Part shown: positions 1 through 64,000 of the stretch, in pieces
How the letters are laid out: each line of letters opens with the position of its first letter
How positions within the stretch are numbered: position 1 is the stretch's first letter
From: Bacillota bacterium
GTDB lineage: Bacteria > Bacillota > Negativicutes > Sporomusales > CTSoil-080
Assembly: GCA_017889625.1 (NCBI GenBank)
Contig: JAGGAD010000023.1
Location: 1-64,000, forward strand
Reading direction: 5' to 3'
Length of the DNA stretch: 64,000 nt
Notes under the pieces: generated by a model
What the model was told of the DNA's origin: nothing
Database searches by the model: none
The model's input: only the letters and a program-made list of their open reading frames with translations
Translations under genes and position numbers: made by a program

Positions 1-141
1 TGGCTAAATATTCGCAAAATTCTATTATTTACACGGTGCTTTTGTTAAAACTGTTTAGTATAATTGCCTTAAGTTGTTTTTCTGTGAATCCGAAGGTTGT
101 TTCTTTACTCCGATTTTAAAATGAATTTAGGAGGAATGGGA

Positions 142-216
142 ATGGTTTTCGCTTTTGTGGTTTTGTGTGGCATGACGATTGGTATGGAGTGTTACATTAA
201 GCTTAGGTCGCATTAA
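142..216 (+). CDS. 24-residue hydrophobic peptide, copy 1
   Basis: A short frame starts at ATG 142, seven bases after AGGAGG (129-134); ATG 136 is possible but too close to the site. The peptide is one hydrophobic stretch ending in a basic tail, so a single-pass membrane peptide is likely. Its C-terminal half (T-I-G-M-E-x-Y-I-x-L-R) recurs in the next microgene at 346-432, and both are followed by closely related terminators. Two matching copies with good ribosome binding sites argue that it is translated. The family is not one I recognise and no function can be assigned. Confidence 0.55.
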   Translation: MVFAFVVLCGMTIGMECYIKLRSH

Positions 217-230
217 GTAAGCAGTTGCGC

Positions 231-266
231 AGTCCCTTGGCCTGCTTAGGTTGAGGGACTATTATT
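231..266 (+). terminator. Terminator of microgene 1
   Basis: Arms 231-242 and 249-260 pair over 12 positions, including G-T pairs, and are followed by a T-rich run. The stem shares its CCCTTG...GGTTGAGGG core with the terminator at 456-491. Confidence 0.75.
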
Positions 267-345
267 TATTTCGGTAGGAATATTATTAGTAAATGCAACA
301 TATACTGAAATGTTCTATAATTTTTAGCGGGATGGAGGAAGGTTA

Positions 346-432
346 ATGCTATTAGCGTTTATCTATGGTCTAATTGTTTTGGGGGTATTGACAATAGGCA
401 TGGAAATTTATATATATCTTAAGTTGCCTTGA
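346..432 (+). CDS. 28-residue hydrophobic peptide, copy 2
   Basis: ATG 346 follows GGAGGAAGG (334-342). The 28-residue product is hydrophobic for about 20 residues and ends T-I-G-M-E-I-Y-I-Y-L-K-L-P, matching the C-terminal half of the peptide at 142-216. It has its own terminator. The pair looks like a tandem duplication of a complete microgene that has diverged in its N-terminal half. A membrane peptide is the best description; a type I toxin is possible, but no antisense RNA is evident and the function is unknown. Confidence 0.55.
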   Translation: MLLAFIYGLIVLGVLTIGMEIYIYLKLP

Positions 433-455
433 AGGTTTTTGCGAAAAAATCAGAG

Positions 456-491
456 CCCTTGACCGTTTTGAACTCGGTTGAGGGGTTTTTT
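456..491 (+). terminator. Terminator of microgene 2
   Basis: Arms 456-465 and 475-484 form a ten-position stem with a nine-base loop, followed by GTTTTTTAT. The core is shared with the terminator at 231-260. Confidence 0.8.
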
Positions 492-679
492 ATAGGCGGA
501 GGTTAATGAATATACAAGAAGGAGAAAATGGAGTTGCAGGGGAGTTTACAGCTAGGCTGAGAGCTGGCCGGCCTTTTTTTCATAATTCAAAAATGTGTTG
601 ATAATAGTACAATATTATTAACTAGTTGTAATAGTATGAGTCGTTATAATAGTTAGAATAAATGATTATTTATATTAAT

Positions 680-720
680 GGATAATAATTATTGACAATT
701 ACCCCCGCCTTTGGTATTAT
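680..720 (+). promoter_or_regulatory. Sigma-A promoter overlapped by a Fur-like box
   Basis: TTGACA (692-697), a 17-base spacer and TATTAT (715-720) make a near-consensus vegetative promoter. GGATAATAATTATTG at 680-694 matches most positions of the 7-1-7 Fur box TGATAATnATTATCA and overlaps the -35 element, so a bound Fur-family repressor would block it. The promoter drives the 30-residue peptide at 748. Fur control is inferred from the match. Confidence 0.6.
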
Positions 721-747
721 TAAGTCAAGGAGAGGGGGGATACGAAA

Positions 748-840
748 ATGAACAAGATTCTTGAGCTTATTGCAAGATATCCGGCAGTTGTGCCTTTCCC
801 ATTTATTTATGGAAACGCTAATAAAAACACCAAGAAGTAA
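748..840 (+). CDS. 30-residue peptide of unknown function
   Basis: ATG 748 lies nine bases after a strong AAGGAGAGGGGGG site (726-738) and sits between a near-consensus promoter (692-720) and a terminator (884-907), so it forms a self-contained transcription unit. The peptide starts with a short amphipathic stretch (N-K-I-L-E-L-I-A-R), has a proline/aromatic centre (V-V-P-F-P-F-I-Y) and ends Asn/Lys-rich. It is unrelated to the two peptides upstream. The Fur-like box in its promoter suggests metal-responsive expression. I do not recognise a family. Confidence 0.5.
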   Translation: MNKILELIARYPAVVPFPFIYGNANKNTKK

Positions 841-883
841 TTGATAAGTAAGTTATAATAACTATTTATAGCAATTTTGTGGG

Positions 884-907
884 AACCGCTAATATGGCGG
901 TTTTTTT
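884..907 (+). terminator. Terminator of the 30-residue peptide gene
   Basis: AACCGC (884-889) pairs with GCGGTT (897-902), followed by a run of T. Confidence 0.8.
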
Positions 908-942
908 GTTGTTTTATAAAAAGTGGCTATATTATTGTAATG

Positions 943-978
943 AAAAATAGCTTCTATCAATAAATAGAAGCTATTTTT
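943..978. terminator. Bidirectional terminator
   Basis: A perfect 15-base inverted repeat (943-957 and 964-978) with A-run and T-run ends. It closes the minus-strand gene at 988-1173 and can act in both directions. Confidence 0.8.
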
Positions 979-987
979 CTCTTACTA

Positions 988-1173
988 TTATTTTTCTGAC
1001 TTTTCAAATAAAGTGCTTTGGCATTTTTGAGCAAAGTTAATTTGCTTAGTTAAAACTTTGATAATATTATCTGGTTCAGAATCACTTATGAAGTTATTAA
1101 TTTGTTGAGTATGATAGCCTAAAGCAAGTAATTGTTTTTTTAATTCTTCAATATGGTCGATATCGTCACGCAA
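988..1173 (-). CDS. Small charged helical protein, unknown
   Basis: A 61-residue frame starts with TTG at 1173, about seven bases after GAGGTG on the minus strand, and ends just before a strong terminator (943-978). The sequence is hydrophilic and helical: an acidic/basic N-terminal third (D-D-I-D-H-I-E-E-L-K-K-Q), then Q-Q-I-N-N-F-I and a Lys/Gln-rich end, with one cysteine. There is no membrane segment or signal peptide. Size and helicity recall Spo0E-like phosphatases, but the diagnostic S-Q-x-L-D motif is absent, so that name is not used. Ribosome binding site plus terminator support a real gene. Confidence 0.6.
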   Translation of the reverse strand: MRDDIDHIEELKKQLLALGYHTQQINNFISDSEPDNIIKVLTKQINFAQKCQSTLFEKSEK

Positions 1174-1452
1174 AAGATATCACCTCGCAATAAAGGTATT
1201 TTACATTTACTATATAATTACCATAATTTGTAATTGTATTCCTGTCAAGGATGATATGTTTAAAAATAATTTAACATTCATGGGGCTGGTACCTACCTAG
1301 CGGGCTTGGGCAGTAAGGTTTTATATTTCCAATAATAGGAATAATAGCTATGAGTAGGACTATAGTAATAGGTTTTTGTAATGATTGGTTTAAAAAGGAT
1401 TTTTCTCCCAGAAAGCGAACGGTTATAGCATAACCGATTATGGAGGTAATTT

Positions 1453-2706
1453 ATGGATAATACGCAAATTGCTAGTGAAACCCTTGATAAGTATGAGAAG
1501 TATGTTAATCCGGCGGTAGCTCGTTTGTTTCGGTTTATGGGGCTGTCGACAGTGGAATGGCAGGCTGAGGGGAGCATAATTCGGGATATTGATGGTCATG
1601 AGTATGTGGACTGCCTTGGCGGCTATGGGGTGTTTAGTTTGGGACATCGGCATCCTAAGGTGGTGGAGGCGGTTCATCGGCAGCTTGATTTGATGCCGCT
1701 TTCGAGTAAGGTGTTATTAGATAAACCGATGGCGGATTTGGCTGAGTTGTTGGCACAGATTACGCCCGGGGATTTGACTTATAGTTTTATCGGCAATAGT
1801 GGGGCCGAGGCGGTGGAGGGGGCATTAAAGCTGGCCCGTCTTTATACTGGCCGGAAAAAGATGGTGGCGGCAGTTAATTCGTTTCATGGTAAAACTTTTG
1901 GGGCGTTAAGCGCTACGGGACGGGATTTGTTTCGGGAGCCGTTCCAGCCGTTGTTGAGCGGGTTTACGCATGTGCCGTTTGGCGATTCGCAGGCGGTGGA
2001 GGCCGCGGTGGATGAGGAAACGGCGGCGGTGATTTTGGAGCCGATCCAAGGGGAAGGTGGAATTATAGTCCCGCCGGAGGATTATCTCGGGGCGGCTAGG
2101 GCGGTGTGTGACCGCTATGGGGCGCTGTTGATTTGTGATGAGGTTCAGACGGGGCTGGGGCGAACGGGCAAGATGTTTGCGGTTGATCATTATGGTATTG
2201 TGCCGGATATTATTACTACCGCCAAGGCTTTGGGGGGCGGGGTTATGCCGATTGGTGCGTTTACGGCGAGGCCGGCGGTGTGGCAGAAGTATATTGAGGC
2301 TCCGTTTTTACATACGTCGACGTTTGGGGGGAATCCGCTGGCTTGCGCGGCGGCGATTGCGGCGATCGGGGTTATCCGGGATGAAAATTTGGCTAGCCGT
2401 GCGGCTAGTACTGGGGAGTATCTTATTGGTGAGTTGAAAAAGTTGGCGGTTTATTATCCGGAGGTTATTAGTGAGGTACGGGGTCGGGGGCTGATGATTG
2501 GGATGGATTTAACTAAGGAGGGGGCTGGCGGCTTTTTAATGGCGGAGATGATTAATCAGGGTATTTTGGTAGCTTATACGTTGAATAATCCCAAGGTTAT
2601 TCGGATTGAACCGCCACTTGCGATTGAAATGGTTTTGGTAGATAGGGTTATTGCCGCTTTTTCTGAGGCGGTCAAAAAGGCTGCGGAAATTATTGAGGAT
2701 TTGTAG
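1453..2706 (+). CDS. Class III PLP aminotransferase (putrescine/ornithine type)
   Basis: A 417-residue fold-type I PLP enzyme of the class III aminotransferase family, which moves an amino group from diamines, ornithine derivatives or omega-amino acids to a keto acid. Family marks are G-N-S-G-A-E-A at 114-120 (phosphate binding), D229 in C-D-E-V-Q-T-G (pyridine nitrogen) and the Schiff-base K258 in T-A-K-A-L-G-G-G. Length and motif spacing resemble putrescine aminotransferase (PatA/YgjG) more than 4-aminobutyrate enzymes, but substrate cannot be read from sequence. ATG 1453 follows ATGGAGG. The SRPBCC gene begins 25 bases downstream, probably in the same transcript. This stretch uses more GCG/CCG/GGG codons than the AT-rich neighbours. 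Confidence 0.85.
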   Translation: MDNTQIASETLDKYEKYVNPAVARLFRFMGLSTVEWQAEGSIIRDIDGHEYVDCLGGYGVFSLGHRHPKVVEAVHRQLDLMPLSSKVLLDKPMADLAELLAQITPGDLTYSFIGNSGAEAVEGALKLARLYTGRKKMVAAVNSFHGKTFGALSATGRDLFREPFQPLLSGFTHVPFGDSQAVEAAVDEETAAVILEPIQGEGGIIVPPEDYLGAARAVCDRYGALLICDEVQTGLGRTGKMFAVDHYGIVPDIITTAKALGGGVMPIGAFTARPAVWQKYIEAPFLHTSTFGGNPLACAAAIAAIGVIRDENLASRAASTGEYLIGELKKLAVYYPEVISEVRGRGLMIGMDLTKEGAGGFLMAEMINQGILVAYTLNNPKVIRIEPPLAIEMVLVDRVIAAFSEAVKKAAEIIEDL

Positions 2707-2731
2707 ATTATTAGAAGGAGGGCTATTTTTA

Positions 2732-3169
2732 ATGCCATATGTTGAAGCGGTTATGCCGGTGAATGCTTCGCCGGAGGAGATTTATCCTATTTTGAAAAGG
2801 ATGGACTTGTATCCTGATTTTATGCCGGATCTTATTAGTGTCGAGGTTCTTGAGCGTAAGGATAATACGACGCTGACGAAGTGGGTTTCTAATGTTGATG
2901 GCCGGATTATCCGCTGGACGGAACGGGATGTTTTTGATGATGAGCGGATGTATATTTCGTATCAGCAAACGGAGGGTGATTTAAAGAAGTTTGAGGGTGA
3001 ATGGGTGCTGACACCGGTAGATGGGATGACGGAGATAAAGCTGACGGTTGATTTTGAATTTGGGATTCCGATGATCGCCGGGCTATTAAATCCGATTGCG
3101 AAAAAGAAAGTCCGAGTTAATAGCGAAAATATGTTAAAAGGGATAAAAGAACGGTTAGAGCAGCGTTAA
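2732..3169 (+). CDS. SRPBCC / COQ10-like lipid-binding fold protein
   Basis: A 145-residue single-domain protein of the START/SRPBCC (polyketide cyclase/COQ10/RatA) superfamily. The N-terminal M-P-V-N-A-S-P-E-E-I-Y-P-I-L and the L-Y-P-D-F-M-P segment are the usual helix-grip signature, and the C-terminal helix after P-I-A-K-K-K closes the cavity. Such proteins bind hydrophobic ligands or act on aromatic polyketides; here no ligand is indicated. ATG 2732 was chosen because AGAAGGAGGG (2713-2722) precedes it; longer frames run into the aminotransferase. It is probably cotranscribed with the aminotransferase, but the functional link is unknown. No signal peptide, so cytoplasmic. Confidence 0.75.
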   Translation: MPYVEAVMPVNASPEEIYPILKRMDLYPDFMPDLISVEVLERKDNTTLTKWVSNVDGRIIRWTERDVFDDERMYISYQQTEGDLKKFEGEWVLTPVDGMTEIKLTVDFEFGIPMIAGLLNPIAKKKVRVNSENMLKGIKERLEQR

Positions 3170-3313
3170 ATGGTGATTGCTAATTCAAAGTATTTTACTT
3201 ATAATTAACTCATGGCATTGATAAGGAGTGGACACTATCTAGAATATTTGTTGGCGCTAAAATAATATACTAAACTTAGGGCGTTGTGTTCTATCAAGTC
3301 AGGAGGAGAGTTT

Positions 3314-4174
3314 ATGAATTCGTTAAAGACAACTGTATTATTGGCAGCACTTACGGGGCTTTTGCTGGCGATTGGCGCTTTTTTCGGCGGAACCAGAGGC
3401 ATGAGCTTTATGTTGATTATATCGCTGGTGATGAATTTTGTTAGTTATTGGTATAGTGATAAGATTGTTTTGAGTATGTATAATGCCCGTGAGGTTTCGG
3501 CCCAGCAAGCGCCGGACATTATTCGGATGGTGTCGACGCTGGCGCAGCGCGCGAAGATGCCGATGCCGAAGGTTTATATTGTGGAAACTGATTCGCCGAA
3601 TGCTTTTGCAACGGGGCGTGATCCGGAGCATGCCGCGGTTGCAGTTACTACCGGAATTATGCGGGTGCTGAATTACGAGGAGTTGGAAGGGGTCGTTGCT
3701 CACGAACTTTCTCATATTAAAAATCGGGATACGTTGATTAGTACGGTTGTGGCGTCGATTGCCGGGGTTATTACGATGATTGCTAATATTGCTCAGTGGG
3801 CAGCAATTTTCGGGATTGGCCGCAGTGATGATGAGGAAGGCGGCGGCTTTTTAGAGATGATCTTTCTGATTGTGCTGGCGCCAATTGCGGCGACGTTGAT
3901 TCAACTGGGGATTTCCCGGGCTCGTGAGTACCAGGCTGATGAGTCTGGGGGCAAGATGTGCGGCAAACCTTTGGCGTTGGCGAGTGCGCTGGAAAAGATC
4001 AGTTATTATGCTAAGCATGCGACGATGCCGGAAGCTACGCCATCGACTTCACATATGTTTATTGTTAATCCGTTAAGTGGCGCGGGCAGTTGGATAGCTG
4101 GGCTGTTTAGCACGCATCCGGCTACGGAAGAACGGGTGGCACGGCTCAAGGTATTGGCTCAACGTATCGGATAA
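3314..4174 (+). CDS. htpX: HtpX-type M48 membrane zinc metalloprotease
   Basis: A 286-residue integral membrane protease that degrades misfolded or damaged membrane proteins. Two N-terminal transmembrane helices precede the zinc motif H-E-L-S-H (His130, Glu131, His134) in [13 protein letters not shown]. Two more helices follow, then the third zinc ligand Glu205 in S-R-A-R-E-Y-Q-A-D. The C-terminal S-T-H-P-A-T-E-E-R is typical of HtpX. ATG 3314 follows AGGAGGAGAG; the frame extends ten codons upstream without a better site. It stands alone, about 145 bases after the SRPBCC gene, and ends in a strong terminator. Confidence 0.93.
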
Positions 4175-4178
4175 AAAA

Positions 4179-4217
4179 GAAATCACTCTGCTATTTGTTA
4201 GCGGGGTGATTTCTTTG
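4179..4217 (+). terminator. Terminator of htpX
   Basis: GAAATCAC... (4179-4193) pairs with ...GTGATTTC (4198-4213), followed by T-rich sequence. Confidence 0.85.
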
Positions 4218-4277
4218 TGTTTGGTTGGCGCAGGAGGGATTAAAGAGCCAAGAATTAAGCGTTAAGGAGATTTGTAA

Positions 4278-4904
4278 ATGAAATACGAATGGAAAAAACA
4301 GGAAAGAAAGTTGTATCTTCCGAAACAAATACCGGAAGTTATTACCGTACCGAAACAAAAGTTTTTTATGTTAAAGGGAACAGGAAATCCAAATAGTGAT
4401 GCTTTCGCGGAACGGATAGGGGTTCTTTATTCATTGGCTTATGCTGTTAGAATGATGCCTAAGCAGGGGTATACTCCTGAAGGATATTTTGAATACACCG
4501 TATATCCATTGGAAGGGTTATGGGATTTAACCGATGAAGGGAAAAAATCTGGAACGTTAAATAAAGATGAGTTATTATACACTATCATGATTAGACAACC
4601 CGATTTTGTCACAACGGATGTTGTGGATAAAGCATTTGAGATTGTAAGGAAAAAGAAGCCGAATCCGTTATTAGATGCGGTGATGTTTGATACGGTTGAG
4701 GACGGTTTATCGGTACAAATGCTTCATCTAGGTTCATATGATAATGAACCGCAGAGTTTTAAAATGATGAACGATTTTATCGCGAATAATAATCTTGAGA
4801 ATAAATCGTGTAAACATCGAGAAATTTATCTTTCAGACGCGAGAAAAGTTGAGACAGTTAAATTAAAAACCGTCCTGAGGTATATGGTTAGACCAATCGT
4901 GTAA
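4278..4904 (+). CDS. GyrI-like small-molecule-binding domain protein
   Basis: A 208-residue stand-alone GyrI-like (SOUL/BmrR effector) domain. The opening Y-E-W-K-K-Q-E-R-K-L-Y, the P-K-Q-K-F-F-M-L-K-G-T-G-N-P-N strand and Y-T-V-Y-P-L-E-G-L-W-D-L are characteristic of the YdhN/COG4832 branch. These proteins lack the DNA-binding half of MerR or AraC regulators and are thought to bind cationic or hydrophobic small molecules; some members hydrolyse cyclopropanoids. ATG 4278 follows AAGGAG. It is monocistronic and converges on the response-regulator gene; no clear terminator is seen in the 45-base gap. Confidence 0.8.
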   Translation: MKYEWKKQERKLYLPKQIPEVITVPKQKFFMLKGTGNPNSDAFAERIGVLYSLAYAVRMMPKQGYTPEGYFEYTVYPLEGLWDLTDEGKKSGTLNKDELLYTIMIRQPDFVTTDVVDKAFEIVRKKKPNPLLDAVMFDTVEDGLSVQMLHLGSYDNEPQSFKMMNDFIANNNLENKSCKHREIYLSDARKVETVKLKTVLRYMVRPIV

Positions 4905-4949
4905 GCACAGCATCAATTGCTGCGAACAGCGCCAAATATTTAAAAAAGC

Positions 4950-5639
4950 TTATGCTTTAAAGCGGTAGCCAATACCCCAGACGGTTTGGATATAACGCGG
5001 GTTTGCCGGATCTTCTTCGATTTTTTCGCGAAGTCGATTAATATGAACGGTCACCGTAGCATTATCACCCAGGGCGTCAATCCCCCAAATCCGTTCATAA
5101 AGGGTTTCACGGTCAAACACGATGTCGGCATTTGTTACTAAAAATAGTAACAGTTCATACTCTTTATTTTTCAATTCTCGTTCCCGACCTGTTACATAGA
5201 CACGATGTGATTTAGTGTGGATACAAATAGGGCCAATGTTTATTTCACCAGGCATTTCTTTACCGTTATCCTTGAGCCGCTGATACTGGGCTAGGTTTGA
5301 TTTAACTCGCGCAACTAGCACGCTCGGAGAAAACGGTTTTTCAATATAATCATCTGCTCCCATTCCCAGGCCGCGTATCTTGTCAATGTCCTCCTGTAAG
5401 GCAGTTATCATCAGGATGGGAATATCAAGTTGCTTTCGTAAGGTTCGACAGACTGAAAAGCCATCCATTCCCGGCAACATCAAGTCCAATAAAATTAAAT
5501 CAAAATTACCATGCAGAGCTTTCTCTAGGCCGGAAAGTCCGTCTGGGGCAATTTCAACGGTAAAGTGATCAATTTCTAAATAGTCCCGTTCAATCAGAGC
5601 AATAGCATTATCATCTTCAATAATTAATATTTTGCTCAT
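4950..5639 (-). CDS. OmpR/PhoB-family response regulator
   Basis: A 229-residue two-domain transcription factor. The receiver domain has the acidic pair D9/D10, the phosphoacceptor D52 in L-L-D-L-M-L-P-G, and K101 in D-D-Y-I-E-K-P-F. The C-terminal winged helix ends V-W-G-I-G-Y-R-F, diagnostic of the OmpR/PhoB family, which binds direct repeats. It overlaps the sensor kinase gene by four bases (ATGA), so the two are translationally coupled. The TATAAACT repeats at 8069-8098, upstream of the next minus-strand gene, are spaced as such a regulator would require. Confidence 0.92.
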   Translation of the reverse strand: MSKILIIEDDNAIALIERDYLEIDHFTVEIAPDGLSGLEKALHGNFDLILLDLMLPGMDGFSVCRTLRKQLDIPILMITALQEDIDKIRGLGMGADDYIEKPFSPSVLVARVKSNLAQYQRLKDNGKEMPGEINIGPICIHTKSHRVYVTGRERELKNKEYELLLFLVTNADIVFDRETLYERIWGIDALGDNATVTVHINRLREKIEEDPANPRYIQTVWGIGYRFKA

Positions 5640-7087
5640 ACTTTAGCCTCCTGTAGCGGCAATTTGATTTCAATTGTTAGACCTCCGTTCTTTCGATTTT
5701 TTGCTACGATTCTACCATCTAGCTGACTAACTATTTTGAAGACAATGGCCAGGCCTAGCCCACTGCCTTTATGGGGATTTTGGCGGGCCGGATCACTTCG
5801 ATAAAAAGGATCAAAAATCCGCGAAAGCGATTCTTCTGGTACGCCAGGTCCGTCATCCGATAGCGTAAGTATCACATAAGCATTTTCTTGGTGCAAGGAA
5901 ATAGTAAAGATGCCGACAGCCTTGTTCTTATATTTCAAGCTATTATCCAAAATATTTACTAGAATACGACGAAAGGAATTTGGATCGGCAAGCACCGCGA
6001 CGGATAATAAATTTTTGACGGTTATTTCCAAGCCTTTTTCTTTGTATTCTCGACCGACCGCATTAATAAGAGTTTTGATCTCTGCTGCAAGATTCAGCAC
6101 TTCAGGATGGTCCCAATTTTCACCGATCTCCATTTTGGAAAACAGAAAAATTTTTGCCACCATTTGATCAATATCGATGGCCTTTGTTTTGATTGTCTCT
6201 AGATAATTGCGCTGTGCCTCCGGTGTTCTGGCAACCCCTTCCAATAATCCTTCTACATAAGCACGGATAGCGGTCAGCGGGGAACGTAAATCATGGGAAA
6301 TACCGGCTAATAGTTCTTTACGGCTTACCTCTTGTTGTTGCAGCAAAGCTACAGATTTCTTGAGACGTACTGCCATATCATTGAAATCTTCACAAACTGG
6401 TGCAAACTCATCTTTTCTATCATATTTAATGCTGTATTCTAAATTCCCATCTCGGATCTGCCGCACACCATTTGTTAGGATATTCAGGGGTCGTTCAATT
6501 TTTTGAAATACAAACTTAATCAAAAATTTGTTTGTAAATAAAACGGAAAGGAAAATACCAAAAATCAGGATTATTCCGCACAGTATTAACACTTTATGTC
6601 GTAAATGAGGCGAATCTTCTAGCTGTTGGCCTAAAATACTTATGCGATATAAGGTTCCGCTAATTTCTGTCTGATGAGCATAATAATTATGGCCATTACT
6701 AGTTACGATTCCTTCATTATTTAACGCCGCCATAGCAGCCAGCAACTGTGGATCATTTAAAGCTATTTCTTTGCCAAAATGATAGCGTTCTGCGTCTGAG
6801 GTGCTAATAATTAGAGAAAGTGAGCTTTGATCCAATAGTTTTTCCAGCAACTTAATTTGTTTGGCTTGTTCATTTGGATCGGTTGTATTCAAAAAGGTTT
6901 CGGTTATAGCGGCAATCTTTTGACTTGCATTATAAAAAGGTGGAGCATCCTTCAGGACAAGGCCGGTGCCATTTATCATAGTCAGCCAAACAATTTCAAG
7001 GCAGGCAACGGCAATAATGGCGGTGATTACCACCGGGACAATAATCATAAGCGTATTAGAAATATAAAGCCGTTCTTTTATGGTCAT
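5636..7087 (-). CDS. Membrane sensor histidine kinase
   Basis: A 483-residue kinase from ATG 7087, which follows GAGGGATGG; a TTG four codons upstream is the alternative. Layout: transmembrane helix about 15-38, extracytoplasmic sensor region about 40-165, second helix about 166-187, HAMP about 190-245, dimerisation domain with phosphoacceptor H265 in G-I-S-H-D-L-R-S-P-L-T-A, and a catalytic domain with N-box (N-I-L-D-N-S-L-K-Y), D-D-G-P-G-V and G-S-G-L-G-L. It partners the response regulator encoded immediately downstream. The sensor region has no recognised domain and the stimulus is unknown. The layout fits EnvZ/QseC-type kinases. Confidence 0.9.
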   Translation of the reverse strand: MTIKERLYISNTLMIIVPVVITAIIAVACLEIVWLTMINGTGLVLKDAPPFYNASQKIAAITETFLNTTDPNEQAKQIKLLEKLLDQSSLSLIISTSDAERYHFGKEIALNDPQLLAAMAALNNEGIVTSNGHNYYAHQTEISGTLYRISILGQQLEDSPHLRHKVLILCGIILIFGIFLSVLFTNKFLIKFVFQKIERPLNILTNGVRQIRDGNLEYSIKYDRKDEFAPVCEDFNDMAVRLKKSVALLQQQEVSRKELLAGISHDLRSPLTAIRAYVEGLLEGVARTPEAQRNYLETIKTKAIDIDQMVAKIFLFSKMEIGENWDHPEVLNLAAEIKTLINAVGREYKEKGLEITVKNLLSVAVLADPNSFRRILVNILDNSLKYKNKAVGIFTISLHQENAYVILTLSDDGPGVPEESLSRIFDPFYRSDPARQNPHKGSGLGLAIVFKIVSQLDGRIVAKNRKNGGLTIEIKLPLQEAKV

Positions 7088-7143
7088 GCCATCCCTCAAT
7101 TCTTATATGCAATTGTAATTAGTATAGCATAAAGCCGTATTGA

Positions 7144-7191
7144 AAAACGGAATGGAAATCTAACTATCAAGCTAGATGACCATTCCGTTTT
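7144..7191 (-). terminator. Terminator of the membrane protein gene
   Basis: A perfect 12-base inverted repeat (7144-7155 and 7180-7191) between the kinase gene and the 3' end of the gene at 7202-7999. It separates the two minus-strand units. Confidence 0.75.
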
Positions 7192-7201
7192 AATTCAAAA
7201 T

Positions 7202-7999
7202 TTATTGATGAATAACCACTGCGCCATGGTTATTCTTAGCATGGTTGTCTTTAACTGTTAGATAGGCAACTAAAGCAATGATAGTAATTGTTAATACCAG
7301 GCTTATGGGGCCATTGCCTAATCCGAGACAGCCTTCAGTAGGAATCCAGAGCCAATCCGTAAATGAGGCACCAAGCGGGCGCGTCATTATATAGGCGAAC
7401 CAGAATGCGAAAATGCTGTTCATACCAAACCATCGATAGCCTATAGCCGGAATAGCAATTAAAATAGCAAAGAGGATTCCAGAAGCAAAAAATCCCAATT
7501 GTAGTGTGACTGCAGTAAAATCTCCTAAGGCCGTGCCAAGGGCAAAGGTATCCATTACTGTTAACCAGTAAAAAGCTTCACGACGCCAAGTATAAATGCT
7601 GTTTACAGATAGATTTCGCTCCAGCGCATACCAGACAATAAAAATAACAACTTGGGTTATTACAAACCCAGCTGTCGAAACAACGAGCGGAATTCCTAAT
7701 TCCTGATCTAAAATATCTGCAAACATTGTCCCAAAGATGCTAACCATGACAACAGTTAACCAGTAGATCCATGGTACATATCGGCGGGCTGAAAACTGTA
7801 GTACCAAGGCAAATACCAGACAAATTGCTCCGAGGGTTGCCGCTAGCGGAAATGTTAGAAGATTATCGGAAAAATCAGCAACTACTTCGCCCATTCCCGT
7901 GGTTAATACTTTGATAATCCAGAATATAAGGGTTACTTCTGGCAGTTTGTTAAGGATTTTCGGTCTTTGATTTATAGTGTCGGATAAAGATTCCTTCAT
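7202..7999 (-). CDS. COG4705-type polytopic membrane protein
   Basis: A 265-residue protein with about eight transmembrane helices arranged as two similar halves. The signature is a repeated T-x-G-x-x-x-A-D element: W-I-I-K-V-L-T-T-G-M-G-E-V-V-A-D near the N-terminus, and A-L-G-T-A-L-G-D-F-T-A-V in the second half. This fits the COG4705 family of uncharacterised membrane-anchored proteins with internal repeats. ATG 7999 follows GGGGAGGAAACAC; an upstream extension to 8149 would run through the regulatory repeats and is rejected. Phased repeats at 8069-8098 and the adjacent two-component genes suggest it is that system's target. Transport or stress function is unproven. Confidence 0.75.
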   Translation of the reverse strand: MKESLSDTINQRPKILNKLPEVTLIFWIIKVLTTGMGEVVADFSDNLLTFPLAATLGAICLVFALVLQFSARRYVPWIYWLTVVMVSIFGTMFADILDQELGIPLVVSTAGFVITQVVIFIVWYALERNLSVNSIYTWRREAFYWLTVMDTFALGTALGDFTAVTLQLGFFASGILFAILIAIPAIGYRWFGMNSIFAFWFAYIMTRPLGASFTDWLWIPTEGCLGLGNGPISLVLTITIIALVAYLTVKDNHAKNNHGAVVIHQ

Positions 8000-8042
8000 T
8001 GTGTTTCCTCCCCAATTTATAGTTTTTTTCGCTACAAGCTCT

Positions 8043-8098
8043 ATAATAATTGATAAAAATTTACTTAGTATAAACTGAATATAAACTAAATATAAACT
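8043..8098 (-). promoter_or_regulatory. Three 11-bp-phased repeats upstream of a -10 element
   Basis: TATAAACT occurs at 8069, 8080 and 8091 with an exact 11-base period. On the minus strand a TATTAT -10 candidate (8048-8043) lies downstream with no -35 match. This is the layout of an OmpR/PhoB-activated promoter, serving the gene that starts at 7999. Confidence 0.6.
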
Positions 8099-8220
8099 GT
8101 TACGCGCTTTTCCTTTCAAAGGAAAGTTGAAGTATAATCGTCTATTCATTACAATTCCCTAAATAAGATATTGTCTTTTATGCTATCGATTAATGAGCGG
8201 ATAAATAACTGCTGTGTAAT

Positions 8221-8265
8221 TACAAAACCCAAGAAATACGGCTCCCGTATTCCTTGGGTTTTGTA
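8221..8265 (-). terminator. Terminator of the flavoprotein gene
   Basis: A long hairpin: TACAAAACCCAAG (8221-8233) pairs perfectly with 8253-8265, with an inner ATACGG/CCGTAT stem. Confidence 0.85.
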
Positions 8266-8343
8266 ATTTACAGGATAAAAATTTATTGGACATTAAAAAT
8301 GAGCAATCATCTATCCATAGTATCGTTTGGAATGTTGTTATAC

Positions 8344-9126
8344 TTAGTTACCTTGACGAACCATAAAGTTTTTAATTTTATTTTGGATGATTTTTCTAAA
8401 AAACGATAATTTCAACATAGGCTTAACAAAATGCGGTAACTTTATAAGCTCCTGGTTTGCCTTTTTTTGCGTAGCTTTGTTGATTCGTCCCGATATAACA
8501 AGTTCTTCTCCGGCCTTGCGAAATGCAGCATAGATTTCGTTTAACAACGGATACTCTAAAAGCTTGGCATCATTTTTACCATATCCCGCAATTATTGCTG
8601 ATTTTCGTATTAGGCTACCGATATAAGGCGCATCCATGAAACGGGAATAAGTTTTGAAATAAGAGATTATGTTTTTATGGGTTTCAGTTTCTATATTGTC
8701 CTGACAAATCAAAGTTACAAAAGGCTTAGAACATATTGCTGTATCTATCTGATGAAAAAACAAACCGCTCTTGCTTATATTTAAGTCAGAGCAATTACTG
8801 GTAGACGGATATCGGTCAAGTAAGTTTAGCAATAAACCGGACATGGTAAAAATATATACCGGTGTTCCAAAGATAATGATATCTGCCTGTCTCATCTTTT
8901 CATACACTGTTGCTACATCATCTATACCGTCGAAGATACATTTGAGATAATGGTCAGCCTTTTGACAGGTAAAGCATCCCGTACATCTTTTAATATTCAG
9001 TTCCGATAGAGTAACCGACTCGCATTCACCGCCTGCCCGGATTACCCCCTCAAACAATTTTTCAATCAAGAATTGTGTATAACCATTTTTCCCGCGTTGG
9101 CTTCCGTTGATCGCCAGAACTTTCAA
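8344..9126 (-). CDS. Flavodoxin-fold FMN reductase, iron-sulfur flavoprotein-like
   Basis: A 260-residue protein whose first 180 residues form an NADPH-dependent FMN reductase / flavodoxin-like domain. It has I-N-G-S-Q-R-G-K-N-G-Y-T (phosphate loop), I-K-R-C-T-G-C-F-T-C-Q-K (cysteine cluster, typical of Isf-like flavoproteins) and I-I-F-G-T-P-V-Y-I-F-T-M-S-G. The C-terminal 80 residues are basic and aromatic with no recognised domain, and may contact the membrane. The start at 9126 is ATG after a GAGCTGGTTGAG context, a modest site. Probably an electron-transfer or quinone/nitro-reducing protein; physiological partner unknown. Confidence 0.8.
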   Translation of the reverse strand: MKVLAINGSQRGKNGYTQFLIEKLFEGVIRAGGECESVTLSELNIKRCTGCFTCQKADHYLKCIFDGIDDVATVYEKMRQADIIIFGTPVYIFTMSGLLLNLLDRYPSTSNCSDLNISKSGLFFHQIDTAICSKPFVTLICQDNIETETHKNIISYFKTYSRFMDAPYIGSLIRKSAIIAGYGKNDAKLLEYPLLNEIYAAFRKAGEELVISGRINKATQKKANQELIKLPHFVKPMLKLSFFRKIIQNKIKNFMVRQGN

Positions 9127-9682
9127 CTCAACCAGCTCCGATCTGCTTGTTTTTTCTTTGTGATTAATAAGCTTATGCTTATTATAGTGAAGTTATGGAA
9201 GCTTTTCCAGAAACTTTACTGGTGTGACGAAAATTGTGCTGGCTTAGTTGTTAAAAAAAGGTCAGGCCTATGAAGAATAGCAATTATAGCAAAAAGCAAT
9301 TGATACATAGTGTAGTTTTCTTGTAAATGCATCGCCACAAGATACTCAATCGATAGAAAAGGCTAAAACCTGCATTCGAGCCTTAGGTAGTACTATCTAA
9401 AAAATGACCAGTGAGAGTGAGCTATCTGGTCATTTTTTATTAATATTTATAAGTAACGCCGAAATCTAACTCTTTAGCGGTGGCGCTCTAAGCTGGATAT
9501 GGATAATTCAGCAGTGTAACCAATAGTTACAGAAATATTATGGTTGAATTTATAGGTTGGTGAGAAGTTATTTATTGGATGTTGATTTTGTCCTCTATTT
9601 TTACTAACTTCGACATTGTTCTGAAGGACTTGTCGAAAAGATGTCGAAAACTAGTGCTAATATTCTACGTGGGGGGAAAAAA
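9127..9682. other. 556-base gap with a cryptic plus-strand terminator
   Basis: No convincing gene. It contains a small dyad AATAAGC/GCTTATT near 9170-9184, a hairpin AAGGCT/AGCCTT at about 9359-9384, and a strong hairpin with T-run at 9401-9438. The last implies a plus-strand transcript ends here although no upstream plus-strand gene is visible. Confidence 0.5.
9401..9438 (+). terminator. Orphan terminator
   Basis: AAAATGACCAG (9401-9411) pairs perfectly with CTGGTCATTTT (9426-9436), followed by TTT. No annotated plus-strand gene ends before it. Confidence 0.75.
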
Positions 9683-11656
9683 ATGAAAAGTATCCAAGCG
9701 AAGTTAACAGTAACTATTCTCGTTATTTTTTGTGTGGCCCTTGGTACTCTAGGGGGCTTAAACTATTGGAAAGCAAGAAATATTATTCTGGATGATGTTA
9801 GTATTAGCATGAGTAAAGAAGCACAAATTTCTTCTGAGTTTATTTCCCATTGGATAAAGAAAAACCAGGCCGAAATCTCGGGGCTTACGGCAGCTCCAGC
9901 GATTCAAGGCGGAAACAAAGCGGAAATTGCGGCTTTTCTTGCTAATGTGCTCAAGGATAATAATACTTTTCAAGGCATTACATATGCCACGCCAGATGGA
10001 AATTATATTAATTCGTTTGGGTTAACGGGAAATATCAGTCAGCGTGTTTATTTTCAAAAAGCGATAAAGGGCGAGTCGACTATTTCTGATCCAATAGTGT
10101 CCAAGGAAAAGGGCAATATGATTATAAATGTAGCGGTACCGGTTAAGACTAACGGCAATGTGACGGGAATATTATCTGGGCAAATTAGTTTGGAGGATAC
10201 GATTAAGCAAGTCGCGTCGATAAAGGTTGGTCAGACGGGATATGCCTATGTGGTGCAGGATGATGGCTTAATTATCATGCATCCTGATAAAGAAAAGGTT
10301 ATGAAGGACAATGTTCTAACTAACGAAACCTTTACGAAATCAACCAAGGCCGTAAATGAGCGTATCGCTAGGGGCGAGACGGGGGCGGACAGCTATGATT
10401 ATCAGGGGATTAAAAAGATGGCGGCCTTTGCTCCAATCGAAGGAACTAGCTGGTCGTTGTCGCTGAATGTTCCGCTGGATGAGGTTACCGGGGTAATGTC
10501 AAGCTTTTCGACAATATCCCTCGTTACGACGATCGCGATGTTGGTTGTAGCCGGGCTTTTCATTGCCTGGTACGCTCGTCGCATTGCCAGACCTATTCAG
10601 GCATTGGAAAAAGCGGCTAACCTTATTGCCGCGGGCGAGCTTACTCAAGTAAGCTTGGATATTAATTCCAATGATGAAATTGGTCGGCTGGGGCACAGCT
10701 TTGGCAAGATGGCAGAAAACTTGCGGGCTTTGATTCAAAAAATTCTTGGGGCTACCCACCAAGTCGCGGCATCATCGGAAGAACTCACCGCTAACGCTGA
10801 GCAGACGGCACAAGCGGCAAATCAGGTAGCGCAGACGATTACTGATGTGGCCGATGGAGCAGAAAACCAGCTAAAAGCAGTGGATGATACGTTTAAGGTT
10901 ATTCAACAAATGTCGGCGGGTGTACAGCAAATCGTGGACAATACCCATAGCGTAGCCGAAACTTCAAACCAATCAGCTGAAGCGGCCCAAGCGGGTGGTA
11001 AGGCGGTAGAAAAAGCAATAGCGCAAATGAGTTCTATTGAACAAACGGTAACCAGATCAGCGCAGGTGGTGACAAAGCTTGGCGAGCGGTCCAAGGAAAT
11101 TGGCCAAATTGTTGATACTATAGCTGGTATTGCCGGGCAGACCAATCTTTTGGCGCTTAATGCCGCTATCGAAGCAGCTCGGGCCGGGGAACAGGGCCGC
11201 GGTTTCGCGGTGGTGGCTGAAGAGGTAAGGAAACTTGCTGAACAGTCTCAAGATGCGGCAAAACAAATTGCTTCATTGATTACTGAAGTTCAGAAAGATA
11301 CTGGTGATGCTGTAACGGCTATGACTGAGGGAACTAAAGAAGTGCAAATTGGTACGGAAGTAGTAAATGATGCCGGGCAAACTTTCCTCAAAATCACGGA
11401 ACTGTTTAATAAGGTATCTTCTCAAATAACGGATATTTCATCTGCTGTCCAGCAAATGTCAATTGGAACGCAACAGATTGTGTCAGCTGTCCAGATGATT
11501 GATAATATAAGTAAAGAGGCGGCTAGTCAATCGCAGACGGTTTCTGCGGCTACGGAAGAACAGTCGGCAACGATGGAGGAAATTGCATCATCAAGCCAGG
11601 CGTTAGCAAAAATGGCTGAAGAACTCACTGAGGCGGTAAGCGAATTTAAGGTTTAA
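9683..11656 (+). CDS. Methyl-accepting chemotaxis protein with dCache sensor
   Basis: A 657-residue receptor. An N-terminal transmembrane helix (about 8-30) is followed by a double-Cache extracytoplasmic domain (about 35-275; [15 protein letters not shown] and [16 protein letters not shown] are typical), a second helix, HAMP, and a long coiled-coil signalling domain. The hairpin tip has [20 protein letters not shown]. dCache domains usually bind amino acids or other small organic ligands. ATG 9683 follows GGGGGG; a start 14 codons upstream lacks a site. Monocistronic, with a terminator at 11728-11767. Confidence 0.93.
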
Positions 11657-11727
11657 GAAGTTATATAAGGTTTATATAATATAGCAGTGAAAGAAGAGCG
11701 TTGAGCGGTTGCTTATTGTTTTTAGCG

Positions 11728-11767
11728 AGTCCCTACTAACCTATTGCAGGCATAGTAGGGGCTTTTT
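11728..11767 (+). terminator. Terminator of the dCache receptor gene
   Basis: AGTCCCTACTA (11728-11738) pairs with TAGTAGGGGCT (11753-11763), then a T-run. Confidence 0.85.
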
Positions 11768-11801
11768 GCTGTACGGATGCCGAAAGGTTTTGTTATCACT
11801 A

Positions 11802-11844
11802 TTGACATTAAATGCTAGTATAAGTATAATTTGACTTAAGTCAA
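11802..11844 (+). promoter_or_regulatory. Consensus promoter with a palindromic operator at +1
   Basis: TTGACA (11802-11807), a 17-base spacer and TATAAT (11825-11830) form a perfect vegetative promoter. Immediately after the -10 lies the 14-base perfect palindrome TTGACTTAAGTCAA (11831-11844), where a repressor would block initiation. The TetR encoded at 13215 in the same unit is the obvious candidate. The leader to the first gene is about 130 bases. Confidence 0.7.
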
Positions 11845-11967
11845 TTAATAACAAATGAAGCGGGCTATCCAATGCAGGGCGGTTCGGAGAATTCACGTTG
11901 AGAGTTGTTTATAATGGGTTCTTACGGAAACATGTAGTTGCAGATAATCTAGTAAAGAGAAAAGTAG

Positions 11968-13119
11968 GTGATCCCCATTTGTAGACAAGTGCAACAAGTT
12001 CTTATAGTTTCGGCCTCGGTTGGGGCTGGGCATGATCAGGCGGGGTATGCGCTAAAAACGGAGATTGGTAAGCGCTATCCGCTGGTTCGAACTGAATTTA
12101 TCGACTTTATGGACAGCAAATATACTTTTAATAATTTATTGAAGGAAGTCTATCTGGAGATGCTGGAATGTGCCCCTAGTTTGTACAACTTCATGTACCA
12201 GATTGCAGCACGGCCCGGCAATGCCCGACTTAATACTAAATATGCTTTATTCAAGATTATGCAGCATCATATGGAGGAGCTGTTTTCTCAGTACCAGCCT
12301 GATTTAGTGATTTTTACGCATCCTTTTCCCTGCGGTGCGGCTGCGCGCATCCGTCGCAAAGGTGGCTGTGCGATACCGCTTGCGGCTGTCGTCACCGATT
12401 TTTCCTTCCATGATATGTGGTGTTTTCATGAGGTCGACGAATATTTTGTGGCTACCAAGGAATTGCGACAGGCATTGGCAGGCCGTGGTATGCCCAACTG
12501 TCGGGTTCATGTTACCGGTATTCCGGTACGGTCGGGGTTCGGACTAACTGGGGATGCAACGGTTAGTCGCCAAAAATGGGGTCTGAGTGCCGATAAGCCG
12601 ATCGTATTACTTATGGGCGGCGGTCTTGGTCTTGGCGCGATTGAAGAAGCGGTGCTTAGTGTAGATGAACTGAAGCAGCCGGTACAGGCAGTAGTCGTTG
12701 CCGGTAAAAATGTCAGCTTGTTTGATTCGCTCCAGAATGTTGCGGGTCAAATGCAGCAGTCGGTTAAGGTGTTTGGTTTTGTAGATAACATACCCGAACT
12801 GATGGCGGTGGCTGATATTCTTATTACAAAGCCAGGAGGTTTGACGGTCAGTGAAGCTATGGCAGTTGGAGTGCCCATGGTCTTTTATAGACCGCTTCCC
12901 GGACAGGAGGAAGCCAATTCCCGTTATATGACTTCGCGCGGTATTGCCATTGAGGCAGTTTCTCGCAGCCAGTTAATTACGACGCTTGAAAAGCTTTTAG
13001 CCCAGCCGCAACAATTGCAGATGTTGCGGGAACGCTCGCTGAAGTTAGGCCATCCACAGTCTTCAACCCATATCATTGATATTCTTAATTCTAGGATTGG
13101 TCCTTTTGCCAGCTTTTGA
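11968..13119 (+). CDS. GT28 diacylglycerol glycosyltransferase (MGDG synthase/UgtP type)
   Basis: A 383-residue GT-B glycosyltransferase. The N-terminal half has V-S-A-S-V-G-A-G-H-D-Q-A, the acceptor-side loop of MGDG synthases and UgtP. The C-terminal half has the nucleotide-sugar site L-L-M-G-G-G-L-G-L-G and K-P-G-G-L-T-V-S-E-A-M-A-V-G-V-P. Members add glucose or galactose to diacylglycerol at the inner face of the membrane. The assigned GTG 11968 lacks an ideal ribosome site: AGGTGAT overlaps it and would better fit an unusual ATT at 11977, so the start is uncertain by a few codons. It heads a lipid-related set with a TetR gene and a methyltransferase gene. Confidence 0.82.
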   Translation: MIPICRQVQQVLIVSASVGAGHDQAGYALKTEIGKRYPLVRTEFIDFMDSKYTFNNLLKEVYLEMLECAPSLYNFMYQIAARPGNARLNTKYALFKIMQHHMEELFSQYQPDLVIFTHPFPCGAAARIRRKGGCAIPLAAVVTDFSFHDMWCFHEVDEYFVATKELRQALAGRGMPNCRVHVTGIPVRSGFGLTGDATVSRQKWGLSADKPIVLLMGGGLGLGAIEEAVLSVDELKQPVQAVVVAGKNVSLFDSLQNVAGQMQQSVKVFGFVDNIPELMAVADILITKPGGLTVSEAMAVGVPMVFYRPLPGQEEANSRYMTSRGIAIEAVSRSQLITTLEKLLAQPQQLQMLRERSLKLGHPQSSTHIIDILNSRIGPFASF

Positions 13120-13214
13120 CTAAGTGATTTAGGCCGAGACGACTAGATAATCACGCAAAAATCTGGATTAAGATAGCTGGGCGTTACTGAAGTTAAATTA
13201 TTGGAGTGATTAGT

Positions 13215-13853
13215 ATGGCAAGACCACCACAGGATCCCCGAATTCGCATAAAAGAGATATTGGATGCGGCTGAGAGTTTATTTTATGAACATGGCTATCA
13301 ACAAACGATGATTAGTGATATTGTAAAAAGGATTGGGGTAGCGCAGGGAACTTTTTATTATTATTTCTCCTCAAAAGAAGAGATTATCGAAGCCTTAATT
13401 AATCGTAACTTATTAAATATTAGTACTGAAATTGATAAAACGATTTATGCGAAGAATATTACGCTTTCGCACAAAATTGAATTGGTGGTAAATAGTTTAT
13501 TTAATGCGCTTCATCACGAGAAAGGCCTGGTGCTGGGGTATTTATATAATGACCAATCAATTCTTCTTATGGACAAGTTATTCCGTCAGGCTAAGAAGTT
13601 ACTTACGCCTTATCTGTGTGACATTATTGAAGAAGGCAATAGCAAAGCTACTTTTAAAGATGCGCAGCCCAAAGCATCTTTAGCGTTTATCTTGGCAATC
13701 ATTCAATGTTATATTGAGGCTATTTATGAAAAAGAGCCAGCGGAAATTTTGACCTATAAATGGACTGTGGCCAAGGAACTGATTGAAAATGTGTTGGGAA
13801 TAGCGAAAGGAAGTTTGGACCTTGCGACAGTCCCGTTAGTTGATGGAAACTAA
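13215..13853 (+). CDS. TetR/AcrR-family regulator
   Basis: A 212-residue repressor-type protein. The helix-turn-helix spans about residues 10-57 (I-L-D-A-A-E-S-L-F-Y-E-H-G-Y, then V-A-Q-G-T-F-Y-Y-Y-F-S-S-K-E-E), and the remainder is an all-helical ligand domain. ATG 13215 has GGAGTG five bases upstream. It sits between the glycosyltransferase and methyltransferase genes, all on the same strand. Control of the shared promoter at 11802 through its 14-base palindrome is a reasonable inference. The ligand is unknown; fatty-acid or lipid signals would fit the neighbours. Confidence 0.85.
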   Translation: MARPPQDPRIRIKEILDAAESLFYEHGYQQTMISDIVKRIGVAQGTFYYYFSSKEEIIEALINRNLLNISTEIDKTIYAKNITLSHKIELVVNSLFNALHHEKGLVLGYLYNDQSILLMDKLFRQAKKLLTPYLCDIIEEGNSKATFKDAQPKASLAFILAIIQCYIEAIYEKEPAEILTYKWTVAKELIENVLGIAKGSLDLATVPLVDGN

Positions 13854-13893
13854 CCGGTACTAAAGTCTAATAAGAATAAATGAGGAAACCGAT

Positions 13894-14454
13894 ATGATAA
13901 GCGAAGCGCTTTTTGTGCAAAGATTTATTAAGCAACCGAAAAAAATTGGCAGCATCGTTCCGAGTTCATCATTTTTAACGAGAAAAATGTTAGAAACGCT
14001 GCCATGGGGTAATCTGGAAACTATTGTTGAATTGGGGGCTGGGACGGGAGTATTTACCGACTATATTGCTCGTAATAAACGGGAAGATTGCCGGGTGTTT
14101 TTAATTGAACAAGATGCAAAAATGTGTGAAGCATTACAAGGTCGTTTTCCCGAGTTTTATTTGGGTACGCAAGCGGAGCGGCTTTCTCAGTTGTTGTATA
14201 AATATGATATAGAGAAAGTTGATTGTATTATATCGGGGTTGCCTTTTGCAATGTTTTCTAAAGAACTGCAGAATCAAATTATGCATGAGGTTACTATTTC
14301 TTTAAAATCGAACGGCATTTTTATGGCATTTCAATATTCTTTGCACATGAAAAAGACATTTTCTAATTGTTTTAGCAAAGTAACCATAGGTTTTGAACCA
14401 TTAAACTTTCCGCCGGCTTTTGTGTATTGTTGCCGGTTCCCGCAAAAATGTTAG
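13894..14454 (+). CDS. SAM methyltransferase, phospholipid N-methyltransferase-like
   Basis: A 186-residue class I SAM-dependent methyltransferase. Motif I is V-E-L-G-A-G-T-G-V-F-T at about residues 46-56; the acidic residue ending strand 2 is in F-L-I-E-Q-D; and I-S-G-L-P-F-A replaces the catalytic N/D-P-P-Y-type motif. The opening F-V-Q-R-F-I-K-Q-P-K-K-I-G-S-I-V-P-S-S matches the COG3963 group (PmtA-like phospholipid N-methyltransferases, also rRNA dimethylase-like). ATG 13894 follows GAGGAAACC. It is the last gene of the lipid-related set, so a phospholipid headgroup substrate is plausible but not proven. Confidence 0.75.
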   Translation: MISEALFVQRFIKQPKKIGSIVPSSSFLTRKMLETLPWGNLETIVELGAGTGVFTDYIARNKREDCRVFLIEQDAKMCEALQGRFPEFYLGTQAERLSQLLYKYDIEKVDCIISGLPFAMFSKELQNQIMHEVTISLKSNGIFMAFQYSLHMKKTFSNCFSKVTIGFEPLNFPPAFVYCCRFPQKC

Positions 14455-14547
14455 GGGGCAAAAAGCCATGCCAGCAAAGCGGTTGACATATAATAATTAT
14501 GCCAGTAAGCAAAGCGTGGGTTTACGGGGAAGGGATGATCCCGGAAT

Positions 14548-14596
14548 AAAAAACGAGAGCCAGCCAGGTGTAAACCAGTGCTAGTTCTCGTTTTTT
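14548..14596. terminator. Bidirectional terminator between converging genes
   Basis: AAAAAACGAGA (14548-14558) pairs perfectly with TCTCGTTTTTT (14586-14596). It lies between the plus-strand methyltransferase gene and the 3' end of the minus-strand chemotaxis receptor gene. Confidence 0.85.
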
Positions 14597-14678
14597 ATAT
14601 TTAATTATTACTAATTGGCAGTGGGTTCAGTTTTGTTTAGATACTATTTTTTGCAGAAGAAGTTTTAATTGGCTGTTT

Positions 14679-16394
14679 CTATAATTTAAACTTACTCACA
14701 GCTTCCTTAAGATCCATAGATAGACTGGCTAAGGATTGGCTGGCGGAGGCGATTTCCTGCATGGAGGCCGATTGCTCTTCGGTAGCAGCTGATATCGTTT
14801 GGGTTTCGCCCGAGGCTTTTTTGCTTAGTTCATCAATTTGGTTTACGGCGCCAACAATCTGTTGACTGTTAGCAGCCATATTTTCAATTGCGGTTGATAT
14901 TTCTTTAATTTGGTGGGACACTTGGTTGATTAGGGTCGCGATTTCATTAAAGGCTTTGCCGGAAACGGTAACTATTTCTGCGCCCAACTTAACTTCCTGC
15001 GTGCCTTCGCCCATGGCGGCTACGGCTTTGACGGTATCGTTCTGGATTTCGCCAATGAGTGAAGCGATTTGCTCGGTTGCTCCCTGAGATTGCTCGGCTA
15101 ATTTGCGTACTTCTTCGGCCACTACGGCAAAACCGCGGCCTTGTTCGCCGGCCCGGGCTGCTTCAATAGCGGCATTGAGAGCTAACAAGTTCGTCTGGCT
15201 GGCAATGCCCGAAATAGTCTCGACAATCTGACCGATTTCTTTAGAGCGTTCGCCAAGTTTGGTGACTACTTCGGCCGAGGCGGTAACGGCCTTTTCGACT
15301 TGGGACATTTGATTTATCGCTTTATCCGCGGCTTGATTGCCTGCGGTTGCCTTGTCAACGGCTAAAGCAGATTGGTCGGCAACTTCATTGGCATTGGCGG
15401 CAATTTGTTGGATGCCAGCCGACATATCCTGGATTACCGAAGTGGTATTGTTGGCGGCAGCCAATTGATTATCCATGCTTTGAGCAACTTCGGTAATCGA
15501 GCCGGCTACTTGGTTTGCCGCTTGGGCCGACTGTTCAGCGCTGGCGGTCAATTCTTCAGAAGATGATGCGACCTGCTCGGATGAATCATTTATCTGTTTC
15601 ATTAGGGTTCGGAGACTAGTACGCATATTGACCAAAGCATCAGCTAATTGCCCAAGCTCATCCCGGCTCAGCAACTTTCGCGGCTTGTCCCGGAAATCGC
15701 CGGAGGCAAGGTCTTTACACATTGCTACCATTAAGCCTAAAGGATGCGTGATGGCTTTGGCAATAAAGTAACCGCAAATTCCCAATACCAAAAAACCGGC
15801 CAGGTTAATAAAAATAGTGATGATACCGATTGTATTAAAGCGAGTTTCATTATTGCTATTGATCTCTGAGGCTGATTTGGCCAAATATTGACTCAGCTCG
15901 CGCAAATTATCCGCAAGCGCATTTGCATCCGCTGATACTTGACTTGTATACAACGCATACGCCTCAGCATTTTTATTCTGTAGTGCTAACGCAACAACTT
16001 TGTCCCGCCCATCATTGTATTGATTACCGGACATTGCTACTTTCTGCAAGATTTGCCGCGTTTTCGAATCTAGATTACATTGTTCTAGAGTATCAAGATT
16101 TTCTTTGGTTTTTGTAGAGCGATCATCGATAAGCTGTTTTAGTTCTTGATTTTTCGCCGGATCGGTTGTAAGCATGAGTTCTAGTACGGCACCATTCATC
16201 GTTCTAACATAAGTTCGTGCTTCACTGGCAAATTCAATCGGTCGTAATTGATCAGTGTACATAGTATTCATATCGGTATGTAAAGCATTCTGAAAAAGGT
16301 ACCCATTAATGCTGACCGCAAGCAGTATGATAAATGCTAAAAGTAACAGACTGCCAAGTTTATAGGCCATTTTTGCATTTCGAAACCAATTCAT
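14679..16394 (-). CDS. Methyl-accepting chemotaxis protein with four-helix-bundle sensor
   Basis: A 571-residue receptor. A transmembrane helix (about 12-30) leads to a helical extracytoplasmic domain (about 32-190) with the 4HB_MCP character: [17 protein letters not shown] and repeated Asn/Lys/Asp-rich helices. A second helix, HAMP (about 215-270) and the signalling coiled coil with the usual [20 protein letters not shown] tip follow. The ribosome site on the minus strand is AGGAGC. The cytoplasmic half is nearly the same as the receptors at 9683 and 37020, showing recent common origin or gene conversion. Confidence 0.92.
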
Positions 16395-16446
16395 AAATCA
16401 AGCTCCTATCTATACTTTTTTTATACAAAATTGCGAAAAATGTCAC

Positions 16447-16479
16447 AATTGTCGTATTCTTACATTATACGACACAATT
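16447..16479 (-). promoter_or_regulatory. Imperfect dyad and TATAAT upstream of the receptor gene
   Basis: AATTGTCGTAT (16447-16457) and ATACGACACAATT (16467-16479) form an imperfect inverted repeat. On the minus strand it encloses a TATAAT (16469-16464) about 70 bases before the receptor start. A promoter with an operator is plausible; no good -35 is seen. Confidence 0.35.
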
Positions 16480-16600
16480 CGCATATGTGAAAATATTTTA
16501 TCATTATTTTGGCGTTGTTACTAGTAAGATTTAAATGTTAAAGTTTACTACAAGCTTAATTTTCTTACGGTTGAGGGTAACGGTACGGATATAAGGTATA

Positions 16601-16695
16601 AGTATATTTCGATCGCTAAATAATATTGATGAGAGTTGTTTGAAGGTAAAATAGGCAGTACTAGGCTTCGATGGCCTTGGTACGGCCCTATTTTT
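16601..16695 (+). repeat. Intergenic element, copy A, ending in a hairpin
   Basis: This noncoding stretch matches 52937-53027 closely: shared AGTATATTTCG, AAATAAT, GATGAGAGTT, ATAGGCAGTAC and AGGCTTCG blocks in the same order. It ends in a bulged hairpin (GGC-GTAC-AGGC against GCCT-GTAC-GCC, about 16654-16687) and a T-run. Stem changes between copies are mostly on the 3' arm and keep pairing, as expected for a structured RNA. It ends before the promoter of the next gene, so it may be a separate small RNA or a mobile repeat. Confidence 0.6.
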
Positions 16696-16750
16696 GTTGT
16701 GGCTGGCGGGGCTGTCAGTAGAACCGTCCTGGTGACATGCATTTTAGTTG

Positions 16751-16805
16751 TTGACGGGAATGATAAAATATGTAATAAATTAAATATACATACCCGTTGG
16801 TATTC
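16751..16805 (+). promoter_or_regulatory. Promoter of the first duplicated tetR gene
   Basis: TTGACG (16751-16756) and AATAAA 17 bases later match, nearly base for base, the promoter of the second copy at 17748. An ACATACC half-site follows, but the second arm of the dyad is degraded compared with copy 2. Confidence 0.5.
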
Positions 16806-16823
16806 TGGAGGTTGGAAAGATAT

Positions 16824-17411
16824 ATGAGAAAAGATGAGATTATTAAGGTTACTTTGCGGTTATTTCTTTCACGAGGGTATCGTAATGTTTCGCTTAACGA
16901 TGTAGCCGATGAAATTGGAATAACGAAGGGCGGGATATACCATTATTTTAGAAGCAAAGAAGATTTGTTAAGTCAAGCGGCTGAATTCCTTTTTGAGCAC
17001 ATTAAAGCAAAGCACATAGCGTTATTTAATAATGATAAAAGTTTGCGTGAAATATTAATGGAGATCCTTAGAGATAAAGAGGTAGAAAGGTATATTAACA
17101 ATTTAATTGGTCTTGAACATCATGAGACTTTTAATGATGAATGGGGGCTATTATTTGAAATTATAACGCTTTGTCCCGATATGCTCCAACGCTTGGAAAG
17201 AGACAATTTAGAAGTAAAGGATGTTATAAAAGAAAAGTTGCGAAAGTTAATAGATAAAGGAGAAATGAGAGCAGATGTTGAGGTGAATGCAACATCTACG
17301 ATTATATTTACGATTATGATGGGGCGGAGAACACTACCGTTCCAATATGTGGATCAAAACGAAAGAGAACAAATTGTGGAGAATTTCTGTAAAATGGTTA
17401 GTAAGGGGTGA
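16824..17411 (+). CDS. TetR-family regulator, first of a duplicated pair
   Basis: A 195-residue TetR protein. The helix-turn-helix spans residues 1-48 (R-K-D-E-I-I-K-V-T-L-R-L-F, then I-T-K-G-G-I-Y-H-Y-F-R-S-K-E-D-L-L), and the C-terminal half is helical. It is clearly paralogous to the protein at 17823-18398, sharing nearly the whole N-terminal domain and the C-terminal E-R/A-x-E-Q-I-V-E-N-x-C-K-M-V-S. ATG 16824 follows GGAGGTTGGAAAG. A degenerate copy of the tolC start lies behind it (17479), so this gene was part of a duplicated tetR-tolC unit. It may still regulate the pump or have acquired another ligand. Confidence 0.85.
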   Translation: MRKDEIIKVTLRLFLSRGYRNVSLNDVADEIGITKGGIYHYFRSKEDLLSQAAEFLFEHIKAKHIALFNNDKSLREILMEILRDKEVERYINNLIGLEHHETFNDEWGLLFEIITLCPDMLQRLERDNLEVKDVIKEKLRKLIDKGEMRADVEVNATSTIIFTIMMGRRTLPFQYVDQNEREQIVENFCKMVSKG

Positions 17412-17478
17412 AACGGAAAAGGTTGGCGATGAAACCATAGTTAAAACTACATTTTAAAGATTGGAAATAGGAGGATCC

Positions 17479-17540
17479 GTGTGCCGACAATCTATTTTAT
17501 AACTTATGGCATTTGTTAGAGGAGCATTTGGTTGTCGAAA
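17479..17540 (+). pseudogene. Relic of a duplicated tolC 5' end
   Basis: Starting at GTG 17479 behind ATAGGAGG, the codons read M-C-R-Q-S-I-L-stop-L-M-A-F-V. They line up with M-R-Q-R-S-L-L-L-L-G-A-F-V of the intact TolC at 18468, including the ribosome-site context. A TAA replaces codon 8 and the similarity fades after about 60 bases. This is best explained as what remains of a second tolC gene after deletion. Confidence 0.5.
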
Positions 17541-17575
17541 CCGGGGATTTTCTGTTCCTGAGTATTGATAATATG

Positions 17576-17617
17576 AGTCGTAGTATACCAAGATATTGAG
17601 TATACTACGACTTTTTG
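17576..17617 (+). terminator. Terminator after the tolC relic
   Basis: A perfect 13-base stem (17576-17588 and 17600-17612) followed by a T-run. Confidence 0.85.
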
Positions 17618-17747
17618 TATAGTAAAACTGTCTGTGACATATTATGGTTACTAGTTTTTGCTGTAATCATTGTAAGTCAACGGGGTTAGTAGACGCAGGT
17701 TATAAAGAAAAATAATGATATGATCCTTGGGGGAAAAAATTTAGCTG

Positions 17748-17804
17748 TTGACCGGAATGAGAAAATATGTAATAATCTAAACATACCGACTGGTAGGTAT
17801 GTTT
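17748..17804 (+). promoter_or_regulatory. Promoter and TetR operator of the efflux operon
   Basis: TTGACC (17748-17753) is followed after 17 bases by AATAAT. Just downstream is a perfect dyad AAACATACC (17779-17787) and GGTATGTTT (17796-17804), the size and position of a TetR/AcrR operator. Autorepression of the tetR-tolC-hlyD-RND unit is the simplest reading. Confidence 0.65.
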
Positions 17805-17822
17805 GAAGGGCTAATTGAATAT

Positions 17823-18398
17823 ATGAGAAAAGATGAGATTATTAAAGTTGCTTTGCGGTTATTTCTTTTACGAGGGTATCGTAGTGTTTCACTTAGCGAT
17901 GTAGCCAATGAACTTGGAATAACGAAGGGAGGGATATACCATTATTTTAAAAGTAAAGAAGATATGTTGATTCAAACGGCAGAATTCTTTTTTGATCTTA
18001 TAAAAACAAAACACATAGAGTTATTTGATAATGATAAAGGTTTGTATGAAATATTACAGGCTGTCATTAGAGATAACGAGATAGAAACGTATATTAATAA
18101 TTTTATTGGTAATAAGGCACCTAATGATGAAATGGGACTATTATTTGAATTTATGACGCTTTGTCCAGAGCTGCTGAGGCACTGGGAAAGGGTTAATTTG
18201 GAGATAATTACTGCTATTCAAGGAAAGTTGCAAAAGTTAATCGATAAGGGAGAAATGCGGTCGGATGTTGAGGTGAATGCATTAGCAGCGATTTTGTTCA
18301 CGCTTATGATTGGTCGTAGAACGATTTCGATGCAATATGCAGATCCAAGTGCAAGAGAACAAATTGTGGAGAATTTATGTAAAATGGTTAGTACTTGA
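17823..18398 (+). CDS. TetR-family regulator of the RND efflux operon
   Basis: A 191-residue TetR protein, paralogue of the one at 16824. The helix-turn-helix is in residues 1-48 (I-T-K-G-G-I-Y-H-Y-F-K-S-K-E-D-M-L), followed by a helical effector domain. ATG 17823 was chosen because GAAGGG lies upstream and the alternative ATG 17799 falls inside the operator. It is first in the operon with tolC, adaptor and RND genes (70-base gap to tolC). By family precedent (AcrR, TtgR) it should repress the pump until a drug-like or amphiphilic ligand binds. Confidence 0.88.
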   Translation: MRKDEIIKVALRLFLLRGYRSVSLSDVANELGITKGGIYHYFKSKEDMLIQTAEFFFDLIKTKHIELFDNDKGLYEILQAVIRDNEIETYINNFIGNKAPNDEMGLLFEFMTLCPELLRHWERVNLEIITAIQGKLQKLIDKGEMRSDVEVNALAAILFTLMIGRRTISMQYADPSAREQIVENLCKMVST

Positions 18399-18467
18399 AT
18401 CTATAGGTAGTTCTGTTTGGCAACAATCCGGGTACACTGTAAAGTTTGAAAATGGGAGGTAGTATAC

Positions 18468-19754
18468 GTGCGCCAGCGATCTCTTTTATTGCTAGGAGCA
18501 TTTGTTATAGCAATTGCTTTGAATCAAAATGTTTTTGCCGCGTCTGTTGATTTGTCGCTTGATGAGAGTATTTCTTTAGCATTACAGAACAACTATGACG
18601 TTAAATATGCAAATTCTTCAAGGGAAAAGTATTATTGGGCATTTAAAGAGGCTCAGAATAGTAAGGGGGTTGCGGTGAGTTATGTACATTCTGATGAACG
18701 GTACAATACGCCGCCGACTTATTATTCACCTACATACACTTATACAACTGATTTTGACAATGCGTTTACATTTAGTCTTCCTATATATTCCGGTGGTAAA
18801 TTGGAAGACAAAGTTGAACAGGCGAAACTTGACTTGAAGGTGGCCGACTTAGACATTGAGCTTGCTAAACAGCAAATCAGGGAAACGGTGATTACAGATT
18901 ATTTTACTGTATTGGAATATCGTGAGGAAGCGAAAGTGGATCAGGAAACGGTTAATAATTATGTGGACCACCTGAATTTAGTAAAACAAAAATTTGACTT
19001 GGGATTGGTAGCAAAAACAGAAGTATTATCTAGTCAGGTAAATTTAGCTAAAGCACAAGATAGTTTAATAAAAGCTCAAAACAATTATAATAATGCGGTT
19101 GCTGCTTTAAATAACGCCATTGGTCTTCCACATGATACGGAAGTAAATTTAAAGGATGATTTTTCACGGCAATTATATCCGTTAGTATTGGAGGAATGCA
19201 TGCAAAAAGCAGTCAGTCAACGGCCTGAAATGGCACAGTATGCGGCGAAGGGGACCAGTGCGCAATATGACGTTAAAATTGCCAAGAGCGGATATTTGCC
19301 GACGGTAGATTTAACGGCTGAACAGGATTGGTATGATACACATTTGGTTGGCACAAAAAACAACAATTGGTTAATCAAGTTAACAACGTCGTTAAATGTA
19401 TTTGATTCCGGCGTAACTAATGCAAAAGTTCAACAAGCAAAACATAATGCAGATATGATATCGGCTAAGGCATCACAAGAACGGGATGCTATTTTATTGG
19501 ATGTGCGCCAGTACTATTTAAGTATGAATGAAGCGGAAAAACGAATTGAAACCAATCAGGTATCGGTTAATCAAGCGGAAGAAAATCTTATGATTGAAAA
19601 GGCCAAGTATCAAGTTGGCGTAACCACTAATCTGGATATCCTCGATGCTGTATTAGCGCTTGATTCGGCGAAAAAAGACTATATACAGGCTGTGTATGAT
19701 TTTAATACGTATCGGGCGAAGCTGGATGAAGCAATCGGTTTAGCAGTGAAATAA
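18468..19754 (+). CDS. TolC-family outer membrane efflux protein
   Basis: A 428-residue outer membrane channel of RND or type I systems. GTG 18468 follows GGGAGG. A signal peptide (cleavage near residues 24-26, F-A-A-S) precedes two homologous halves of long coiled-coil helices (A-K-T-E-V-L-S-S-Q-V-N-L-A-K-A-Q and G-V-T-T-N-L-D-I-L-D-A-V-L-A-L). These are the OEP repeats, each with the x-N-x-x-x-A-x-x-x-L-x-x-A-I-G-L signature. An outer membrane channel in a Firmicute-like sequence context is strong evidence for a diderm Negativicute. Its 5' end has a degraded duplicate at 17479. Confidence 0.92.
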   Translation: MRQRSLLLLGAFVIAIALNQNVFAASVDLSLDESISLALQNNYDVKYANSSREKYYWAFKEAQNSKGVAVSYVHSDERYNTPPTYYSPTYTYTTDFDNAFTFSLPIYSGGKLEDKVEQAKLDLKVADLDIELAKQQIRETVITDYFTVLEYREEAKVDQETVNNYVDHLNLVKQKFDLGLVAKTEVLSSQVNLAKAQDSLIKAQNNYNNAVAALNNAIGLPHDTEVNLKDDFSRQLYPLVLEECMQKAVSQRPEMAQYAAKGTSAQYDVKIAKSGYLPTVDLTAEQDWYDTHLVGTKNNNWLIKLTTSLNVFDSGVTNAKVQQAKHNADMISAKASQERDAILLDVRQYYLSMNEAEKRIETNQVSVNQAEENLMIEKAKYQVGVTTNLDILDAVLALDSAKKDYIQAVYDFNTYRAKLDEAIGLAVK

Positions 19755-19772
19755 TAAGGAGGGCGCTAATAA

Positions 19773-20951
19773 GTGACTAGTAAAATTCTCCCGATCAGTT
19801 CGACAAAGCTTTATGTGGGATTGATAGTCTTAATCTTTGTAGTAGGGATCGTGGCAATGCGGATGATAAGCACAATGAAACATCCCATGCCTTTTTCACA
19901 GGAAGTAGAAGTTAAAGCCATGCAGGTAATACAACGCGATACCCCCATTGATTACCAATTTGTCGGTAAGGTTACATCGAAAAATGAAGTGAAGATTATG
20001 TCTAAAGTGTCTGGGAATATTACTGCTAAAATGGTCAAGGGGGGAGATGCGGTTTATAAAGGGCAGCCTTTGTTTCGGATTGACAATAAACAATATGTTT
20101 CGGCGATAAACTCCAGCCGGGCAGCCCTGGCTAAAGCGCAGGCGGCATTGAATAATTCGCAGCGGGAAGTGGCTCGTTATCGTCAATTGGCAGCGATACA
20201 AGGGGTTTCGCAGCAGACGCTGGATACGTACGAAGCCCAAGCGCAGGAAGACGCGGCAACGGTTGAAGCGGATCGAGCGGCCTTGCAGCAGGCTAGTGAA
20301 GATGAGCAAGATACATTAATTGTTTCTCCTGTCGATGGTCGGATTGATATCAATGATGTAAGTCTAGGCCAGTATGTAACAGCCGGATCGACAACGATGG
20401 CGACGGTTTCATCGCTGGATCCTATCTGGGTGCAGTTCAGTATGAGTGAAAATGAATATATAAAATTTGTCAGGTTGGGCCAGGGGAATTTGCCGGAATC
20501 CTTTAGAAATAATCTAAAACTTCTGTTGAGTGATGGATCCGAATATGGTTTAACGGGTCAAGTAGAGCAGATTGACAAGGGAATGAGTGACAGCACTGGG
20601 ACCATAACGATAAAAGCTTCTTTTGCTAACCCCCAAAGGTTTCTTGTCCCTAATATGTTTGCCAAAGTAATTGCACAGGGAGAAATCAGACAAGGGGCGC
20701 TATTAGTTCCTCAGCGTGCCGTAAAAGAACTTTTGGATAGTACTTTTATTACGGTTGTTACTGCGGACGATACGGCGGAAAACCGGCAAGTGAAACTGGG
20801 AGAAAAGGTTGGCAGTCTATGGGTAGTGGAAGAGGGAATTGTGCCGGGTGATATTGTAGTGGTAGAAGGTATTGATAAGGTGAAAGCGGGATCGAAGCTA
20901 AAAGTCGATATGGTAGCGCCGGAAGAATATGGCACTCCGGATAAGCAATAG
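19773..20951 (+). CDS. RND efflux periplasmic adaptor (MexA/AcrA type)
   Basis: A 392-residue membrane fusion protein linking the inner-membrane pump to TolC. A single N-terminal anchor (about 12-32) is not followed by a lipobox cysteine. Then come a lipoyl half (V-M-S-K-V-S-G-N-I-T-A-K-M-V-K-G-G-D), a coiled-coil hairpin rich in Ala/Gln (A-L-A-K-A-Q-A-A-L-N-N-S-Q-R-E-V-A-R-Y), the second lipoyl half (L-I-V-S-P-V-D-G-R-I) and beta-barrel domains. GTG 19773 follows AAGGAGGGC, 18 bases after tolC. It ends 12 bases before the RND gene. Confidence 0.92.
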   Translation: MTSKILPISSTKLYVGLIVLIFVVGIVAMRMISTMKHPMPFSQEVEVKAMQVIQRDTPIDYQFVGKVTSKNEVKIMSKVSGNITAKMVKGGDAVYKGQPLFRIDNKQYVSAINSSRAALAKAQAALNNSQREVARYRQLAAIQGVSQQTLDTYEAQAQEDAATVEADRAALQQASEDEQDTLIVSPVDGRIDINDVSLGQYVTAGSTTMATVSSLDPIWVQFSMSENEYIKFVRLGQGNLPESFRNNLKLLLSDGSEYGLTGQVEQIDKGMSDSTGTITIKASFANPQRFLVPNMFAKVIAQGEIRQGALLVPQRAVKELLDSTFITVVTADDTAENRQVKLGEKVGSLWVVEEGIVPGDIVVVEGIDKVKAGSKLKVDMVAPEEYGTPDKQ

Positions 20952-20963
20952 GGGTGATTGAAA

Positions 20964-23900
20964 ATGGCAAAATTTTTTATTGATCGTCCCATTTTTGCGA
21001 TCGTTTTATCATTGATAATAACGATTGTGGGGTGTGTAGCTGCTTTTACGCTGCCGATAGCGCAATATCCGCAGATTTCTCCTCCGACGATTTCGGTTAG
21101 TACAAGTTATCAAGGTGCCAATGCAGAGGTTGTAAATCAATCAGTAGCGCAAGTTCTCGAACAGCAGATTAATGGGGTGGATGGCATGGTATCTATGTCG
21201 TCTACAAGTACGGACGCCGGGACTTATTCGCTGAGTGTTCAGTTTGAGACGGGTAAAGATGCTGATACCGCTGCTGTGCAGACCCAGAACCGAGTATCAC
21301 AGGCCACGGCGTCGTTGCCAACTGCTGTTCAGAATGTTGGCGTTACAACGAGTAAGTCTTCTCAGGATATGTCGTTAGTTATTAGCCTATATTCCGAAAA
21401 TGACGCCTATAATAGTAGCTTTTTAAAGAACTATGGCAGTATTTACCTTGTGGATGATATAAAGCGGGTTAAGGGTGTTGGGGAAGTATTAGAAGTTGGT
21501 TCTGATTATAGTATGAGAATCTGGCTTAATACTGAGAAAATGGCCCAATTATCCATAACGCCCAGTGAAGTTACTTCTGCTATCGAAAAGCAGAATGAAC
21601 AAGCTCCGGCTGGCGGGATCGGAAAGATGCCAGCGAATGGCGGGCAAGAGTTGGAATATACCGCCAGGGTAAAAGGGCGGCTGGAGGATGTTAATAGTTT
21701 TGGCGATATTGTTGTTGTTGCCAAATCAGATGGATCTTTTGTTCGGCTGAAAGATATTGCCCGGATAGAATTAGGCAACAAGTCTTATGATTATGAGAGT
21801 ATGGTGGATGGGCATTCCTGCGTGGGTATTGCTGTAAAGTTGTCCAGTGATGCTAATGCCTTGGAAACTATAGGCAATGTCAGAAAGGTGCTTGATGAAG
21901 CAGCCAAAAATTTCCCTGCGGGGATGAAATATAATGTTGTTATAGATAGTACTAACTTTGTTCGTGAGTCGATGATTGAAGTAGCGAAAACCCTTGGGGA
22001 AGCTTTGCTGTTGGTTGTAGTTGTAGTATTTGTGTTTTTGCAAAGCTGGCGGGCGACGTTAATACCGGTGTTGGCTGTCCCGGTGTCGCTAATCGGTACT
22101 TTTGGAGCGTTTAGTGTACTAGGGTTTACTATTAATACGCTGACGTTGTTTGCGATGGTGCTTGCCATCGGGCTGGTTGTAGATGATGCCATTGTTGTAA
22201 TTGAGGCGGTTGAACATCATATGCGCAACTCGGGGTTGTCTGCCCGGGACGCGACAAAACGAGCTATGAGTGAAGTATCCGGGCCGGTTGTGGCAATTGC
22301 GTTTGTATTGGCTTCTGTATTTATTCCGGTTGCTTTTTTTGGCGGGATGATGGGAGTACTCTACAAGCAGTTTGCCTTGACAATTGCGGTGTCCATGGTT
22401 TTGTCGGCGGTGGTTGCTTTATCGTTGACTCCGGCACTTTGCACTCTGTTATTAAAGCCTCATGATCCAAAGGCATATAGCGGATTTGTGGGACGGCTTT
22501 TTCAGCGGTTTAATACTTGGCTGGAAAAAAAGACGGAAAGCTATGGAGTCGGTCTGAAAAACCTGATTGCTCAAGCCCGTTTATGTATGATACTTCTGGT
22601 GGTGGTAGTCATTATGCTGGGAGGTTTGTACAAATATGTTCCAAGTTCGTTTGTACCAGCTGAAGATCAGGGTTATTATGTGACTTCTATTTCTTTGCCA
22701 GAGGGAACAAGCCTAAACCGTACCAAGCGAGCGGTGGATAATTTCGGTGAGATGGTAAGAAAACAGCCTGGAGTGTCCGATGTTCTGGGCATAGCCGGAA
22801 TGGATATATTAACCGGAAGTACAAAATCCAGCGGTGCAACGGTATTTACTTCACTGGCGCCTTGGGAAGAACGGAAAAACCCGGGACTTCAGCTTAATGC
22901 GCAAATAGGGCAAACTTTCGTTAATGGTGCTAAGTTTCCGGAAGGCTCGGTAATTGCTTTTGCTCCGCCGGCATTACCGGGGCTTGGTATGGTAGGCGGG
23001 TTTACGCTCGTATTGGAGGATAGAACCGGAGGTTCTTTAGATAAGCTGGATGCTGTTACGCAAAAGTTTATGGCGGCGGCGAAACAGCGATCGGAAATCG
23101 GTTCAATTATGACATCGTTTAAAGCGAGTACACCTGGATATGAATATGAAGTAGACAGGGATAAGGTAAATGAATTAGGGGTATCGGTAGACGATGTATT
23201 TACGGCTTTGGAGGTTTTCCTTGGCGGGTCGCAGGTCAATGATTTTAATAAGTTCGGCCGGACCTATAAGGTAACTGTACAGGCTGATCCGGCGTATCGA
23301 AGTGATGTATCTGCCATGCGGTATCTTTATGTAAAAAGTTCCAATAATAATGCGATGATTCCGCTAAATACTTTGATTAAACCAAAAACTTTAGTCGCGC
23401 CGACGATGGTTACCCGATATAACGGGGTGAAGGCAGTTCAATTTAATGGTAATCCAGCCAGTGGATATAGTTCCGGCCAGGCGATGACGGCATTGGAAGA
23501 GGTTGCGGCGGAAGTTTTACCAAGCGGCTACACGTATGAATGGTCGGGGGAAAGCCGAGAAGAAAAGGTTTCGGGAGGCCGGACGCCGATCGTATTCGGA
23601 ATGGCATTTTTGTTTGTGTTCTTGTGCTTAGCGGCGCTTTATGAAAGTTGGAGTGTGCCTTTTGCTGTATTGATGGCGGTTCCACTTGGGTTATTCGGTG
23701 CATTTTTGTTCCAATTTGCCCGCAATATGGAAAACAGTGTATATATGCAAATTGGATTAGTTATGCTGATTGGTTTGGCCGCCAAGAATGCCATTTTAAT
23801 TGTTGAGTTTGCTAAAGTAAGAGTGGATAACGGCATGGAGCCGGTAAAAGCAGCAATAGAAGCCGCGAAACTTCGTCTTCGCCCGATTTTGATGACATCG

Positions 23901-24131
23901 TTAGCGTTTATTCTAGGATGTTTTCCTCTAGCGATAGCAACTGGTGCTGGTTCTGGCGCGAGAATTTCTATGGGGACGGCGGTTGTCGGTGGTATGTTTG
24001 CGGCAACTTTAATGGGGATATTTTTAATACCAGTATTTTTTGTGGTAGTAGAGAAAATTACGCTTAAAGTAAATAACTGGCGGAATAAACGAAAAGTTGG
24101 TACCGGGTTTACTGAGGATGAGACAAAATAG
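20964..24131 (+). CDS. HAE1-type RND multidrug efflux transporter
   Basis: A 1055-residue proton-driven inner membrane pump of the AcrB/MexB family. The start F-F-I-D-R-P-I-F-A-I-V, L-P-I-A-Q-Y-P-Q-I-S-P-P and the proton-relay aspartates in L-V-V-D-D-A-I-V-V-I-E (helix 4) are all present, as are the helix-10 lysine context (G-L-A-A-K-N-A-I-L-I-V-E-F-A) and two large periplasmic loops. Full length for the family. ATG 20964 follows AGGGGTG. It closes the tetR-tolC-adaptor-pump operon, which ends in a perfect terminator at 24178. Substrates are probably hydrophobic drugs, bile-salt-like compounds or solvents. Confidence 0.95.
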   Translation: MAKFFIDRPIFAIVLSLIITIVGCVAAFTLPIAQYPQISPPTISVSTSYQGANAEVVNQSVAQVLEQQINGVDGMVSMSSTSTDAGTYSLSVQFETGKDADTAAVQTQNRVSQATASLPTAVQNVGVTTSKSSQDMSLVISLYSENDAYNSSFLKNYGSIYLVDDIKRVKGVGEVLEVGSDYSMRIWLNTEKMAQLSITPSEVTSAIEKQNEQAPAGGIGKMPANGGQELEYTARVKGRLEDVNSFGDIVVVAKSDGSFVRLKDIARIELGNKSYDYESMVDGHSCVGIAVKLSSDANALETIGNVRKVLDEAAKNFPAGMKYNVVIDSTNFVRESMIEVAKTLGEALLLVVVVVFVFLQSWRATLIPVLAVPVSLIGTFGAFSVLGFTINTLTLFAMVLAIGLVVDDAIVVIEAVEHHMRNSGLSARDATKRAMSEVSGPVVAIAFVLASVFIPVAFFGGMMGVLYKQFALTIAVSMVLSAVVALSLTPALCTLLLKPHDPKAYSGFVGRLFQRFNTWLEKKTESYGVGLKNLIAQARLCMILLVVVVIMLGGLYKYVPSSFVPAEDQGYYVTSISLPEGTSLNRTKRAVDNFGEMVRKQPGVSDVLGIAGMDILTGSTKSSGATVFTSLAPWEERKNPGLQLNAQIGQTFVNGAKFPEGSVIAFAPPALPGLGMVGGFTLVLEDRTGGSLDKLDAVTQKFMAAAKQRSEIGSIMTSFKASTPGYEYEVDRDKVNELGVSVDDVFTALEVFLGGSQVNDFNKFGRTYKVTVQADPAYRSDVSAMRYLYVKSSNNNAMIPLNTLIKPKTLVAPTMVTRYNGVKAVQFNGNPASGYSSGQAMTALEEVAAEVLPSGYTYEWSGESREEKVSGGRTPIVFGMAFLFVFLCLAALYESWSVPFAVLMAVPLGLFGAFLFQFARNMENSVYMQIGLVMLIGLAAKNAILIVEFAKVRVDNGMEPVKAAIEAAKLRLRPILMTSLAFILGCFPLAIATGAGSGARISMGTAVVGGMFAATLMGIFLIPVFFVVVEKITLKVNNWRNKRKVGTGFTEDETK

Positions 24132-24177
24132 AGGAACAGTTACTCGGCAAACGATTCCCCAATAATTCACTAATGAG

Positions 24178-24213
24178 TGGGAGATCAATGAAAAATTGAT
24201 CTCCCATTAAAAA
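24178..24213 (+). terminator. Terminator of the RND operon
   Basis: TGGGAGATCAAT (24178-24189) pairs perfectly with ATTGATCTCCCA (24195-24206). A weak T/A run follows. Confidence 0.85.
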
Positions 24214-24335
24214 AATAAAGATGACTGAGAAAATAAATATATAGACATCTTGAGATAATTAAAATGGCTATATATTTACTATAATTAGTCATGGTGATGG
24301 ACTGTTAGTCCCGATTAGAATAAAGGGGCAGTGGA

Positions 24336-25352
24336 ATGAAAAATTTGTTTGATAAAACTAAACTGGGAAAAATGAAATTGAAAAACCGGATTATTCGGTC
24401 GGCGACTTTCGACAATTTAGTCAGCAATGAACTTGTCGATGAGGCATTTCAATATTATCAGGAATTGGCTCAAGGCGGCGTCGGAACAATTATAACGGGG
24501 CTTACTGATGTTCTTAGTGGGGGAATTTACGAGGATTTTTTTACTTATCAATATAAACAAATTATCAAAATGGTTCACCGATATGATGCAAAAATCATTC
24601 TTCAAATTGGTTACGTTGGATCAGCCGGTTTCAAAGATAATTTGGTAGTTTGGGGACCAAGCGATATAGAGAATGTCCGGACTAAAGTTAAACCAATAAA
24701 AATAACCAGGGAGAATATCCGGCTTATGCAAACAGCCTTTGCGGATGCCGCTGAGCAGGCAAAAAAGGCTGGCTTTGATGGGGTGGAAATTCAAGGCGGG
24801 CAGGGATTTCTCTTAAGTCAGTTCCTTTCACCATACTATAATTGCCGAGAAGATGAATATGGCGGTAATATTGAGAAACGTGCAAAATTTGTTTTAGATG
24901 TGTACCAGACAGTGAGAAAAAAAGTAGGCGCTTTGTTTCCGATCATAATGAAGATAAATGTGATAGATTCCTTGGTACCAGGAATGACCTTTGCCGAGTA
25001 CCGATATGTATGCGAGAAACTAGTGGAACAAGGCATTGATGCAGTTGAAGTTACTGGGGAGTGGCAGGATTTATCGGCGCGGTCGCTTGGATGCTTCAAA
25101 AATTTTGCGGCGAAACTTGCAGCCGAGGTTGATATTCCTGTTATTCTAGCGGGAGAAGATCGCGATTATGATGAAATGCTAAAGTTTTTAAACACTACGT
25201 CAATTGAATATTTTTCTTTGGAACGTCCGTTACTTGCTGAACCTGATCTTGTAAAACGATGGGAAAACGGTGATACGAGAAGAGCTAAGTGTGTTTATTG
25301 CAACGCATGTTTAAATTTTGATGGTGTGTTTTATTGTATTTTAAACAACTAA
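24336..25352 (+). CDS. Old yellow enzyme-type NADH:flavin oxidoreductase
   Basis: A 338-residue FMN TIM-barrel of the OYE family (2-enoate or 2,4-dienoyl-CoA reductase-like). Marks are the opening L-K-N-R-I-I-R-S-A-T, G-F-D-G-V-E-I-Q-G-G-Q-G-F-L-L-S-Q-F-L-S-P and N-C-R-E-D-E-Y-G-G-N-I-E-K-R-A (FMN phosphate and active-site region). Typical active-site H-x-x-H is replaced by I-Q-G-G-Q-G, which is unusual. The C-terminus has C-V-Y-C-N-A-C-L, a compressed form of the 4Fe-4S motif of larger OYE reductases, but the FAD/NAD domains are missing. ATG 24336 follows AAGGGG. Substrate unknown. Confidence 0.82.
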   Translation: MKNLFDKTKLGKMKLKNRIIRSATFDNLVSNELVDEAFQYYQELAQGGVGTIITGLTDVLSGGIYEDFFTYQYKQIIKMVHRYDAKIILQIGYVGSAGFKDNLVVWGPSDIENVRTKVKPIKITRENIRLMQTAFADAAEQAKKAGFDGVEIQGGQGFLLSQFLSPYYNCREDEYGGNIEKRAKFVLDVYQTVRKKVGALFPIIMKINVIDSLVPGMTFAEYRYVCEKLVEQGIDAVEVTGEWQDLSARSLGCFKNFAAKLAAEVDIPVILAGEDRDYDEMLKFLNTTSIEYFSLERPLLAEPDLVKRWENGDTRRAKCVYCNACLNFDGVFYCILNN

Positions 25353-25540
25353 ATTTTTCTAAGAATTGAAGGCCATATGTGCAACGACTTTGTTGCATGA
25401 GAACGGGAAATAGCAAAACTGATTTTTCTTGTGGCTTTCCTGTTTATTCGAAGAGAAATTATAAAAACACATTTTTATATTGAGTAAGCCGTTCCTTTCA
25501 GAACTCAAAGCTTAAAAATTCATACTACGAGGTGTTTGAT

Positions 25541-25750
25541 ATGGTTATAAATTCTGTTTCCACTAATAATGATCCGATTTCTTATATGCAAAATCGGCAA
25601 GATTTCCCACATGGTAAGCCGAGCAAAGCGGAAAAAGATAGAGTAAATGCTGTGGCTAAAAAAGCTGGAGTAAAAATCACACCAGGAGAAAAACCTAGTG
25701 ACGCAGACGTACAGAAACTAAAAAAGGCAGGACTTGATATAAAAGCGTAG
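25541..25750 (+). CDS. Small lysine-rich hypothetical protein
   Basis: A 69-residue hydrophilic protein. ATG 25541 follows GAGGTG (25529-25534). The middle (S-K-A-E-K-D-R-V-N-A-V-A-K-K-A-G-V-K) and the end (S-D-A-D-V-Q-K-L-K-K-A-G-L-D) are two similar helix-turn units, each finishing K-K-A-G-V/L. There is no cysteine, signal peptide or membrane segment. I do not recognise the family. The site, codon use and short spacing to the next gene support expression. Confidence 0.6.
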   Translation: MVINSVSTNNDPISYMQNRQDFPHGKPSKAEKDRVNAVAKKAGVKITPGEKPSDADVQKLKKAGLDIKA

Positions 25751-25813
25751 TTTAATATTTCCCTTCAATAAACAGGAAAGCCATGAGAAAAATACAGTCT
25801 AGGGGCGTTTGCA

Positions 25814-26473
25814 TTGAAAAAGAATATTTGTGTGTGTTTACTCGTATTTATTGGGTCATTCTTATCCAAAATTTATGCTGCTCCTCCTGAAGATAGTTTA
25901 GGGCCATGTCGTGTTTCCAAAGTATATCAGGAAGCTGCGTGGATTAGCATGGACTTGCCAACTGAAAAGCAACAGGAAATTGATCAGATTTTTATTGAAA
26001 AGAATATAGAGGTACAAAGAATTATTCATGATCCTGCTCTATTTGTTATATATCCACTTCCCGGTGGTAATTTTAAAGGTACACAAAATGATGAGTCATT
26101 GTATTTGTTTCGAGTCAGTCAGAAGCTGGAGGATATCAGGAATGATACCCAACATGAAATATTAAAACTTCTTACCAGGGAACAGCAAGTTATATTTAAT
26201 ACTATGATAACGGAAAGAAAGACGAATATAGCTAATTTTATTGAAGTAATGGGCGGATTAAACCTGGACTCAACACAACAATCTAAAGTTATGCAATTGC
26301 TAAGTCAGTGTCAGGAGGAAATATGGCGAATTATTTCAAATCCGTTTTTTTCATGGGAGGCGAGAAAAAGGAGGATAGATCGAATCACTCTATTTAATCG
26401 AGTCATGGAAACATTAAAGCCTGAACAACAAGCAGTGCTAAATGAGAAAATGAAGGGGATGGAAAAAGAGTGA
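25814..26473 (+). CDS. Exported helical protein with LTxxQ-like repeats
   Basis: A 219-residue protein from TTG 25814. The N-terminal K-K-N-I-C-V-C-L-L-V-F-I-G-S-F-L-S-K-I-Y-A looks like a signal peptide with cleavage near A-A-P-P. The mature part is helical and carries L-T-R-E-Q-Q, L-D-S-T-Q-Q and L-K-P-E-Q-Q, spaced like the LTxxQ motifs of the periplasmic Spy/CpxP family, although it is longer than those chaperones. A periplasmic stress or metal-related role is possible by analogy only. It lies 63 bases after the small Lys-rich gene. Confidence 0.55.
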   Translation: MKKNICVCLLVFIGSFLSKIYAAPPEDSLGPCRVSKVYQEAAWISMDLPTEKQQEIDQIFIEKNIEVQRIIHDPALFVIYPLPGGNFKGTQNDESLYLFRVSQKLEDIRNDTQHEILKLLTREQQVIFNTMITERKTNIANFIEVMGGLNLDSTQQSKVMQLLSQCQEEIWRIISNPFFSWEARKRRIDRITLFNRVMETLKPEQQAVLNEKMKGMEKE

Positions 26474-26706
26474 AGAGTTTTCTACTAATGTGCTATTAAT
26501 ACTTAAGCGAGTGAATATATTTATTTTGTGTAAATATTTAAGTTGGTGTAGAATAGAGAGAAACTTAGAGGCTGATTTATAACAAATATTCACACGAAAC
26601 TTAACATTATTCGCAAATAGGTAATATTAGGTAATGTGTAAGTATGCCTTGAAATTACTATATGTTTGTGTTAATATACATAATATAATTTAATTTTGGT
26701 CAATGA

Positions 26707-26744
26707 AGACCTTCTGAGCTTTCTGGCGGGAGGTCTCTTTTAAT
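26707..26744 (+). terminator. Terminator upstream of the peptide operon
   Basis: AGACCT (26707-26712) and AGGTCT (26731-26736) with CTTTTAAT downstream. It may end the transcript of 25541-26473 or a short leader. Confidence 0.55.
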
Positions 26745-26812
26745 ACCCGTAGCCGTTTACGGGCTTTGCGTAGCACCACCGATGGGGTTGCATTTGTCCT
26801 CCTATAATTAAG

Positions 26813-26853
26813 AATGATAATGGGTTCGGCAAGTAGCATGTTTCATGCTACTT
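26813..26853 (+). promoter_or_regulatory. -10 element and perfect operator-like dyad
   Basis: TATAAT (26813-26818) is followed by AAGTAGCATG (26831-26840), a three-base spacer and CATGCTACTT (26844-26853). There is no T-run, so an operator or mRNA hairpin is more likely than a terminator. Confidence 0.5.
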
Positions 26854-26891
26854 GTAATTATATTAATAAATATACATAAGGGGGATGTTCG

Positions 26892-28460
26892 ATGCAGAAG
26901 AAAATCTTAGTATTAGTTTGTGCTATTTTGGCATTGATTTCAGTGGCGGGATGTGGAAATTCCGACACAGCGAATTCTGGCAAAAAAGTATTAAGAATGG
27001 CGGCACAAGATCCACAAGTTCCCTTGGATCCGCAAAAACACACGTATAGTCATTTATTGAAGATTAGTGATCAAATTTTGGAACCATTAATTATTGCCGG
27101 GGATGGTGGGCAGCTTAAGCCGTTATTGTTGGCGGAAATGCCGCAACTCAAGGATGACAAAAAAACATATAGTTTTACATTAAAGTCAGGGGTTAAGTTC
27201 CATAATGGTGAAATTTTAAAATCATCCGATGTTAAGTATTCATTTATGCGGTTACTCACCGAAGGAAAAATGGGTAACTTAATTGATATGATACAAGGGG
27301 CAGATAAGCTGGAGAAGAAGGAAAGCAATGATCTCGAGGGTTTCAAAATTATTGATGATACGCATTTTGAAATTACGTTGACAGGTCCATATGTACCATT
27401 CTTAGCAGCTATTGCAACGGATTATGTTGTTATTTATCCGGAGCAAGCCTGTAAAGCAGCCGGAAATGATTGGGGTATAAAAACATTAATTGGTACCGGA
27501 CCATTTAAGCTTGAGGCATATAATCAAGGTACAAGTGTTATTCTTGTAAAAAATGAAAATTATCATGGCGTTGCGCCGAAACTAGATGAAGTTGATTTTA
27601 AATTTATCCAAGATCCTAACACGCAAGTAATGGAGTATCAAAAAGGAAATGTTGATTTGCTGCAGTTGGATTCAGCGTTGTATCCTACGTTTGCTAACAA
27701 TGAAGAGCTGAAAAAAGATATGCATAGCTTTAGTCCATATGGATTAGTATTTTTGACGATGAATACGCAGAAGATTTCTGATCCGAAGGTAAGAGAAGCG
27801 TTGTCTTACGCGATTGACCGGAATGCGATTTGTCAGGATTTGCTGTATGGGACGGCAACACCGGCGAAAACATTTATTCCTAAAGGGCTTCTCGGGTATG
27901 ATGAAGGCGCGGCAGAGTACGCATATAATCCGGAGAAAGCAAAACAGTTATTGGCTGAAGCGGGTTATCCTGACGGCATTGATTTAGTAGCTCAGGATAA
28001 TACAAAGTATCCGACATATTCTAAACTGCTGGTTGCTATTCAAGAACAAGCAAAAGCTGCGGGAATTCGTATTACAATTAATCAGGTGGATAATGCGGCT
28101 TGGGCGGATATGAAACACAGTGGTAAGATGACGATGGCAGTTTCCAATTGGTACATCGATTATGTAGATCCAGATGGTATGATTTATCAAACAATGTCCG
28201 AAAAATTGACGAAACAGAATTCTAATTTTTATGCTGATCCTATTTTTAATAATTTGCTTAATACTGCGCGGGCAACGCTGGATTCTAGTCAGAGAGAAGC
28301 TATGTATAAACAGGCTGATCAGATTTTGACCAGAAAAGATTATGCCGCTATTCCGATTTGTAACGAAACGATGTTTTACCTTGCTAAAAGTTATGTGAAA
28401 GGCTTTAATGTAGATTCTTCGTATCGTTATTATTTCGGCACTACAGATATTCAAAAATAA
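26892..28460 (+). CDS. Peptide ABC transporter substrate-binding lipoprotein
   Basis: A 522-residue family 5 extracellular binding protein (DppA/OppA/MppA type). The signal peptide ends in the lipobox S-V-A-G-C (Cys21), so it is a lipoprotein. V-P-L-D-P-Q-K-H-T-Y-S-H and Y-S-F-T-L-K-S-G-V-K-F-H-N-G-E are the standard family blocks, and the C-terminal D-P-D-G-M-I-Y-Q segment closes the site. ATG 26892 follows AAGGGGG. It heads an operon with two permeases, two ATPases, a dipeptide epimerase and a transglutaminase-like protein, pointing to dipeptides or murein peptides as ligand. Two strong hairpins separate it from the permeases. Confidence 0.9.
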   Translation: MQKKILVLVCAILALISVAGCGNSDTANSGKKVLRMAAQDPQVPLDPQKHTYSHLLKISDQILEPLIIAGDGGQLKPLLLAEMPQLKDDKKTYSFTLKSGVKFHNGEILKSSDVKYSFMRLLTEGKMGNLIDMIQGADKLEKKESNDLEGFKIIDDTHFEITLTGPYVPFLAAIATDYVVIYPEQACKAAGNDWGIKTLIGTGPFKLEAYNQGTSVILVKNENYHGVAPKLDEVDFKFIQDPNTQVMEYQKGNVDLLQLDSALYPTFANNEELKKDMHSFSPYGLVFLTMNTQKISDPKVREALSYAIDRNAICQDLLYGTATPAKTFIPKGLLGYDEGAAEYAYNPEKAKQLLAEAGYPDGIDLVAQDNTKYPTYSKLLVAIQEQAKAAGIRITINQVDNAAWADMKHSGKMTMAVSNWYIDYVDPDGMIYQTMSEKLTKQNSNFYADPIFNNLLNTARATLDSSQREAMYKQADQILTRKDYAAIPICNETMFYLAKSYVKGFNVDSSYRYYFGTTDIQK

Positions 28461-28478
28461 ATATTTATCGTATTCCTT

Positions 28479-28567
28479 TAGTTGCTGCGGCCCATGATCG
28501 GCCGCAGCAACTAAAAATTCTACTTAATTTTTATAATTAAGACCGATTTTTGGGATGAAAATCGGTC
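28479..28567 (+). terminator. Two perfect hairpins after the binding-protein gene
   Basis: Stem one is a 14-base perfect repeat (28479-28492 and 28500-28513, loop of seven). Stem two is a 10-base perfect repeat (28541-28550 and 28558-28567). Neither has a long T-run. They probably attenuate read-through or stabilise the upstream mRNA, giving more binding protein than permease. Confidence 0.6.
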
Positions 28568-28608
28568 ATATTTCTATCTGCTGTTTTAATAAGTAAGGAG
28601 GAAATGAG

Positions 28609-29538
28609 TTGTTACTTTATATAGCAAAACGATTGTGTCAGACTGTTTTTGTTTTAGTTGGTATTACGTTTGCTACTTTTTGTTTAATTAATATTGTACC
28701 CGGAGATCCGGTACAAGTTATGCTGGAAAAAAGAGCAGATCCGGAAATGATACAGCAGGTCCGCCATGAGTTGGGTACGGACAAGCCATTGCCTGAGCAA
28801 TATATTAATTTTGTTGAAGGCGCGGTTAAATTCGATTTAGGTAAGTCGTATTTTAGTAAGGAACCGGTTATGAGTATGTTGCTTCGCGGTTTTTTGGTTA
28901 CGGCAAAGTTAGCGGCGATATCGTTTTTGTTTGCGGTAACGATTGGGATATCGTGTGGGATGCTTGCGGCGATAAAAAGAGGAAAACCGACCGATTCATT
29001 TCTCATGATGATAGCTATATTAGGTATGTCGGCACCTTCTTTTTGGATTGCTATAATTCTGCAAATTATTTTTGGCTTAAAGCTTAATTTGTTACCGCTT
29101 TCCGGGCTAGATCAGCCCTTGTGTTATATTTTACCGAGTATTGCGCTTGGGACTAGGTATGCGGCATCGATTGCGCGGATTACAAGGACAAGTATGCTCG
29201 ATGTTATTAAACAGGACTATATTCGAACGGCACGTGCCAAAGGGGTAAAGGAAAGCATGGTATTTATAAAGCATGCGCTAAAAAATGCCTTGATACCTAT
29301 TGTTACTCTTTTAGGAACACAGCTTGGTAATATGTTAGCGGGTTCGATGTTGATTGAAAAAGTATTTTCAATTTCCGGGATTGGCAAATTGGCTGTAGAC
29401 AGCATGACGAATCGGGATCTTCCGTTGGTGCAGGGAACCGTTTTATATATTGCGGTAATTTTTGTAGTGATTAATTTAATTGTTGATTTATCGTATGCAC
29501 TTATCGATCCTAAAATCCGTTATGGTAAGGGGGCATAA
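28609..29538 (+). CDS. Peptide ABC transporter permease, DppB type
   Basis: A 309-residue inner membrane permease with six predicted helices. Family marks are the opening Y-I-A-K-R-L-C-Q-T-V-F-V-L-V-G-I-T-F, P-G-D-P-V near residue 30, and the EAA loop D-Y-I-R-T-A-R-A-K-G-V that docks the ATPases. TTG 28609 follows AGGAGG. The companion permease starts two bases after its stop. It forms the translocation pore with the next gene product. Confidence 0.92.
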   Translation: MLLYIAKRLCQTVFVLVGITFATFCLINIVPGDPVQVMLEKRADPEMIQQVRHELGTDKPLPEQYINFVEGAVKFDLGKSYFSKEPVMSMLLRGFLVTAKLAAISFLFAVTIGISCGMLAAIKRGKPTDSFLMMIAILGMSAPSFWIAIILQIIFGLKLNLLPLSGLDQPLCYILPSIALGTRYAASIARITRTSMLDVIKQDYIRTARAKGVKESMVFIKHALKNALIPIVTLLGTQLGNMLAGSMLIEKVFSISGIGKLAVDSMTNRDLPLVQGTVLYIAVIFVVINLIVDLSYALIDPKIRYGKGA

Positions 29539-29540
29539 AG

Positions 29541-30455
29541 ATGAAGTTTTTTTCTTTTTTCTATAGGAAAAATAAATATATCGAAGATGTAGCTGAACAG
29601 GGTATCGAGTATACCAGTTATTATCAAGATAGTTTTCGCCGACTAAAGAAAAATAATGCGGCGATGATTTGTTTGAGTGTTTTAGCTTTGATGGTGCTAA
29701 TTGTGATTTTTGCACCGTGGATTAGCCCGCAGGACCCTAATGCCCAAAGCTTGAAGGATGCATTGAGAGGGCCGTCGGCTCAGTATTTCTTGGGTACTGA
29801 TGAATATGGAAGAGATATTTTATCCCGGATTATTTACGGAACGCGAATTTCATTATCGGTCGGCATAATATCGCAGGTTTTGGCAACGGCAATAGGCGTC
29901 ACGATGGGGGTTTTGGCTGGATATTACGGTGGTTATATTGATTCACTTATTTCCAGGGTGATGGAAATTTTTGCGGCCTTTCCTGAGCTTATTTTTGCTA
30001 TGGGAATTATGTATGTCTTAGGCCCTGGTGTTTCAAATATTTTTATTGCATTGGCGTTACTTTCTTGGGTAAGTACAGCCCGGCTTATTCGCGGTCAGGT
30101 GTTGCAGCTAAAGCAGAAAGAGTATGTGGAGGCTTGTATTGCCAGCGGCGGGGCATCGTTTCAAATTATAGTGCGGCATCTTGTGCCGAATTGTATTTCG
30201 ACAATTATAATTATGGTAACTTTGGGAATTCCCGGAGCGATTATGTCAGAAGCGGCGTTGAGTTTTTTAGGGTTAGGGGTACAACCACCTACGGCAAGCT
30301 GGGGCTCGATGATTAGTGCGGCACAGTCTTATATTTCCCTCATACCTTTATATAGTGTATTGCCAGGCTTGGCAATTATCATCGTAGTAATTTCGTTCAA
30401 TATCTTTGGGGATGGGTTACGTGATGCGCTAGATCCAAAGCTTAAAAATCAGTAG
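29541..30455 (+). CDS. Peptide ABC transporter permease, DppC type
   Basis: A 304-residue permease, the heterodimer partner of the preceding protein. It has the N-terminal cytoplasmic segment and first helix of the DppC family, S-P-Q-D-P-N-A-Q, F-L-G-T-D-E-Y-G-R-D-I-L-S-R (highly conserved) and the EAA loop Y-V-E-A-C-I-A-S-G-G. ATG 29541 follows AAGGGGGC inside the previous gene's end. The two-base gap implies translational coupling. Confidence 0.92.
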   Translation: MKFFSFFYRKNKYIEDVAEQGIEYTSYYQDSFRRLKKNNAAMICLSVLALMVLIVIFAPWISPQDPNAQSLKDALRGPSAQYFLGTDEYGRDILSRIIYGTRISLSVGIISQVLATAIGVTMGVLAGYYGGYIDSLISRVMEIFAAFPELIFAMGIMYVLGPGVSNIFIALALLSWVSTARLIRGQVLQLKQKEYVEACIASGGASFQIIVRHLVPNCISTIIIMVTLGIPGAIMSEAALSFLGLGVQPPTASWGSMISAAQSYISLIPLYSVLPGLAIIIVVISFNIFGDGLRDALDPKLKNQ

Positions 30456-30495
30456 AGGTTATGGTTGGTGTAACTTCGTGAAATAGGGGGATATC

Positions 30496-31482
30496 ATGAT
30501 ACGCGATAATTTATTGGAAGTTAATCATTTAAAGACATATTTTTATACCGATGAGGGTGTAGTAAAGTCGGTGGATGATGTCAGTTTTTCTGTTCAGCCT
30601 AGCAGAACTCTTGGCATAGTCGGAGAATCCGGCTGCGGGAAAAGTATTACTTTATTGTCAATCATGCGTTTAATTGAGAATCCGCCAGGGAAGATCGTTG
30701 CCGGGGAGATTCTTTATAACGGCGAAAATTTGCTAAAAAAAAATAAAGAGGAAATGCGACAAATCCGGGGAAATAATATCGCCATGATTTTCCAGGAGCC
30801 AATGACGAGTTTGAATCCGGTCTACACTATTGGTGAACAAATTTTGGAGTCTATTTCGATTCATCGACCGGAATTAGATAAAGGAGAAGCACGGGAGCGG
30901 GCTCTGGCTATGCTTAAGATGGTTAATATACCTATGCCGGAAAAGAGATTTAATGAATACCCGCATCAGCTTTCGGGGGGGATGCGGCAGCGGGTTATGA
31001 TTGCGATCGCATTAAGTTGTGAGCCGGATTTATTATTGTGTGATGAACCGACTACGGCCTTGGATGTTACTGTACAGGCGCAAATTTTGGAGCTTATCAA
31101 TGATTTGAAGAAGAAGGCCCGGGCTGCAATTATAATGGTAACGCATGATTTAGGGGTTATTTCAGAGGTTGCTGATGATGTTATGGTTATGTATGCGGGG
31201 AAAGTTGTAGAATTTGCAACGGTGGATCAAATTTTTGCTCAGCCGATGCATCCGTATACCTGCGGGTTAATTAATTGTATTCCGTCTTTGGATAAAGAGG
31301 TGGAGCGGTTAAGTACTATTCCGGGAATGGTGCCTAGTTTTAATGAAATGCCTAAAGGGTGTGCTTTTGCTCCGCGCTGCAGCCGGGCGACGCAGCGCTG
31401 TAAAGAGAATATGCCGGAATTGATAGATATAGGAGAAAGAAAAGTTCGATGTTTTTTATATGAAGGAAAGGATACTGAATGA
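30496..31482 (+). CDS. Peptide ABC transporter ATPase, DppD type
   Basis: A 328-residue ATPase with Walker [10 protein letters not shown]-loop [10 protein letters not shown], signature L-S-G-G-M-R-Q-R, Walker [13 protein letters not shown] and H-loop T-H-D-L. The C-terminal oligopeptide-transporter extension has the cysteine set C-A-F-A-P-R-C...C...C, which in DppD/OppD proteins can hold a 4Fe-4S cluster. ATG 30496 follows AGGGGG. It pairs with the DppF-type protein encoded next. Confidence 0.92.
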
Positions 31483-31486
31483 TGCC

Positions 31487-32458
31487 ATGGAAAATGAAAA
31501 ACATTTATTAGAAGTACATAATTTGACAAAATGGTTTCCGGTACGAAATTCAATTTTCTCGCGCCAGCAAAATTATGTGAAGGCTGTTAATGGGGTCAGT
31601 TTTTCGGTTAAATATGGAGAAACCCTTGGGGTTGTCGGAGAGTCCGGTTGTGGAAAATCGACAATGGGCCGAACCCTTCTCCGGCTGTTAGAGGCCACTG
31701 ACGGAGCAGTGTATTTTAAGGGTGAAAATATTTTAACGTTGTCAAAAAAGAAAATGAAAGAAAAACGCAAGGATATGCAGATTATTTTCCAAGATCCTTA
31801 TGCCTCTTTAGATCCGAGAATGACGGTGGGAGATATAATTAGTGAACCATTGGATATACAAACCTCAATCGGCAGAAAAGAACGAACGGAAAAGGTTTTA
31901 GCGGCTATTGAAATGTCGGGTTTGAATCCGAAATTTGTTAATCGCTATCCGCATGAGTTTTCAGGGGGGCAAAGACAGCGTATTGGCATAGCTAGGGCCA
32001 TTATTTCACGGCCGCAGTTGATTGTATGTGATGAACCAGTATCGGCGCTGGATGTTTCGATTCAGGCACAAGGCATAAATCTTTTAAAGGATTTGCAGCA
32101 TTCGCTTAATATGACATATATTTTTATTTCCCATGATTTGAGTGTTATAAAACATATTTCTGATCGGGTGCTTGTAATGTATTTGGGGAATCTTGTTGAA
32201 ATATCTCCTAAACAGGATTTATTTACGAATTCGGCCCATCCCTATACCAGAGCACTGCTTTCAGCTATTCCTTCGATTGAGAGGCGTGGAACAAAAGATA
32301 AAATTGTATTGCAGGGAGATTTGCCTAGCCCGCTAAATTTGCCTTCAGGTTGTTGTTTTCATACGCGTTGCTTTATGGCAAAAGAAATATGCAGTCAGAA
32401 GAAACCTGAACTGCAACAGGTCGGGAAAGAGCATTTATGCGCTTGTCATTTTTGTTAA
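31487..32458 (+). CDS. Peptide ABC transporter ATPase, DppF type
   Basis: A 323-residue ATPase with Walker [19 protein letters not shown], signature F-S-G-G-Q-R-Q-R, Walker B L-I-V-C-D-E-P-V-S-A-L-D and the OppD/F C-terminal cysteine region. ATG 31487 lies four bases after the previous stop. An in-frame ATG at 31460 lies inside the upstream gene and lacks a site. It completes the ABC transporter. Confidence 0.9.
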   Translation: MENEKHLLEVHNLTKWFPVRNSIFSRQQNYVKAVNGVSFSVKYGETLGVVGESGCGKSTMGRTLLRLLEATDGAVYFKGENILTLSKKKMKEKRKDMQIIFQDPYASLDPRMTVGDIISEPLDIQTSIGRKERTEKVLAAIEMSGLNPKFVNRYPHEFSGGQRQRIGIARAIISRPQLIVCDEPVSALDVSIQAQGINLLKDLQHSLNMTYIFISHDLSVIKHISDRVLVMYLGNLVEISPKQDLFTNSAHPYTRALLSAIPSIERRGTKDKIVLQGDLPSPLNLPSGCCFHTRCFMAKEICSQKKPELQQVGKEHLCACHFC

Positions 32459-32485
32459 TAATAATTTATTAGGGAGATGTGAAGA

Positions 32486-33550
32486 ATGAAAATTTCTAAA
32501 ATCAATGTAAAAAAGGTGCAGATTCCGTTAATTGAACCGTTCAAGATTTCTTTGGGGACGATTTCATCTTCAATGGAAGCATTAGTAGAGATTGAAACCG
32601 ATGAAGGTCTCGTAGGATATGGTGAAGGGGCTGCCGGTATTTTAATTACCGGAGAAAATTTAGAAGGAACGGTTCGTTCTATTGAGGTTATAGGAAAAAA
32701 TCTGATTGGTATTGATCCGTTGGAGCTTGAAAAAATTTATTGGATTATGGATCGGGCTTCGGCATATGCACCTTGTGCCAAAGCGGCTATTGATATTGCC
32801 TGCCACGATTTGATAGGAAAAATATTTAATCAGCCGTTGTATAAGATTCTGGGTGGCCATGATAATAAGCTTGATACCGATATTACTGTGGGAATTAATG
32901 AACCCGAGATTACCGCAGCGAAAGCAAAAAAACATATTGAAAACGGATTTGATACTATTAAGGTAAAAGTCGGTTCGACAATGGAAGCTGATATAAAAAG
33001 AATTCGTTTAATTCGTAGTGCTATTGGTGCAGCATCAAAAATTCGGATTGATGCGAATCAAGCTTGGTCGGCTAAAGAGGCCGTACGGATGTTAAATAAA
33101 TTAGCTGAGTTTGATATTGAGTTGGTAGAACAACCGGTTAGAGCTTATGATATTGATGGTTTAGAGTTTGTAACTAAAAATAGTCCGATTCCGGTTATGG
33201 CTGATGAGAGTGTATTTACGTCTAAGGATGCGATGAAGCTTGTACAACGTCATGCCGTGGATTATGTTAATATTAAATTGATGAAGTGCGGCGGATTACG
33301 GGAAGCAATAAAGATCAATACGGTTTGTGAAGCTGCCGGTGTTGAATGTATGCTTGGGTGTATGGCAGAGGAAAGTAATATCGGTGTTACCGCCGCCGCA
33401 AGTTTGGGGGCTGCTGTTAAGAATATTACGCGGGCTGATTTAGACTCCCATTTTTCTTTGAAAGAGTTACCGTTTAAAGGCGGCGTTCAGTCGGTTAACG
33501 GAAAAAGTTTAGTGTTGAGTGAGGCCCCGGGCTTAGGCCTTATCAAATAA
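32486..33550 (+). CDS. Dipeptide epimerase (Ala-Glu epimerase-like, enolase superfamily)
   Basis: A 354-residue member of the muconate-lactonising-enzyme subgroup. The catalytic lysines are K159 and K161 in I-K-V-K-V and K264 in N-I-K-L-M-K. Metal ligands are D189 (R-I-D-A-N-Q), E215 (V-E-Q-P-V) and D240 (M-A-D-E-S). This set defines dipeptide epimerases, which interconvert L-Ala-D-Glu and L-Ala-L-Glu during murein recycling, or other dipeptides. The C-terminal specificity residues are L-D-S-H-F. ATG 32486 follows AGGGAGATG, 27 bases after the transporter. Position supports peptide salvage; exact dipeptide uncertain. Confidence 0.87.
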   Translation: MKISKINVKKVQIPLIEPFKISLGTISSSMEALVEIETDEGLVGYGEGAAGILITGENLEGTVRSIEVIGKNLIGIDPLELEKIYWIMDRASAYAPCAKAAIDIACHDLIGKIFNQPLYKILGGHDNKLDTDITVGINEPEITAAKAKKHIENGFDTIKVKVGSTMEADIKRIRLIRSAIGAASKIRIDANQAWSAKEAVRMLNKLAEFDIELVEQPVRAYDIDGLEFVTKNSPIPVMADESVFTSKDAMKLVQRHAVDYVNIKLMKCGGLREAIKINTVCEAAGVECMLGCMAEESNIGVTAAASLGAAVKNITRADLDSHFSLKELPFKGGVQSVNGKSLVLSEAPGLGLIK

Positions 33551-33674
33551 GACTGAGCGGTTAAGTAAAATGGTTTTAAGTGGTTGTTAAGGGTGAAGTG
33601 ATAGAAAAATTACGGCAAAGTCTATTTTAGACATTGTAGCAATTATTTTAGAAATGCGAAGAGGGCGTGTTATT

Positions 33675-35048
33675 TTGACAGAAGATACATTAAAGTTTTT
33701 AAGCATTCCTTTGCCGGAAGATGTTATGAAATTAAAGTATTTTGGTGATTTTGACGGCATGCGCAGGTTAATCGATCAATTATTGCAAGCCGGAAAGCTG
33801 CCGGTTGCATTAAGAGAAAGATTATTAATAGAAAAACAAATTATAGCGGTTTTGCCGGCACAATATCCGTATTCTTTTGAAGCCGCGCTGGCTCTTATAC
33901 AAGAAAAAATTCCTGATTTTAAAAGTGATGAATTGTTAGCTTTACAAAATAATGGTTTGGTGGACTGGTTTTTTATTCAGGGTAAACCACATTTTCAAGA
34001 CAGATTTTATTTAAATCTGCTGAAGACTAATAAAGCTTTTGCCGACAGAGTTAATGATTCTGAATTTGTAAAAAGTCAGCAGATTGCTCAGGCGTGTTTA
34101 GATGATAATGTTCAGATAATGAAAAAAAACCGAGAAAGAACTTTCCGGATTCATTTAAAAACGGGGATTGAATTAAAGGATAGTGCCATTCGTAAAAATG
34201 AAGTGCTAGCGGTTCATATTCCTATTCCGGCAAAGTGTAAACAAATTAGTAATATACGGATTCTTTCTACGTTGAAAGAGCCTAAATATACCGCACCTGA
34301 GGATGCCCTGCAGCGTACTATATATTTTGAGGAAAAAGTTTCTGAGCAGAATAAGACATTTACGGTGGAATATGTATATGACAACCACGTAGATTATGTT
34401 GATTTATTGCCGGAAAAGGTTTGGCAGAAGCAGCCGGCATTTTATACCCATGAGGAAGGTCCGCATATTATGTTTACACCATATGTGCGGTCTTTGTGTG
34501 CGGAAATTGTTGGGGCGGAAACTAACCCGCTTCTTAAGGCAAGAAAAATTTATGATTTTATAACGACAAAGGTTCACTACAGTTTTATGCGGTCGTATTT
34601 TACGGTTGAGAATATTGTCGAATATGCCGCGCTGAATTTGAAGGGTGATTGTGGTGTACAGGCCTTGTTATTTATTACTTTATGCCGTTGTGCAGGCATT
34701 CCGGCAAAGTGGCAATCCGGGATGTATACAGCTCCATATACGATTGGCAATCACGATTGGGCGCAATTTTATATTGCACCATATGGCTGGTTGTTCGCGG
34801 ATTGTTCGTTTGGCGGCGGTGCTTACCGAAATAACGCTATTGAACGCTGGAACTATTATTTTGGCAATATAGATCCGTTTAGAATGGTTGCAAATTCTGA
34901 GTTCCAACAATGCTTTGAGCCGAATAAACATGGTTTGCGTATTGACCCTTATGATAATCAACGGGGAGAATGCGAATATGGAGAGCGGGGATTACGTTCG
35001 GAAGATTTCACGGTAATTCGTGAATACATAGAAATAAAAGAACTGTAA
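33675..35048 (+). CDS. Transglutaminase-fold (papain-like) protein
   Basis: A 457-residue cytoplasmic protein (no signal peptide). The C-terminal half is a transglutaminase-like domain with the full triad: C326 in G-D-C-G-V-Q, H360 in N-H-D-W-A-Q and D376 in F-A-D-C-S-F. The N-terminal 220 residues are mostly helical and have no recognised domain, with a beta-rich middle. TTG 33675 was chosen because AGAGGG lies nine bases upstream; ATG 33654 has no site. As last gene of the transporter-epimerase operon it may cleave or amidate-exchange imported peptides; this is inference. Bacterial members are usually thiol hydrolases rather than cross-linkers. Confidence 0.78.
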   Translation: MTEDTLKFLSIPLPEDVMKLKYFGDFDGMRRLIDQLLQAGKLPVALRERLLIEKQIIAVLPAQYPYSFEAALALIQEKIPDFKSDELLALQNNGLVDWFFIQGKPHFQDRFYLNLLKTNKAFADRVNDSEFVKSQQIAQACLDDNVQIMKKNRERTFRIHLKTGIELKDSAIRKNEVLAVHIPIPAKCKQISNIRILSTLKEPKYTAPEDALQRTIYFEEKVSEQNKTFTVEYVYDNHVDYVDLLPEKVWQKQPAFYTHEEGPHIMFTPYVRSLCAEIVGAETNPLLKARKIYDFITTKVHYSFMRSYFTVENIVEYAALNLKGDCGVQALLFITLCRCAGIPAKWQSGMYTAPYTIGNHDWAQFYIAPYGWLFADCSFGGGAYRNNAIERWNYYFGNIDPFRMVANSEFQQCFEPNKHGLRIDPYDNQRGECEYGERGLRSEDFTVIREYIEIKEL

Positions 35049-35058
35049 TTATTTGGAG

Positions 35059-35102
35059 AAATAAAGACCGTCAGGCAAAATTGTCTGGCGGTCTTTATTT
35101 TT
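35059..35102 (+). terminator. Terminator of the peptide operon
   Basis: AAATAAAGACCG... (35059-35078) pairs with ...CGGTCTTTATTT (35081-35100) in a nearly perfect long stem. Confidence 0.88.
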
Positions 35103-35156
35103 CGATAGTCTGTTTCGACTTAATCAGGAATGGTTTGGGGCGGCATAAAAGAGAAA

Positions 35157-35187
35157 GAAAGACCGCGGATAGTTATCCAGGTCTTTC
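35157..35187 (-). terminator. Terminator of the minus-strand small peptide gene
   Basis: GAAAGACC (35157-35164) pairs with GGTCTTTC (35180-35187), with an inner GGAT/ATCC stem. A T-rich tract follows on the minus strand. Confidence 0.7.
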
Positions 35188-35274
35188 ACTATATCATTAG
35201 GAGGAGGATCGGGTAATAGTTAGGTGATTATATAGAGAACTAAATGTATTAGGAACAAAAGGTGCTATGTTTAG

Positions 35275-35385
35275 TTAAATCGAGCAAGAGGAACCGTTAT
35301 CCCCTGTAAATAACAGAAGAAGGATGATTATTATGATAACAACTATCATGGGGCTACGGCCACCGCCGCCGAAGTTACATCCCAT
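35275..35385 (-). CDS. YjcZ/SscA-like glycine-rich membrane peptide
   Basis: A 36-residue peptide starting at ATG 35385 (minus), behind a near-perfect GAAAGGAGG site. It opens M-G-C-N-F-G-G-G-G-R-S-P and continues as one very hydrophobic helix of Val, Ile and Leu, ending with a short polar tail containing a cysteine. Glycine-rich head plus single hydrophobic helix is the pattern of YjcZ-family sporulation/spore coat peptides of Firmicutes. The gene has its own terminator at 35157-35187. Family assignment rests on pattern, not on a diagnostic motif. Confidence 0.62.
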   Translation of the reverse strand: MGCNFGGGGRSPMIVVIIIIILLLLFTGDNGSSCSI

Positions 35386-35726
35386 ATCAATACCTCCTTT
35401 CAACTAACATATCATATGCTAGCAGATGGTAGTGTGCTATGGGGATCGATTTAATCTATTAAATTTGTTTATCTGAAATAAAGGTAGCTACCCAGTGTGG
35501 GCGAGGTTCCTTTTGCCATAATAAGCATGTAGAAATATGCGGTAATCAAATCCGCAGATCAGCGTGACTATCTGGCTGTGCATCGCGCTGATCGTAAAAA
35601 TATACATTATACACCTTGCCTATTGGTAGGGGTATTTTTTTATGTGAGTAAATTAGCCTGTGCTAACGCACCTCTTTCCTATACATTACATAATATATAG
35701 CAGGTAGAAGGAAAGGAGGTGCTGGA
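35386..35726. other. Gap with several small hairpins and a terminator
   Basis: Self-complementary GGTAGCTACC, CCCA/TGGG, GCAT/ATGC, GCGG/CCGC and GATCAGCG/CGCTGATC elements follow one another between about 35480 and 35600. They are followed by a terminator-like stem (35609-35640). No reading frame of note. The string of hairpins looks like a structured untranslated RNA. Confidence 0.4.
35609..35641 (+). terminator. Terminator ending the hairpin-rich gap
   Basis: ATACACC...CC (35609-35620) pairs with GG..GGGGTAT (35625-35635) with minor mismatches, then seven T. Confidence 0.6.
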
Positions 35727-35912
35727 ATGGGCGAAGGGTGCAACGAAAAAGAAAGGAAGAATAGGCACTGCGTTATCAACATTTTCTGCGGCTGCTGTGA
35801 CAAGCAGGATGACAAGTGTGATGATAAATGGGATATAGAATCAGATGGCAAGTGTGTCATTAATATATTCTGTGGATCAAAGCAGGAAAAAGACCAAGAT
35901 GATAACTGGTAA
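35727..35912 (+). CDS. Small cysteine-rich protein with duplicated CVINIFCG motif
   Basis: A 61-residue acidic, cysteine-rich protein. ATG 35727 follows the strong site AAAGGAGGTG. The octapeptide C-V-I-N-I-F-C-G occurs twice, each copy followed by a Lys/Asp/Gln-rich segment (D-K-Q-D-D-K-C-D-D-K-W and K-Q-E-K-D-Q-D-D-N-W), so the protein is an internal tandem repeat of about 27 residues. Seven cysteines suggest metal binding or disulfide cross-linking, as in spore coat proteins. No signal peptide. Not a family I recognise. Confidence 0.65.
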   Translation: MGEGCNEKERKNRHCVINIFCGCCDKQDDKCDDKWDIESDGKCVINIFCGSKQEKDQDDNW

Positions 35913-35932
35913 GTGTATTTTACGGTAAAAGT

Positions 35933-35970
35933 AAGTCCCGCTGTCGCTGAGGACGGAGGGACTTGGCCGT
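35933..35970 (+). terminator. Terminator of the cysteine-rich gene
   Basis: AAGTCCC (35933-35939) pairs with GGGACTT (35958-35964), followed by a T-rich tract. Confidence 0.65.
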
Positions 35971-35993
35971 TTTATTCTTTAATATTTATTAAG

Positions 35994-36018
35994 GCCAGCA
36001 ATCAAATTGATTGCTGGC
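35994..36018. repeat. 25-base near-perfect palindrome
   Basis: GCCAGCAATCAA (35994-36005) and TTGATTGCTGGC (36007-36018) are perfect reverse complements around one base. It may be an operator or a hairpin end for converging transcripts. Confidence 0.5.
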
Positions 36019-36127
36019 TAGTAGTTTATTTGGGGATGAGTTTCTGCCAAGAATTATTTGGTTCGTCTTAGTATAAAAAGACGCATAATGTTGGTGATAC
36101 CAATACTGATAAAATAGCTTTGCTAGA

Positions 36128-36164
36128 AAATGATATTGATTATTATTATCATTTAGAGTATAAT
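36128..36164 (+). promoter_or_regulatory. Promoter with overlapping Fur box upstream of fur
   Basis: TTGATT (36136-36141), 17 bases and TATAAT (36159-36164) form a promoter. TGATTATTATTATCA (36137-36151) differs at one position from the Fur box TGATAATnATTATCA, and a longer AAATGATA/TATCATTT dyad encloses it (36128-36154). It drives the 31-residue peptide and the Fur-family gene, so autoregulation is likely. Confidence 0.7.
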
Positions 36165-36208
36165 CAATTATGAAAATAGTGGGAATATAAAAGGAAGGTT
36201 TGGTAATT

Positions 36209-36304
36209 ATGACGGTCACACAGTCTGATGTTTGGAAATTGTTGGCGCAAAGTATTGGTACGGCTATGGTATTGTCGTTTATTATGGTTTCGACAATCAT
36301 ATAG
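36209..36304 (+). CDS. 31-residue membrane peptide upstream of fur
   Basis: ATG 36209 follows AAGGAAGG (36191-36198). The peptide has a short polar head (T-V-T-Q-S-D-V-W-K) and one hydrophobic helix (S-I-G-T-A-M-V-L-S-F-I-M-V-S-T-I-I). It lies between the Fur-boxed promoter and fur, 61 bases before the latter, so it is probably cotranscribed. It could be a small membrane protein of metal homeostasis or a leader peptide. No family recognised. Confidence 0.5.
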   Translation: MTVTQSDVWKLLAQSIGTAMVLSFIMVSTII

Positions 36305-36365
36305 CTAAGCGGAGAGGCATAAAAAAGCAATACGAAAATGTTGAGTTAGTCTTAAAGGGGCGATT

Positions 36366-36803
36366 ATGTCTTTAGAAGAAATCGAAGCAGTCTTGAATAA
36401 TTATTTAAATAAGGAAAAGCGAAGAGTAACCAAGCAACGTAAGCTTATTTTGCATGTGTTTGCTAACTCAAAAGCCCATGTAACGATTGAAGAATTACAT
36501 AACAAAGTTAGACAGCACCAGTCTAACGTTGGCGTAGCTACTGTCTATCGGACTGTAAAATTGCTGTATGAATGCGGATTAGCTACTGGATTTAGAGATA
36601 GTGATGGAACATTTCGGTATGAACTTGAGCAGGAATGTCATCATCATCTGATATGTATAAAATGTGGAAAACTGATTGAAGATACTGATCTTCAGATGAT
36701 GGTACACCAAAATCAACTAGCGGCGAAGCAGCATTTTAGAGTATTACATTCACGAGTAGAATTATATGGTATCTGTTGTGAATGTTTGGCGAAGCGTAAT
36801 TGA
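36366..36803 (+). CDS. Fur-family metalloregulator
   Basis: A 145-residue regulator. The N-terminal winged helix has R-R-V-T-K-Q-R-K-L-I-L-H-V-F and N-V-G-V-A-T-V-Y-R-T-V-K-L-L (recognition helix). The C-terminal dimerisation domain has the metal site H-H-H-L-I-C-I-K-C-G-K and a closing C-C-E-C-L, giving two C-x2-C structural zinc pairs. Histidine-rich sensing residues fit Fur or Zur rather than PerR, although PerR cannot be excluded. ATG 36366 follows AAAGGGGCG. The promoter upstream carries a good Fur box, which favours the iron-sensing type. Confidence 0.88.
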   Translation: MSLEEIEAVLNNYLNKEKRRVTKQRKLILHVFANSKAHVTIEELHNKVRQHQSNVGVATVYRTVKLLYECGLATGFRDSDGTFRYELEQECHHHLICIKCGKLIEDTDLQMMVHQNQLAAKQHFRVLHSRVELYGICCECLAKRN

Positions 36804-37019
36804 TCATGTGCGAACCGGTGAAGATAAATTGTCGAAGTTGGGCGGGCCTAAGGGGTCAAATTTTTTGTTGCTTAATTGATAATGATTAAACAAGTAAATA
36901 ACAAAACGTGTGGAGAATTGTGCTATCCTTCTAGTTGAGCGATATCACTGATTTAATCAAACCGGCTATGAATACCGAAATATAGGAATTTAGATTGTAT
37001 TAAGGAAGGAAGAAGATAA

Positions 37020-38732
37020 ATGAAGATCAGTAAAAAATTAATTCTTATTGGAATTATTCCAACGCTTATTTTTACGTTGATTAGTTTTATATATTTTATT
37101 CCGGAAACCAAGAAAAGTATATATACTGAAAAAAATCTTCAATTAAGAACGAATATAGATAATGCTTATTCAATTATTAACTATTATTATTCGCTTTATC
37201 AAAATGGCTCGTTAACTGAAGCTGATGCTAAGCTACAAGCTAAAGCAGCCGTAAGTAAGATGCGGTATGGGGATGACGGATATTTTTGGATTGACGCTTT
37301 AAATGGAGAATGTGTAATGCACGCCGCAAACCCTAAGCTTGAAGGGGTAAACCGAATTATGGGCAGCGATAAAGTGAATGCAGAGCTTATTCAAAGAATA
37401 ATAAGTGGGGTTTCGGAAAATAAAGATGCTGGTTTTTATACGGATTTTTCCTTTCCTAAACCGGGAGAAACCGAGCCTTCTCCAAAAAGAAGTTATTCTA
37501 AGTTGTTTATACCCTGGGGATGGTCGATAAGTACTGGTATTTATACTGATGATGTAGAAAAAATCATTCAAAAACAGAGTATTGCCATTGTCATAGTAGA
37601 TATTATGCTTATATTAGGTACATTTGTATTTACATATTGGTTTTCCAAGAAGAAGATTATTCAGCCACTGGAACATGTTATAGTTAAACTTAGCGAAATG
37701 GCTAATAGCGGCGGAGATTTAACGCAAAAAATTGTAATCGACAGCAAGGATGAGCTGGGTAAGTTAGCGTTCGCCGTCAATTCATTGCTGGATAGTATGC
37801 GGCTCTTAATTAAGCAAATTGCCCAAACATCTGAGCGCGTAACGGCTTCGTCGGAAGAGCTGACAGCCAGCGCTGAATATTCAACTCAGGCTGTCACGCA
37901 AATAGCTGGAGCAATTAAGGATGTGACCCTAGGGGCTGAAAATACTTTTCAAGCGGTAGATGAAACATCTATAGTGGTAGAGCAGATGTTGGCGGGACTA
38001 CAACAAGCGGCGGCCAGTACCAACCAGTTAGCCGAACATTCAGCTCAGGCTGCTGATAAAGCAAAAGAAGGTAACGCATCGGTAGAAAAAGCGGTTAATC
38101 AGATGACTCATATTGAAAATACGGTCAACCATTCAGCCAAAGTGGTGGCTAAATTAGGTGAAAGATCTAAGCAAATCGGGCAAATTATTGATACGATAGC
38201 AGGCATTGCCGGGCAGACGAATCTTTTAGCCCTCAATGCGGCGATTGAGGCGGCTAGAGCGGGAGAACAGGGAAAAGGTTTCGCCGTTGTCGCGGAAGAA
38301 GTGCGGAAATTGGCCGAACAATCCCAAGCAGCGACTAAGCAAATTGCCGATCTGATTAGTGAAATTCAGGGAGACACCAATAAAGCAGTTGTTGCTATGG
38401 ATGAAGGCACTCATGAAGTAAAAGTTGGGGCCGAGGTTGTTGTGATAGCAGGAAAAGCATTTGAAGAAATAGTCGGCCTGGTAACCAATGTGTCGGATCA
38501 AGTGAAAGATATTTCTGCTGTCATCCAGCAAATGGCTGGTGGTAGTCAGCAAATTGTAACGTCGGTGAAAGCGATTGATGGGTACAGTAAAACAGCGGTT
38601 GGCGAAGCGCAGACGGTGTCGGCGGCTACCGAGGAACAATCGGCATCCATGGAACAAATTGCTGTATCTAGCCAGAGTCTAGCCAAGCTGGCCCACAGTC
38701 TCCAAACTGCCGTCAGTCAATTTAGGGTTTAG
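37020..38732 (+). CDS. Methyl-accepting chemotaxis protein with sCache_2 sensor
   Basis: A 570-residue receptor. A transmembrane helix (about 8-28) is followed by a single-Cache (sCache_2) domain with [10 protein letters not shown] and [10 protein letters not shown], the signature of receptors for short organic acids. G-W-S-I-S-T-G-I-Y closes the domain, then a second helix (about 185-205), HAMP and the signalling coiled coil with [21 protein letters not shown] 37020 follows AAGGAAGGAAG. Monocistronic, terminated at 38839-38876. Confidence 0.93.
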
Positions 38733-38838
38733 TTGTATAGATAAGAATGAGGCGTAGTAGATTTTTTAAAAGCGAGCGGTGGTTCTGGTTGTTATCAGGC
38801 GATTTCCCCATAGATTACCGGCGGGACACAATAAGATG

Positions 38839-38880
38839 AAAAGCAGCCTCCTGGCAGATGCCGGGAGGCTGCTTTTATAT
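38839..38880 (+). terminator. Terminator of the sCache receptor gene
   Basis: AAAAGCAGCCTCC (38839-38851) pairs perfectly with GGAGGCTGCTTTT (38864-38876). Confidence 0.88.
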
Positions 38881-38939
38881 TGAAGGAGATAAATGAGAGA
38901 AAAGGTGTGGGGAAGAGGAACTTGTCGAATGATTGTGGA

Positions 38940-38960
38940 TTTTCAGTTTGTTTTCAGTTT
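38940..38960 (+). promoter_or_regulatory. Direct repeat with 11-base period upstream of the HAD gene
   Basis: TTTTCAGTTT at 38940-38949 and again at 38951-38960, just upstream of a TAGAAT -10 candidate (38968-38973). A regulator binding one face of the helix is possible. Confidence 0.35.
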
Positions 38961-39010
38961 TGTACTGTAGAATGATATATGGTTATAACTAAACAGCACA
39001 GAGGTAGGGT

Positions 39011-39670
39011 ATGATTGACTGTTTTTTAGCGATTGATTTTGATGGAACGATTGCGGACGTAGATGTAACGGACACGGTACTTTCCCAGTTTGCCAGTGAT
39101 GAATGGCTGGAAATCGAAAAGCGTTGGGATTCTGGCGAAATAGGAGCGCAGCAATGTTTAGCTGAGCAAATGGAACTGATTGGTGCTGATTTAAACACCG
39201 TACTGGATTTTGTTGATACTGTAACCATCGATCCGGGGTTTGGAAAGTTCGTCACGTTTGTCCGGGCCGTTGGCCTTGCTCATGCGATTATCAGTGATGG
39301 GTTTTGTGTATTCATCCGGCGTATTTTGGTTAAGGCCGGAATCATCGGGGTACCGGTATTTGCTAATTACTTGCTGGAGCGAGATGGCAAACTGAATGTG
39401 TCATACGCTAACAGTTTTCCGGGGTGTCCCGCAGGAACTTGCAAATGTGCGGTTGTGGACAGGTTAAAAATGAATTTGCCAGTGGTGCTGATTGGTGATG
39501 GACGCAGCGATTTTTGTCTGGCCGATAAAGCGGATTTTGTTTTCGCAAAAGGACGGCTCAGTGAATATTGTCGCGAACGAAAATTGCCATATCTGGAGTA
39601 TGAGAATTTTTCTGAGGTAATTAAAGGCTTGAAGCAATTGTCGGACCATGATCTTCAACAAGTTGGCTAA
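39011..39670 (+). CDS. HAD-family phosphatase (MtnX/phosphoserine phosphatase-like)
   Basis: A 219-residue HAD subfamily IB hydrolase. Motif I is D-F-D-G-T-I (nucleophile Asp and acid Asp near residues 9 and 11), motif II I-S-D-G near residue 95, and motif III/IV V-L-I-G-D-G-R-S-D with L-A-D-K-A-D. Length and helical cap fit MtnX and phosphoserine-phosphatase-like enzymes. It heads a tight operon with a class III aminotransferase (21-base gap) and an alpha/beta hydrolase (0-base gap). The phosphatase may release an amino or keto alcohol for the aminotransferase. Substrate unknown. Confidence 0.82.
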   Translation: MIDCFLAIDFDGTIADVDVTDTVLSQFASDEWLEIEKRWDSGEIGAQQCLAEQMELIGADLNTVLDFVDTVTIDPGFGKFVTFVRAVGLAHAIISDGFCVFIRRILVKAGIIGVPVFANYLLERDGKLNVSYANSFPGCPAGTCKCAVVDRLKMNLPVVLIGDGRSDFCLADKADFVFAKGRLSEYCRERKLPYLEYENFSEVIKGLKQLSDHDLQQVG

Positions 39671-39691
39671 TATGGGGGGAATATATAATTT

Positions 39692-41071
39692 ATGACTAAG
39701 TGTATTGATGAAAAAGAGCTTTTGGCGTTAGAAGCCAAGTATTGTTCTTATGGTGATACGGTTCATTATATCGATCCGCCGAAGTTATTTGAACGTTGTG
39801 ATGGTTCCTGGCTGTATGATGTGCAAGATCGGCCGTATCTTGATCTGCAAATGTGGTATTCAGCCGTAAATTTTGGTTATCGAAATTCAGAAATTGCCGC
39901 GGCTCATGATGAACAAATGAGTCGGATGCCACAGTTGGCGTGTCAATATCTTAATAAGGAAAAGATATTACTGGCGACCGAGATTGCGACAGAAACCGAA
40001 AAACGGTTTGGAATGAAAGGGCGGGTTCACTTTAATGTGGGCGGTGCTCAGGCCGTGGAAGACAGTATGAAACTGATCCGTAACTTCAGGAATGGGAAAT
40101 CACTAATGTTCGCCTTTATGGGTGGTTATCATGGACGGACGCTGGGGTGTTCGGAGATAACCAGCAGTTATCGGTATCGTCGCCGGTATGGTCATTTTGG
40201 CAGCCGGGCATCGTTTATTCCCTATCCGTACTGTTACCGTTGTTTTTATGGTCTTAAACGGGAATCTTGTGGTTATGAATGTGTCAATCAGTTTGAAAAA
40301 TTATTTGAAACAGAGTATTATGGGGTTCTTGATCCCAAGGCCAAGGAAACTGAATTTGCCGCCTTTTATGTGGAGCCAATTCAAGCCACGGGCGGTTATA
40401 TTGCTCCGCCGCCGGAGTATTTTTCTAAATTGGACAAGATTCTGAAGCGCTATAACATTTTGTTGGTTGATGATGAAATCCAGATGGGCTTTTATCGGAC
40501 CGGGAAATTGTGGGCGATGGAACATTTCGGAGTAAAACCAGATGTGATTACCTTTGCTAAGTCGTTGACTAATGGGTTAAATCCGTTGTCCGGGGTATGG
40601 GCGAAGGAAGAAATGATAACTCCGGAAATTTTCCCGGCCGGTTCAACTCATTCGACTTTCTCAAGTAATCCGTTGGGAACTGCTGCTGGCTTAGCCACAA
40701 TGCAGTATATTAAACGTCATGATCTTGAAACCAGTGTCAGAGAAAAGGGCGAGTATTTATTAAACCGGATTAGAGAATTGCAGGCTCGTCATACTGTAAT
40801 CGGTGATGTGGACGGAGTGGGCTTGGCTATCAGGATTGAGATGACGAAAGCGGATGGATTTGCGCCGGATAAGGCTTTAGCAGATAAAATTGTCGATGAG
40901 GCTATGAAAGGCGATATTGAAGTAAAGGGCAAAAAATATGGGCTGGTGTTGGATATTGGCGGCCACTATAAGAATGCATTTACTTTAGCGCCGGCGTTAA
41001 CGATAAGCTATGAAGAAATGGATTTGTTTATTGAGCTTTTCGAGGCCTTATTAAAAAGGTGCGGGGTTTAA
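39692..41071 (+). CDS. Class III aminotransferase with cysteine-rich insert
   Basis: A 459-residue PLP enzyme; the Schiff-base lysine is K290 in F-A-K-S-L-T-N-G, and V-D-D-E-I-Q-M-G supplies the pyridine-binding Asp. An insert Y-P-Y-C-Y-R-C-F-Y-G-L...S-C-G-Y-E-C near residues 175-195 carries four cysteines, as in some omega-amino-acid or 4-aminobutyrate-type enzymes, and could bind a metal. G-G-A-Q-A-V-E-D replaces the usual G-S-E-A-N-E-x-A loop. ATG 39692 follows GGGGGG. Middle gene of the phosphatase-aminotransferase-hydrolase operon; substrate not identifiable. Confidence 0.85.
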   Translation: MTKCIDEKELLALEAKYCSYGDTVHYIDPPKLFERCDGSWLYDVQDRPYLDLQMWYSAVNFGYRNSEIAAAHDEQMSRMPQLACQYLNKEKILLATEIATETEKRFGMKGRVHFNVGGAQAVEDSMKLIRNFRNGKSLMFAFMGGYHGRTLGCSEITSSYRYRRRYGHFGSRASFIPYPYCYRCFYGLKRESCGYECVNQFEKLFETEYYGVLDPKAKETEFAAFYVEPIQATGGYIAPPPEYFSKLDKILKRYNILLVDDEIQMGFYRTGKLWAMEHFGVKPDVITFAKSLTNGLNPLSGVWAKEEMITPEIFPAGSTHSTFSSNPLGTAAGLATMQYIKRHDLETSVREKGEYLLNRIRELQARHTVIGDVDGVGLAIRIEMTKADGFAPDKALADKIVDEAMKGDIEVKGKKYGLVLDIGGHYKNAFTLAPALTISYEEMDLFIELFEALLKRCGV

Positions 41072-41881
41072 ATGTCAAATCAGGCAATCAATCTTAACGG
41101 TAATGAAAATGGCGTGATTTTGATTCATGGCCTGACTGGCAGTCCGTATGAAATGAAGTATTTAGCAACTCAGCTTAACCGGGCCGGTTTTAGCGTCGCA
41201 GTTCCTTGTTTGGCGGGTCATAGTCAGGGAATTAGTGATTTGAAAAAAACCACTTGGCAGGATTGGTATAAGAGTGTACAAGAGTCCATGGAAGTGTTAA
41301 AGGGCAATTGTTCGCGGATTTTTACCGCGGGTTTGTGCATGGGGGCGGTGCTGGCACTGCATGTTGCCAGGCAGTATCCCCTTGATGTAAAAGCGGTTGC
41401 GGCTTTATCAACGACTTTTCAATTTGATGGCTGGGGGACACCTTGGTATAGGTTCCTGATGCCGATCAATAATTACACTCCGGCAAAGTATTTTTATTCA
41501 TATCCGGAACGTGAACCATATGGTATCAAGAATGAGCGTCTTCGGCGAATGGTAGCCAAAGGTCTGAAAGATAACTCGATTGCGTATGACTGTGTTCCGG
41601 GGGTTAGCATGTATGAATTGCATAAGCTGGCCGGAGTTGTGAAACAGGAACTGCCGGAGTTGTCGGTACCTACCTTGATTATCCACTCGACCGAGGATGA
41701 TACTGCCAGCATAAATAACGCAAATTATATTGAGAAGAAAATTGGAACCACTAGGGTGCGAAAAATTTTTCTTGATAATTGTTATCATATGATTACGATG
41801 GATAACCAGCGTGAAGTTGTAGCTAATGAAGTAGTTTCTTTTTTCCGGGAGACGCTGATTCAGTCTGCTCAGGCGGGATAA
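41072..41881 (+). CDS. Alpha/beta hydrolase with apparent cysteine nucleophile
   Basis: A 269-residue carboxylesterase/monoacylglycerol-lipase-like hydrolase. I-H-G-L-T-G-S-P-Y-E-M is the oxyanion-hole region. The nucleophile elbow reads G-L-C-M-G-A with C89 where Est30-type esterases have Ser. D209 or D210 in S-T-E-D-D-T and H239 in C-Y-H-M-I-T complete the triad. Cysteine nucleophiles occur in dienelactone hydrolases. ATG 41072 directly abuts the aminotransferase stop, so expression is coupled. It probably hydrolyses a lactone, lactam or thioester linked to the aminotransferase product. Confidence 0.82.
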   Translation: MSNQAINLNGNENGVILIHGLTGSPYEMKYLATQLNRAGFSVAVPCLAGHSQGISDLKKTTWQDWYKSVQESMEVLKGNCSRIFTAGLCMGAVLALHVARQYPLDVKAVAALSTTFQFDGWGTPWYRFLMPINNYTPAKYFYSYPEREPYGIKNERLRRMVAKGLKDNSIAYDCVPGVSMYELHKLAGVVKQELPELSVPTLIIHSTEDDTASINNANYIEKKIGTTRVRKIFLDNCYHMITMDNQREVVANEVVSFFRETLIQSAQAG

Positions 41882-41891
41882 GCGTCGGATT

Positions 41892-41934
41892 ACAAAAGCC
41901 TCATTATATCTTTTGATATAAGGGGCTTTTGTGG
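41892..41934 (+). terminator. Terminator of the HAD-aminotransferase-hydrolase operon
   Basis: ACAAAAGCC (41892-41900) pairs with GGCTTTTGT (41924-41932), with an inner TTATATC/GATATAA stem. Confidence 0.85.
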
Positions 41935-41996
41935 TAAAAATAGATATTTGCGGTTGGAACTTGCTAATGAGTAGCGGGAAGAGTGGGGGGGAAGCA

Positions 41997-42359
41997 TTGC
42001 CAAGGATAATTGTACTTATTCTAATTTGGTGCTGTATTAACACCGTGGGGGAAATTTTGCTTAAATTTGGGGCTGCCTCTTTGAGTGAACCGACTTCTTT
42101 GTCCAGCTTACTGGGCGTGTTGTTGGAAGTAGTTCAAAACCCACGGGTATTGTTGGGAATAGTTGCATGTGCCGCTGATTTACTGTTATGGATATATATT
42201 CTTAAAAGTGGAGAACTCAGTGTGGTTGCGCCGCTGAGCGCCGTTAATTATATTTTTGCTGCCGGCGCAGGTTGGCTTTTATTTGGTGAGACCCTATCGA
42301 TGAATCGAATAATTGGCGTGTTGTTTATTTGCGGCGGGGCATTTTTTATCAGTCGCTGA
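41997..42359 (+). CDS. Small EamA/DMT-type transporter (four helices)
   Basis: A 120-residue membrane protein with four predicted helices, the size of one EamA repeat. The final helices (S-V-V-A-P-L-S-A-V-N-Y-I-F-A-A-G-A-G-W-L-L-F-G-E) are the EamA signature, and the protein would work as a dimer. TTG 41997 follows GGGGGG; longer frames from 41931 overlap the preceding terminator and are rejected. ArnE/ArnF-like undecaprenyl-phosphate-sugar flippases and EmrE-like pumps are the closest structural analogues. The gene is separate from the upstream operon. Confidence 0.75.
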   Translation: MPRIIVLILIWCCINTVGEILLKFGAASLSEPTSLSSLLGVLLEVVQNPRVLLGIVACAADLLLWIYILKSGELSVVAPLSAVNYIFAAGAGWLLFGETLSMNRIIGVLFICGGAFFISR

Positions 42360-42463
42360 ACTTTACGCAGTAGTTGTAGTGGAAAGAATAAAAATAGTAC
42401 CTGGCGGATAGTATTACTCCTATAGATATTATGTCTAACTAAAGAGAGTAGGCGCAGTGTGAT

Positions 42464-44875
42464 ATGATTTCAGGTATAAACGAAGGTCAGCTAACGGTTA
42501 AGTCACCTGGGGTAGCAGGCGGACTGGTTGATTCGGAGGAGCTTCAGAAGTTAGATCGGTATTGGCGGGCCACGCTTTATCTTTGTGTGGGCATGATCTT
42601 TTTAAAGGATAATCCGCTGTTGACAGAGCCGTTAAAGATTGACCACGTCAAGAAGCGGCTGTTGGGGCATTGGGGAACTGACCCTGGACAGGCCTTCATT
42701 TGGGTCCATCTCAATCGCGTGATCAAAAAATATGACTTGAATATGATTTATATTTCAGGACCCGGTCATGGTGCGCCGGCCACGCTGGCCAACGCCTATC
42801 TCGAAGGGACTTATTCCGAAGTTTACCCTGATAAGAGTGAAGACTATGACGGCATGCTGAATTTCTTCAAACAATTCTCGTTTCCCGGGGGGATAGGCAG
42901 TCACTGTACTCCCGAAACGCCTGGTTCGATTCATGAGGGCGGAGAATTAGGATATAGTCTTTCCCACGCGTTTGGTGCAGCTTTTGATAATCCGGATTTG
43001 ATCGTTGCGGTGGTTGTGGGTGACGGCGAGGCGGAGACCGGACCGCTGGCGGCTTCGTGGCATTCCAACAAATTTCTTAATCCGGTTAGGGATGGGGCGG
43101 TACTGCCAATTTTGCATCTAAACGGTTATAAGATCGCGAATCCGACGGTATTGGGACGGATTCGCCGTCGGCAGTTGGAGAGTTTGTTTATCGGGTATGG
43201 GTATAAGCCCTATTTTGTTGAAGGGTCTGATCCTAGCGCGGTGCATCAGGTGATGGCTGAGACGCTGGAAATTGTCATAACGGAAATTAAGGATATTCAG
43301 TATGCGGCACGGACTAAAGGGAGTAAGGAAATGACGGAGTGGCCAATGATTGTGCTTCGTACGCCTAAAGGGTGGACGGGTCCTAAGGAAGTGGAAGGAC
43401 ATAAAGTCGAGGATTTCTGGCGGGCTCATCAGGTACCGTTTGAGGTAGGGGATGAGCCCGGCAAGCTGAAGTTGTTAGAAGCTTGGCTACGGAGCTATAA
43501 ACCAGAGGAGTTGTTTGATCAAGCTGGTAAGTTGATGAAGGAGCTGAAGGAATTAGCTCCCACCGGCCTGCGGCGAATGAGCGCCAATATGGTTGCTAAT
43601 GGCGGACTTCTGCGTAAGCCGCTTCGCTTGCCTGACTTCGAAAATTATGCGGTGGCGGTGAATGAGCCGGGTGTGGCCAGGGTCGAGAATACCGAGGTTC
43701 TTGGCATTTATTTGTGTGATGTAATGCGCCAGAATATGGCTAGTTTCCGGGTTTTTTGTCCGGATGAAACTGCCTCTAATCGTCTTACTGCTATTTACGG
43801 AGCTACTAAGAAGACCTGGCTGGCACTAGTAAAGCCTGAGGATGCTGACGGCGGAGAATTGTCGCCTGATGGCCGGGTGATGGAAATACTCAGTGAGCAT
43901 ACGCTAGAAGGGTGGCTGGAAGGTTATTTGTTGAGTGGACGCCATGGGCTGTTTGCTTCTTATGAGGCTTTCATTCATGTAATTGACTCGATGTTTAACC
44001 AGCATGCCAAATGGCTGGCGAAATGCCGGGAGATCCCCTGGCGAGCGTCGGTAGCTTCGCTCAATATTTTGGTTACTTCTACTGTTTGGCGGCAGGATCA
44101 TAATGGTTTTAGCCACCAAGACCCTGGTTTTTTAGAGGTGGTCACTAATAAAAGCCCGGATGTTACTCGTATTTATTTGGCCCCCGATGCGAACTGTCTG
44201 TTGTCGGTGGTGGCTCACTGTCTGCGCAGTACGGATTATGTTAATGTTATTGTTTCCGATAAAAAACCGCATCTCCAATATTTGAGCATGGAGGAGGCGG
44301 TCAAGCATTGTTCTAAGGGCATCGGTATTTGGGGTTGGGCCAGCACTGACCGGGATAGTGAACCTGATGTGGTGATGGCTTGCGCGGGGGATATTGCCAG
44401 CTTGGAAGCTTTGGCGGCGACGGCGTTGTTAAGGGAGCGGTTTCCCGAGCTAAAGATCCGCTTTATTAATGTTGTCGACTTGTTTAAGCTGATACCTAAA
44501 AGTGAACATCCCCATGGATTGTCGGAGCTGGATTTTATTAGTCTGTTCACTAGCGATAAGCCGGTAGTGTTTAACTTTCACGGCTATCCTTGGCTTATTC
44601 ATAAGTTGACCTATCGGCGGAGTAATCAACAGAATATTCATGTGCGGGGCTATAAAGAGCAGGGAAATATTAATACGCCGTTGGAACTTGCCATGTTGAA
44701 TCAGACGGACCGTTTCAATCTGGCGATTGATGTTATTGACCGGGTAGCGAAACTTCAGGTGGTTGGGGCTCATGTCAAAGAGTGGTTGAAAGACCAGATT
44801 ATTGAGAATACCAACTATGCTTATGAGCATGGCGTAGATAAGCCGGAGATCACAGAATGGAAGTGGCCGTATTGA
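42464..44875 (+). CDS. xfp: Phosphoketolase (xylulose-5-P/fructose-6-P)
   Basis: An 803-residue thiamine-diphosphate enzyme that cleaves xylulose 5-phosphate or fructose 6-phosphate to acetyl phosphate plus a shorter sugar phosphate. Blocks such as [34 protein letters not shown] and G-D-G-E-A-E-T-G-P are diagnostic. The C-terminal X-F-P domain ([12 protein letters not shown]) is intact. Length matches the family. ATG 42464 has only a weak upstream site (GAGAGTAGG). It is monocistronic. It gives a route from pentoses to acetyl phosphate and ATP. Confidence 0.95.
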
Positions 44876-44975
44876 TGACATTTGTTGAGAGACTTTTGTT
44901 TAACAACCCTAAATTTTGGTAAAAAAGTTTTGCTAATTGTTAATGTCGGTTCGCTAGAAAATGTAAATATGGAAA

Positions 44976-45014
44976 TGACTAAAAGCCACGAAGCCCGTGG
45001 CTTTTAGTCATTGT
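44976..45014. terminator. Terminator after phosphoketolase
   Basis: TGACTAAAAGCCACG (44976-44990) pairs perfectly with CGTGGCTTTTAGTCA (44996-45010). Confidence 0.85.
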
Positions 45015-45110
45015 ATGGGGTTGCCGGGAGAAGGCCTGAGTAAAAAGGAGTAAAAAGCACGAGAGAAATTCTGAAAGTATAGTTTGAATAGCGGGGAATG
45101 AAGTAGTTTA

Positions 45111-45139
45111 TTGACAATATTAAGCGTAACATATATAAT
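45111..45139 (+). promoter_or_regulatory. Perfect sigma-A promoter of the XapX gene
   Basis: TTGACA (45111-45116), exactly 17 bases, TATAAT (45134-45139). The leader to the start codon is about 90 bases. Confidence 0.8.
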
Positions 45140-45237
45140 ACAAAATATAGAAAAATGTAATACAAAGAATAATGAGCAGTATTACAATAAATGAATATTG
45201 TGAATAAAATGATTTTAGATTTGAGGAGCGTTAGAGG

Positions 45238-45393
45238 ATGAACCTTATTTTAGCTTTGGGTGGCGGAATATTAGTGGGAGTTATTTTTTCAGCGGTACAT
45301 ATTCCCTTGCCGGCACCTCCTACACTGGCTGGTATTTTAGCAACTGTTGGCGTATTTTTGGGGTATCAGGTCTATCACTTATTTTCTTGCTGA
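45238..45393 (+). CDS. XapX-domain (DUF1427) membrane peptide
   Basis: A 51-residue protein with two transmembrane segments separated by the conserved I-P-L-P-A-P-P-T-L-A-G-I-L turn, which identifies the XapX/DUF1427 family. The end G-V-F-L-G-Y-Q-V is also typical. ATG 45238 follows GAGGAGCGTTAGAGG. It stands alone between a consensus promoter and a small terminator (45400-45422). The family has no settled function; it is widespread next to diverse metabolic genes. Confidence 0.8.
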   Translation: MNLILALGGGILVGVIFSAVHIPLPAPPTLAGILATVGVFLGYQVYHLFSC

Positions 45394-45399
45394 AGGCTG

Positions 45400-45435
45400 A
45401 ATATTGGTTTCGGGCCAATATTTCGATATATTTTT
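45400..45435 (+). terminator. Terminator of the XapX gene
   Basis: AATATTGG (45400-45407) pairs with CCAATATT (45415-45422), followed by a T-rich tract. Confidence 0.65.
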
Positions 45436-45956
45436 AAGGAATAGGTTATGAATTTGCCGCAAATACGGACGGTAGATGCATTTAGATATAAAATCGCTTG
45501 ATGGATTAGCAGCAACCGGTGAATTAGGCACCAGTGCTTCACAACTGATACCAGCAGACTAGCTTAATAAATATGAGTAGAACCCCCTAAGCGTGGTTCT
45601 ACTCATATTAGCTTTGGAAGATTTATATGTAAATGTGTTTAGATAGGGCATTTTATACATGAACCTGAATTAATGGTGTAAAAAGCTATGATATATTCTT
45701 GTCTAAAACTTTTAATTTGAGGTAACGATAATGTCACAGAAGCTATTTAAGGGGAAGCATTTTCAGTCTGAAATAATAATGATATGCGTTTGCTGGTAGC
45801 TCAAATAACCATTAAGTTACAGAATGTTGATGGAAATGATGGTTGAAAGAGGCGGAGGAAAAAATTTTCTTTTAATGAAATTTTTGCACCGGAGGCCAAT
45901 AGAGATGTGATACAATAATTGTTAGTGTAAATAATAAGAAAAGAAGGTATTTGTTC
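45423..45956. other. Gap with an orphan 14-base hairpin
   Basis: No gene seen. It contains a perfect hairpin at 45571-45608 (ATATGAGTAGAACC against its complement). Its owner is unclear, since no gene ends within 170 bases upstream. Confidence 0.5.
45571..45608. terminator. Orphan hairpin, likely terminator
   Basis: Perfect 14-base stem (45571-45584 and 45595-45608) with a ten-base loop. Followed by a weak TTA-rich stretch. Confidence 0.6.
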
Positions 45957-47336
45957 ATGGAAAGAAAAAATGTTTGGGCAAAATATGATAAAGCCGATTT
46001 AAAGGAATTAGAAGCGGTTAATAATGAATATCTAAATTTCTTAGATAACGGAAAGACCGAGCGAGAATGCGTTAAAACTGCTGTAAAAATGGTGGAAAAG
46101 TTTGGCTATAAAAATCTTGCTGATATCATAAAAAATAAAACCAAGTTAAAGGCCGGCGACAAAGTATACGCTACAAGCATGAAGAAAGCGATTGCTGTAT
46201 TTTTAATTGGTGAAAATCAAATTGAAGAAGGCATGAATATCTTGGGGGCGCACATAGACTCGCCCAGACTTGACATTAAGCAAAATCCATTATATGAGGA
46301 TACAGAGTTAGCTTATCTTGATACTCATTATTATGGCGGAATAAAAAAATATCAATGGGTTACGTTACCTCTGGCAATTCACGGTGTTGTAGTAAAAAAA
46401 GATGGAACGGTCGTAGAAATAGTAATTGGTGAAAATGAGAAAGATCCCGTTGTGTTTATTTCAGATTTGCTTATTCATTTATCGCATGAGCAACTTGAAA
46501 AGAAGGCAGATAAAGTAATTGAAGGCGAAGATCTTAATATCATTATCGGCAATAAGCCGTTAATCGGCGAAGAGAAAGATGCCGTAAGAAAACAGATTTT
46601 AAAACTTATCAAGGATACATATGATATTGAGGAAGAAGATTTTATTTCCGCCGAATTAGAAGTGGTTCCAGCGGGGAAAGCACGGGAAGCGGGAATTGAT
46701 AAAAGCATGATTATGGCTTACGGTCATGATGACAGGGTATGCGCTTATACTTCGCTAGCGGCAATGCTCGAATTTGACAGCGTAAAAACAACAGCTTGTA
46801 CAATCCTTGTGGACAAGGAAGAGATCGGTAGTGTTGGTGCAACTGGCATGCAATCAAAATTTTTTGAGAATACAGTAGCAGAAGTATTAAATGCAATGGG
46901 CGGGTATTCAGAGCTTATACTTAGAAGAACACTTGCTAATTCAAGAATGTTATCATCAGATGTTAGCGCAGCCTTTGATCCCACGTTTGCTTCCGCTTTT
47001 GAGAAGAAAAATGCCGCTTATTTTGCCAAAGGTATGGTATTCAACAAATTTACCGGCGCAAGGGGAAAATCAGGTTCAAATGATGCAAATGCAGAATATA
47101 TTGGAAGATTAAGATGTATTTTAGATGAACATAAAGTTGCATATCAGACAGCAGAACTGGGAAAAGTTGATGTAGGCGGTGGCGGTACGATTGCCTATAT
47201 TTTATCGCTTTATGGGATGGAAGTAATAGACTGTGGTGTTGCTGTGCTTAATATGCATGCTCCTTGGGAAGTTGTAAGCAAGGCGGATGTATACGAAACT
47301 AAAAAGGGTTATATGGCATTTTTATCTTCAATATAA
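45957..47336 (+). CDS. M18-family aminopeptidase
   Basis: A 459-residue dodecameric zinc aminopeptidase of family M18 (aminopeptidase I/DAP type), removing N-terminal residues from peptides in the cytoplasm. G-A-H-I-D-S-P-R-L-D gives the first zinc His and catalytic Asp. L-V-D-K-E-E-I-G-S supplies the catalytic Glu pair, Y-G-H-D-D-R-V-C-A-Y is the bridging region, and N-M-H-A-P-W-E has the last His. ATG 45957 follows AGAAGG ten bases upstream. Its AAA/GAA/ATT-rich codon use differs from the GC-richer genes around 42464, consistent with clostridial-type transfer. Confidence 0.92.
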   Translation: MERKNVWAKYDKADLKELEAVNNEYLNFLDNGKTERECVKTAVKMVEKFGYKNLADIIKNKTKLKAGDKVYATSMKKAIAVFLIGENQIEEGMNILGAHIDSPRLDIKQNPLYEDTELAYLDTHYYGGIKKYQWVTLPLAIHGVVVKKDGTVVEIVIGENEKDPVVFISDLLIHLSHEQLEKKADKVIEGEDLNIIIGNKPLIGEEKDAVRKQILKLIKDTYDIEEEDFISAELEVVPAGKAREAGIDKSMIMAYGHDDRVCAYTSLAAMLEFDSVKTTACTILVDKEEIGSVGATGMQSKFFENTVAEVLNAMGGYSELILRRTLANSRMLSSDVSAAFDPTFASAFEKKNAAYFAKGMVFNKFTGARGKSGSNDANAEYIGRLRCILDEHKVAYQTAELGKVDVGGGGTIAYILSLYGMEVIDCGVAVLNMHAPWEVVSKADVYETKKGYMAFLSSI

Positions 47337-47376
47337 GCGATCACAGTGACACTATTAACCAGAAAATTTGTGTACA

Positions 47377-47433
47377 GCTCTCCTAAAGGTGGACAGTGAA
47401 AATGTAAAACTGTTCACCTTTAGGAGAGCATTT
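47377..47433 (+). terminator. Terminator of the aminopeptidase gene
   Basis: Arms 47377-47391 and 47415-47429 pair perfectly over 15 bases, with a further ACAG/CTGT stem inside. Confidence 0.85.
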
Positions 47434-47605
47434 TCTATTGGCTGGAAAGAGTGGGTTTGTGATTGGCAGGTTAGACTTAAAGTTGATGGAATAGGACCGT
47501 CCCCGCTGTCGCTTGTGAAGTTTACACTTGGTTGTATTTTCAATTAGTGATAATATTATGTCATATAATACTTTAAATCAATATTAAAATATAATGGAGG
47601 TAATG

Positions 47606-48566
47606 ATGGTTCTTAAAACAATGAAAGCATTAGTTTATCATGGACCGGGAAAGATTAGTCTTGATGATGTTCCAATACCAACAATTAAGAAGCCCACCGA
47701 TGTGATTTTAAAGGTGACACTTTCTGCAATCTGCGGAAGTGATATTCATATAACGGAAGGTCATACAACAGTAGAGTATCCTAAAATCGTTGGCCACGAA
47801 TTTTGCGGTGAGGTCGTTGAAATCGGCACTGAAGTCAGTAAGCTGGCAGTTGGCGATAAAGTTGCGGTATCGTGCTCAAGCCGAATATATTAGATTGCCG
47901 TTCGCGGAAAACTACTGCTATAAAATTCCGGATGATATGACGGAAGAAGATCTTATTTTTGTTGGGGATATACTTTCAACCGGCTATTATGCTTCTTTGA
48001 AGGCTAATATTAAACCTGGTGATACTGTGGTTGTTATCGGTACGGGTCCTGTGGGTATGTGTGCTATGGAAACGGCAAAACTATTTGGTCCATCAAAGAT
48101 TATAGCAGTGAATAGAAACCAGGAGAGACTCGATTTTTGTATGCAGCATGGGCTTTCTGACATCGGTTTAAATCCGAAAAAAGTTGATGTTGTTGAGGAA
48201 GTATTGAAATATACTGATGGTCATGGCGCAGATTGTGTAATTGAAGCCGTAGGTGCGGAGGAAACGCTAAGACAGGCTATTGAAACGGTAAGGGTAGGTG
48301 GCAATGTTTCTACAGTAGGCGTTTATTCTCAGTCGATTACCCTTCCGATGCAGTATTATTGGACCAAGAATCTTACATTATCTTGGGGATTTGTAACCGT
48401 TGACCATATACCAGAATTGATTAAGCTGATTCAAACCGGAAAAATTAACACTAAATTCTTAGCAACACATAAAGCGCCGCTCAATGATATTGTTAAAGGT
48501 TATGATGTTTTTAAAAACAGAAAAGAAAATTGTATTAAATGGCTAGTAACTCCTTATGAAAGCTAG
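47606..48566 (+). pseudogene. Zinc alcohol dehydrogenase, broken by an internal deletion
   Basis: The first part (47606-47893) encodes the N-terminus of a zinc-dependent medium-chain dehydrogenase: M-K-A-L-V-Y-H-G-P-G-K, C-G-S-D-I-H (catalytic zinc Cys), G-H-E-F-C-G-E-V-V and V-G-D-K-V-A-V-S-C. The second part, in another frame (from about 47870), resumes at Q-A-E-Y-I-R-L-P-F-A and continues through the NAD-binding G-T-G-P-V-G-M-C to the end. The missing piece is the structural-zinc lobe with its four cysteines (about 35-40 residues). A single out-of-frame deletion near 47873 explains both. ATG 47606 follows GGAGG. Not functional as it stands. Confidence 0.85.
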
Positions 48567-48614
48567 GGTTTTTCACTAATTTAAGCAATGACGTTAGTTA
48601 TGCTAAAGCAGCAT

Positions 48615-48637
48615 CACCCGTCAAACGGGTGTTTTAC
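48615..48637 (+). terminator. Terminator of the alcohol dehydrogenase relic
   Basis: CACCCG (48615-48620) pairs with CGGGTG (48626-48631), then TTTT. Confidence 0.8.
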
Positions 48638-48723
48638 TCGACAGTTATCGGCTGGCGTCTAAAGAGGCTGGATTTTACTTTGTTTAAGCCTACATAATTG
48701 TATAGAAGCCGAAAACAGGCTGG

Positions 48724-48813
48724 TTGATCTGGCGATATGATAATGATATAATAAATTTTGCAACGTGTAGTTATAACAACGTAAGTCCAGTTGTTATATC
48801 TGCGCGTTTTTTT
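48724..48813 (+). promoter_or_regulatory. Promoter plus immediate terminator (attenuator-like leader)
   Basis: TTGATC (48724-48729), 17 bases, TATAAT (48747-48752), and only about 20 bases later a hairpin TATAACAAC/GTTGTTATA (48772-48780 and 48790-48798) with eight T (48806-48813). Either a small RNA or a conditional terminator controlling the gene at 48879. Confidence 0.6.
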
Positions 48814-48878
48814 TGCATTTTAGGGGTGAAATGGCGTTTAATTAATGAGTTGTAATTTACGTAGATTTGAGGCAAGCG

Positions 48879-49898
48879 ATGATTAAATTTGAAAGAAATA
48901 CAGAACTAAATAGAGCAATGAAGAACCTCCTGCGTTCGATGGTTGATGTAGATGACTATGTCACGGCTATTCTTAATTATACGGAACGGGTTCTTACGCC
49001 GCAGAAGGAAAAAGAACTGATAAAGATATTGAAAAAATACAAGATTCCTCATGACGGTTTGAAATATGATGTGAAAATCCTGACAGAGAATCCGTATTTT
49101 AGGGATGTTAAACTTGACAGCGTGGAGTCCAAGACGGTGAAGTATGAGAGGGACACCATCAGGAAAAGAACTTTAATGAGCATGAATTTTCATCAGCCGG
49201 TGGGAAAATACCTGTTCCACTATCATCCAATCGGATATTTTGCAACAGATCTTGGTTTACCAGTCCTGAAAGAAGGCGGGAAGGTATGGATGTCACCTGT
49301 GATCAGTGAAATAGCGAGCATGGGAGACGGAATTGCAAAAGGGCAGGGAAAATGCTTGACCATGGGGCTGGGAATTGGATTTCTCCCATATCTTTGGTTG
49401 TTGAAGGATGAGGTCGAGAGTGTCACGGTGGTGGAAGTTAATGCTGATGTTATCCAGCTCTTTGAGACTTATATCCGGCCACAGTTCAAGACGGACAAGA
49501 AGCTCGAAATTATTCACGGTGATGCCTTTGATTATTATAACGAAGCGTTCTTGAATCAGTTTGACTATGTGTATGTGGACTTCTGGGAATCTAGCGGAGA
49601 TGGCTTGGGATTGTATACCAGGCTGATGCAGAAGCGGCTAGGCCTGCCGCAGATTGACTACTGGGTCGAGGATTCTATGCTCTACGATGTGAAATACATC
49701 CTAGCCCCGTATCTTTGCGCCATGTATGAAGGAAAGAGTGCAGCCAATTTTATTTTCTCTTTTGACGGTGATTTGAAGGAACTGGCGAATAAAGTAAATC
49801 GATACTTTAAGACCAGGAATGACGTGATAAGGACAGAAGCTGAGTTGTTGGGTATTATACATGGGAAAGAAGTTTTGCGAGAGATACTCGCACAATAG
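48879..49898 (+). CDS. Spermidine-synthase-like / SAM-binding fold protein
   Basis: A 339-residue protein. The C-terminal two thirds hold a Rossmann methyltransferase or spermidine-synthase-like core: C-L-T-M-G-L-G-I-G-F-L-P-Y (motif I, about residues 166-178), V-T-V-V-E-V-N-A-D-V (acidic strand-2 end), H-G-D-A-F-D-Y and F-D-Y-V-Y-V-D-F-W. The N-terminal 120 residues are helical without a known domain. ATG 48879 lies behind GAGGC; a TTG at 48867 is the alternative. The substrate is unknown. It follows a leader with promoter and terminator, so it may be attenuated. Confidence 0.65.
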   Translation: MIKFERNTELNRAMKNLLRSMVDVDDYVTAILNYTERVLTPQKEKELIKILKKYKIPHDGLKYDVKILTENPYFRDVKLDSVESKTVKYERDTIRKRTLMSMNFHQPVGKYLFHYHPIGYFATDLGLPVLKEGGKVWMSPVISEIASMGDGIAKGQGKCLTMGLGIGFLPYLWLLKDEVESVTVVEVNADVIQLFETYIRPQFKTDKKLEIIHGDAFDYYNEAFLNQFDYVYVDFWESSGDGLGLYTRLMQKRLGLPQIDYWVEDSMLYDVKYILAPYLCAMYEGKSAANFIFSFDGDLKELANKVNRYFKTRNDVIRTEAELLGIIHGKEVLREILAQ

Positions 49899-50010
49899 TA
49901 TTAAACGAATTAAAAGTGCTGGTCTATTGCGACGATTAAGTTTTGTAGGGAATTTGCAAGCTGAAAAAATACCTTGCAAAATCATATTATATAGAAATGA
50001 GTGAATAAAT

Positions 50011-50511
50011 ATGGACTCAATATTTATCAGGCGCAGTGTAAGAAAATATCTAAACCAGCCAGTTGAAAGCGAAAAAGTGGAGCAACTGCTGAAAGCGGCC
50101 ATGCAGGCACCTTCAGCAGGTAATCAGCAGCCTTGGGAATTTATCGTTGTTCAGGATAAGAAATTGTTGTCTAAGCTGTCCCTATTGAGTCCGTATGCAG
50201 GACCGATTAATGAAGCCGCGGTTGCGATAGTTATGCTGGGGAATAAGGAAAACGTGAAGTTTCCCGAATATTTGCAGCAGGATCTTTCGGCGGCAACTCA
50301 AAATTTGCTATTACAAGCAGTTGAATTAGATTTAGGTGCGGTTTGGCTTGGTGTTGCACCAATAGAAGAACGAATGAAATATATTATGGAGTTGTTTGAT
50401 TTGCCGGAGTCTATTATGCCATTTGCGGTAATACCAATAGGATATCCTGAGACAGAAAATAAATATATTGATCGATACGAAAAAGTAAAAGTTCATTATG
50501 GTAGATATTAA
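50011..50511 (+). CDS. Nitroreductase-family FMN oxidoreductase
   Basis: A 166-residue FMN-dependent nitroreductase-fold protein. The opening I-F-I-R-R-S-V-R-K-Y, the A-P-S-A-G-N-Q-Q-P-W-E-F loop (FMN phosphate) and the G-A-V-W-L-G-V segment are family marks; the C-terminal F-A-V-I-P-I-G-Y-P is typical of the short NfnB/YdgI-like group. Functions in the family include reduction of nitroaromatics, quinones or enones with NAD(P)H. ATG 50011 has a weak site (GAGTGAATAA). Monocistronic. Confidence 0.88.
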   Translation: MDSIFIRRSVRKYLNQPVESEKVEQLLKAAMQAPSAGNQQPWEFIVVQDKKLLSKLSLLSPYAGPINEAAVAIVMLGNKENVKFPEYLQQDLSAATQNLLLQAVELDLGAVWLGVAPIEERMKYIMELFDLPESIMPFAVIPIGYPETENKYIDRYEKVKVHYGRY

Positions 50512-50677
50512 AATGAAATCAATTTTCTGATCAGGTAGAACTAGCAGCGAAATTACATACATTGGTTAGCGTTATTTGATTTTTTAAAAATGTTTTGAGG
50601 TATATACAATTTGGAATTAAATCATTTTTTGAGGATCAAGTCAATTGTCATATTTCAAAAGTGAAGGGGAAATGGCT

Positions 50678-51541
50678 GTGAAAAAGATCATTATTTTGTT
50701 GGTCGTGTTTATGTTTGCGATTCCAGTTATGAGTGTGCAGGCAGTAGCAAGCAAAGGAAAAATATTATTAGTTGCATCTAGTACAAGCACTCTAGAACTT
50801 AAAGACCATCGAAGTATGGCAACGGGTTTCTATCTTAACGAACTTGCAGTTCCAGCCCTACGACTAATTGAAGAAGGCTATGAGGTTGTTGTAGCAACTC
50901 CAAACGGCAATAAGCCGGTTATGGATGCGCATTCTAGCAATGCTAAACTTTTCGGCAATGATCAGGCTGCTCTGCAACGGGCGCTTCACTTTGTCGATAC
51001 ATACCCAAGCATTCAGCACCCGATTACATTGAAGGAGGCCGTTGACAGTGGCTTGGATCAATATTCTGGCATTTATGTTCCAGGCGGTCATGCGCCAATG
51101 AACGATTTGATACAGGATGCTAGTTTAGGCGAGGTGCTACGTTATTTTCATCAACAAGCGAAACCTACAGCTTTTTTATGTCATGGACCAATTGCGGCAT
51201 TGGCGGCGCTGACCGATGCATCAGCCTATCGGAAAGCGCTTGTAAACGGAGACTTTGATGCGCAGAAGTCAACTAGTGTAAACTGGCAGTATGCTGGCTA
51301 TCATATGACGGTTTTCTCCAATGTGGAAGAGTATCCGGGTGAGAAGAAACTTCAGGGGCAAGTGCCGTTTTATGTCGCTGACGCTTTACAGATCGCGGGT
51401 GGCATAGTTGAACATGGGCCAATTATGAAGAGTTATGTTGTGCGAGATAGAGAACTGATTACTGGTCAAAACCCGGCTTCGGATCATGCGCTTGCTGAGG
51501 AACTTATTAAAGCATTAAACGAAAAACAAGCAGGTAAATAA
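50678..51541 (+). CDS. Exported DJ-1/PfpI (Hsp31-like) protein
   Basis: A 287-residue protein of the class I glutamine amidotransferase-like superfamily. GTG 50678, eight bases after AAGGGG, is followed by a clear signal peptide (hydrophobic I-I-I-L-L-V-V-F-M-F-A-I-P-V, cleavage near V-Q-A-V-A). The catalytic cysteine is C168 in F-L-C-H-G-P, with G-I-Y-V-P-G-G-H-A-P-M as the Glu/oxyanion loop and D-G at the start of the fold. Hsp31/YhbO-like members act as chaperones, glyoxalases or deglycases and are normally cytoplasmic; export is unusual. A terminator follows at 51600. Confidence 0.85.
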   Translation: MKKIIILLVVFMFAIPVMSVQAVASKGKILLVASSTSTLELKDHRSMATGFYLNELAVPALRLIEEGYEVVVATPNGNKPVMDAHSSNAKLFGNDQAALQRALHFVDTYPSIQHPITLKEAVDSGLDQYSGIYVPGGHAPMNDLIQDASLGEVLRYFHQQAKPTAFLCHGPIAALAALTDASAYRKALVNGDFDAQKSTSVNWQYAGYHMTVFSNVEEYPGEKKLQGQVPFYVADALQIAGGIVEHGPIMKSYVVRDRELITGQNPASDHALAEELIKALNEKQAGK

Positions 51542-51599
51542 TCGTTTGAATAGGTAGGAGATTATATGGCTTAATGCACAAGAATACGGGAAATTGATC

Positions 51600-51632
51600 G
51601 AAAGAGGAACTAAAACTTCCTCTTTCTCTTTT
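51600..51632 (+). terminator. Terminator of the DJ-1/PfpI gene
   Basis: GAAAGAGGAA (51600-51609) pairs perfectly with TTCCTCTTTC (51617-51626), then TCTTTT. Confidence 0.85.
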
Positions 51633-51713
51633 AGCGTTAGCATGAGGCAATCAAACAGTGAAATTGAGTGATGGGAAGAATGCTTTCATTATATTTAGGG
51701 AGTTATTAATTAA

Positions 51714-52874
51714 ATGGAAAGTAATTCAATATTAAACAACAAACAGTTTATTTCAATCTTTCTTATAGCGTTTTTAGTGTATTTTTCAAATGGTATGCTT
51801 GCACAAACCTTGCCTAAATATGCATTTGATTTAGGTGCTACGTCGCAAATCATTGGAGTACTGTCAGGCACTTTTGCGATGTGTGCCCTGCTGCTTCGTC
51901 CTGTTTCGGGGCTGATGGTGGATAATGAGGATAGAAGGCTGTTGCTTCGCATCACCATCGGGGTTATTTTAGTGTCAGTTACCGGATTAACATTTTCTAA
52001 ACAAGTATGGCTGCTAATCGTATTTCGCGGTATCAATGGACTGGGCTGGGGCATTGGCTCAACCTTGTGTATGACAATAGCCTCCAGTTGTTTTAGCAAG
52101 GAAAAATTGGGTTCGGGAATTGGCATTTACGGATTAGGCCAAACCATTGCCCAGGCAATTGCGCCGGTGATTGGGTTAAATGTGGCACAAGCTTATAGTT
52201 ATAATTTCCTATATCAGTTCAATGTCATTATTTGTGCGGCAGCGTTCGTACTTACATATTTTATTAAGCTTGATACGTCGTCAAAAAAAGAGCGAAAATA
52301 TTCGGTAAGCCTGAAGGAAATGGTATGCTTGTCGGCTATCCCGCCTAGCGTAGTGACTTTATGTAATAGCATCGCACAAGCTTCTGTAACCGCATTTCTG
52401 GTCATCTTTGCCAATAGCATTTCGGTGACTCAAATTGGCGTGTTTTTTACCGTCCAGGCGGCTATTGTACTCGTTGCCAGACCACTTTGGGGAAAGTTGA
52501 CAGACAAATATGGTTGTTTAAAGGTTATCATACCCTGTGAGTTTCTCATTGCGTCTGGCTTGTTGACTATTTTCTTTTCCCAGGCCCTGTGGCAGTTTCT
52601 TCTTGCCGCCGTGCTTGTTGGCGCGGGAACGGCAGGCAATCAGCCAGTACTTATGGCGGAATGTATTAGACGAGCGCCTCCCGAGCAACGGGGAAGAGCC
52701 AGTAATACCAGTTATATGGGAACTGATATCGGGGGAGTTGTTGGCAGTAATCTAGCCGGCCTGCTGGTTACTTTGATTGGGTATCGAAATTTATATTTAA
52801 TTTTTATATTGCCAATTTTAATGGCTACTTTTATGTACACTGTTTTTGAAAAAAGAAGGGTTGGCAATTTGTAA
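51714..52874 (+). CDS. MFS transporter, 12 helices
   Basis: A 386-residue major facilitator of the drug/sugar-efflux type (YfcJ/AraJ-like). The first half shows L-L-R-P-V-S-G-L-M-V-D and R-G-I-N-G-L-G-W-G; the second half V-A-R-P-L-W-G-K-L-T-D-K-Y-G, the conserved loop motif A. Twelve hydrophobic segments are seen. ATG 51714 follows GGGAG. There is no regulatory or enzyme gene in the unit, so the substrate is unknown. Confidence 0.85.
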   Translation: MESNSILNNKQFISIFLIAFLVYFSNGMLAQTLPKYAFDLGATSQIIGVLSGTFAMCALLLRPVSGLMVDNEDRRLLLRITIGVILVSVTGLTFSKQVWLLIVFRGINGLGWGIGSTLCMTIASSCFSKEKLGSGIGIYGLGQTIAQAIAPVIGLNVAQAYSYNFLYQFNVIICAAAFVLTYFIKLDTSSKKERKYSVSLKEMVCLSAIPPSVVTLCNSIAQASVTAFLVIFANSISVTQIGVFFTVQAAIVLVARPLWGKLTDKYGCLKVIIPCEFLIASGLLTIFFSQALWQFLLAAVLVGAGTAGNQPVLMAECIRRAPPEQRGRASNTSYMGTDIGGVVGSNLAGLLVTLIGYRNLYLIFILPILMATFMYTVFEKRRVGNL

Positions 52875-53242
52875 AGTGTCAAAATTTGATTTTTTTCCTG
52901 CCGAGGAAGCGCGGAACAACCGTTAAAGTTAATATGAGTATATTTCGGGCGCGAAATAATCTCGATGAGAGTTTAAAGACAATATAGGCAGTACAAGGCT
53001 TCGCTGGCTTTGCACTGCCTTGTTTTTGTGTTCGGAAAGAGTGCACTGTCCCCGTGAGAAAGAAGTGTTTATATAGTTAGTTGGGTACTGGTATGAGATT
53101 AGGGGAAATAATATACGTGGTATTTGGCTGGAAGACGGGAACTATATACGTGAAACCGGCGGTGGGGTTTAATTTGGAGATATACCATGGGCTGGATAAT
53201 TTGATATAATAAATAGTTGGTTGAATTTTTATTTGATTTATT
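52875..53242. other. Gap with the second copy of the intergenic element
   Basis: It contains the repeat copy B (52937-53027) and about 200 bases without further features, apart from a short GTCCCC-containing stretch also seen near 47500. Confidence 0.5.
52937..53027 (+). repeat. Intergenic element, copy B, ending in a hairpin
   Basis: This is the partner of copy A (16601-16695): same ordered blocks AGTATATTTCG, AAATAAT, GATGAGAGTT, ATAGGCAGTAC and AGGCTTCG. The terminal hairpin pairs AGGCAGT with ACTGCCT (about 52986-53020), followed by TTGTTTTTG. It lies downstream of the MFS gene and 215 bases before the GGDEF/HD-GYP gene. Orientation matches copy A. Confidence 0.6.
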
Positions 53243-54868
53243 ATGCCAATTTTTACCGTTAACGGAAAGGGCGTGCTCTATACGACAAGCAAAAATTACG
53301 CAGTAAAAATTTCGTTAGTATATCTTTTGTTTGGGATATTGTGGATTTTATTATCCGATAGTTTAATCGGATTTTTATCTTTAAATAGAGAGATTGTAAT
53401 TTGGTTTTCTGTTATTAAGGGCTGGATTTTTGTTGGCTTATCCGCTTTGCTTATTTACATTGTCGGTAAGCGGTATATGCAAAAATTAGCTAATGCTAAC
53501 CAGTTGCAACAAGAAATTTTGCAGGCTATGCCTGATTTAATTCTACGGATAGATAGCCAGGGGATATTTATCGACTATAATAAACCGCCCGATTTTGATT
53601 TATATGTTTCGCCGAAACAATTTTTAGGGAAAAGCGTTTTTGATGTTTTTCCCCAAAAAATTGCCGAAAGAGCGATTGAGCATATTAAAAATACCATCAT
53701 TAGTGGGAAGATACAATTAATTGAGTATCAGCTACCACAAAATAGCAAAGTGCATTACTTTGAAGCTCGCTTTGTCAAAAGTGGCGAGGCCGAGGTAATG
53801 GCTATAGTCAGAGAAATTACTTATAAAAAGCAAATTGAGCAAAGGTTGGAATTCCTTAGCTTAAATGATTCACTTACTGAAGTACACAACCGGGCCTATT
53901 TTGAGGAGCAAATCCGTAAGATTCGCAGTAATGATGGTGAAAATCCGGGCATTATTGTCTGTGATGTTGATGGTCTTAAATTAATTAATGATGCACTAGG
54001 TCACTTCGCAGGCGATCAATTACTCAAGGCCGCAGCCCAAATACTGAGTTCTTGCACATTTTTCCCCGATGTTATCGCCAGAATTGGCGGTGACGAATTT
54101 GCAATAATTGTGTCAAATCCTAAGAAACAAAAAATGAATGAGCTAGCTAGGACAATTAAAATAGCTGTAGAGAAATATAACCAAAGTAACCCCAAGCTTC
54201 CGTTAAGCCTTTCCTGCGGTTGGGCAATTGGTTCTGAGGACATCAGTGTGCTGTTTAAGGAAGCGGATAACAACATGTATCGCGAAAAAATGCGTAAGGG
54301 GATCGGTACACATAGTGCAGTGGTACAAGCAATGATACGGGCTTTAGAAACCAGGGATTATATTACGGAAGGGCATGCTGAGCGTGTTGAAATACTAATC
54401 GAAGAATTTGCGCAGAAAATGCAACTGGCTGACTCAATGATTGCCGATTTGAAGCTGCTGGCAAAATTTCATGATATCGGGAAAGTGGGAATTCCGGATG
54501 ACATTTTATTTAATCCGGGAAAACTAACGGCTGATGAAAGTACGGTTTTGCGCCGTCACTGTGATATTGGGTTCCGGATAGCGAAATCAGTGCCGGACTT
54601 AGCGCCTATTGCCGATTGGATTTTAAAGCATCATGAATGGTGGAATGGCAAAGGATATCCCCTTAACCTTGTTGGTGAAGAAATTCCCTTGGCTTGTCGG
54701 ATGTTGGCGATAGCCGATGCTTTTGATGCCATGACGAATGACCGCCCATACCGCAAAGCCATGAATTATCAAGAAGCTATCAATGAACTACAGCGCTGTG
54801 CTGGAACACAATTTGATCCGGTTCTTACTGAAAGTTTCATTGAAATAATAACTAACTTACCTACATGA
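53243..54868 (+). CDS. PAS-GGDEF-HD-GYP cyclic-di-GMP protein
   Basis: A 541-residue signalling protein. Two transmembrane helices (about 20-40 and 52-72) are followed by a PAS domain (about 85-185; Q-A-M-P-D-L-I-L-R-I-D), a GGDEF domain with the intact site R-I-G-G-D-E-F (282-286) and an HD-GYP domain with H410-D411 (F-H-D-I-G-K-V-G-I-P), K-H-H-E-W-W and G-K-G-Y-P. Both cyclase and phosphodiesterase motifs are intact, so it may both make and degrade cyclic-di-GMP. ATG 53243 has no good site; GTG 53273 is an alternative with AAAGGG but short spacing. Confidence 0.9.
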   Translation: MPIFTVNGKGVLYTTSKNYAVKISLVYLLFGILWILLSDSLIGFLSLNREIVIWFSVIKGWIFVGLSALLIYIVGKRYMQKLANANQLQQEILQAMPDLILRIDSQGIFIDYNKPPDFDLYVSPKQFLGKSVFDVFPQKIAERAIEHIKNTIISGKIQLIEYQLPQNSKVHYFEARFVKSGEAEVMAIVREITYKKQIEQRLEFLSLNDSLTEVHNRAYFEEQIRKIRSNDGENPGIIVCDVDGLKLINDALGHFAGDQLLKAAAQILSSCTFFPDVIARIGGDEFAIIVSNPKKQKMNELARTIKIAVEKYNQSNPKLPLSLSCGWAIGSEDISVLFKEADNNMYREKMRKGIGTHSAVVQAMIRALETRDYITEGHAERVEILIEEFAQKMQLADSMIADLKLLAKFHDIGKVGIPDDILFNPGKLTADESTVLRRHCDIGFRIAKSVPDLAPIADWILKHHEWWNGKGYPLNLVGEEIPLACRMLAIADAFDAMTNDRPYRKAMNYQEAINELQRCAGTQFDPVLTESFIEIITNLPT

Positions 54869-54927
54869 TTGACATTTTTCTTATAAAGGGGTATAGTTAC
54901 CTTTGTTAATTATTAACCATGGTAACT
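54869..54927 (+). promoter_or_regulatory. Promoter and MarR-type operator
   Basis: TTGACA (54869-54874), 17 bases, TATAGT (54892-54897). The arms AGTTACC (54895-54901) and GGTAACT (54921-54927) form a perfect dyad overlapping the -10 and the start site. Repression by the MarR protein encoded next is likely. Confidence 0.65.
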
Positions 54928-54948
54928 GTTTTTGGAAAGGAGACTATT

Positions 54949-55380
54949 TTGCAGGGCTTTTTTCGTCGTTGTTTATTACTAAATAGAGCATTTATCAGTA
55001 AAATGAATGAAGTTCTCGGAGTATATGGCCTTTCTTACTCCAAATGGACGGTTGTTTGTTATGTGAAAGATCATGGATCTTCTATGTTGGTGGATATTGC
55101 AAACCATGCTAATGTAAGAAATCCGGTAATTACTAGGATTGTGCAGAGGTTAGAAGAGAATGGTGTAGTACAGCAAATACCTGGTCTGGATAAACGGGAA
55201 AAAATAATTGAGTTAACGGAAAAAGGCGAGCGGATTTATCAAGAATGCCGCAAAGTTATTGATAACCTGGAACGGAAGGTATTGGCAGGTATTTCCGAAG
55301 AAGAGATAAAAGCAGCGTTTGAAGTTTTTCCTAAAGTACGAGATAATCTAATGGATATAGGTGATAATAAGAATGAATAA
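54949..55380 (+). CDS. MarR-family regulator
   Basis: A 143-residue winged-helix dimer. The recognition region N-V-R-N-P-V-I-T-R-I-V-Q-R-L-E-E-N-G-V-V and wing D-K-R-E-K-I-I-E-L-T-E-K-G are typical. TTG 54949 was chosen because GAAAGGAG lies six bases upstream; ATG 54919 overlaps the operator dyad and lacks a site. It overlaps the start of the MFS gene by eight bases, so the pair is coupled, a common regulator-pump arrangement. The operator at 54895 suggests autorepression. Confidence 0.88.
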   Translation: MQGFFRRCLLLNRAFISKMNEVLGVYGLSYSKWTVVCYVKDHGSSMLVDIANHANVRNPVITRIVQRLEENGVVQQIPGLDKREKIIELTEKGERIYQECRKVIDNLERKVLAGISEEEIKAAFEVFPKVRDNLMDIGDNKNE

Positions 55381-56572
55381 CGTCAAATTATGGACTAGAG
55401 ATTTTTTGATTGATTCAATAACAAATTTGTTTATTTATTTAGCGTTTTATTTGTTGATGGTGACGATAACAACTTATGCAATGGATAATTTACAGGCTTC
55501 GCCAAGTGAGGCTGGACTTGCGTCCGGCATTTTTATTGTCGGGACACTTATTGCTCGGGTTTTTGTGGGAAAAGCGATCGACCGGGTTGGCAGGAAAAAG
55601 ACCCTTTATGTTGGCTTGGTTTTATTTTTAGGGATGACTTTGTTGCATTTTGGCGTAAACAACCTGGTGTTTCTGGTAGTTATTCGTTTTTTGCATGGGG
55701 CAGCATTTGGGATTGCGGCAACAGCGACGGGAACGATTGCCGCGAGTGTCATTCCGCATGAACGGCGGGGTGAAGGGATCAGTTATTATGCAATGAGCCT
55801 TGCGCTGGCTTCAGCAATCGGACCTTTTTTAGGGATGTTTATTAATCAACAGGGCAGCTTTAATATGGTGTTGTTGTTAGCGGCAATTCTAGTGTTAGCA
55901 AGTTTAATTGCAGTGCTATTTTTAAGGGTACCTGAAGCCGAGCTGACGGAAGAGCAATTGGTTAAGATGAAAGGGGTTGCGTTGAGTAATTTCTTCGAAG
56001 CTCAGGCAATTCCGATTTCGCTTGTCAGTATATTTATCGGCTTGGGCTATTCAAGTATTTTGAGTTTCATGGCGGTTTATGCCAGGGAAATAAATTTAGC
56101 TGATGCGGGCAGTTTTTTCTTTATTGTTTATGCGATAGCCACGTTAATTTCCCGACCATTAACTGGTCGCTGGTTTGATCAAAAAGGGGAAAATTTTGTT
56201 ATGTATCCCGCATTCCTGGTCTTTGCACTTAGCTTGGTTATTCTTAGCCAAGCTTATCAGGGCAGCATTCTCTTGTTGGCGGGAATATTTGTGGGCTTTG
56301 GTTATGGGACATTATTGTCGAGTTCTCAAGCGATAGCGGTTAAGGTATCACCGCGCCATCGCTTAGGGTTAGCGACGTCTACTTTTTATATTTTCCTTGA
56401 TGGCGGGGTAGGAATTGGACCATTTTTATTAGGCTTTTTGATTCCAATAACCGGATTCCGCGGATTGTATATGAGTATGGCGATTGTTCTTTTGTGCTGC
56501 ACTTTTTTATATTATTTTTTGCATGGGAGAAAACCGGCAGAGTATGGTGAGGAGCTTGTTACCGAGGGTTAG
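55373..56572 (+). CDS. MFS transporter coupled to MarR
   Basis: A 399-residue, 12-helix major facilitator. Motif A appears as G-K-A-I-D-R-V-G-R-K-K-T after helix 2 and P-L-T-G-R-W-F-D-Q-K-G in the second half, and the central loop is V-P-E-A-E-L-T-E-E-Q. ATG 55373 follows AGGTGAT located inside the MarR gene; the two frames overlap by eight bases. Antibiotic or toxic-compound export under MarR control is the likely role. Terminator at 56716. Confidence 0.88.
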   Translation: MNNVKLWTRDFLIDSITNLFIYLAFYLLMVTITTYAMDNLQASPSEAGLASGIFIVGTLIARVFVGKAIDRVGRKKTLYVGLVLFLGMTLLHFGVNNLVFLVVIRFLHGAAFGIAATATGTIAASVIPHERRGEGISYYAMSLALASAIGPFLGMFINQQGSFNMVLLLAAILVLASLIAVLFLRVPEAELTEEQLVKMKGVALSNFFEAQAIPISLVSIFIGLGYSSILSFMAVYAREINLADAGSFFFIVYAIATLISRPLTGRWFDQKGENFVMYPAFLVFALSLVILSQAYQGSILLLAGIFVGFGYGTLLSSSQAIAVKVSPRHRLGLATSTFYIFLDGGVGIGPFLLGFLIPITGFRGLYMSMAIVLLCCTFLYYFLHGRKPAEYGEELVTEG

Positions 56573-56715
56573 TCGGTAGGAGGCAAAAACAGAAAGCAGC
56601 AGTTTTTCTTAGTTGTTCCGGTTTTGACAATACGGCTTAAGCAAAACGGAGTAAGATAGGATTAAAATTATATACTGGACAGCAAACATTTGAGGATTGT
56701 TGGCTTGGCAATGTG

Positions 56716-56770
56716 GCCAGGGAAATGTGATCACAACATGGTGATAGTATTTCCCTGGCTAATTTTTTTG
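56716..56770 (+). terminator. Terminator after the MFS gene
   Basis: GCCAGGGAAAT (56716-56726) pairs perfectly with ATTTCCCTGGC (56749-56759), then T-run. Confidence 0.88.
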
Positions 56771-56859
56771 TTCGGTACTGTGAGGAGGAGTTACATCACA
56801 AGTTTATTTTATAAAAGGTAAATGGCTATTTTTATTGTTTAGAGAGGAAGGGATAGATT

Positions 56860-58083
56860 ATGGCTAATACAGTAGTAAAAATTAATTTAGAAAAATACGA
56901 TCTTGATGGTGAAGCGATATTGGTCGTAGATACTGTTGAACGAAGTGTTCCGGCCAAAGGCGGAATCAGGGTACGGGAAAATTTAGCGGAAGAAGAGGTG
57001 GCCGCTTTATCGGCAGAAATGACAAGAAAGTGCATTTTGGCTGATATTCCGTTTGGTGGGGCTAAAGGCGGGATTCGGTTAGCTGACTTGAAACAGGTGG
57101 ATAAGGCCATGTACGCGTTTGGCAGAGAGCTTGCTAAAATTGATTTTATCCCTTATCGCTGGTGTGCCGCACCGGATGTAAATACGGATAGCAAGGCGGT
57201 AGATTCTTTTATTGCCGGGTGTGCTTCGGTTATCGGCTGGCGAAAAGCCCGGTTGGCGGCAACCGGAAAAAGTACGGGGATTCCTCACGAACTTGGCAGT
57301 ACCGCTTATGGGGTTGTCTTGAGCATTGAAGAGACGCTTAAGCAAATGTCGCTTAAGTTTAAACTGCAAGGCGCGACGGCAATTGTTGAAGGTACCGGTG
57401 AGGTTGGTGGTAACGCAATTCCACTGTTAATAGAAAAAGGTGTAACTATCCTTGGCATAAGTGATATTAGTGGTGCGTTATATTGTGCTGCAGGTCTTGA
57501 AGGAACTGCTTTGCGCCAGTTGATTGAGGAGAAGCGGCTGATAAAAGATGCCGTGGCAAGTTTTAACGGAGCGATATATGAGGCTAATCCTGGTTCTTTG
57601 TTAACGAAACCGGCGGATATTCTTTTGTTAGCGGGCCCAGGCCGCAGTATTAATGAGGATAACTGCCGGGAAGTAAAAGTAAAGCTGATTGCCGAAGGCG
57701 CTAATATTGCGTATGTCAATAATGAATTGAGAAATGTGGTTCATGGCAGAGGAATTTACTCAATCCCCGGAATTATAGCTAATTCTGGCGGCGTAATATC
57801 AAGCTATGAGGAATGGATCATGGAAACGGAAAATCTGATGCATTTATCTATCGAAGCGAAGTGGCTTCGAGTAAAGCAGTCGATAGCGAAAAGAGTTAGC
57901 CGTAATATTCAAGAGTTATGTGCCAAGTCGGTTCAGCAGCCAGGGGTTAATCTGTATGAGTGTGCATTAGCGATGGTAGAGGAAAGAATGGCGGATGCTC
58001 GGCAGGAAAACAAAAAACTGCGGGTTTTAACGAAAAACATTAATAAAGAGTTGGAAGAAAAATTTGCAGTTTTTACTTGTTAG
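56860..58083 (+). CDS. Glu/Leu/Phe/Val dehydrogenase-family enzyme
   Basis: A 407-residue oxidative deaminase-like enzyme. S-V-P-A-K-G-G-I-R and the catalytic-lysine block P-F-G-G-A-K-G-G-I are conserved, as is P-D-V-N-T-D. The NAD-binding loop reads V-E-G-T-G-E-V-G-G rather than the usual G-x-G-N-V-G, and the N-terminal domain is about 30 residues shorter than in glutamate dehydrogenases. I-A-N-S-G-G-V-I-S-S-Y-E-E-W matches the family substrate loop. ATG 56860 follows AGAGAGGAAGGG. Its place before Rid, permease and OCD-like genes suggests a catabolic amino-acid dehydrogenase, possibly not specific for glutamate. Confidence 0.85.
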   Translation: MANTVVKINLEKYDLDGEAILVVDTVERSVPAKGGIRVRENLAEEEVAALSAEMTRKCILADIPFGGAKGGIRLADLKQVDKAMYAFGRELAKIDFIPYRWCAAPDVNTDSKAVDSFIAGCASVIGWRKARLAATGKSTGIPHELGSTAYGVVLSIEETLKQMSLKFKLQGATAIVEGTGEVGGNAIPLLIEKGVTILGISDISGALYCAAGLEGTALRQLIEEKRLIKDAVASFNGAIYEANPGSLLTKPADILLLAGPGRSINEDNCREVKVKLIAEGANIAYVNNELRNVVHGRGIYSIPGIIANSGGVISSYEEWIMETENLMHLSIEAKWLRVKQSIAKRVSRNIQELCAKSVQQPGVNLYECALAMVEERMADARQENKKLRVLTKNINKELEEKFAVFTC

Positions 58084-58153
58084 TTAGTACCGATTTTACC
58101 AATACAGATGCTGCGAAAAATAGTATTATAATAAATAAGAGAAAGATGTAGTG

Positions 58154-58233
58154 ATGTACATCGCTCAAATAATAATCGGCAGAGTCGCCTCAATAGTACT
58201 ACTTAGGTAGTGGTGCTATTGAGGCGCTTATTT
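58154..58233 (+). promoter_or_regulatory. Leader hairpin before ridA, weakly related to element A/B
   Basis: A block ATCGCT-CAAATAAT...AGAGT recalls the core of the repeats at 16601 and 52937. It is followed by a strong terminator hairpin: CGCCTCAATAG (58186-58196) with its complement (58216-58226), then a T-run. It may be a third, divergent copy or a coincidence. Confidence 0.4.
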
Positions 58234-58272
58234 TTTAATCGCCGATGCAGAAATAAAACAAGAGGTGGAAAG

Positions 58273-58680
58273 ATGAATTTAGAACGTACCAATTATTCTT
58301 CAGGGGCTCCGTTAGAAGCCAAATCCGGCTACAGCCGAGTAGTAAAAGTAGGACCATTTGTTTATGTTGGCGGTACCACCGCGGTACAGCCGGATGGCAC
58401 TGTGTATGGGGAAAATGACGGTTATGGTCAAGCTAAATTTGTTTTTGAAAAAATGTTAAAATGTATGGCGGAAGCTGGGGGCGCGGCTAGTGAGGTTGTC
58501 AAAGTAAAGTTGTATACGACCGACATGAGCCGGGCCGGGGAATATGCTAAAGCGTATTCGGAAATATTCAAAGAGATTAAACCTTTGTTTACGATGGTAG
58601 GAATTGCTGCTCTAAATCGTCCCAGTCAACTGGTAGAAATTGAAATAGATGCTATTATTGGTTCTGCTCAGAAATTATAA
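58273..58680 (+). CDS. RidA/YjgF-family protein
   Basis: A 135-residue Rid-superfamily protein. The start S-G-A-P-L-E-A-K-S-G-Y-S-R-V-V-K-V-G is found in one of the Rid subfamilies associated with amine and amino-acid catabolism, and the end N-R-P-S-Q-L-V-E-I-E-I-D-A-I-I is the usual strand pair. Rid proteins hydrolyse reactive enamine/imine intermediates made by PLP enzymes and amino-acid oxidases. ATG 58273 follows AGAGGTGG. Next to dehydrogenase, permease and OCD-like/oxidase genes, an imine-scavenging role is well supported by context. Confidence 0.88.
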   Translation: MNLERTNYSSGAPLEAKSGYSRVVKVGPFVYVGGTTAVQPDGTVYGENDGYGQAKFVFEKMLKCMAEAGGAASEVVKVKLYTTDMSRAGEYAKAYSEIFKEIKPLFTMVGIAALNRPSQLVEIEIDAIIGSAQKL

Positions 58681-58758
58681 TAAATAGCTAGGGATTATAA
58701 TGGTGTAAGGGTTATTGGTTTTATCGAAATAAGTATAGCGATGATTTGTTAGTGGATT

Positions 58759-58813
58759 AACCACAAAGCTTTTGGTTGCACAATGACGTGTACTCCAAGG
58801 GGTTGTGGTTTTT
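58759..58813 (+). terminator. Terminator after ridA
   Basis: AACCACAA (58759-58766) pairs with TTGTGGTT (58803-58810), with further pairing inside, then T-run. Confidence 0.75.
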
Positions 58814-58900
58814 TGTTTTTATGAAACCAGGCAGTGGACAATTAATCACAGGAAAAACAAAGGAGCTGTTAATTTCCGCAAAGTAAAAGGAGGAGTTATT

Positions 58901-60274
58901 ATGATTGAACAGTTTGGGTATAAGCAAGAATTTAAACGAGCATTATCTTTACGGGATTTGGTTTTATTTGGAATGACTTTTATGTCGCCGACAGCAACGA
59001 TGACGTTGTTTGGGATTATGTCGACAAATTCGCAAAACCATGCGGTATTATCTTATGTATTTGGTTTTATCGCCATGATGTTTACTGCGATGAGTTACGG
59101 AAAAATGGTAGAAGAGTTTCCTGTTGCCGGCTCTACTTATAGCTATACGCAACGGGCAATTGATTCAAAATTAGGGTTTGTAGCCGGTTGGGTAATGTTG
59201 CTGGATTATATGTTAATTCCTCTGCTGTTATATATTGTAAGTGCAAATTATGCGCATGCGCTAATGCCGATGATTCCCTATTGGGCCTGGATTTTAATAT
59301 TTGTAATTCCGGTTACAATTGTTAATTACCGGGGGGTGGAAGTGGCGGCAAAGGTGAACTTGGTGATCACGGTGATATTGTTTGCTTCGGTTCTGGCTTT
59401 TGTTATTGCCGCCGTTGGCTATGCGGCTGGAAATTCTATGCCGGTATTTGAATTAAAGGCTATATATAACAGTGAGACATTTTCGGTAACTGGGGTAGTG
59501 GCGGGGGCCGCTATGGCAGTGCTTTCTTACCTAGGGTTTGATGGTATAACGACATTATCGGAAGAAGCTAATGTCAGCAGTGATAAAATCAAGAAGGCCA
59601 TTATTTGCGCGTGCGTTTTTCAAACCATTATCTTTGTAGCGGTTGCTTATTTTGCAACAATGTACGCTCCGGATTACACGGCCTTTGCTGATTTAGACAC
59701 GATTTTTTACGATATAACTTATAAAGTAGGCGGAGCGGCATTACAGCTTTTTGTTACTCTGGTGATTATTATTTCCGGTCCCGCTACCGCGTTAGCCGGA
59801 CAGTCTTCCGCCAGCCGGCTGTTGTTTGGGATGGGACGGGATAACTTAATTTCCAAGAAGATATTTGCGCATATTCACCCTAAATATAAAACGCCCTCGT
59901 ACAGCATAATTATTATGGGCATTCTTGGCGCAATCGGCGGCTTGACTGTTAGTATGGAAATCGTAACGGATATTGTAACTTTTGGTGGCTTGATTGGCTT
60001 TATTTGCGTGAATTTTGCGGTGTTCTATTATTTCGCGCTAAAAAAAGGAAAATATAACTTATTTAGTAACATTATCTTCCCTTTTCTTGGCGTTCTAAGT
60101 TGTGGCTATATATTGTGTAATTTGTCGGATATCGGAAAAATTGTTGGTTTCAGCTGGATGGGCTTAGGAATCGTTTATTTAGTAATGCGTTCGGCCGGTT
60201 CTAGTAAATTTAGACAGTTACTTAGCAATAAGCATGACCTGGTTCAGGCAGAAGCGGCTTTTGAAAAGACGTGA
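58901..60274 (+). CDS. APC-superfamily amino acid/amine permease
   Basis: A 457-residue permease with about 12 transmembrane helices. The opening S-L-R-D-L-V-L-F-G-M-T-F-M-S-P-T-A-T is the unwound helix-1 substrate region of the APC family; E-F-P-V-A-G-S-T-Y-S-Y-T-Q-R marks helix 3 and L-G-F-D-G-I-T-T-L-S-E-E helix 6. PuuP- and putrescine-importer-like transporters share this pattern. ATG 58901 follows AGGAGG. Its neighbours suggest it imports the amine or amino acid degraded by the locus. Confidence 0.9.
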   Translation: MIEQFGYKQEFKRALSLRDLVLFGMTFMSPTATMTLFGIMSTNSQNHAVLSYVFGFIAMMFTAMSYGKMVEEFPVAGSTYSYTQRAIDSKLGFVAGWVMLLDYMLIPLLLYIVSANYAHALMPMIPYWAWILIFVIPVTIVNYRGVEVAAKVNLVITVILFASVLAFVIAAVGYAAGNSMPVFELKAIYNSETFSVTGVVAGAAMAVLSYLGFDGITTLSEEANVSSDKIKKAIICACVFQTIIFVAVAYFATMYAPDYTAFADLDTIFYDITYKVGGAALQLFVTLVIIISGPATALAGQSSASRLLFGMGRDNLISKKIFAHIHPKYKTPSYSIIIMGILGAIGGLTVSMEIVTDIVTFGGLIGFICVNFAVFYYFALKKGKYNLFSNIIFPFLGVLSCGYILCNLSDIGKIVGFSWMGLGIVYLVMRSAGSSKFRQLLSNKHDLVQAEAAFEKT

Positions 60275-60320
60275 ATTTAAATCGGTTATCAGTTAGAGGA
60301 CAAAAAGGTAGACTATATGT

Positions 60321-60364
60321 CGCGTAGTATTGATGCTACAACGGCGTTTCATCAATATTACGCG
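60321..60364. repeat. 15-base inverted repeat
   Basis: CGCGTAGTATTGATG (60321-60335) and CATCAATATTACGCG (60350-60364) pair with a single G-T position. No T-run follows; it lies between the permease and zinc-ribbon genes. Confidence 0.5.
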
Positions 60365-60448
60365 GTAAGTATTCCGTTTTTAACAATACAAGCTGCCGTA
60401 ATAATATTAAAATTAGAGTTGTGGTTGTAATATGAGAGAGGTGTTAGT

Positions 60449-60634
60449 ATGGTTGAACGCTTAAATCCATTTTCAGTATGTCCGGCCTGTGGCAGTGTTG
60501 CAACATGGGACAGCTATAAACAGAAAAATATTTGTAGAGAATGCGAGCAGATACGGAAAATTTTTAAAGGACCGATTGAAATTAACCCGGCTGTAAGTAG
60601 GCAGGATGTACTCGAAAAAAATGCCAGCGATTAA
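60449..60634 (+). CDS. Zinc-ribbon small protein
   Basis: A 61-residue protein with C-P-A-C-G (residues 11-15) and C-R-E-C-E (31-35), one treble-clef or zinc-ribbon site. The rest is short and polar. ATG 60449 follows GAGAGGTG. Function unknown; it is in the amine/amino-acid locus and may be an accessory or regulatory peptide. Confidence 0.65.
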   Translation: MVERLNPFSVCPACGSVATWDSYKQKNICRECEQIRKIFKGPIEINPAVSRQDVLEKNASD

Positions 60635-60756
60635 AGTGGATGTCAGTTTTTATTTGGGAGAGAAATAGTTTATTGGCTGCGAAACCGTTTTAGTTCTGAT
60701 TTTTACTATAATTTCGTGGCCGTATATTTTAAAATAAAGATAAGTTAATGAGACAA

Positions 60757-60798
60757 AGGCGTCTGATTCCTGCGGGAGTTAGACGCCTAAATTTTTAG
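60757..60798 (+). terminator. Terminator upstream of the OCD-like gene
   Basis: AGGCGTCT (60757-60764) pairs with AGACGCCT (60781-60788), followed by AAATTTTTA. Confidence 0.75.
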
Positions 60799-60810
60799 GG
60801 GGTAATAATT

Positions 60811-61941
60811 ATGCTACCAGCAATTGATTTTTTGTATTTGAATGAGGAAGATATGATAAAAGCAGGCGTTATGGATATGAAGGGCTGTATCGAAGCGATG
60901 GAGGATATGTTAAAGGCGATGAACGTCGGTGACTATGTGATGGGGGGAGCTAACCACAACTCGCATGGGGTTATGGTTACGTTTCCCGAAAAATCGCCAT
61001 TTCCGAATATGCCGGTCGACGGACCTGACAGAAGATTTATGGCGATGCCGGCATATTTGGGGGGCAAATTTGATATGGCGGGGATGAAATGGTACGGGTC
61101 CAATGTAGCCAACCGGGGAAAAGGGCTGCCTCGTTCGATCCTGATGTTAATGCTCAATGATAAAGATACGGGAGCGCCAAAGGCATTAATGTCAGCCAAT
61201 ATATTAAGTGCTTACCGCACCGGAGCCATACCGGGCGTAGGGGTCAAGCATCTGGCGATAAAGGATGCTAAGGTTGTCGCAATTGATGGACCGGGGATTA
61301 TGAATCGAACCGCGTTAAAAGCCTGTCTCTGTGCTCGTCCAAAGATTGATACGGTTAAAATTCATGGACGGGGGAAGGCATCAATAGATAAATTTATCAC
61401 TCATGTAAAAGAAAACTATCCGCAGATAAAAACAATAGAAGTTGCCGATAGCCTTCAAGAAGCAATTAAGGATGCGGATATTATTAGTTCTGCGACATCA
61501 GGCACCGTGGGGTCAGCTACTCATCCTTATATAAAAGAAGAATGGATAAAACCAGGGGCGTTACTTTGTTTGCCGGCTAATATCCGCTTCGATGATGACT
61601 TTATTCTTAACCGGGCGAAGAACGTTGTCGATAATATAAAACTTTATGAAGCTTGGGCGGAAGAACTGCCGTATCCAGGGTTTGAAATAGTCGGGTTGAT
61701 CGGGGTGCATTTTATGGATCTAGTCCATGATGGTAAGATGGCACCATCGCAAATTGATGATTTAGGCGATATTTTGCTGGGCAAGAAACCTGGTCGTAAG
61801 GATGATGAGGAAATAATCATTTATTCTGTTGGCGGAATGCCGGTTGAGGATGTTGCTTGGGGGACAATGATTTACCGTAATGCGCTAAAAATGGGTATCG
61901 GTCAAAAGTTAAATCTTTGGGATAAACCAGCAATGGCTTGA
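60811..61941 (+). CDS. Ornithine cyclodeaminase/mu-crystallin-family enzyme
   Basis: A 376-residue NAD(P)-dependent protein of the OCD/mu-crystallin family. The central Rossmann part starts near residue 145 (V-V-A-I-D-G-P-G-I-M-N-R-T-A), with G-P-G-I-M in place of the usual G-x-G-x-Q, and S-A-Y-R-T-G-A is the conserved substrate loop. M-K-W-Y-G-S-N is the catalytic-lysine segment. Family members deaminate ornithine or reduce cyclic imines and ketimines. A related branch has been called tyramine oxidase subunit B; I cannot verify that here. ATG 60811 follows AGGGGG. It is directly upstream of the HcnABC-like oxidase genes, 22 bases away. Confidence 0.82.
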   Translation: MLPAIDFLYLNEEDMIKAGVMDMKGCIEAMEDMLKAMNVGDYVMGGANHNSHGVMVTFPEKSPFPNMPVDGPDRRFMAMPAYLGGKFDMAGMKWYGSNVANRGKGLPRSILMLMLNDKDTGAPKALMSANILSAYRTGAIPGVGVKHLAIKDAKVVAIDGPGIMNRTALKACLCARPKIDTVKIHGRGKASIDKFITHVKENYPQIKTIEVADSLQEAIKDADIISSATSGTVGSATHPYIKEEWIKPGALLCLPANIRFDDDFILNRAKNVVDNIKLYEAWAEELPYPGFEIVGLIGVHFMDLVHDGKMAPSQIDDLGDILLGKKPGRKDDEEIIIYSVGGMPVEDVAWGTMIYRNALKMGIGQKLNLWDKPAMA

Positions 61942-61963
61942 GTATACGATAGGGAGCGAGCAT

Positions 61964-62302
61964 ATGAACAGCAGAATAAAAGAGCATCCGATCTTAGGTA
62001 AAATAGAAAAGGGACGGCGCGTAACGTTTTCGCATGATGGTAATATTATTGAAGGTTTTGAGGGTGAGCCGATTTCGGCCGCTCTTAAGGCGGCAGGAGT
62101 TATGGTTCACCGCCATACGCAGAAATATGGCGCTCCGCGCGGCATATTCTGTGCAATTGGCCGTTGTACTGATTGTGTCATGGTTGTTGATGGTAAACCG
62201 AATATCCGAACATGCATAACGCCTCTGGCGGAAGGCATGATTGTAGAAACCCAGTATGGTGTTTCCGCTAAGAGTACGAACAAAGCGGAGGGAATGGCAT
62301 GA
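61964..62302 (+). CDS. (2Fe-2S) ferredoxin-like subunit, HcnA/SoxA-N type
   Basis: A 112-residue protein. The [2Fe-2S] ligands lie in F-C-A-I-G-R-C-T-D-C...R-T-C, with an R-x-H-T-Q-K-Y-G-A-P-R-G preface, the signature of the small subunit (or N-terminal domain) of HcnABC, opine/octopine and D-hydroxyproline dehydrogenases. ATG 61964 follows AGGGAGCG. It overlaps the FAD subunit gene by four bases (ATGA), so stoichiometric complex formation is expected. Confidence 0.9.
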   Translation: MNSRIKEHPILGKIEKGRRVTFSHDGNIIEGFEGEPISAALKAAGVMVHRHTQKYGAPRGIFCAIGRCTDCVMVVDGKPNIRTCITPLAEGMIVETQYGVSAKSTNKAEGMA

Positions 62303-63888
62303 AAAGATATGATTTGATTGTAGTTGGCGCAGGTCCTGCCGGCCTTTCCGCAGCGGTTGAAGCCGCAAAATACGGATTAAAAGTGGTTGTTTTTGATGAA
62401 AATGCCAATCCAGGCGGACAGCTTTTTAAGCAAGTTCATAAGTTCTTTGGTTCTAAAGAGCATAAGGCAAAAATTCGCGGGTTTCGAATTGGCAGTCAAT
62501 TGCTGGAAGAAGCCAATAATCTTGGGGTTGAGGTCGTTTTAAATGCTACGGTAGCGGGGCTGTTTCAGGATAAGGAAATAACGGTTCGGATCAAGGATTC
62601 GATTCAGCATTATAAAGGTGATGCGATTCTTGTTGCTACTGGTGCGGCAGAGAATATGGTTCCGTTTAAGGGTTGGACGCTTCCCGGTGTAATTGGGGCT
62701 GGAGCAGCTCAGACGATGATGAATTTACATGGTGTTGTACCGGGACAAAAGATATTGATGCTCGGGTCGGGAAATGTCGGGCTGGTGGTTAGTTATCAGC
62801 TATTGCAAGCTGGCTGTGAAGTAGTAGCGCTGGTTGATGCCGCACCAAAAATCGGCGGCTATGGTGTACATGCCGCAAAGCTTGCGCGAACCGGGGTACC
62901 GTTCTATTTATCCCATACTATTATTAAGGCTGAGGGTACTGATTGTGTGACTGGCGTTACTATTGCTGAAGTAGATAAGACATGGAAAACTATCCCTGGA
63001 ACAGCGAAGAGCTTAGCAGTAGATACGATTTGCCTGGCGGTTGGACTTTCGCCGATGGCTCAACTTCTTAAAATGGCGGGTTGTATAATGGAGGATAATC
63101 CGAAAAAAGGCGGTCAGGTTCCGGTGTGTAATGCTTATGGCGAAACATCGCTGCGGGGAGTTTTTGTGGCAGGCGATGTTTCGGGGGTTGAGGAAGCAAG
63201 TTCGGCGATGATTGAGGGGCGTATTGCCGGTATTGCCGCTGCTGAATATTTGGGATATATCGATAAAGCTGTATTGACCGAAGTGGCTGAGGCTCTTGAA
63301 AGTGCCTTGAGCAGTCTGCGGCAAGGCATGTTTGCTGTGGAAAACAGGGGTAAAAATATTGAGAAGACGGATGAGGGGTATGTGGTTTCCCAGCATCTTT
63401 TGAAAAAAGGATATTTTCAAGATGCTGAAGTCGAGAAATATCCAGGAGTCACGCGGCAGCCTGGGGTTCATGCTGTGATCGAGTGTTCGCAGAATATACC
63501 GTGTAATCCTTGCCAGGATGCGTGTCCAAGGCATTGTATTAAGATTGGCGACAAGATTACCTCTTTGCCGGTTGTCGATGAGACGGCAAATTGCAGTGGC
63601 TGTGGTATGTGTGTGGCGGCTTGTTCTGGGCAGGCGATATTCTTGGTGAATGAAGGCTATGAGGCTGGGTACGCAAGTATAACAATTCCTTATGAATTTT
63701 TGCCGCTGCCAGGAGAAGGTGATCGTGGTTGGGCCTTGGATCGCGGGGGTTCAAAAGTTTGTGCGGCTGAGGTTGTGAAGGTGCAGACTGCACCAGTTTT
63801 TGATCATACCAGTTTGTTGACAATAAAAGTACCTGTTGCGATGGCAATGAAGGCACGATTCTTCAAGGAGGACAATTGTCATGCATAA
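62299..63888 (+). CDS. FAD-dependent oxidoreductase with ferredoxin domain, HcnB-like
   Basis: A 529-residue subunit. The FAD-binding Rossmann is at the start (V-V-G-A-G-P-A-G-L-S-A-A) and a second dinucleotide fold near residue 150 (L-M-L-G-S-G-N-V-G-L). G-V-F-V-A-G-D-V-S-G-V closes the FAD site. The C-terminal part (about 390-450) holds C-x4-C-x2-C-x3-C-P and C-S-G-C-G-M-C-V-A-A-C, a 2[4Fe-4S] ferredoxin-like module that plain HcnB and SoxA subunits lack. It probably passes electrons from amine oxidation to a carrier. Coupled to genes on both sides by overlap. Confidence 0.9.
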   Translation: MKRYDLIVVGAGPAGLSAAVEAAKYGLKVVVFDENANPGGQLFKQVHKFFGSKEHKAKIRGFRIGSQLLEEANNLGVEVVLNATVAGLFQDKEITVRIKDSIQHYKGDAILVATGAAENMVPFKGWTLPGVIGAGAAQTMMNLHGVVPGQKILMLGSGNVGLVVSYQLLQAGCEVVALVDAAPKIGGYGVHAAKLARTGVPFYLSHTIIKAEGTDCVTGVTIAEVDKTWKTIPGTAKSLAVDTICLAVGLSPMAQLLKMAGCIMEDNPKKGGQVPVCNAYGETSLRGVFVAGDVSGVEEASSAMIEGRIAGIAAAEYLGYIDKAVLTEVAEALESALSSLRQGMFAVENRGKNIEKTDEGYVVSQHLLKKGYFQDAEVEKYPGVTRQPGVHAVIECSQNIPCNPCQDACPRHCIKIGDKITSLPVVDETANCSGCGMCVAACSGQAIFLVNEGYEAGYASITIPYEFLPLPGEGDRGWALDRGGSKVCAAEVVKVQTAPVFDHTSLLTIKVPVAMAMKARFFKEDNCHA

Positions 63889-64000
63889 TGTTAATAATCG
63901 ATCACGCGATATTGGTGAATTTGTTCCGGCTGAGGATGATGAGTTGTTAATCTGCCGTTGCGAGGAGATTACTAAGGGTGAGATCCGGCGGGCTATTCAT
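63881..64000 (+). CDS. BFD-like [2Fe-2S] subunit, truncated by window end
   Basis: The first 40 residues are visible. L-I-C-R-C-E-E-I-T-K-G-E-I is the start of a BFD/Fer2_BFD domain, found in HcnB and SoxA-type subunits. ATG 63881 lies inside the end of the previous gene and follows AAGGAGG. The gene continues past 64000; in related clusters an HcnC-like FAD/DAO subunit follows. Confidence 0.85.
   Translation, partial: MHNVNNRSRDIGEFVPAEDDELLICRCEEITKGEIRRAIH

Follow-up and report, generated by a model that had tools for sequence, protein, structure and literature searches.

Small RNAs that act by base pairing can occur in bacteria as siblings, of which OmrA/OmrB are an example, and ANTAR-target RNAs are leaders made of two hairpins with a terminator. 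Here we describe an intergenic element that occurs twice, as copies c1 and c2, in a stretch of 64,000 nucleotides (the window; contig JAGGAD010000023.1) from a bacterium of the Negativicutes. As in siblings of the OmrA/OmrB type, two short units of related sequence lie between genes, with the 5' segment in common and an intrinsic terminator at the 3' end; in contrast to that type, our searches found neither a sigma-70-like promoter nor homologues for c1 and c2, and the copies lie 36 kb apart rather than side by side. With ANTAR-target RNAs they share a small hairpin followed by a terminator, but they have neither the conserved hexaloop pair nor a second hairpin overlapping the terminator, and the first hairpin of c1 carries a C-U mismatch. 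Their 3' halves belong to a family of Negativicutes intrinsic terminators with the stem GGCAGTACAAGGC / GACCGTACAAGGC, whose other members, unlike c1 and c2, lack the 5' block. We tentatively read c1 and c2 as a sibling pair of short terminated transcription units, probably noncoding RNAs, a reading that we hold at somewhat less than an even chance.

A two-copy element with sharp ends

The original prediction described blocks recurring in the same order at two places, and the recurrence is confirmed: c1 (16597-16700, + strand) and c2 (52933-53032, + strand) are collinear, about 79% identical and set in dissimilar flanks. In a genome-wide BLAST search the two matched over their full length (79% identity, E 2e-15), and a repeat finder independently split the pair into two neighbouring families without gaps, one covering the 41-nt block (85% identity) and the other a 42-nt stretch (83%). 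Local alignment of the 5' regions scored 52, a value reached by none of 1000 dinucleotide shuffles (shuffle mean 14.4). The similarity begins just upstream of the block and stops at the end of the terminator T-run, and alignment of the flanks of c1 and c2 found no similarity outside the element. Such limits would be natural for a transcript that carries its own terminator. The hairpin and T-run predicted at the end of each copy are present, despite the absence of both hairpins from the list of a strict terminator scan. As for the claim that neither copy overlaps a coding frame, both lie between genes of annotated size, but ORFs of up to 64 aa do overlap them; these are short, show no obvious relation beyond DNA similarity and are apparently incidental. 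The two-copy element is genuine but an orphan, present as a whole at only these two places of the 3.3 Mb genome. It consists of two modules, an unusual 41-base 5' block (TATRAGTATATTTCGNNCGCNAAATAATNTNGATGAGAGTT; 35 of 41 positions identical between copies) and a generic 3' terminator stem (Table 1).

Table 1. Features of the two copies and of the adjoining promoter region
Feature	Position	Strand	Basis
c1 5' block TATAAGTATATTTCGATCGCTAAATAATATTGATGAGAGTT	16597..16637	+	85% identity to c2 block; two genome copies at <=3 mismatches
c1 A-rich linker	16638..16652	+	11/15 alignment columns same as c2 linker
c1 intrinsic-terminator-like hairpin and T-run	16653..16700	+	fold; recurrent stem family, members elsewhere
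c2 5' block TATGAGTATATTTCGGGCGCGAAATAATCTCGATGAGAGTT	52933..52973	+	85% identity to c1 block; two genome copies
c2 A-rich linker	52974..52985	+	c1/c2 alignment
c2 intrinsic-terminator-like hairpin and T-run	52986..53032	+	same stem family; fold z -4.62 for the element
TetR gene promoter region, separate from c1	16743..16803	+	second copy upstream of second TetR gene, 17740-17800

The 3' module is a recurrent terminator stem

The 3' module is built as AUAGGCAGUACAAGGCUU-loop-AGCCUUGUACUGCCU with a T-run after it. Its stem, GGCAGTACAAGGC...GCCTTGTACTGCC, stands alone, without the 5' block, at about six further sites in the same genome; places that match this module alone came up on contigs C65 (twice), C13, C94, C22 and C111 in a genome search with a model built from the pair. 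The same stem or its variant GACCGUACAAGGC is present in other Negativicutes genomes, and the sites inspected are mostly the ends of protein genes or positions directly after tRNA genes. The 3' module is a recurrent generic terminator stem, and since it recurs at gene ends it holds no special information about the element. A covariance-model search across Negativicutes, the check proposed with the original prediction, likewise recovered the shared terminator half and nothing else. A terminator stem that is common throughout a class can make unrelated intergenic regions resemble one structured RNA family, which is why terminators should be set apart before any covariance model is made.

The stem itself deserves a remark. 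In the form GGCAGTACAAGGC or GACCGTACAAGGC, it is found in several Negativicutes families at gene ends or after tRNA genes, and its members are more alike than terminators usually are (L003, L018, L044-L046 and L048 in this genome; L011, L023-L025, L027, L030 and L040 in others). In a related genome, a c-di-GMP-I riboswitch (Rfam RF01051; L026:342-426, - strand) lies about 1.1 kb from a terminator that matches the pair model.

The recurrence of the terminator half at several genome sites is also the one observation that fits a miniature mobile element or REP-like repeat (MITE/REP-like), as the original prediction had suggested in part. Such a repeat would be expected in many dispersed copies, against the two found at full length, and the pieces that do recur are terminators at gene ends. 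The element ends and flanks, read by eye, revealed no terminal inverted repeats and no target-site duplications, and searches of a phage collection with c1 and of a plasmid collection with c2 gave no match. We therefore regard this suggestion as unlikely, the least probable of the explanations considered here.

The 5' block stands alone

At up to three mismatches, exactly two copies of the 5' block occur in the 3.3 Mb genome, and a reversed control gave 0. In a set of about 85,000 species, a long stretch of the block was nowhere matched exactly. With a shorter core there were 23 matches, scattered over unrelated phyla, in which the left half agrees at 1-7 of 18 bases; exact-pattern matches to the block in GTDB and viral contigs are chance only. 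A block-only model searched against 380 genomes of the class retrieved the two copies at E ~1e-10, a value that is not independent because the model was built from c1 and c2 themselves, followed by a continuum from E 0.017. The matches inspected (L080-L098) were coding-like sequence without a terminator, and no credible homologue of the block emerged from the 380 Negativicutes genomes. Neither the orthologous loci in two related genomes (G001 and G002) nor the upstream regions of relatives of the GGDEF-HD gene beside c2 showed synteny at c2 or a recognisable element. No Rfam family (Rfam 15) scored at or above its gathering threshold in the window, so Rfam leaves the proposal of a small RNA or mobile repeat unrefuted; relaxed scans of c1 and c2 gave nothing credible. 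A DNA-uptake sequence, GTACAAGGC, was considered and rejected (16 copies, against 14 for the reversed control).

The copies share primary sequence rather than pairing

The original prediction held that changes in the terminator stem keep it paired, and this was not borne out: comparison of c1 with c2 found 0 pairs changed on both sides, in a test that has little power with two sequences. With the alignment register fixed, c1 and c2 differ at 8 of 26 pairs; two stay paired through a one-sided change and six are broken in one copy. When folded freely, c1 regains some terminator pairs through a register shift. Taken as whole elements, c1 is no more stably folded than its shuffles (z -1.07) and c2 is more stably folded (z -4.62). 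What the copies have in common is primary sequence, not pairing.

Gene context and promoters

On one side of c1 lies a chemotaxis-receptor (MCP) gene on the - strand and on the other a TetR gene on the + strand, in divergent arrangement. The TetR gene has its own promoter block beyond the c1 terminator; this block is duplicated at a second TetR gene (82% identical over 61 nt), where c1 is not, and its best promoter-like score falls on TTGACG at 16751. For this reason c1 is not the TetR leader, and with its other neighbour divergent it should, if transcribed, be its own unit; it is not the 3' end of a neighbouring gene either. The context of c2 is different, with an MFS transporter gene on one side and a PAS-GGDEF-HD gene on the other. 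This copy starts 58 nt after the MFS stop codon at 52874 and may be no more than the 3' end of the MFS transcript. The promoter block near c1 is part of a larger arrangement, a tandem duplication of the TetR-family gene with its promoter block (D1, D3, D5) at 16743-18393, upstream of an outer-membrane efflux gene.

Each copy also holds a tiny frame (ATGAGAGTTGTTTGA in c1, with the product MRVV; ATGAGAGTTTAA in c2, with MRV), which raises the possibility of a cis-acting leader that uses the terminator to attenuate the gene downstream. The two copies differ in length there by exactly one codon, and both frames close at once. Against such a leader, the ATG is preceded by no Shine-Dalgarno sequence, the folds offer no alternative antiterminator pairing, and the TetR gene after c1 is served by its own promoter block past the terminator, which together make it very unlikely.

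A scan for sigma-70-like promoters found none above background upstream of either copy: the best score was 3.0 for c1 and c2 alike, and random 38-nt stretches had a median of 4.35. This miss weighs most heavily against the small-RNA reading and keeps confidence in it moderate to low; it makes membership among sibling small RNAs less probable rather than excluding it, because the scan was for the sigma-70-like type alone. The best -10 score falls in both copies on TATATT, at the same place, and this is one of the observations that could point to DNA instead of RNA. The 5' block might be a regulator-bound site, namely an imperfect palindrome TATTTCG-NN-CGnnAAATA overlapping the -10-like TATATT, so that c1 and c2 would be a duplicated regulatory site beside ordinary terminators and not an RNA gene. 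Read by eye, the half-sites of c2 match at 8 of 9 positions and those of c1 at 6, and common primary sequence without common pairing is in keeping with such a site. On the other hand, the shared sequence runs about 15 nt past the palindrome and then into the terminator, there is no -35 element, and the genome holds no further copies of the block at up to three mismatches. Judged from these sequence features, the regulatory site seems unlikely.

A candidate pair of sibling small RNAs

As a candidate for an undescribed small RNA, the element keeps that description as the best reading available, but neither a promoter above background nor homologues were found. Duplication would have produced two sibling transcription units of about 85-100 nt each, in which a 5' segment shared in primary sequence (GTATATTTCG..CGC.AAATAAT.T.GATGAGAGTT) is followed by a generic intrinsic terminator. 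We infer that both are transcribed, from a start near the beginning of the block, and noncoding; the two related RNAs would be trans-acting and would probably base-pair through the 5' segment, which is weakly structured and rich in A/U and in purines. A narrower version, to which we give slightly less credence, is that they form a lineage-specific trans-acting pair whose 5' recognition segment resembles no Rfam family, in a genus of the Negativicutes that has been poorly sampled. If transcribed, they would be a lineage-restricted small-RNA pair in the Negativicutes, a class rarely paired with small-RNA terms in the literature searched.

A search for targets gave one lead. The 9-mer ACTCTCATC, complementary to the block, has 14 sites in the genome, of which 2 are c1 and c2 themselves, against 8 for a reversed control, and is not clearly enriched. 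The best candidate is a 5'-UTR upstream of a 271-aa ORF (L151; p=0.03, uncorrected), which is not significant once the number of sites is allowed for.

The strongest competitor is that c1 and c2 are leftovers without function, produced by a duplication or by recombination at the recurring stem of the terminator, and are now diverging. Two copies without homologues elsewhere, the lack of a promoter and of covariation, and an identity that is roughly even across block, linker and terminator all suit a leftover; selection on the block is not demonstrated, since its conservation barely exceeds that of the linker and the terminator. The dissimilar flanks speak against it, because the duplicated segment would then have to end at the T-run by coincidence, and we consider a leftover rather improbable. 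We accordingly rank a sibling RNA pair as most likely, then a diverging leftover, then a duplicated DNA site.

Further copies proposed in the window

The leader at 58154 had been offered as a divergent third copy. A search of the window with the pair model did not return it at E<=10, and its alignments (p=0.019 to c1, through one short match, and 0.66 to c2) are uncorrected; relaxed Rfam matches in the region fall far under gathering scores. We reject it as a copy. Behind a dehydrogenase gene, the hairpin there (58186-58226) forms a strong terminator-like stem of 18 bp. A possible fourth copy at 60717-60795 is likewise at chance level (12 bits, E 2.2 in the window, alignment p 0.23-0.37).

Some structures in the window merit mention in their own right. 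ARAGORN reports a 'tRNA-Stop (tta)' at 32604-32692, within a 354-aa ORF (32486-33550), which is probably a false positive. The stretch 58186-58240, between a Glu/Leu dehydrogenase gene and a RidA-like gene, forms a very stable 18-bp hairpin with a T-run (z -7.8). At 60717-60795, a terminator-like hairpin immediately precedes the ribosome-binding site of the gene at 60811 and is a possible attenuator.
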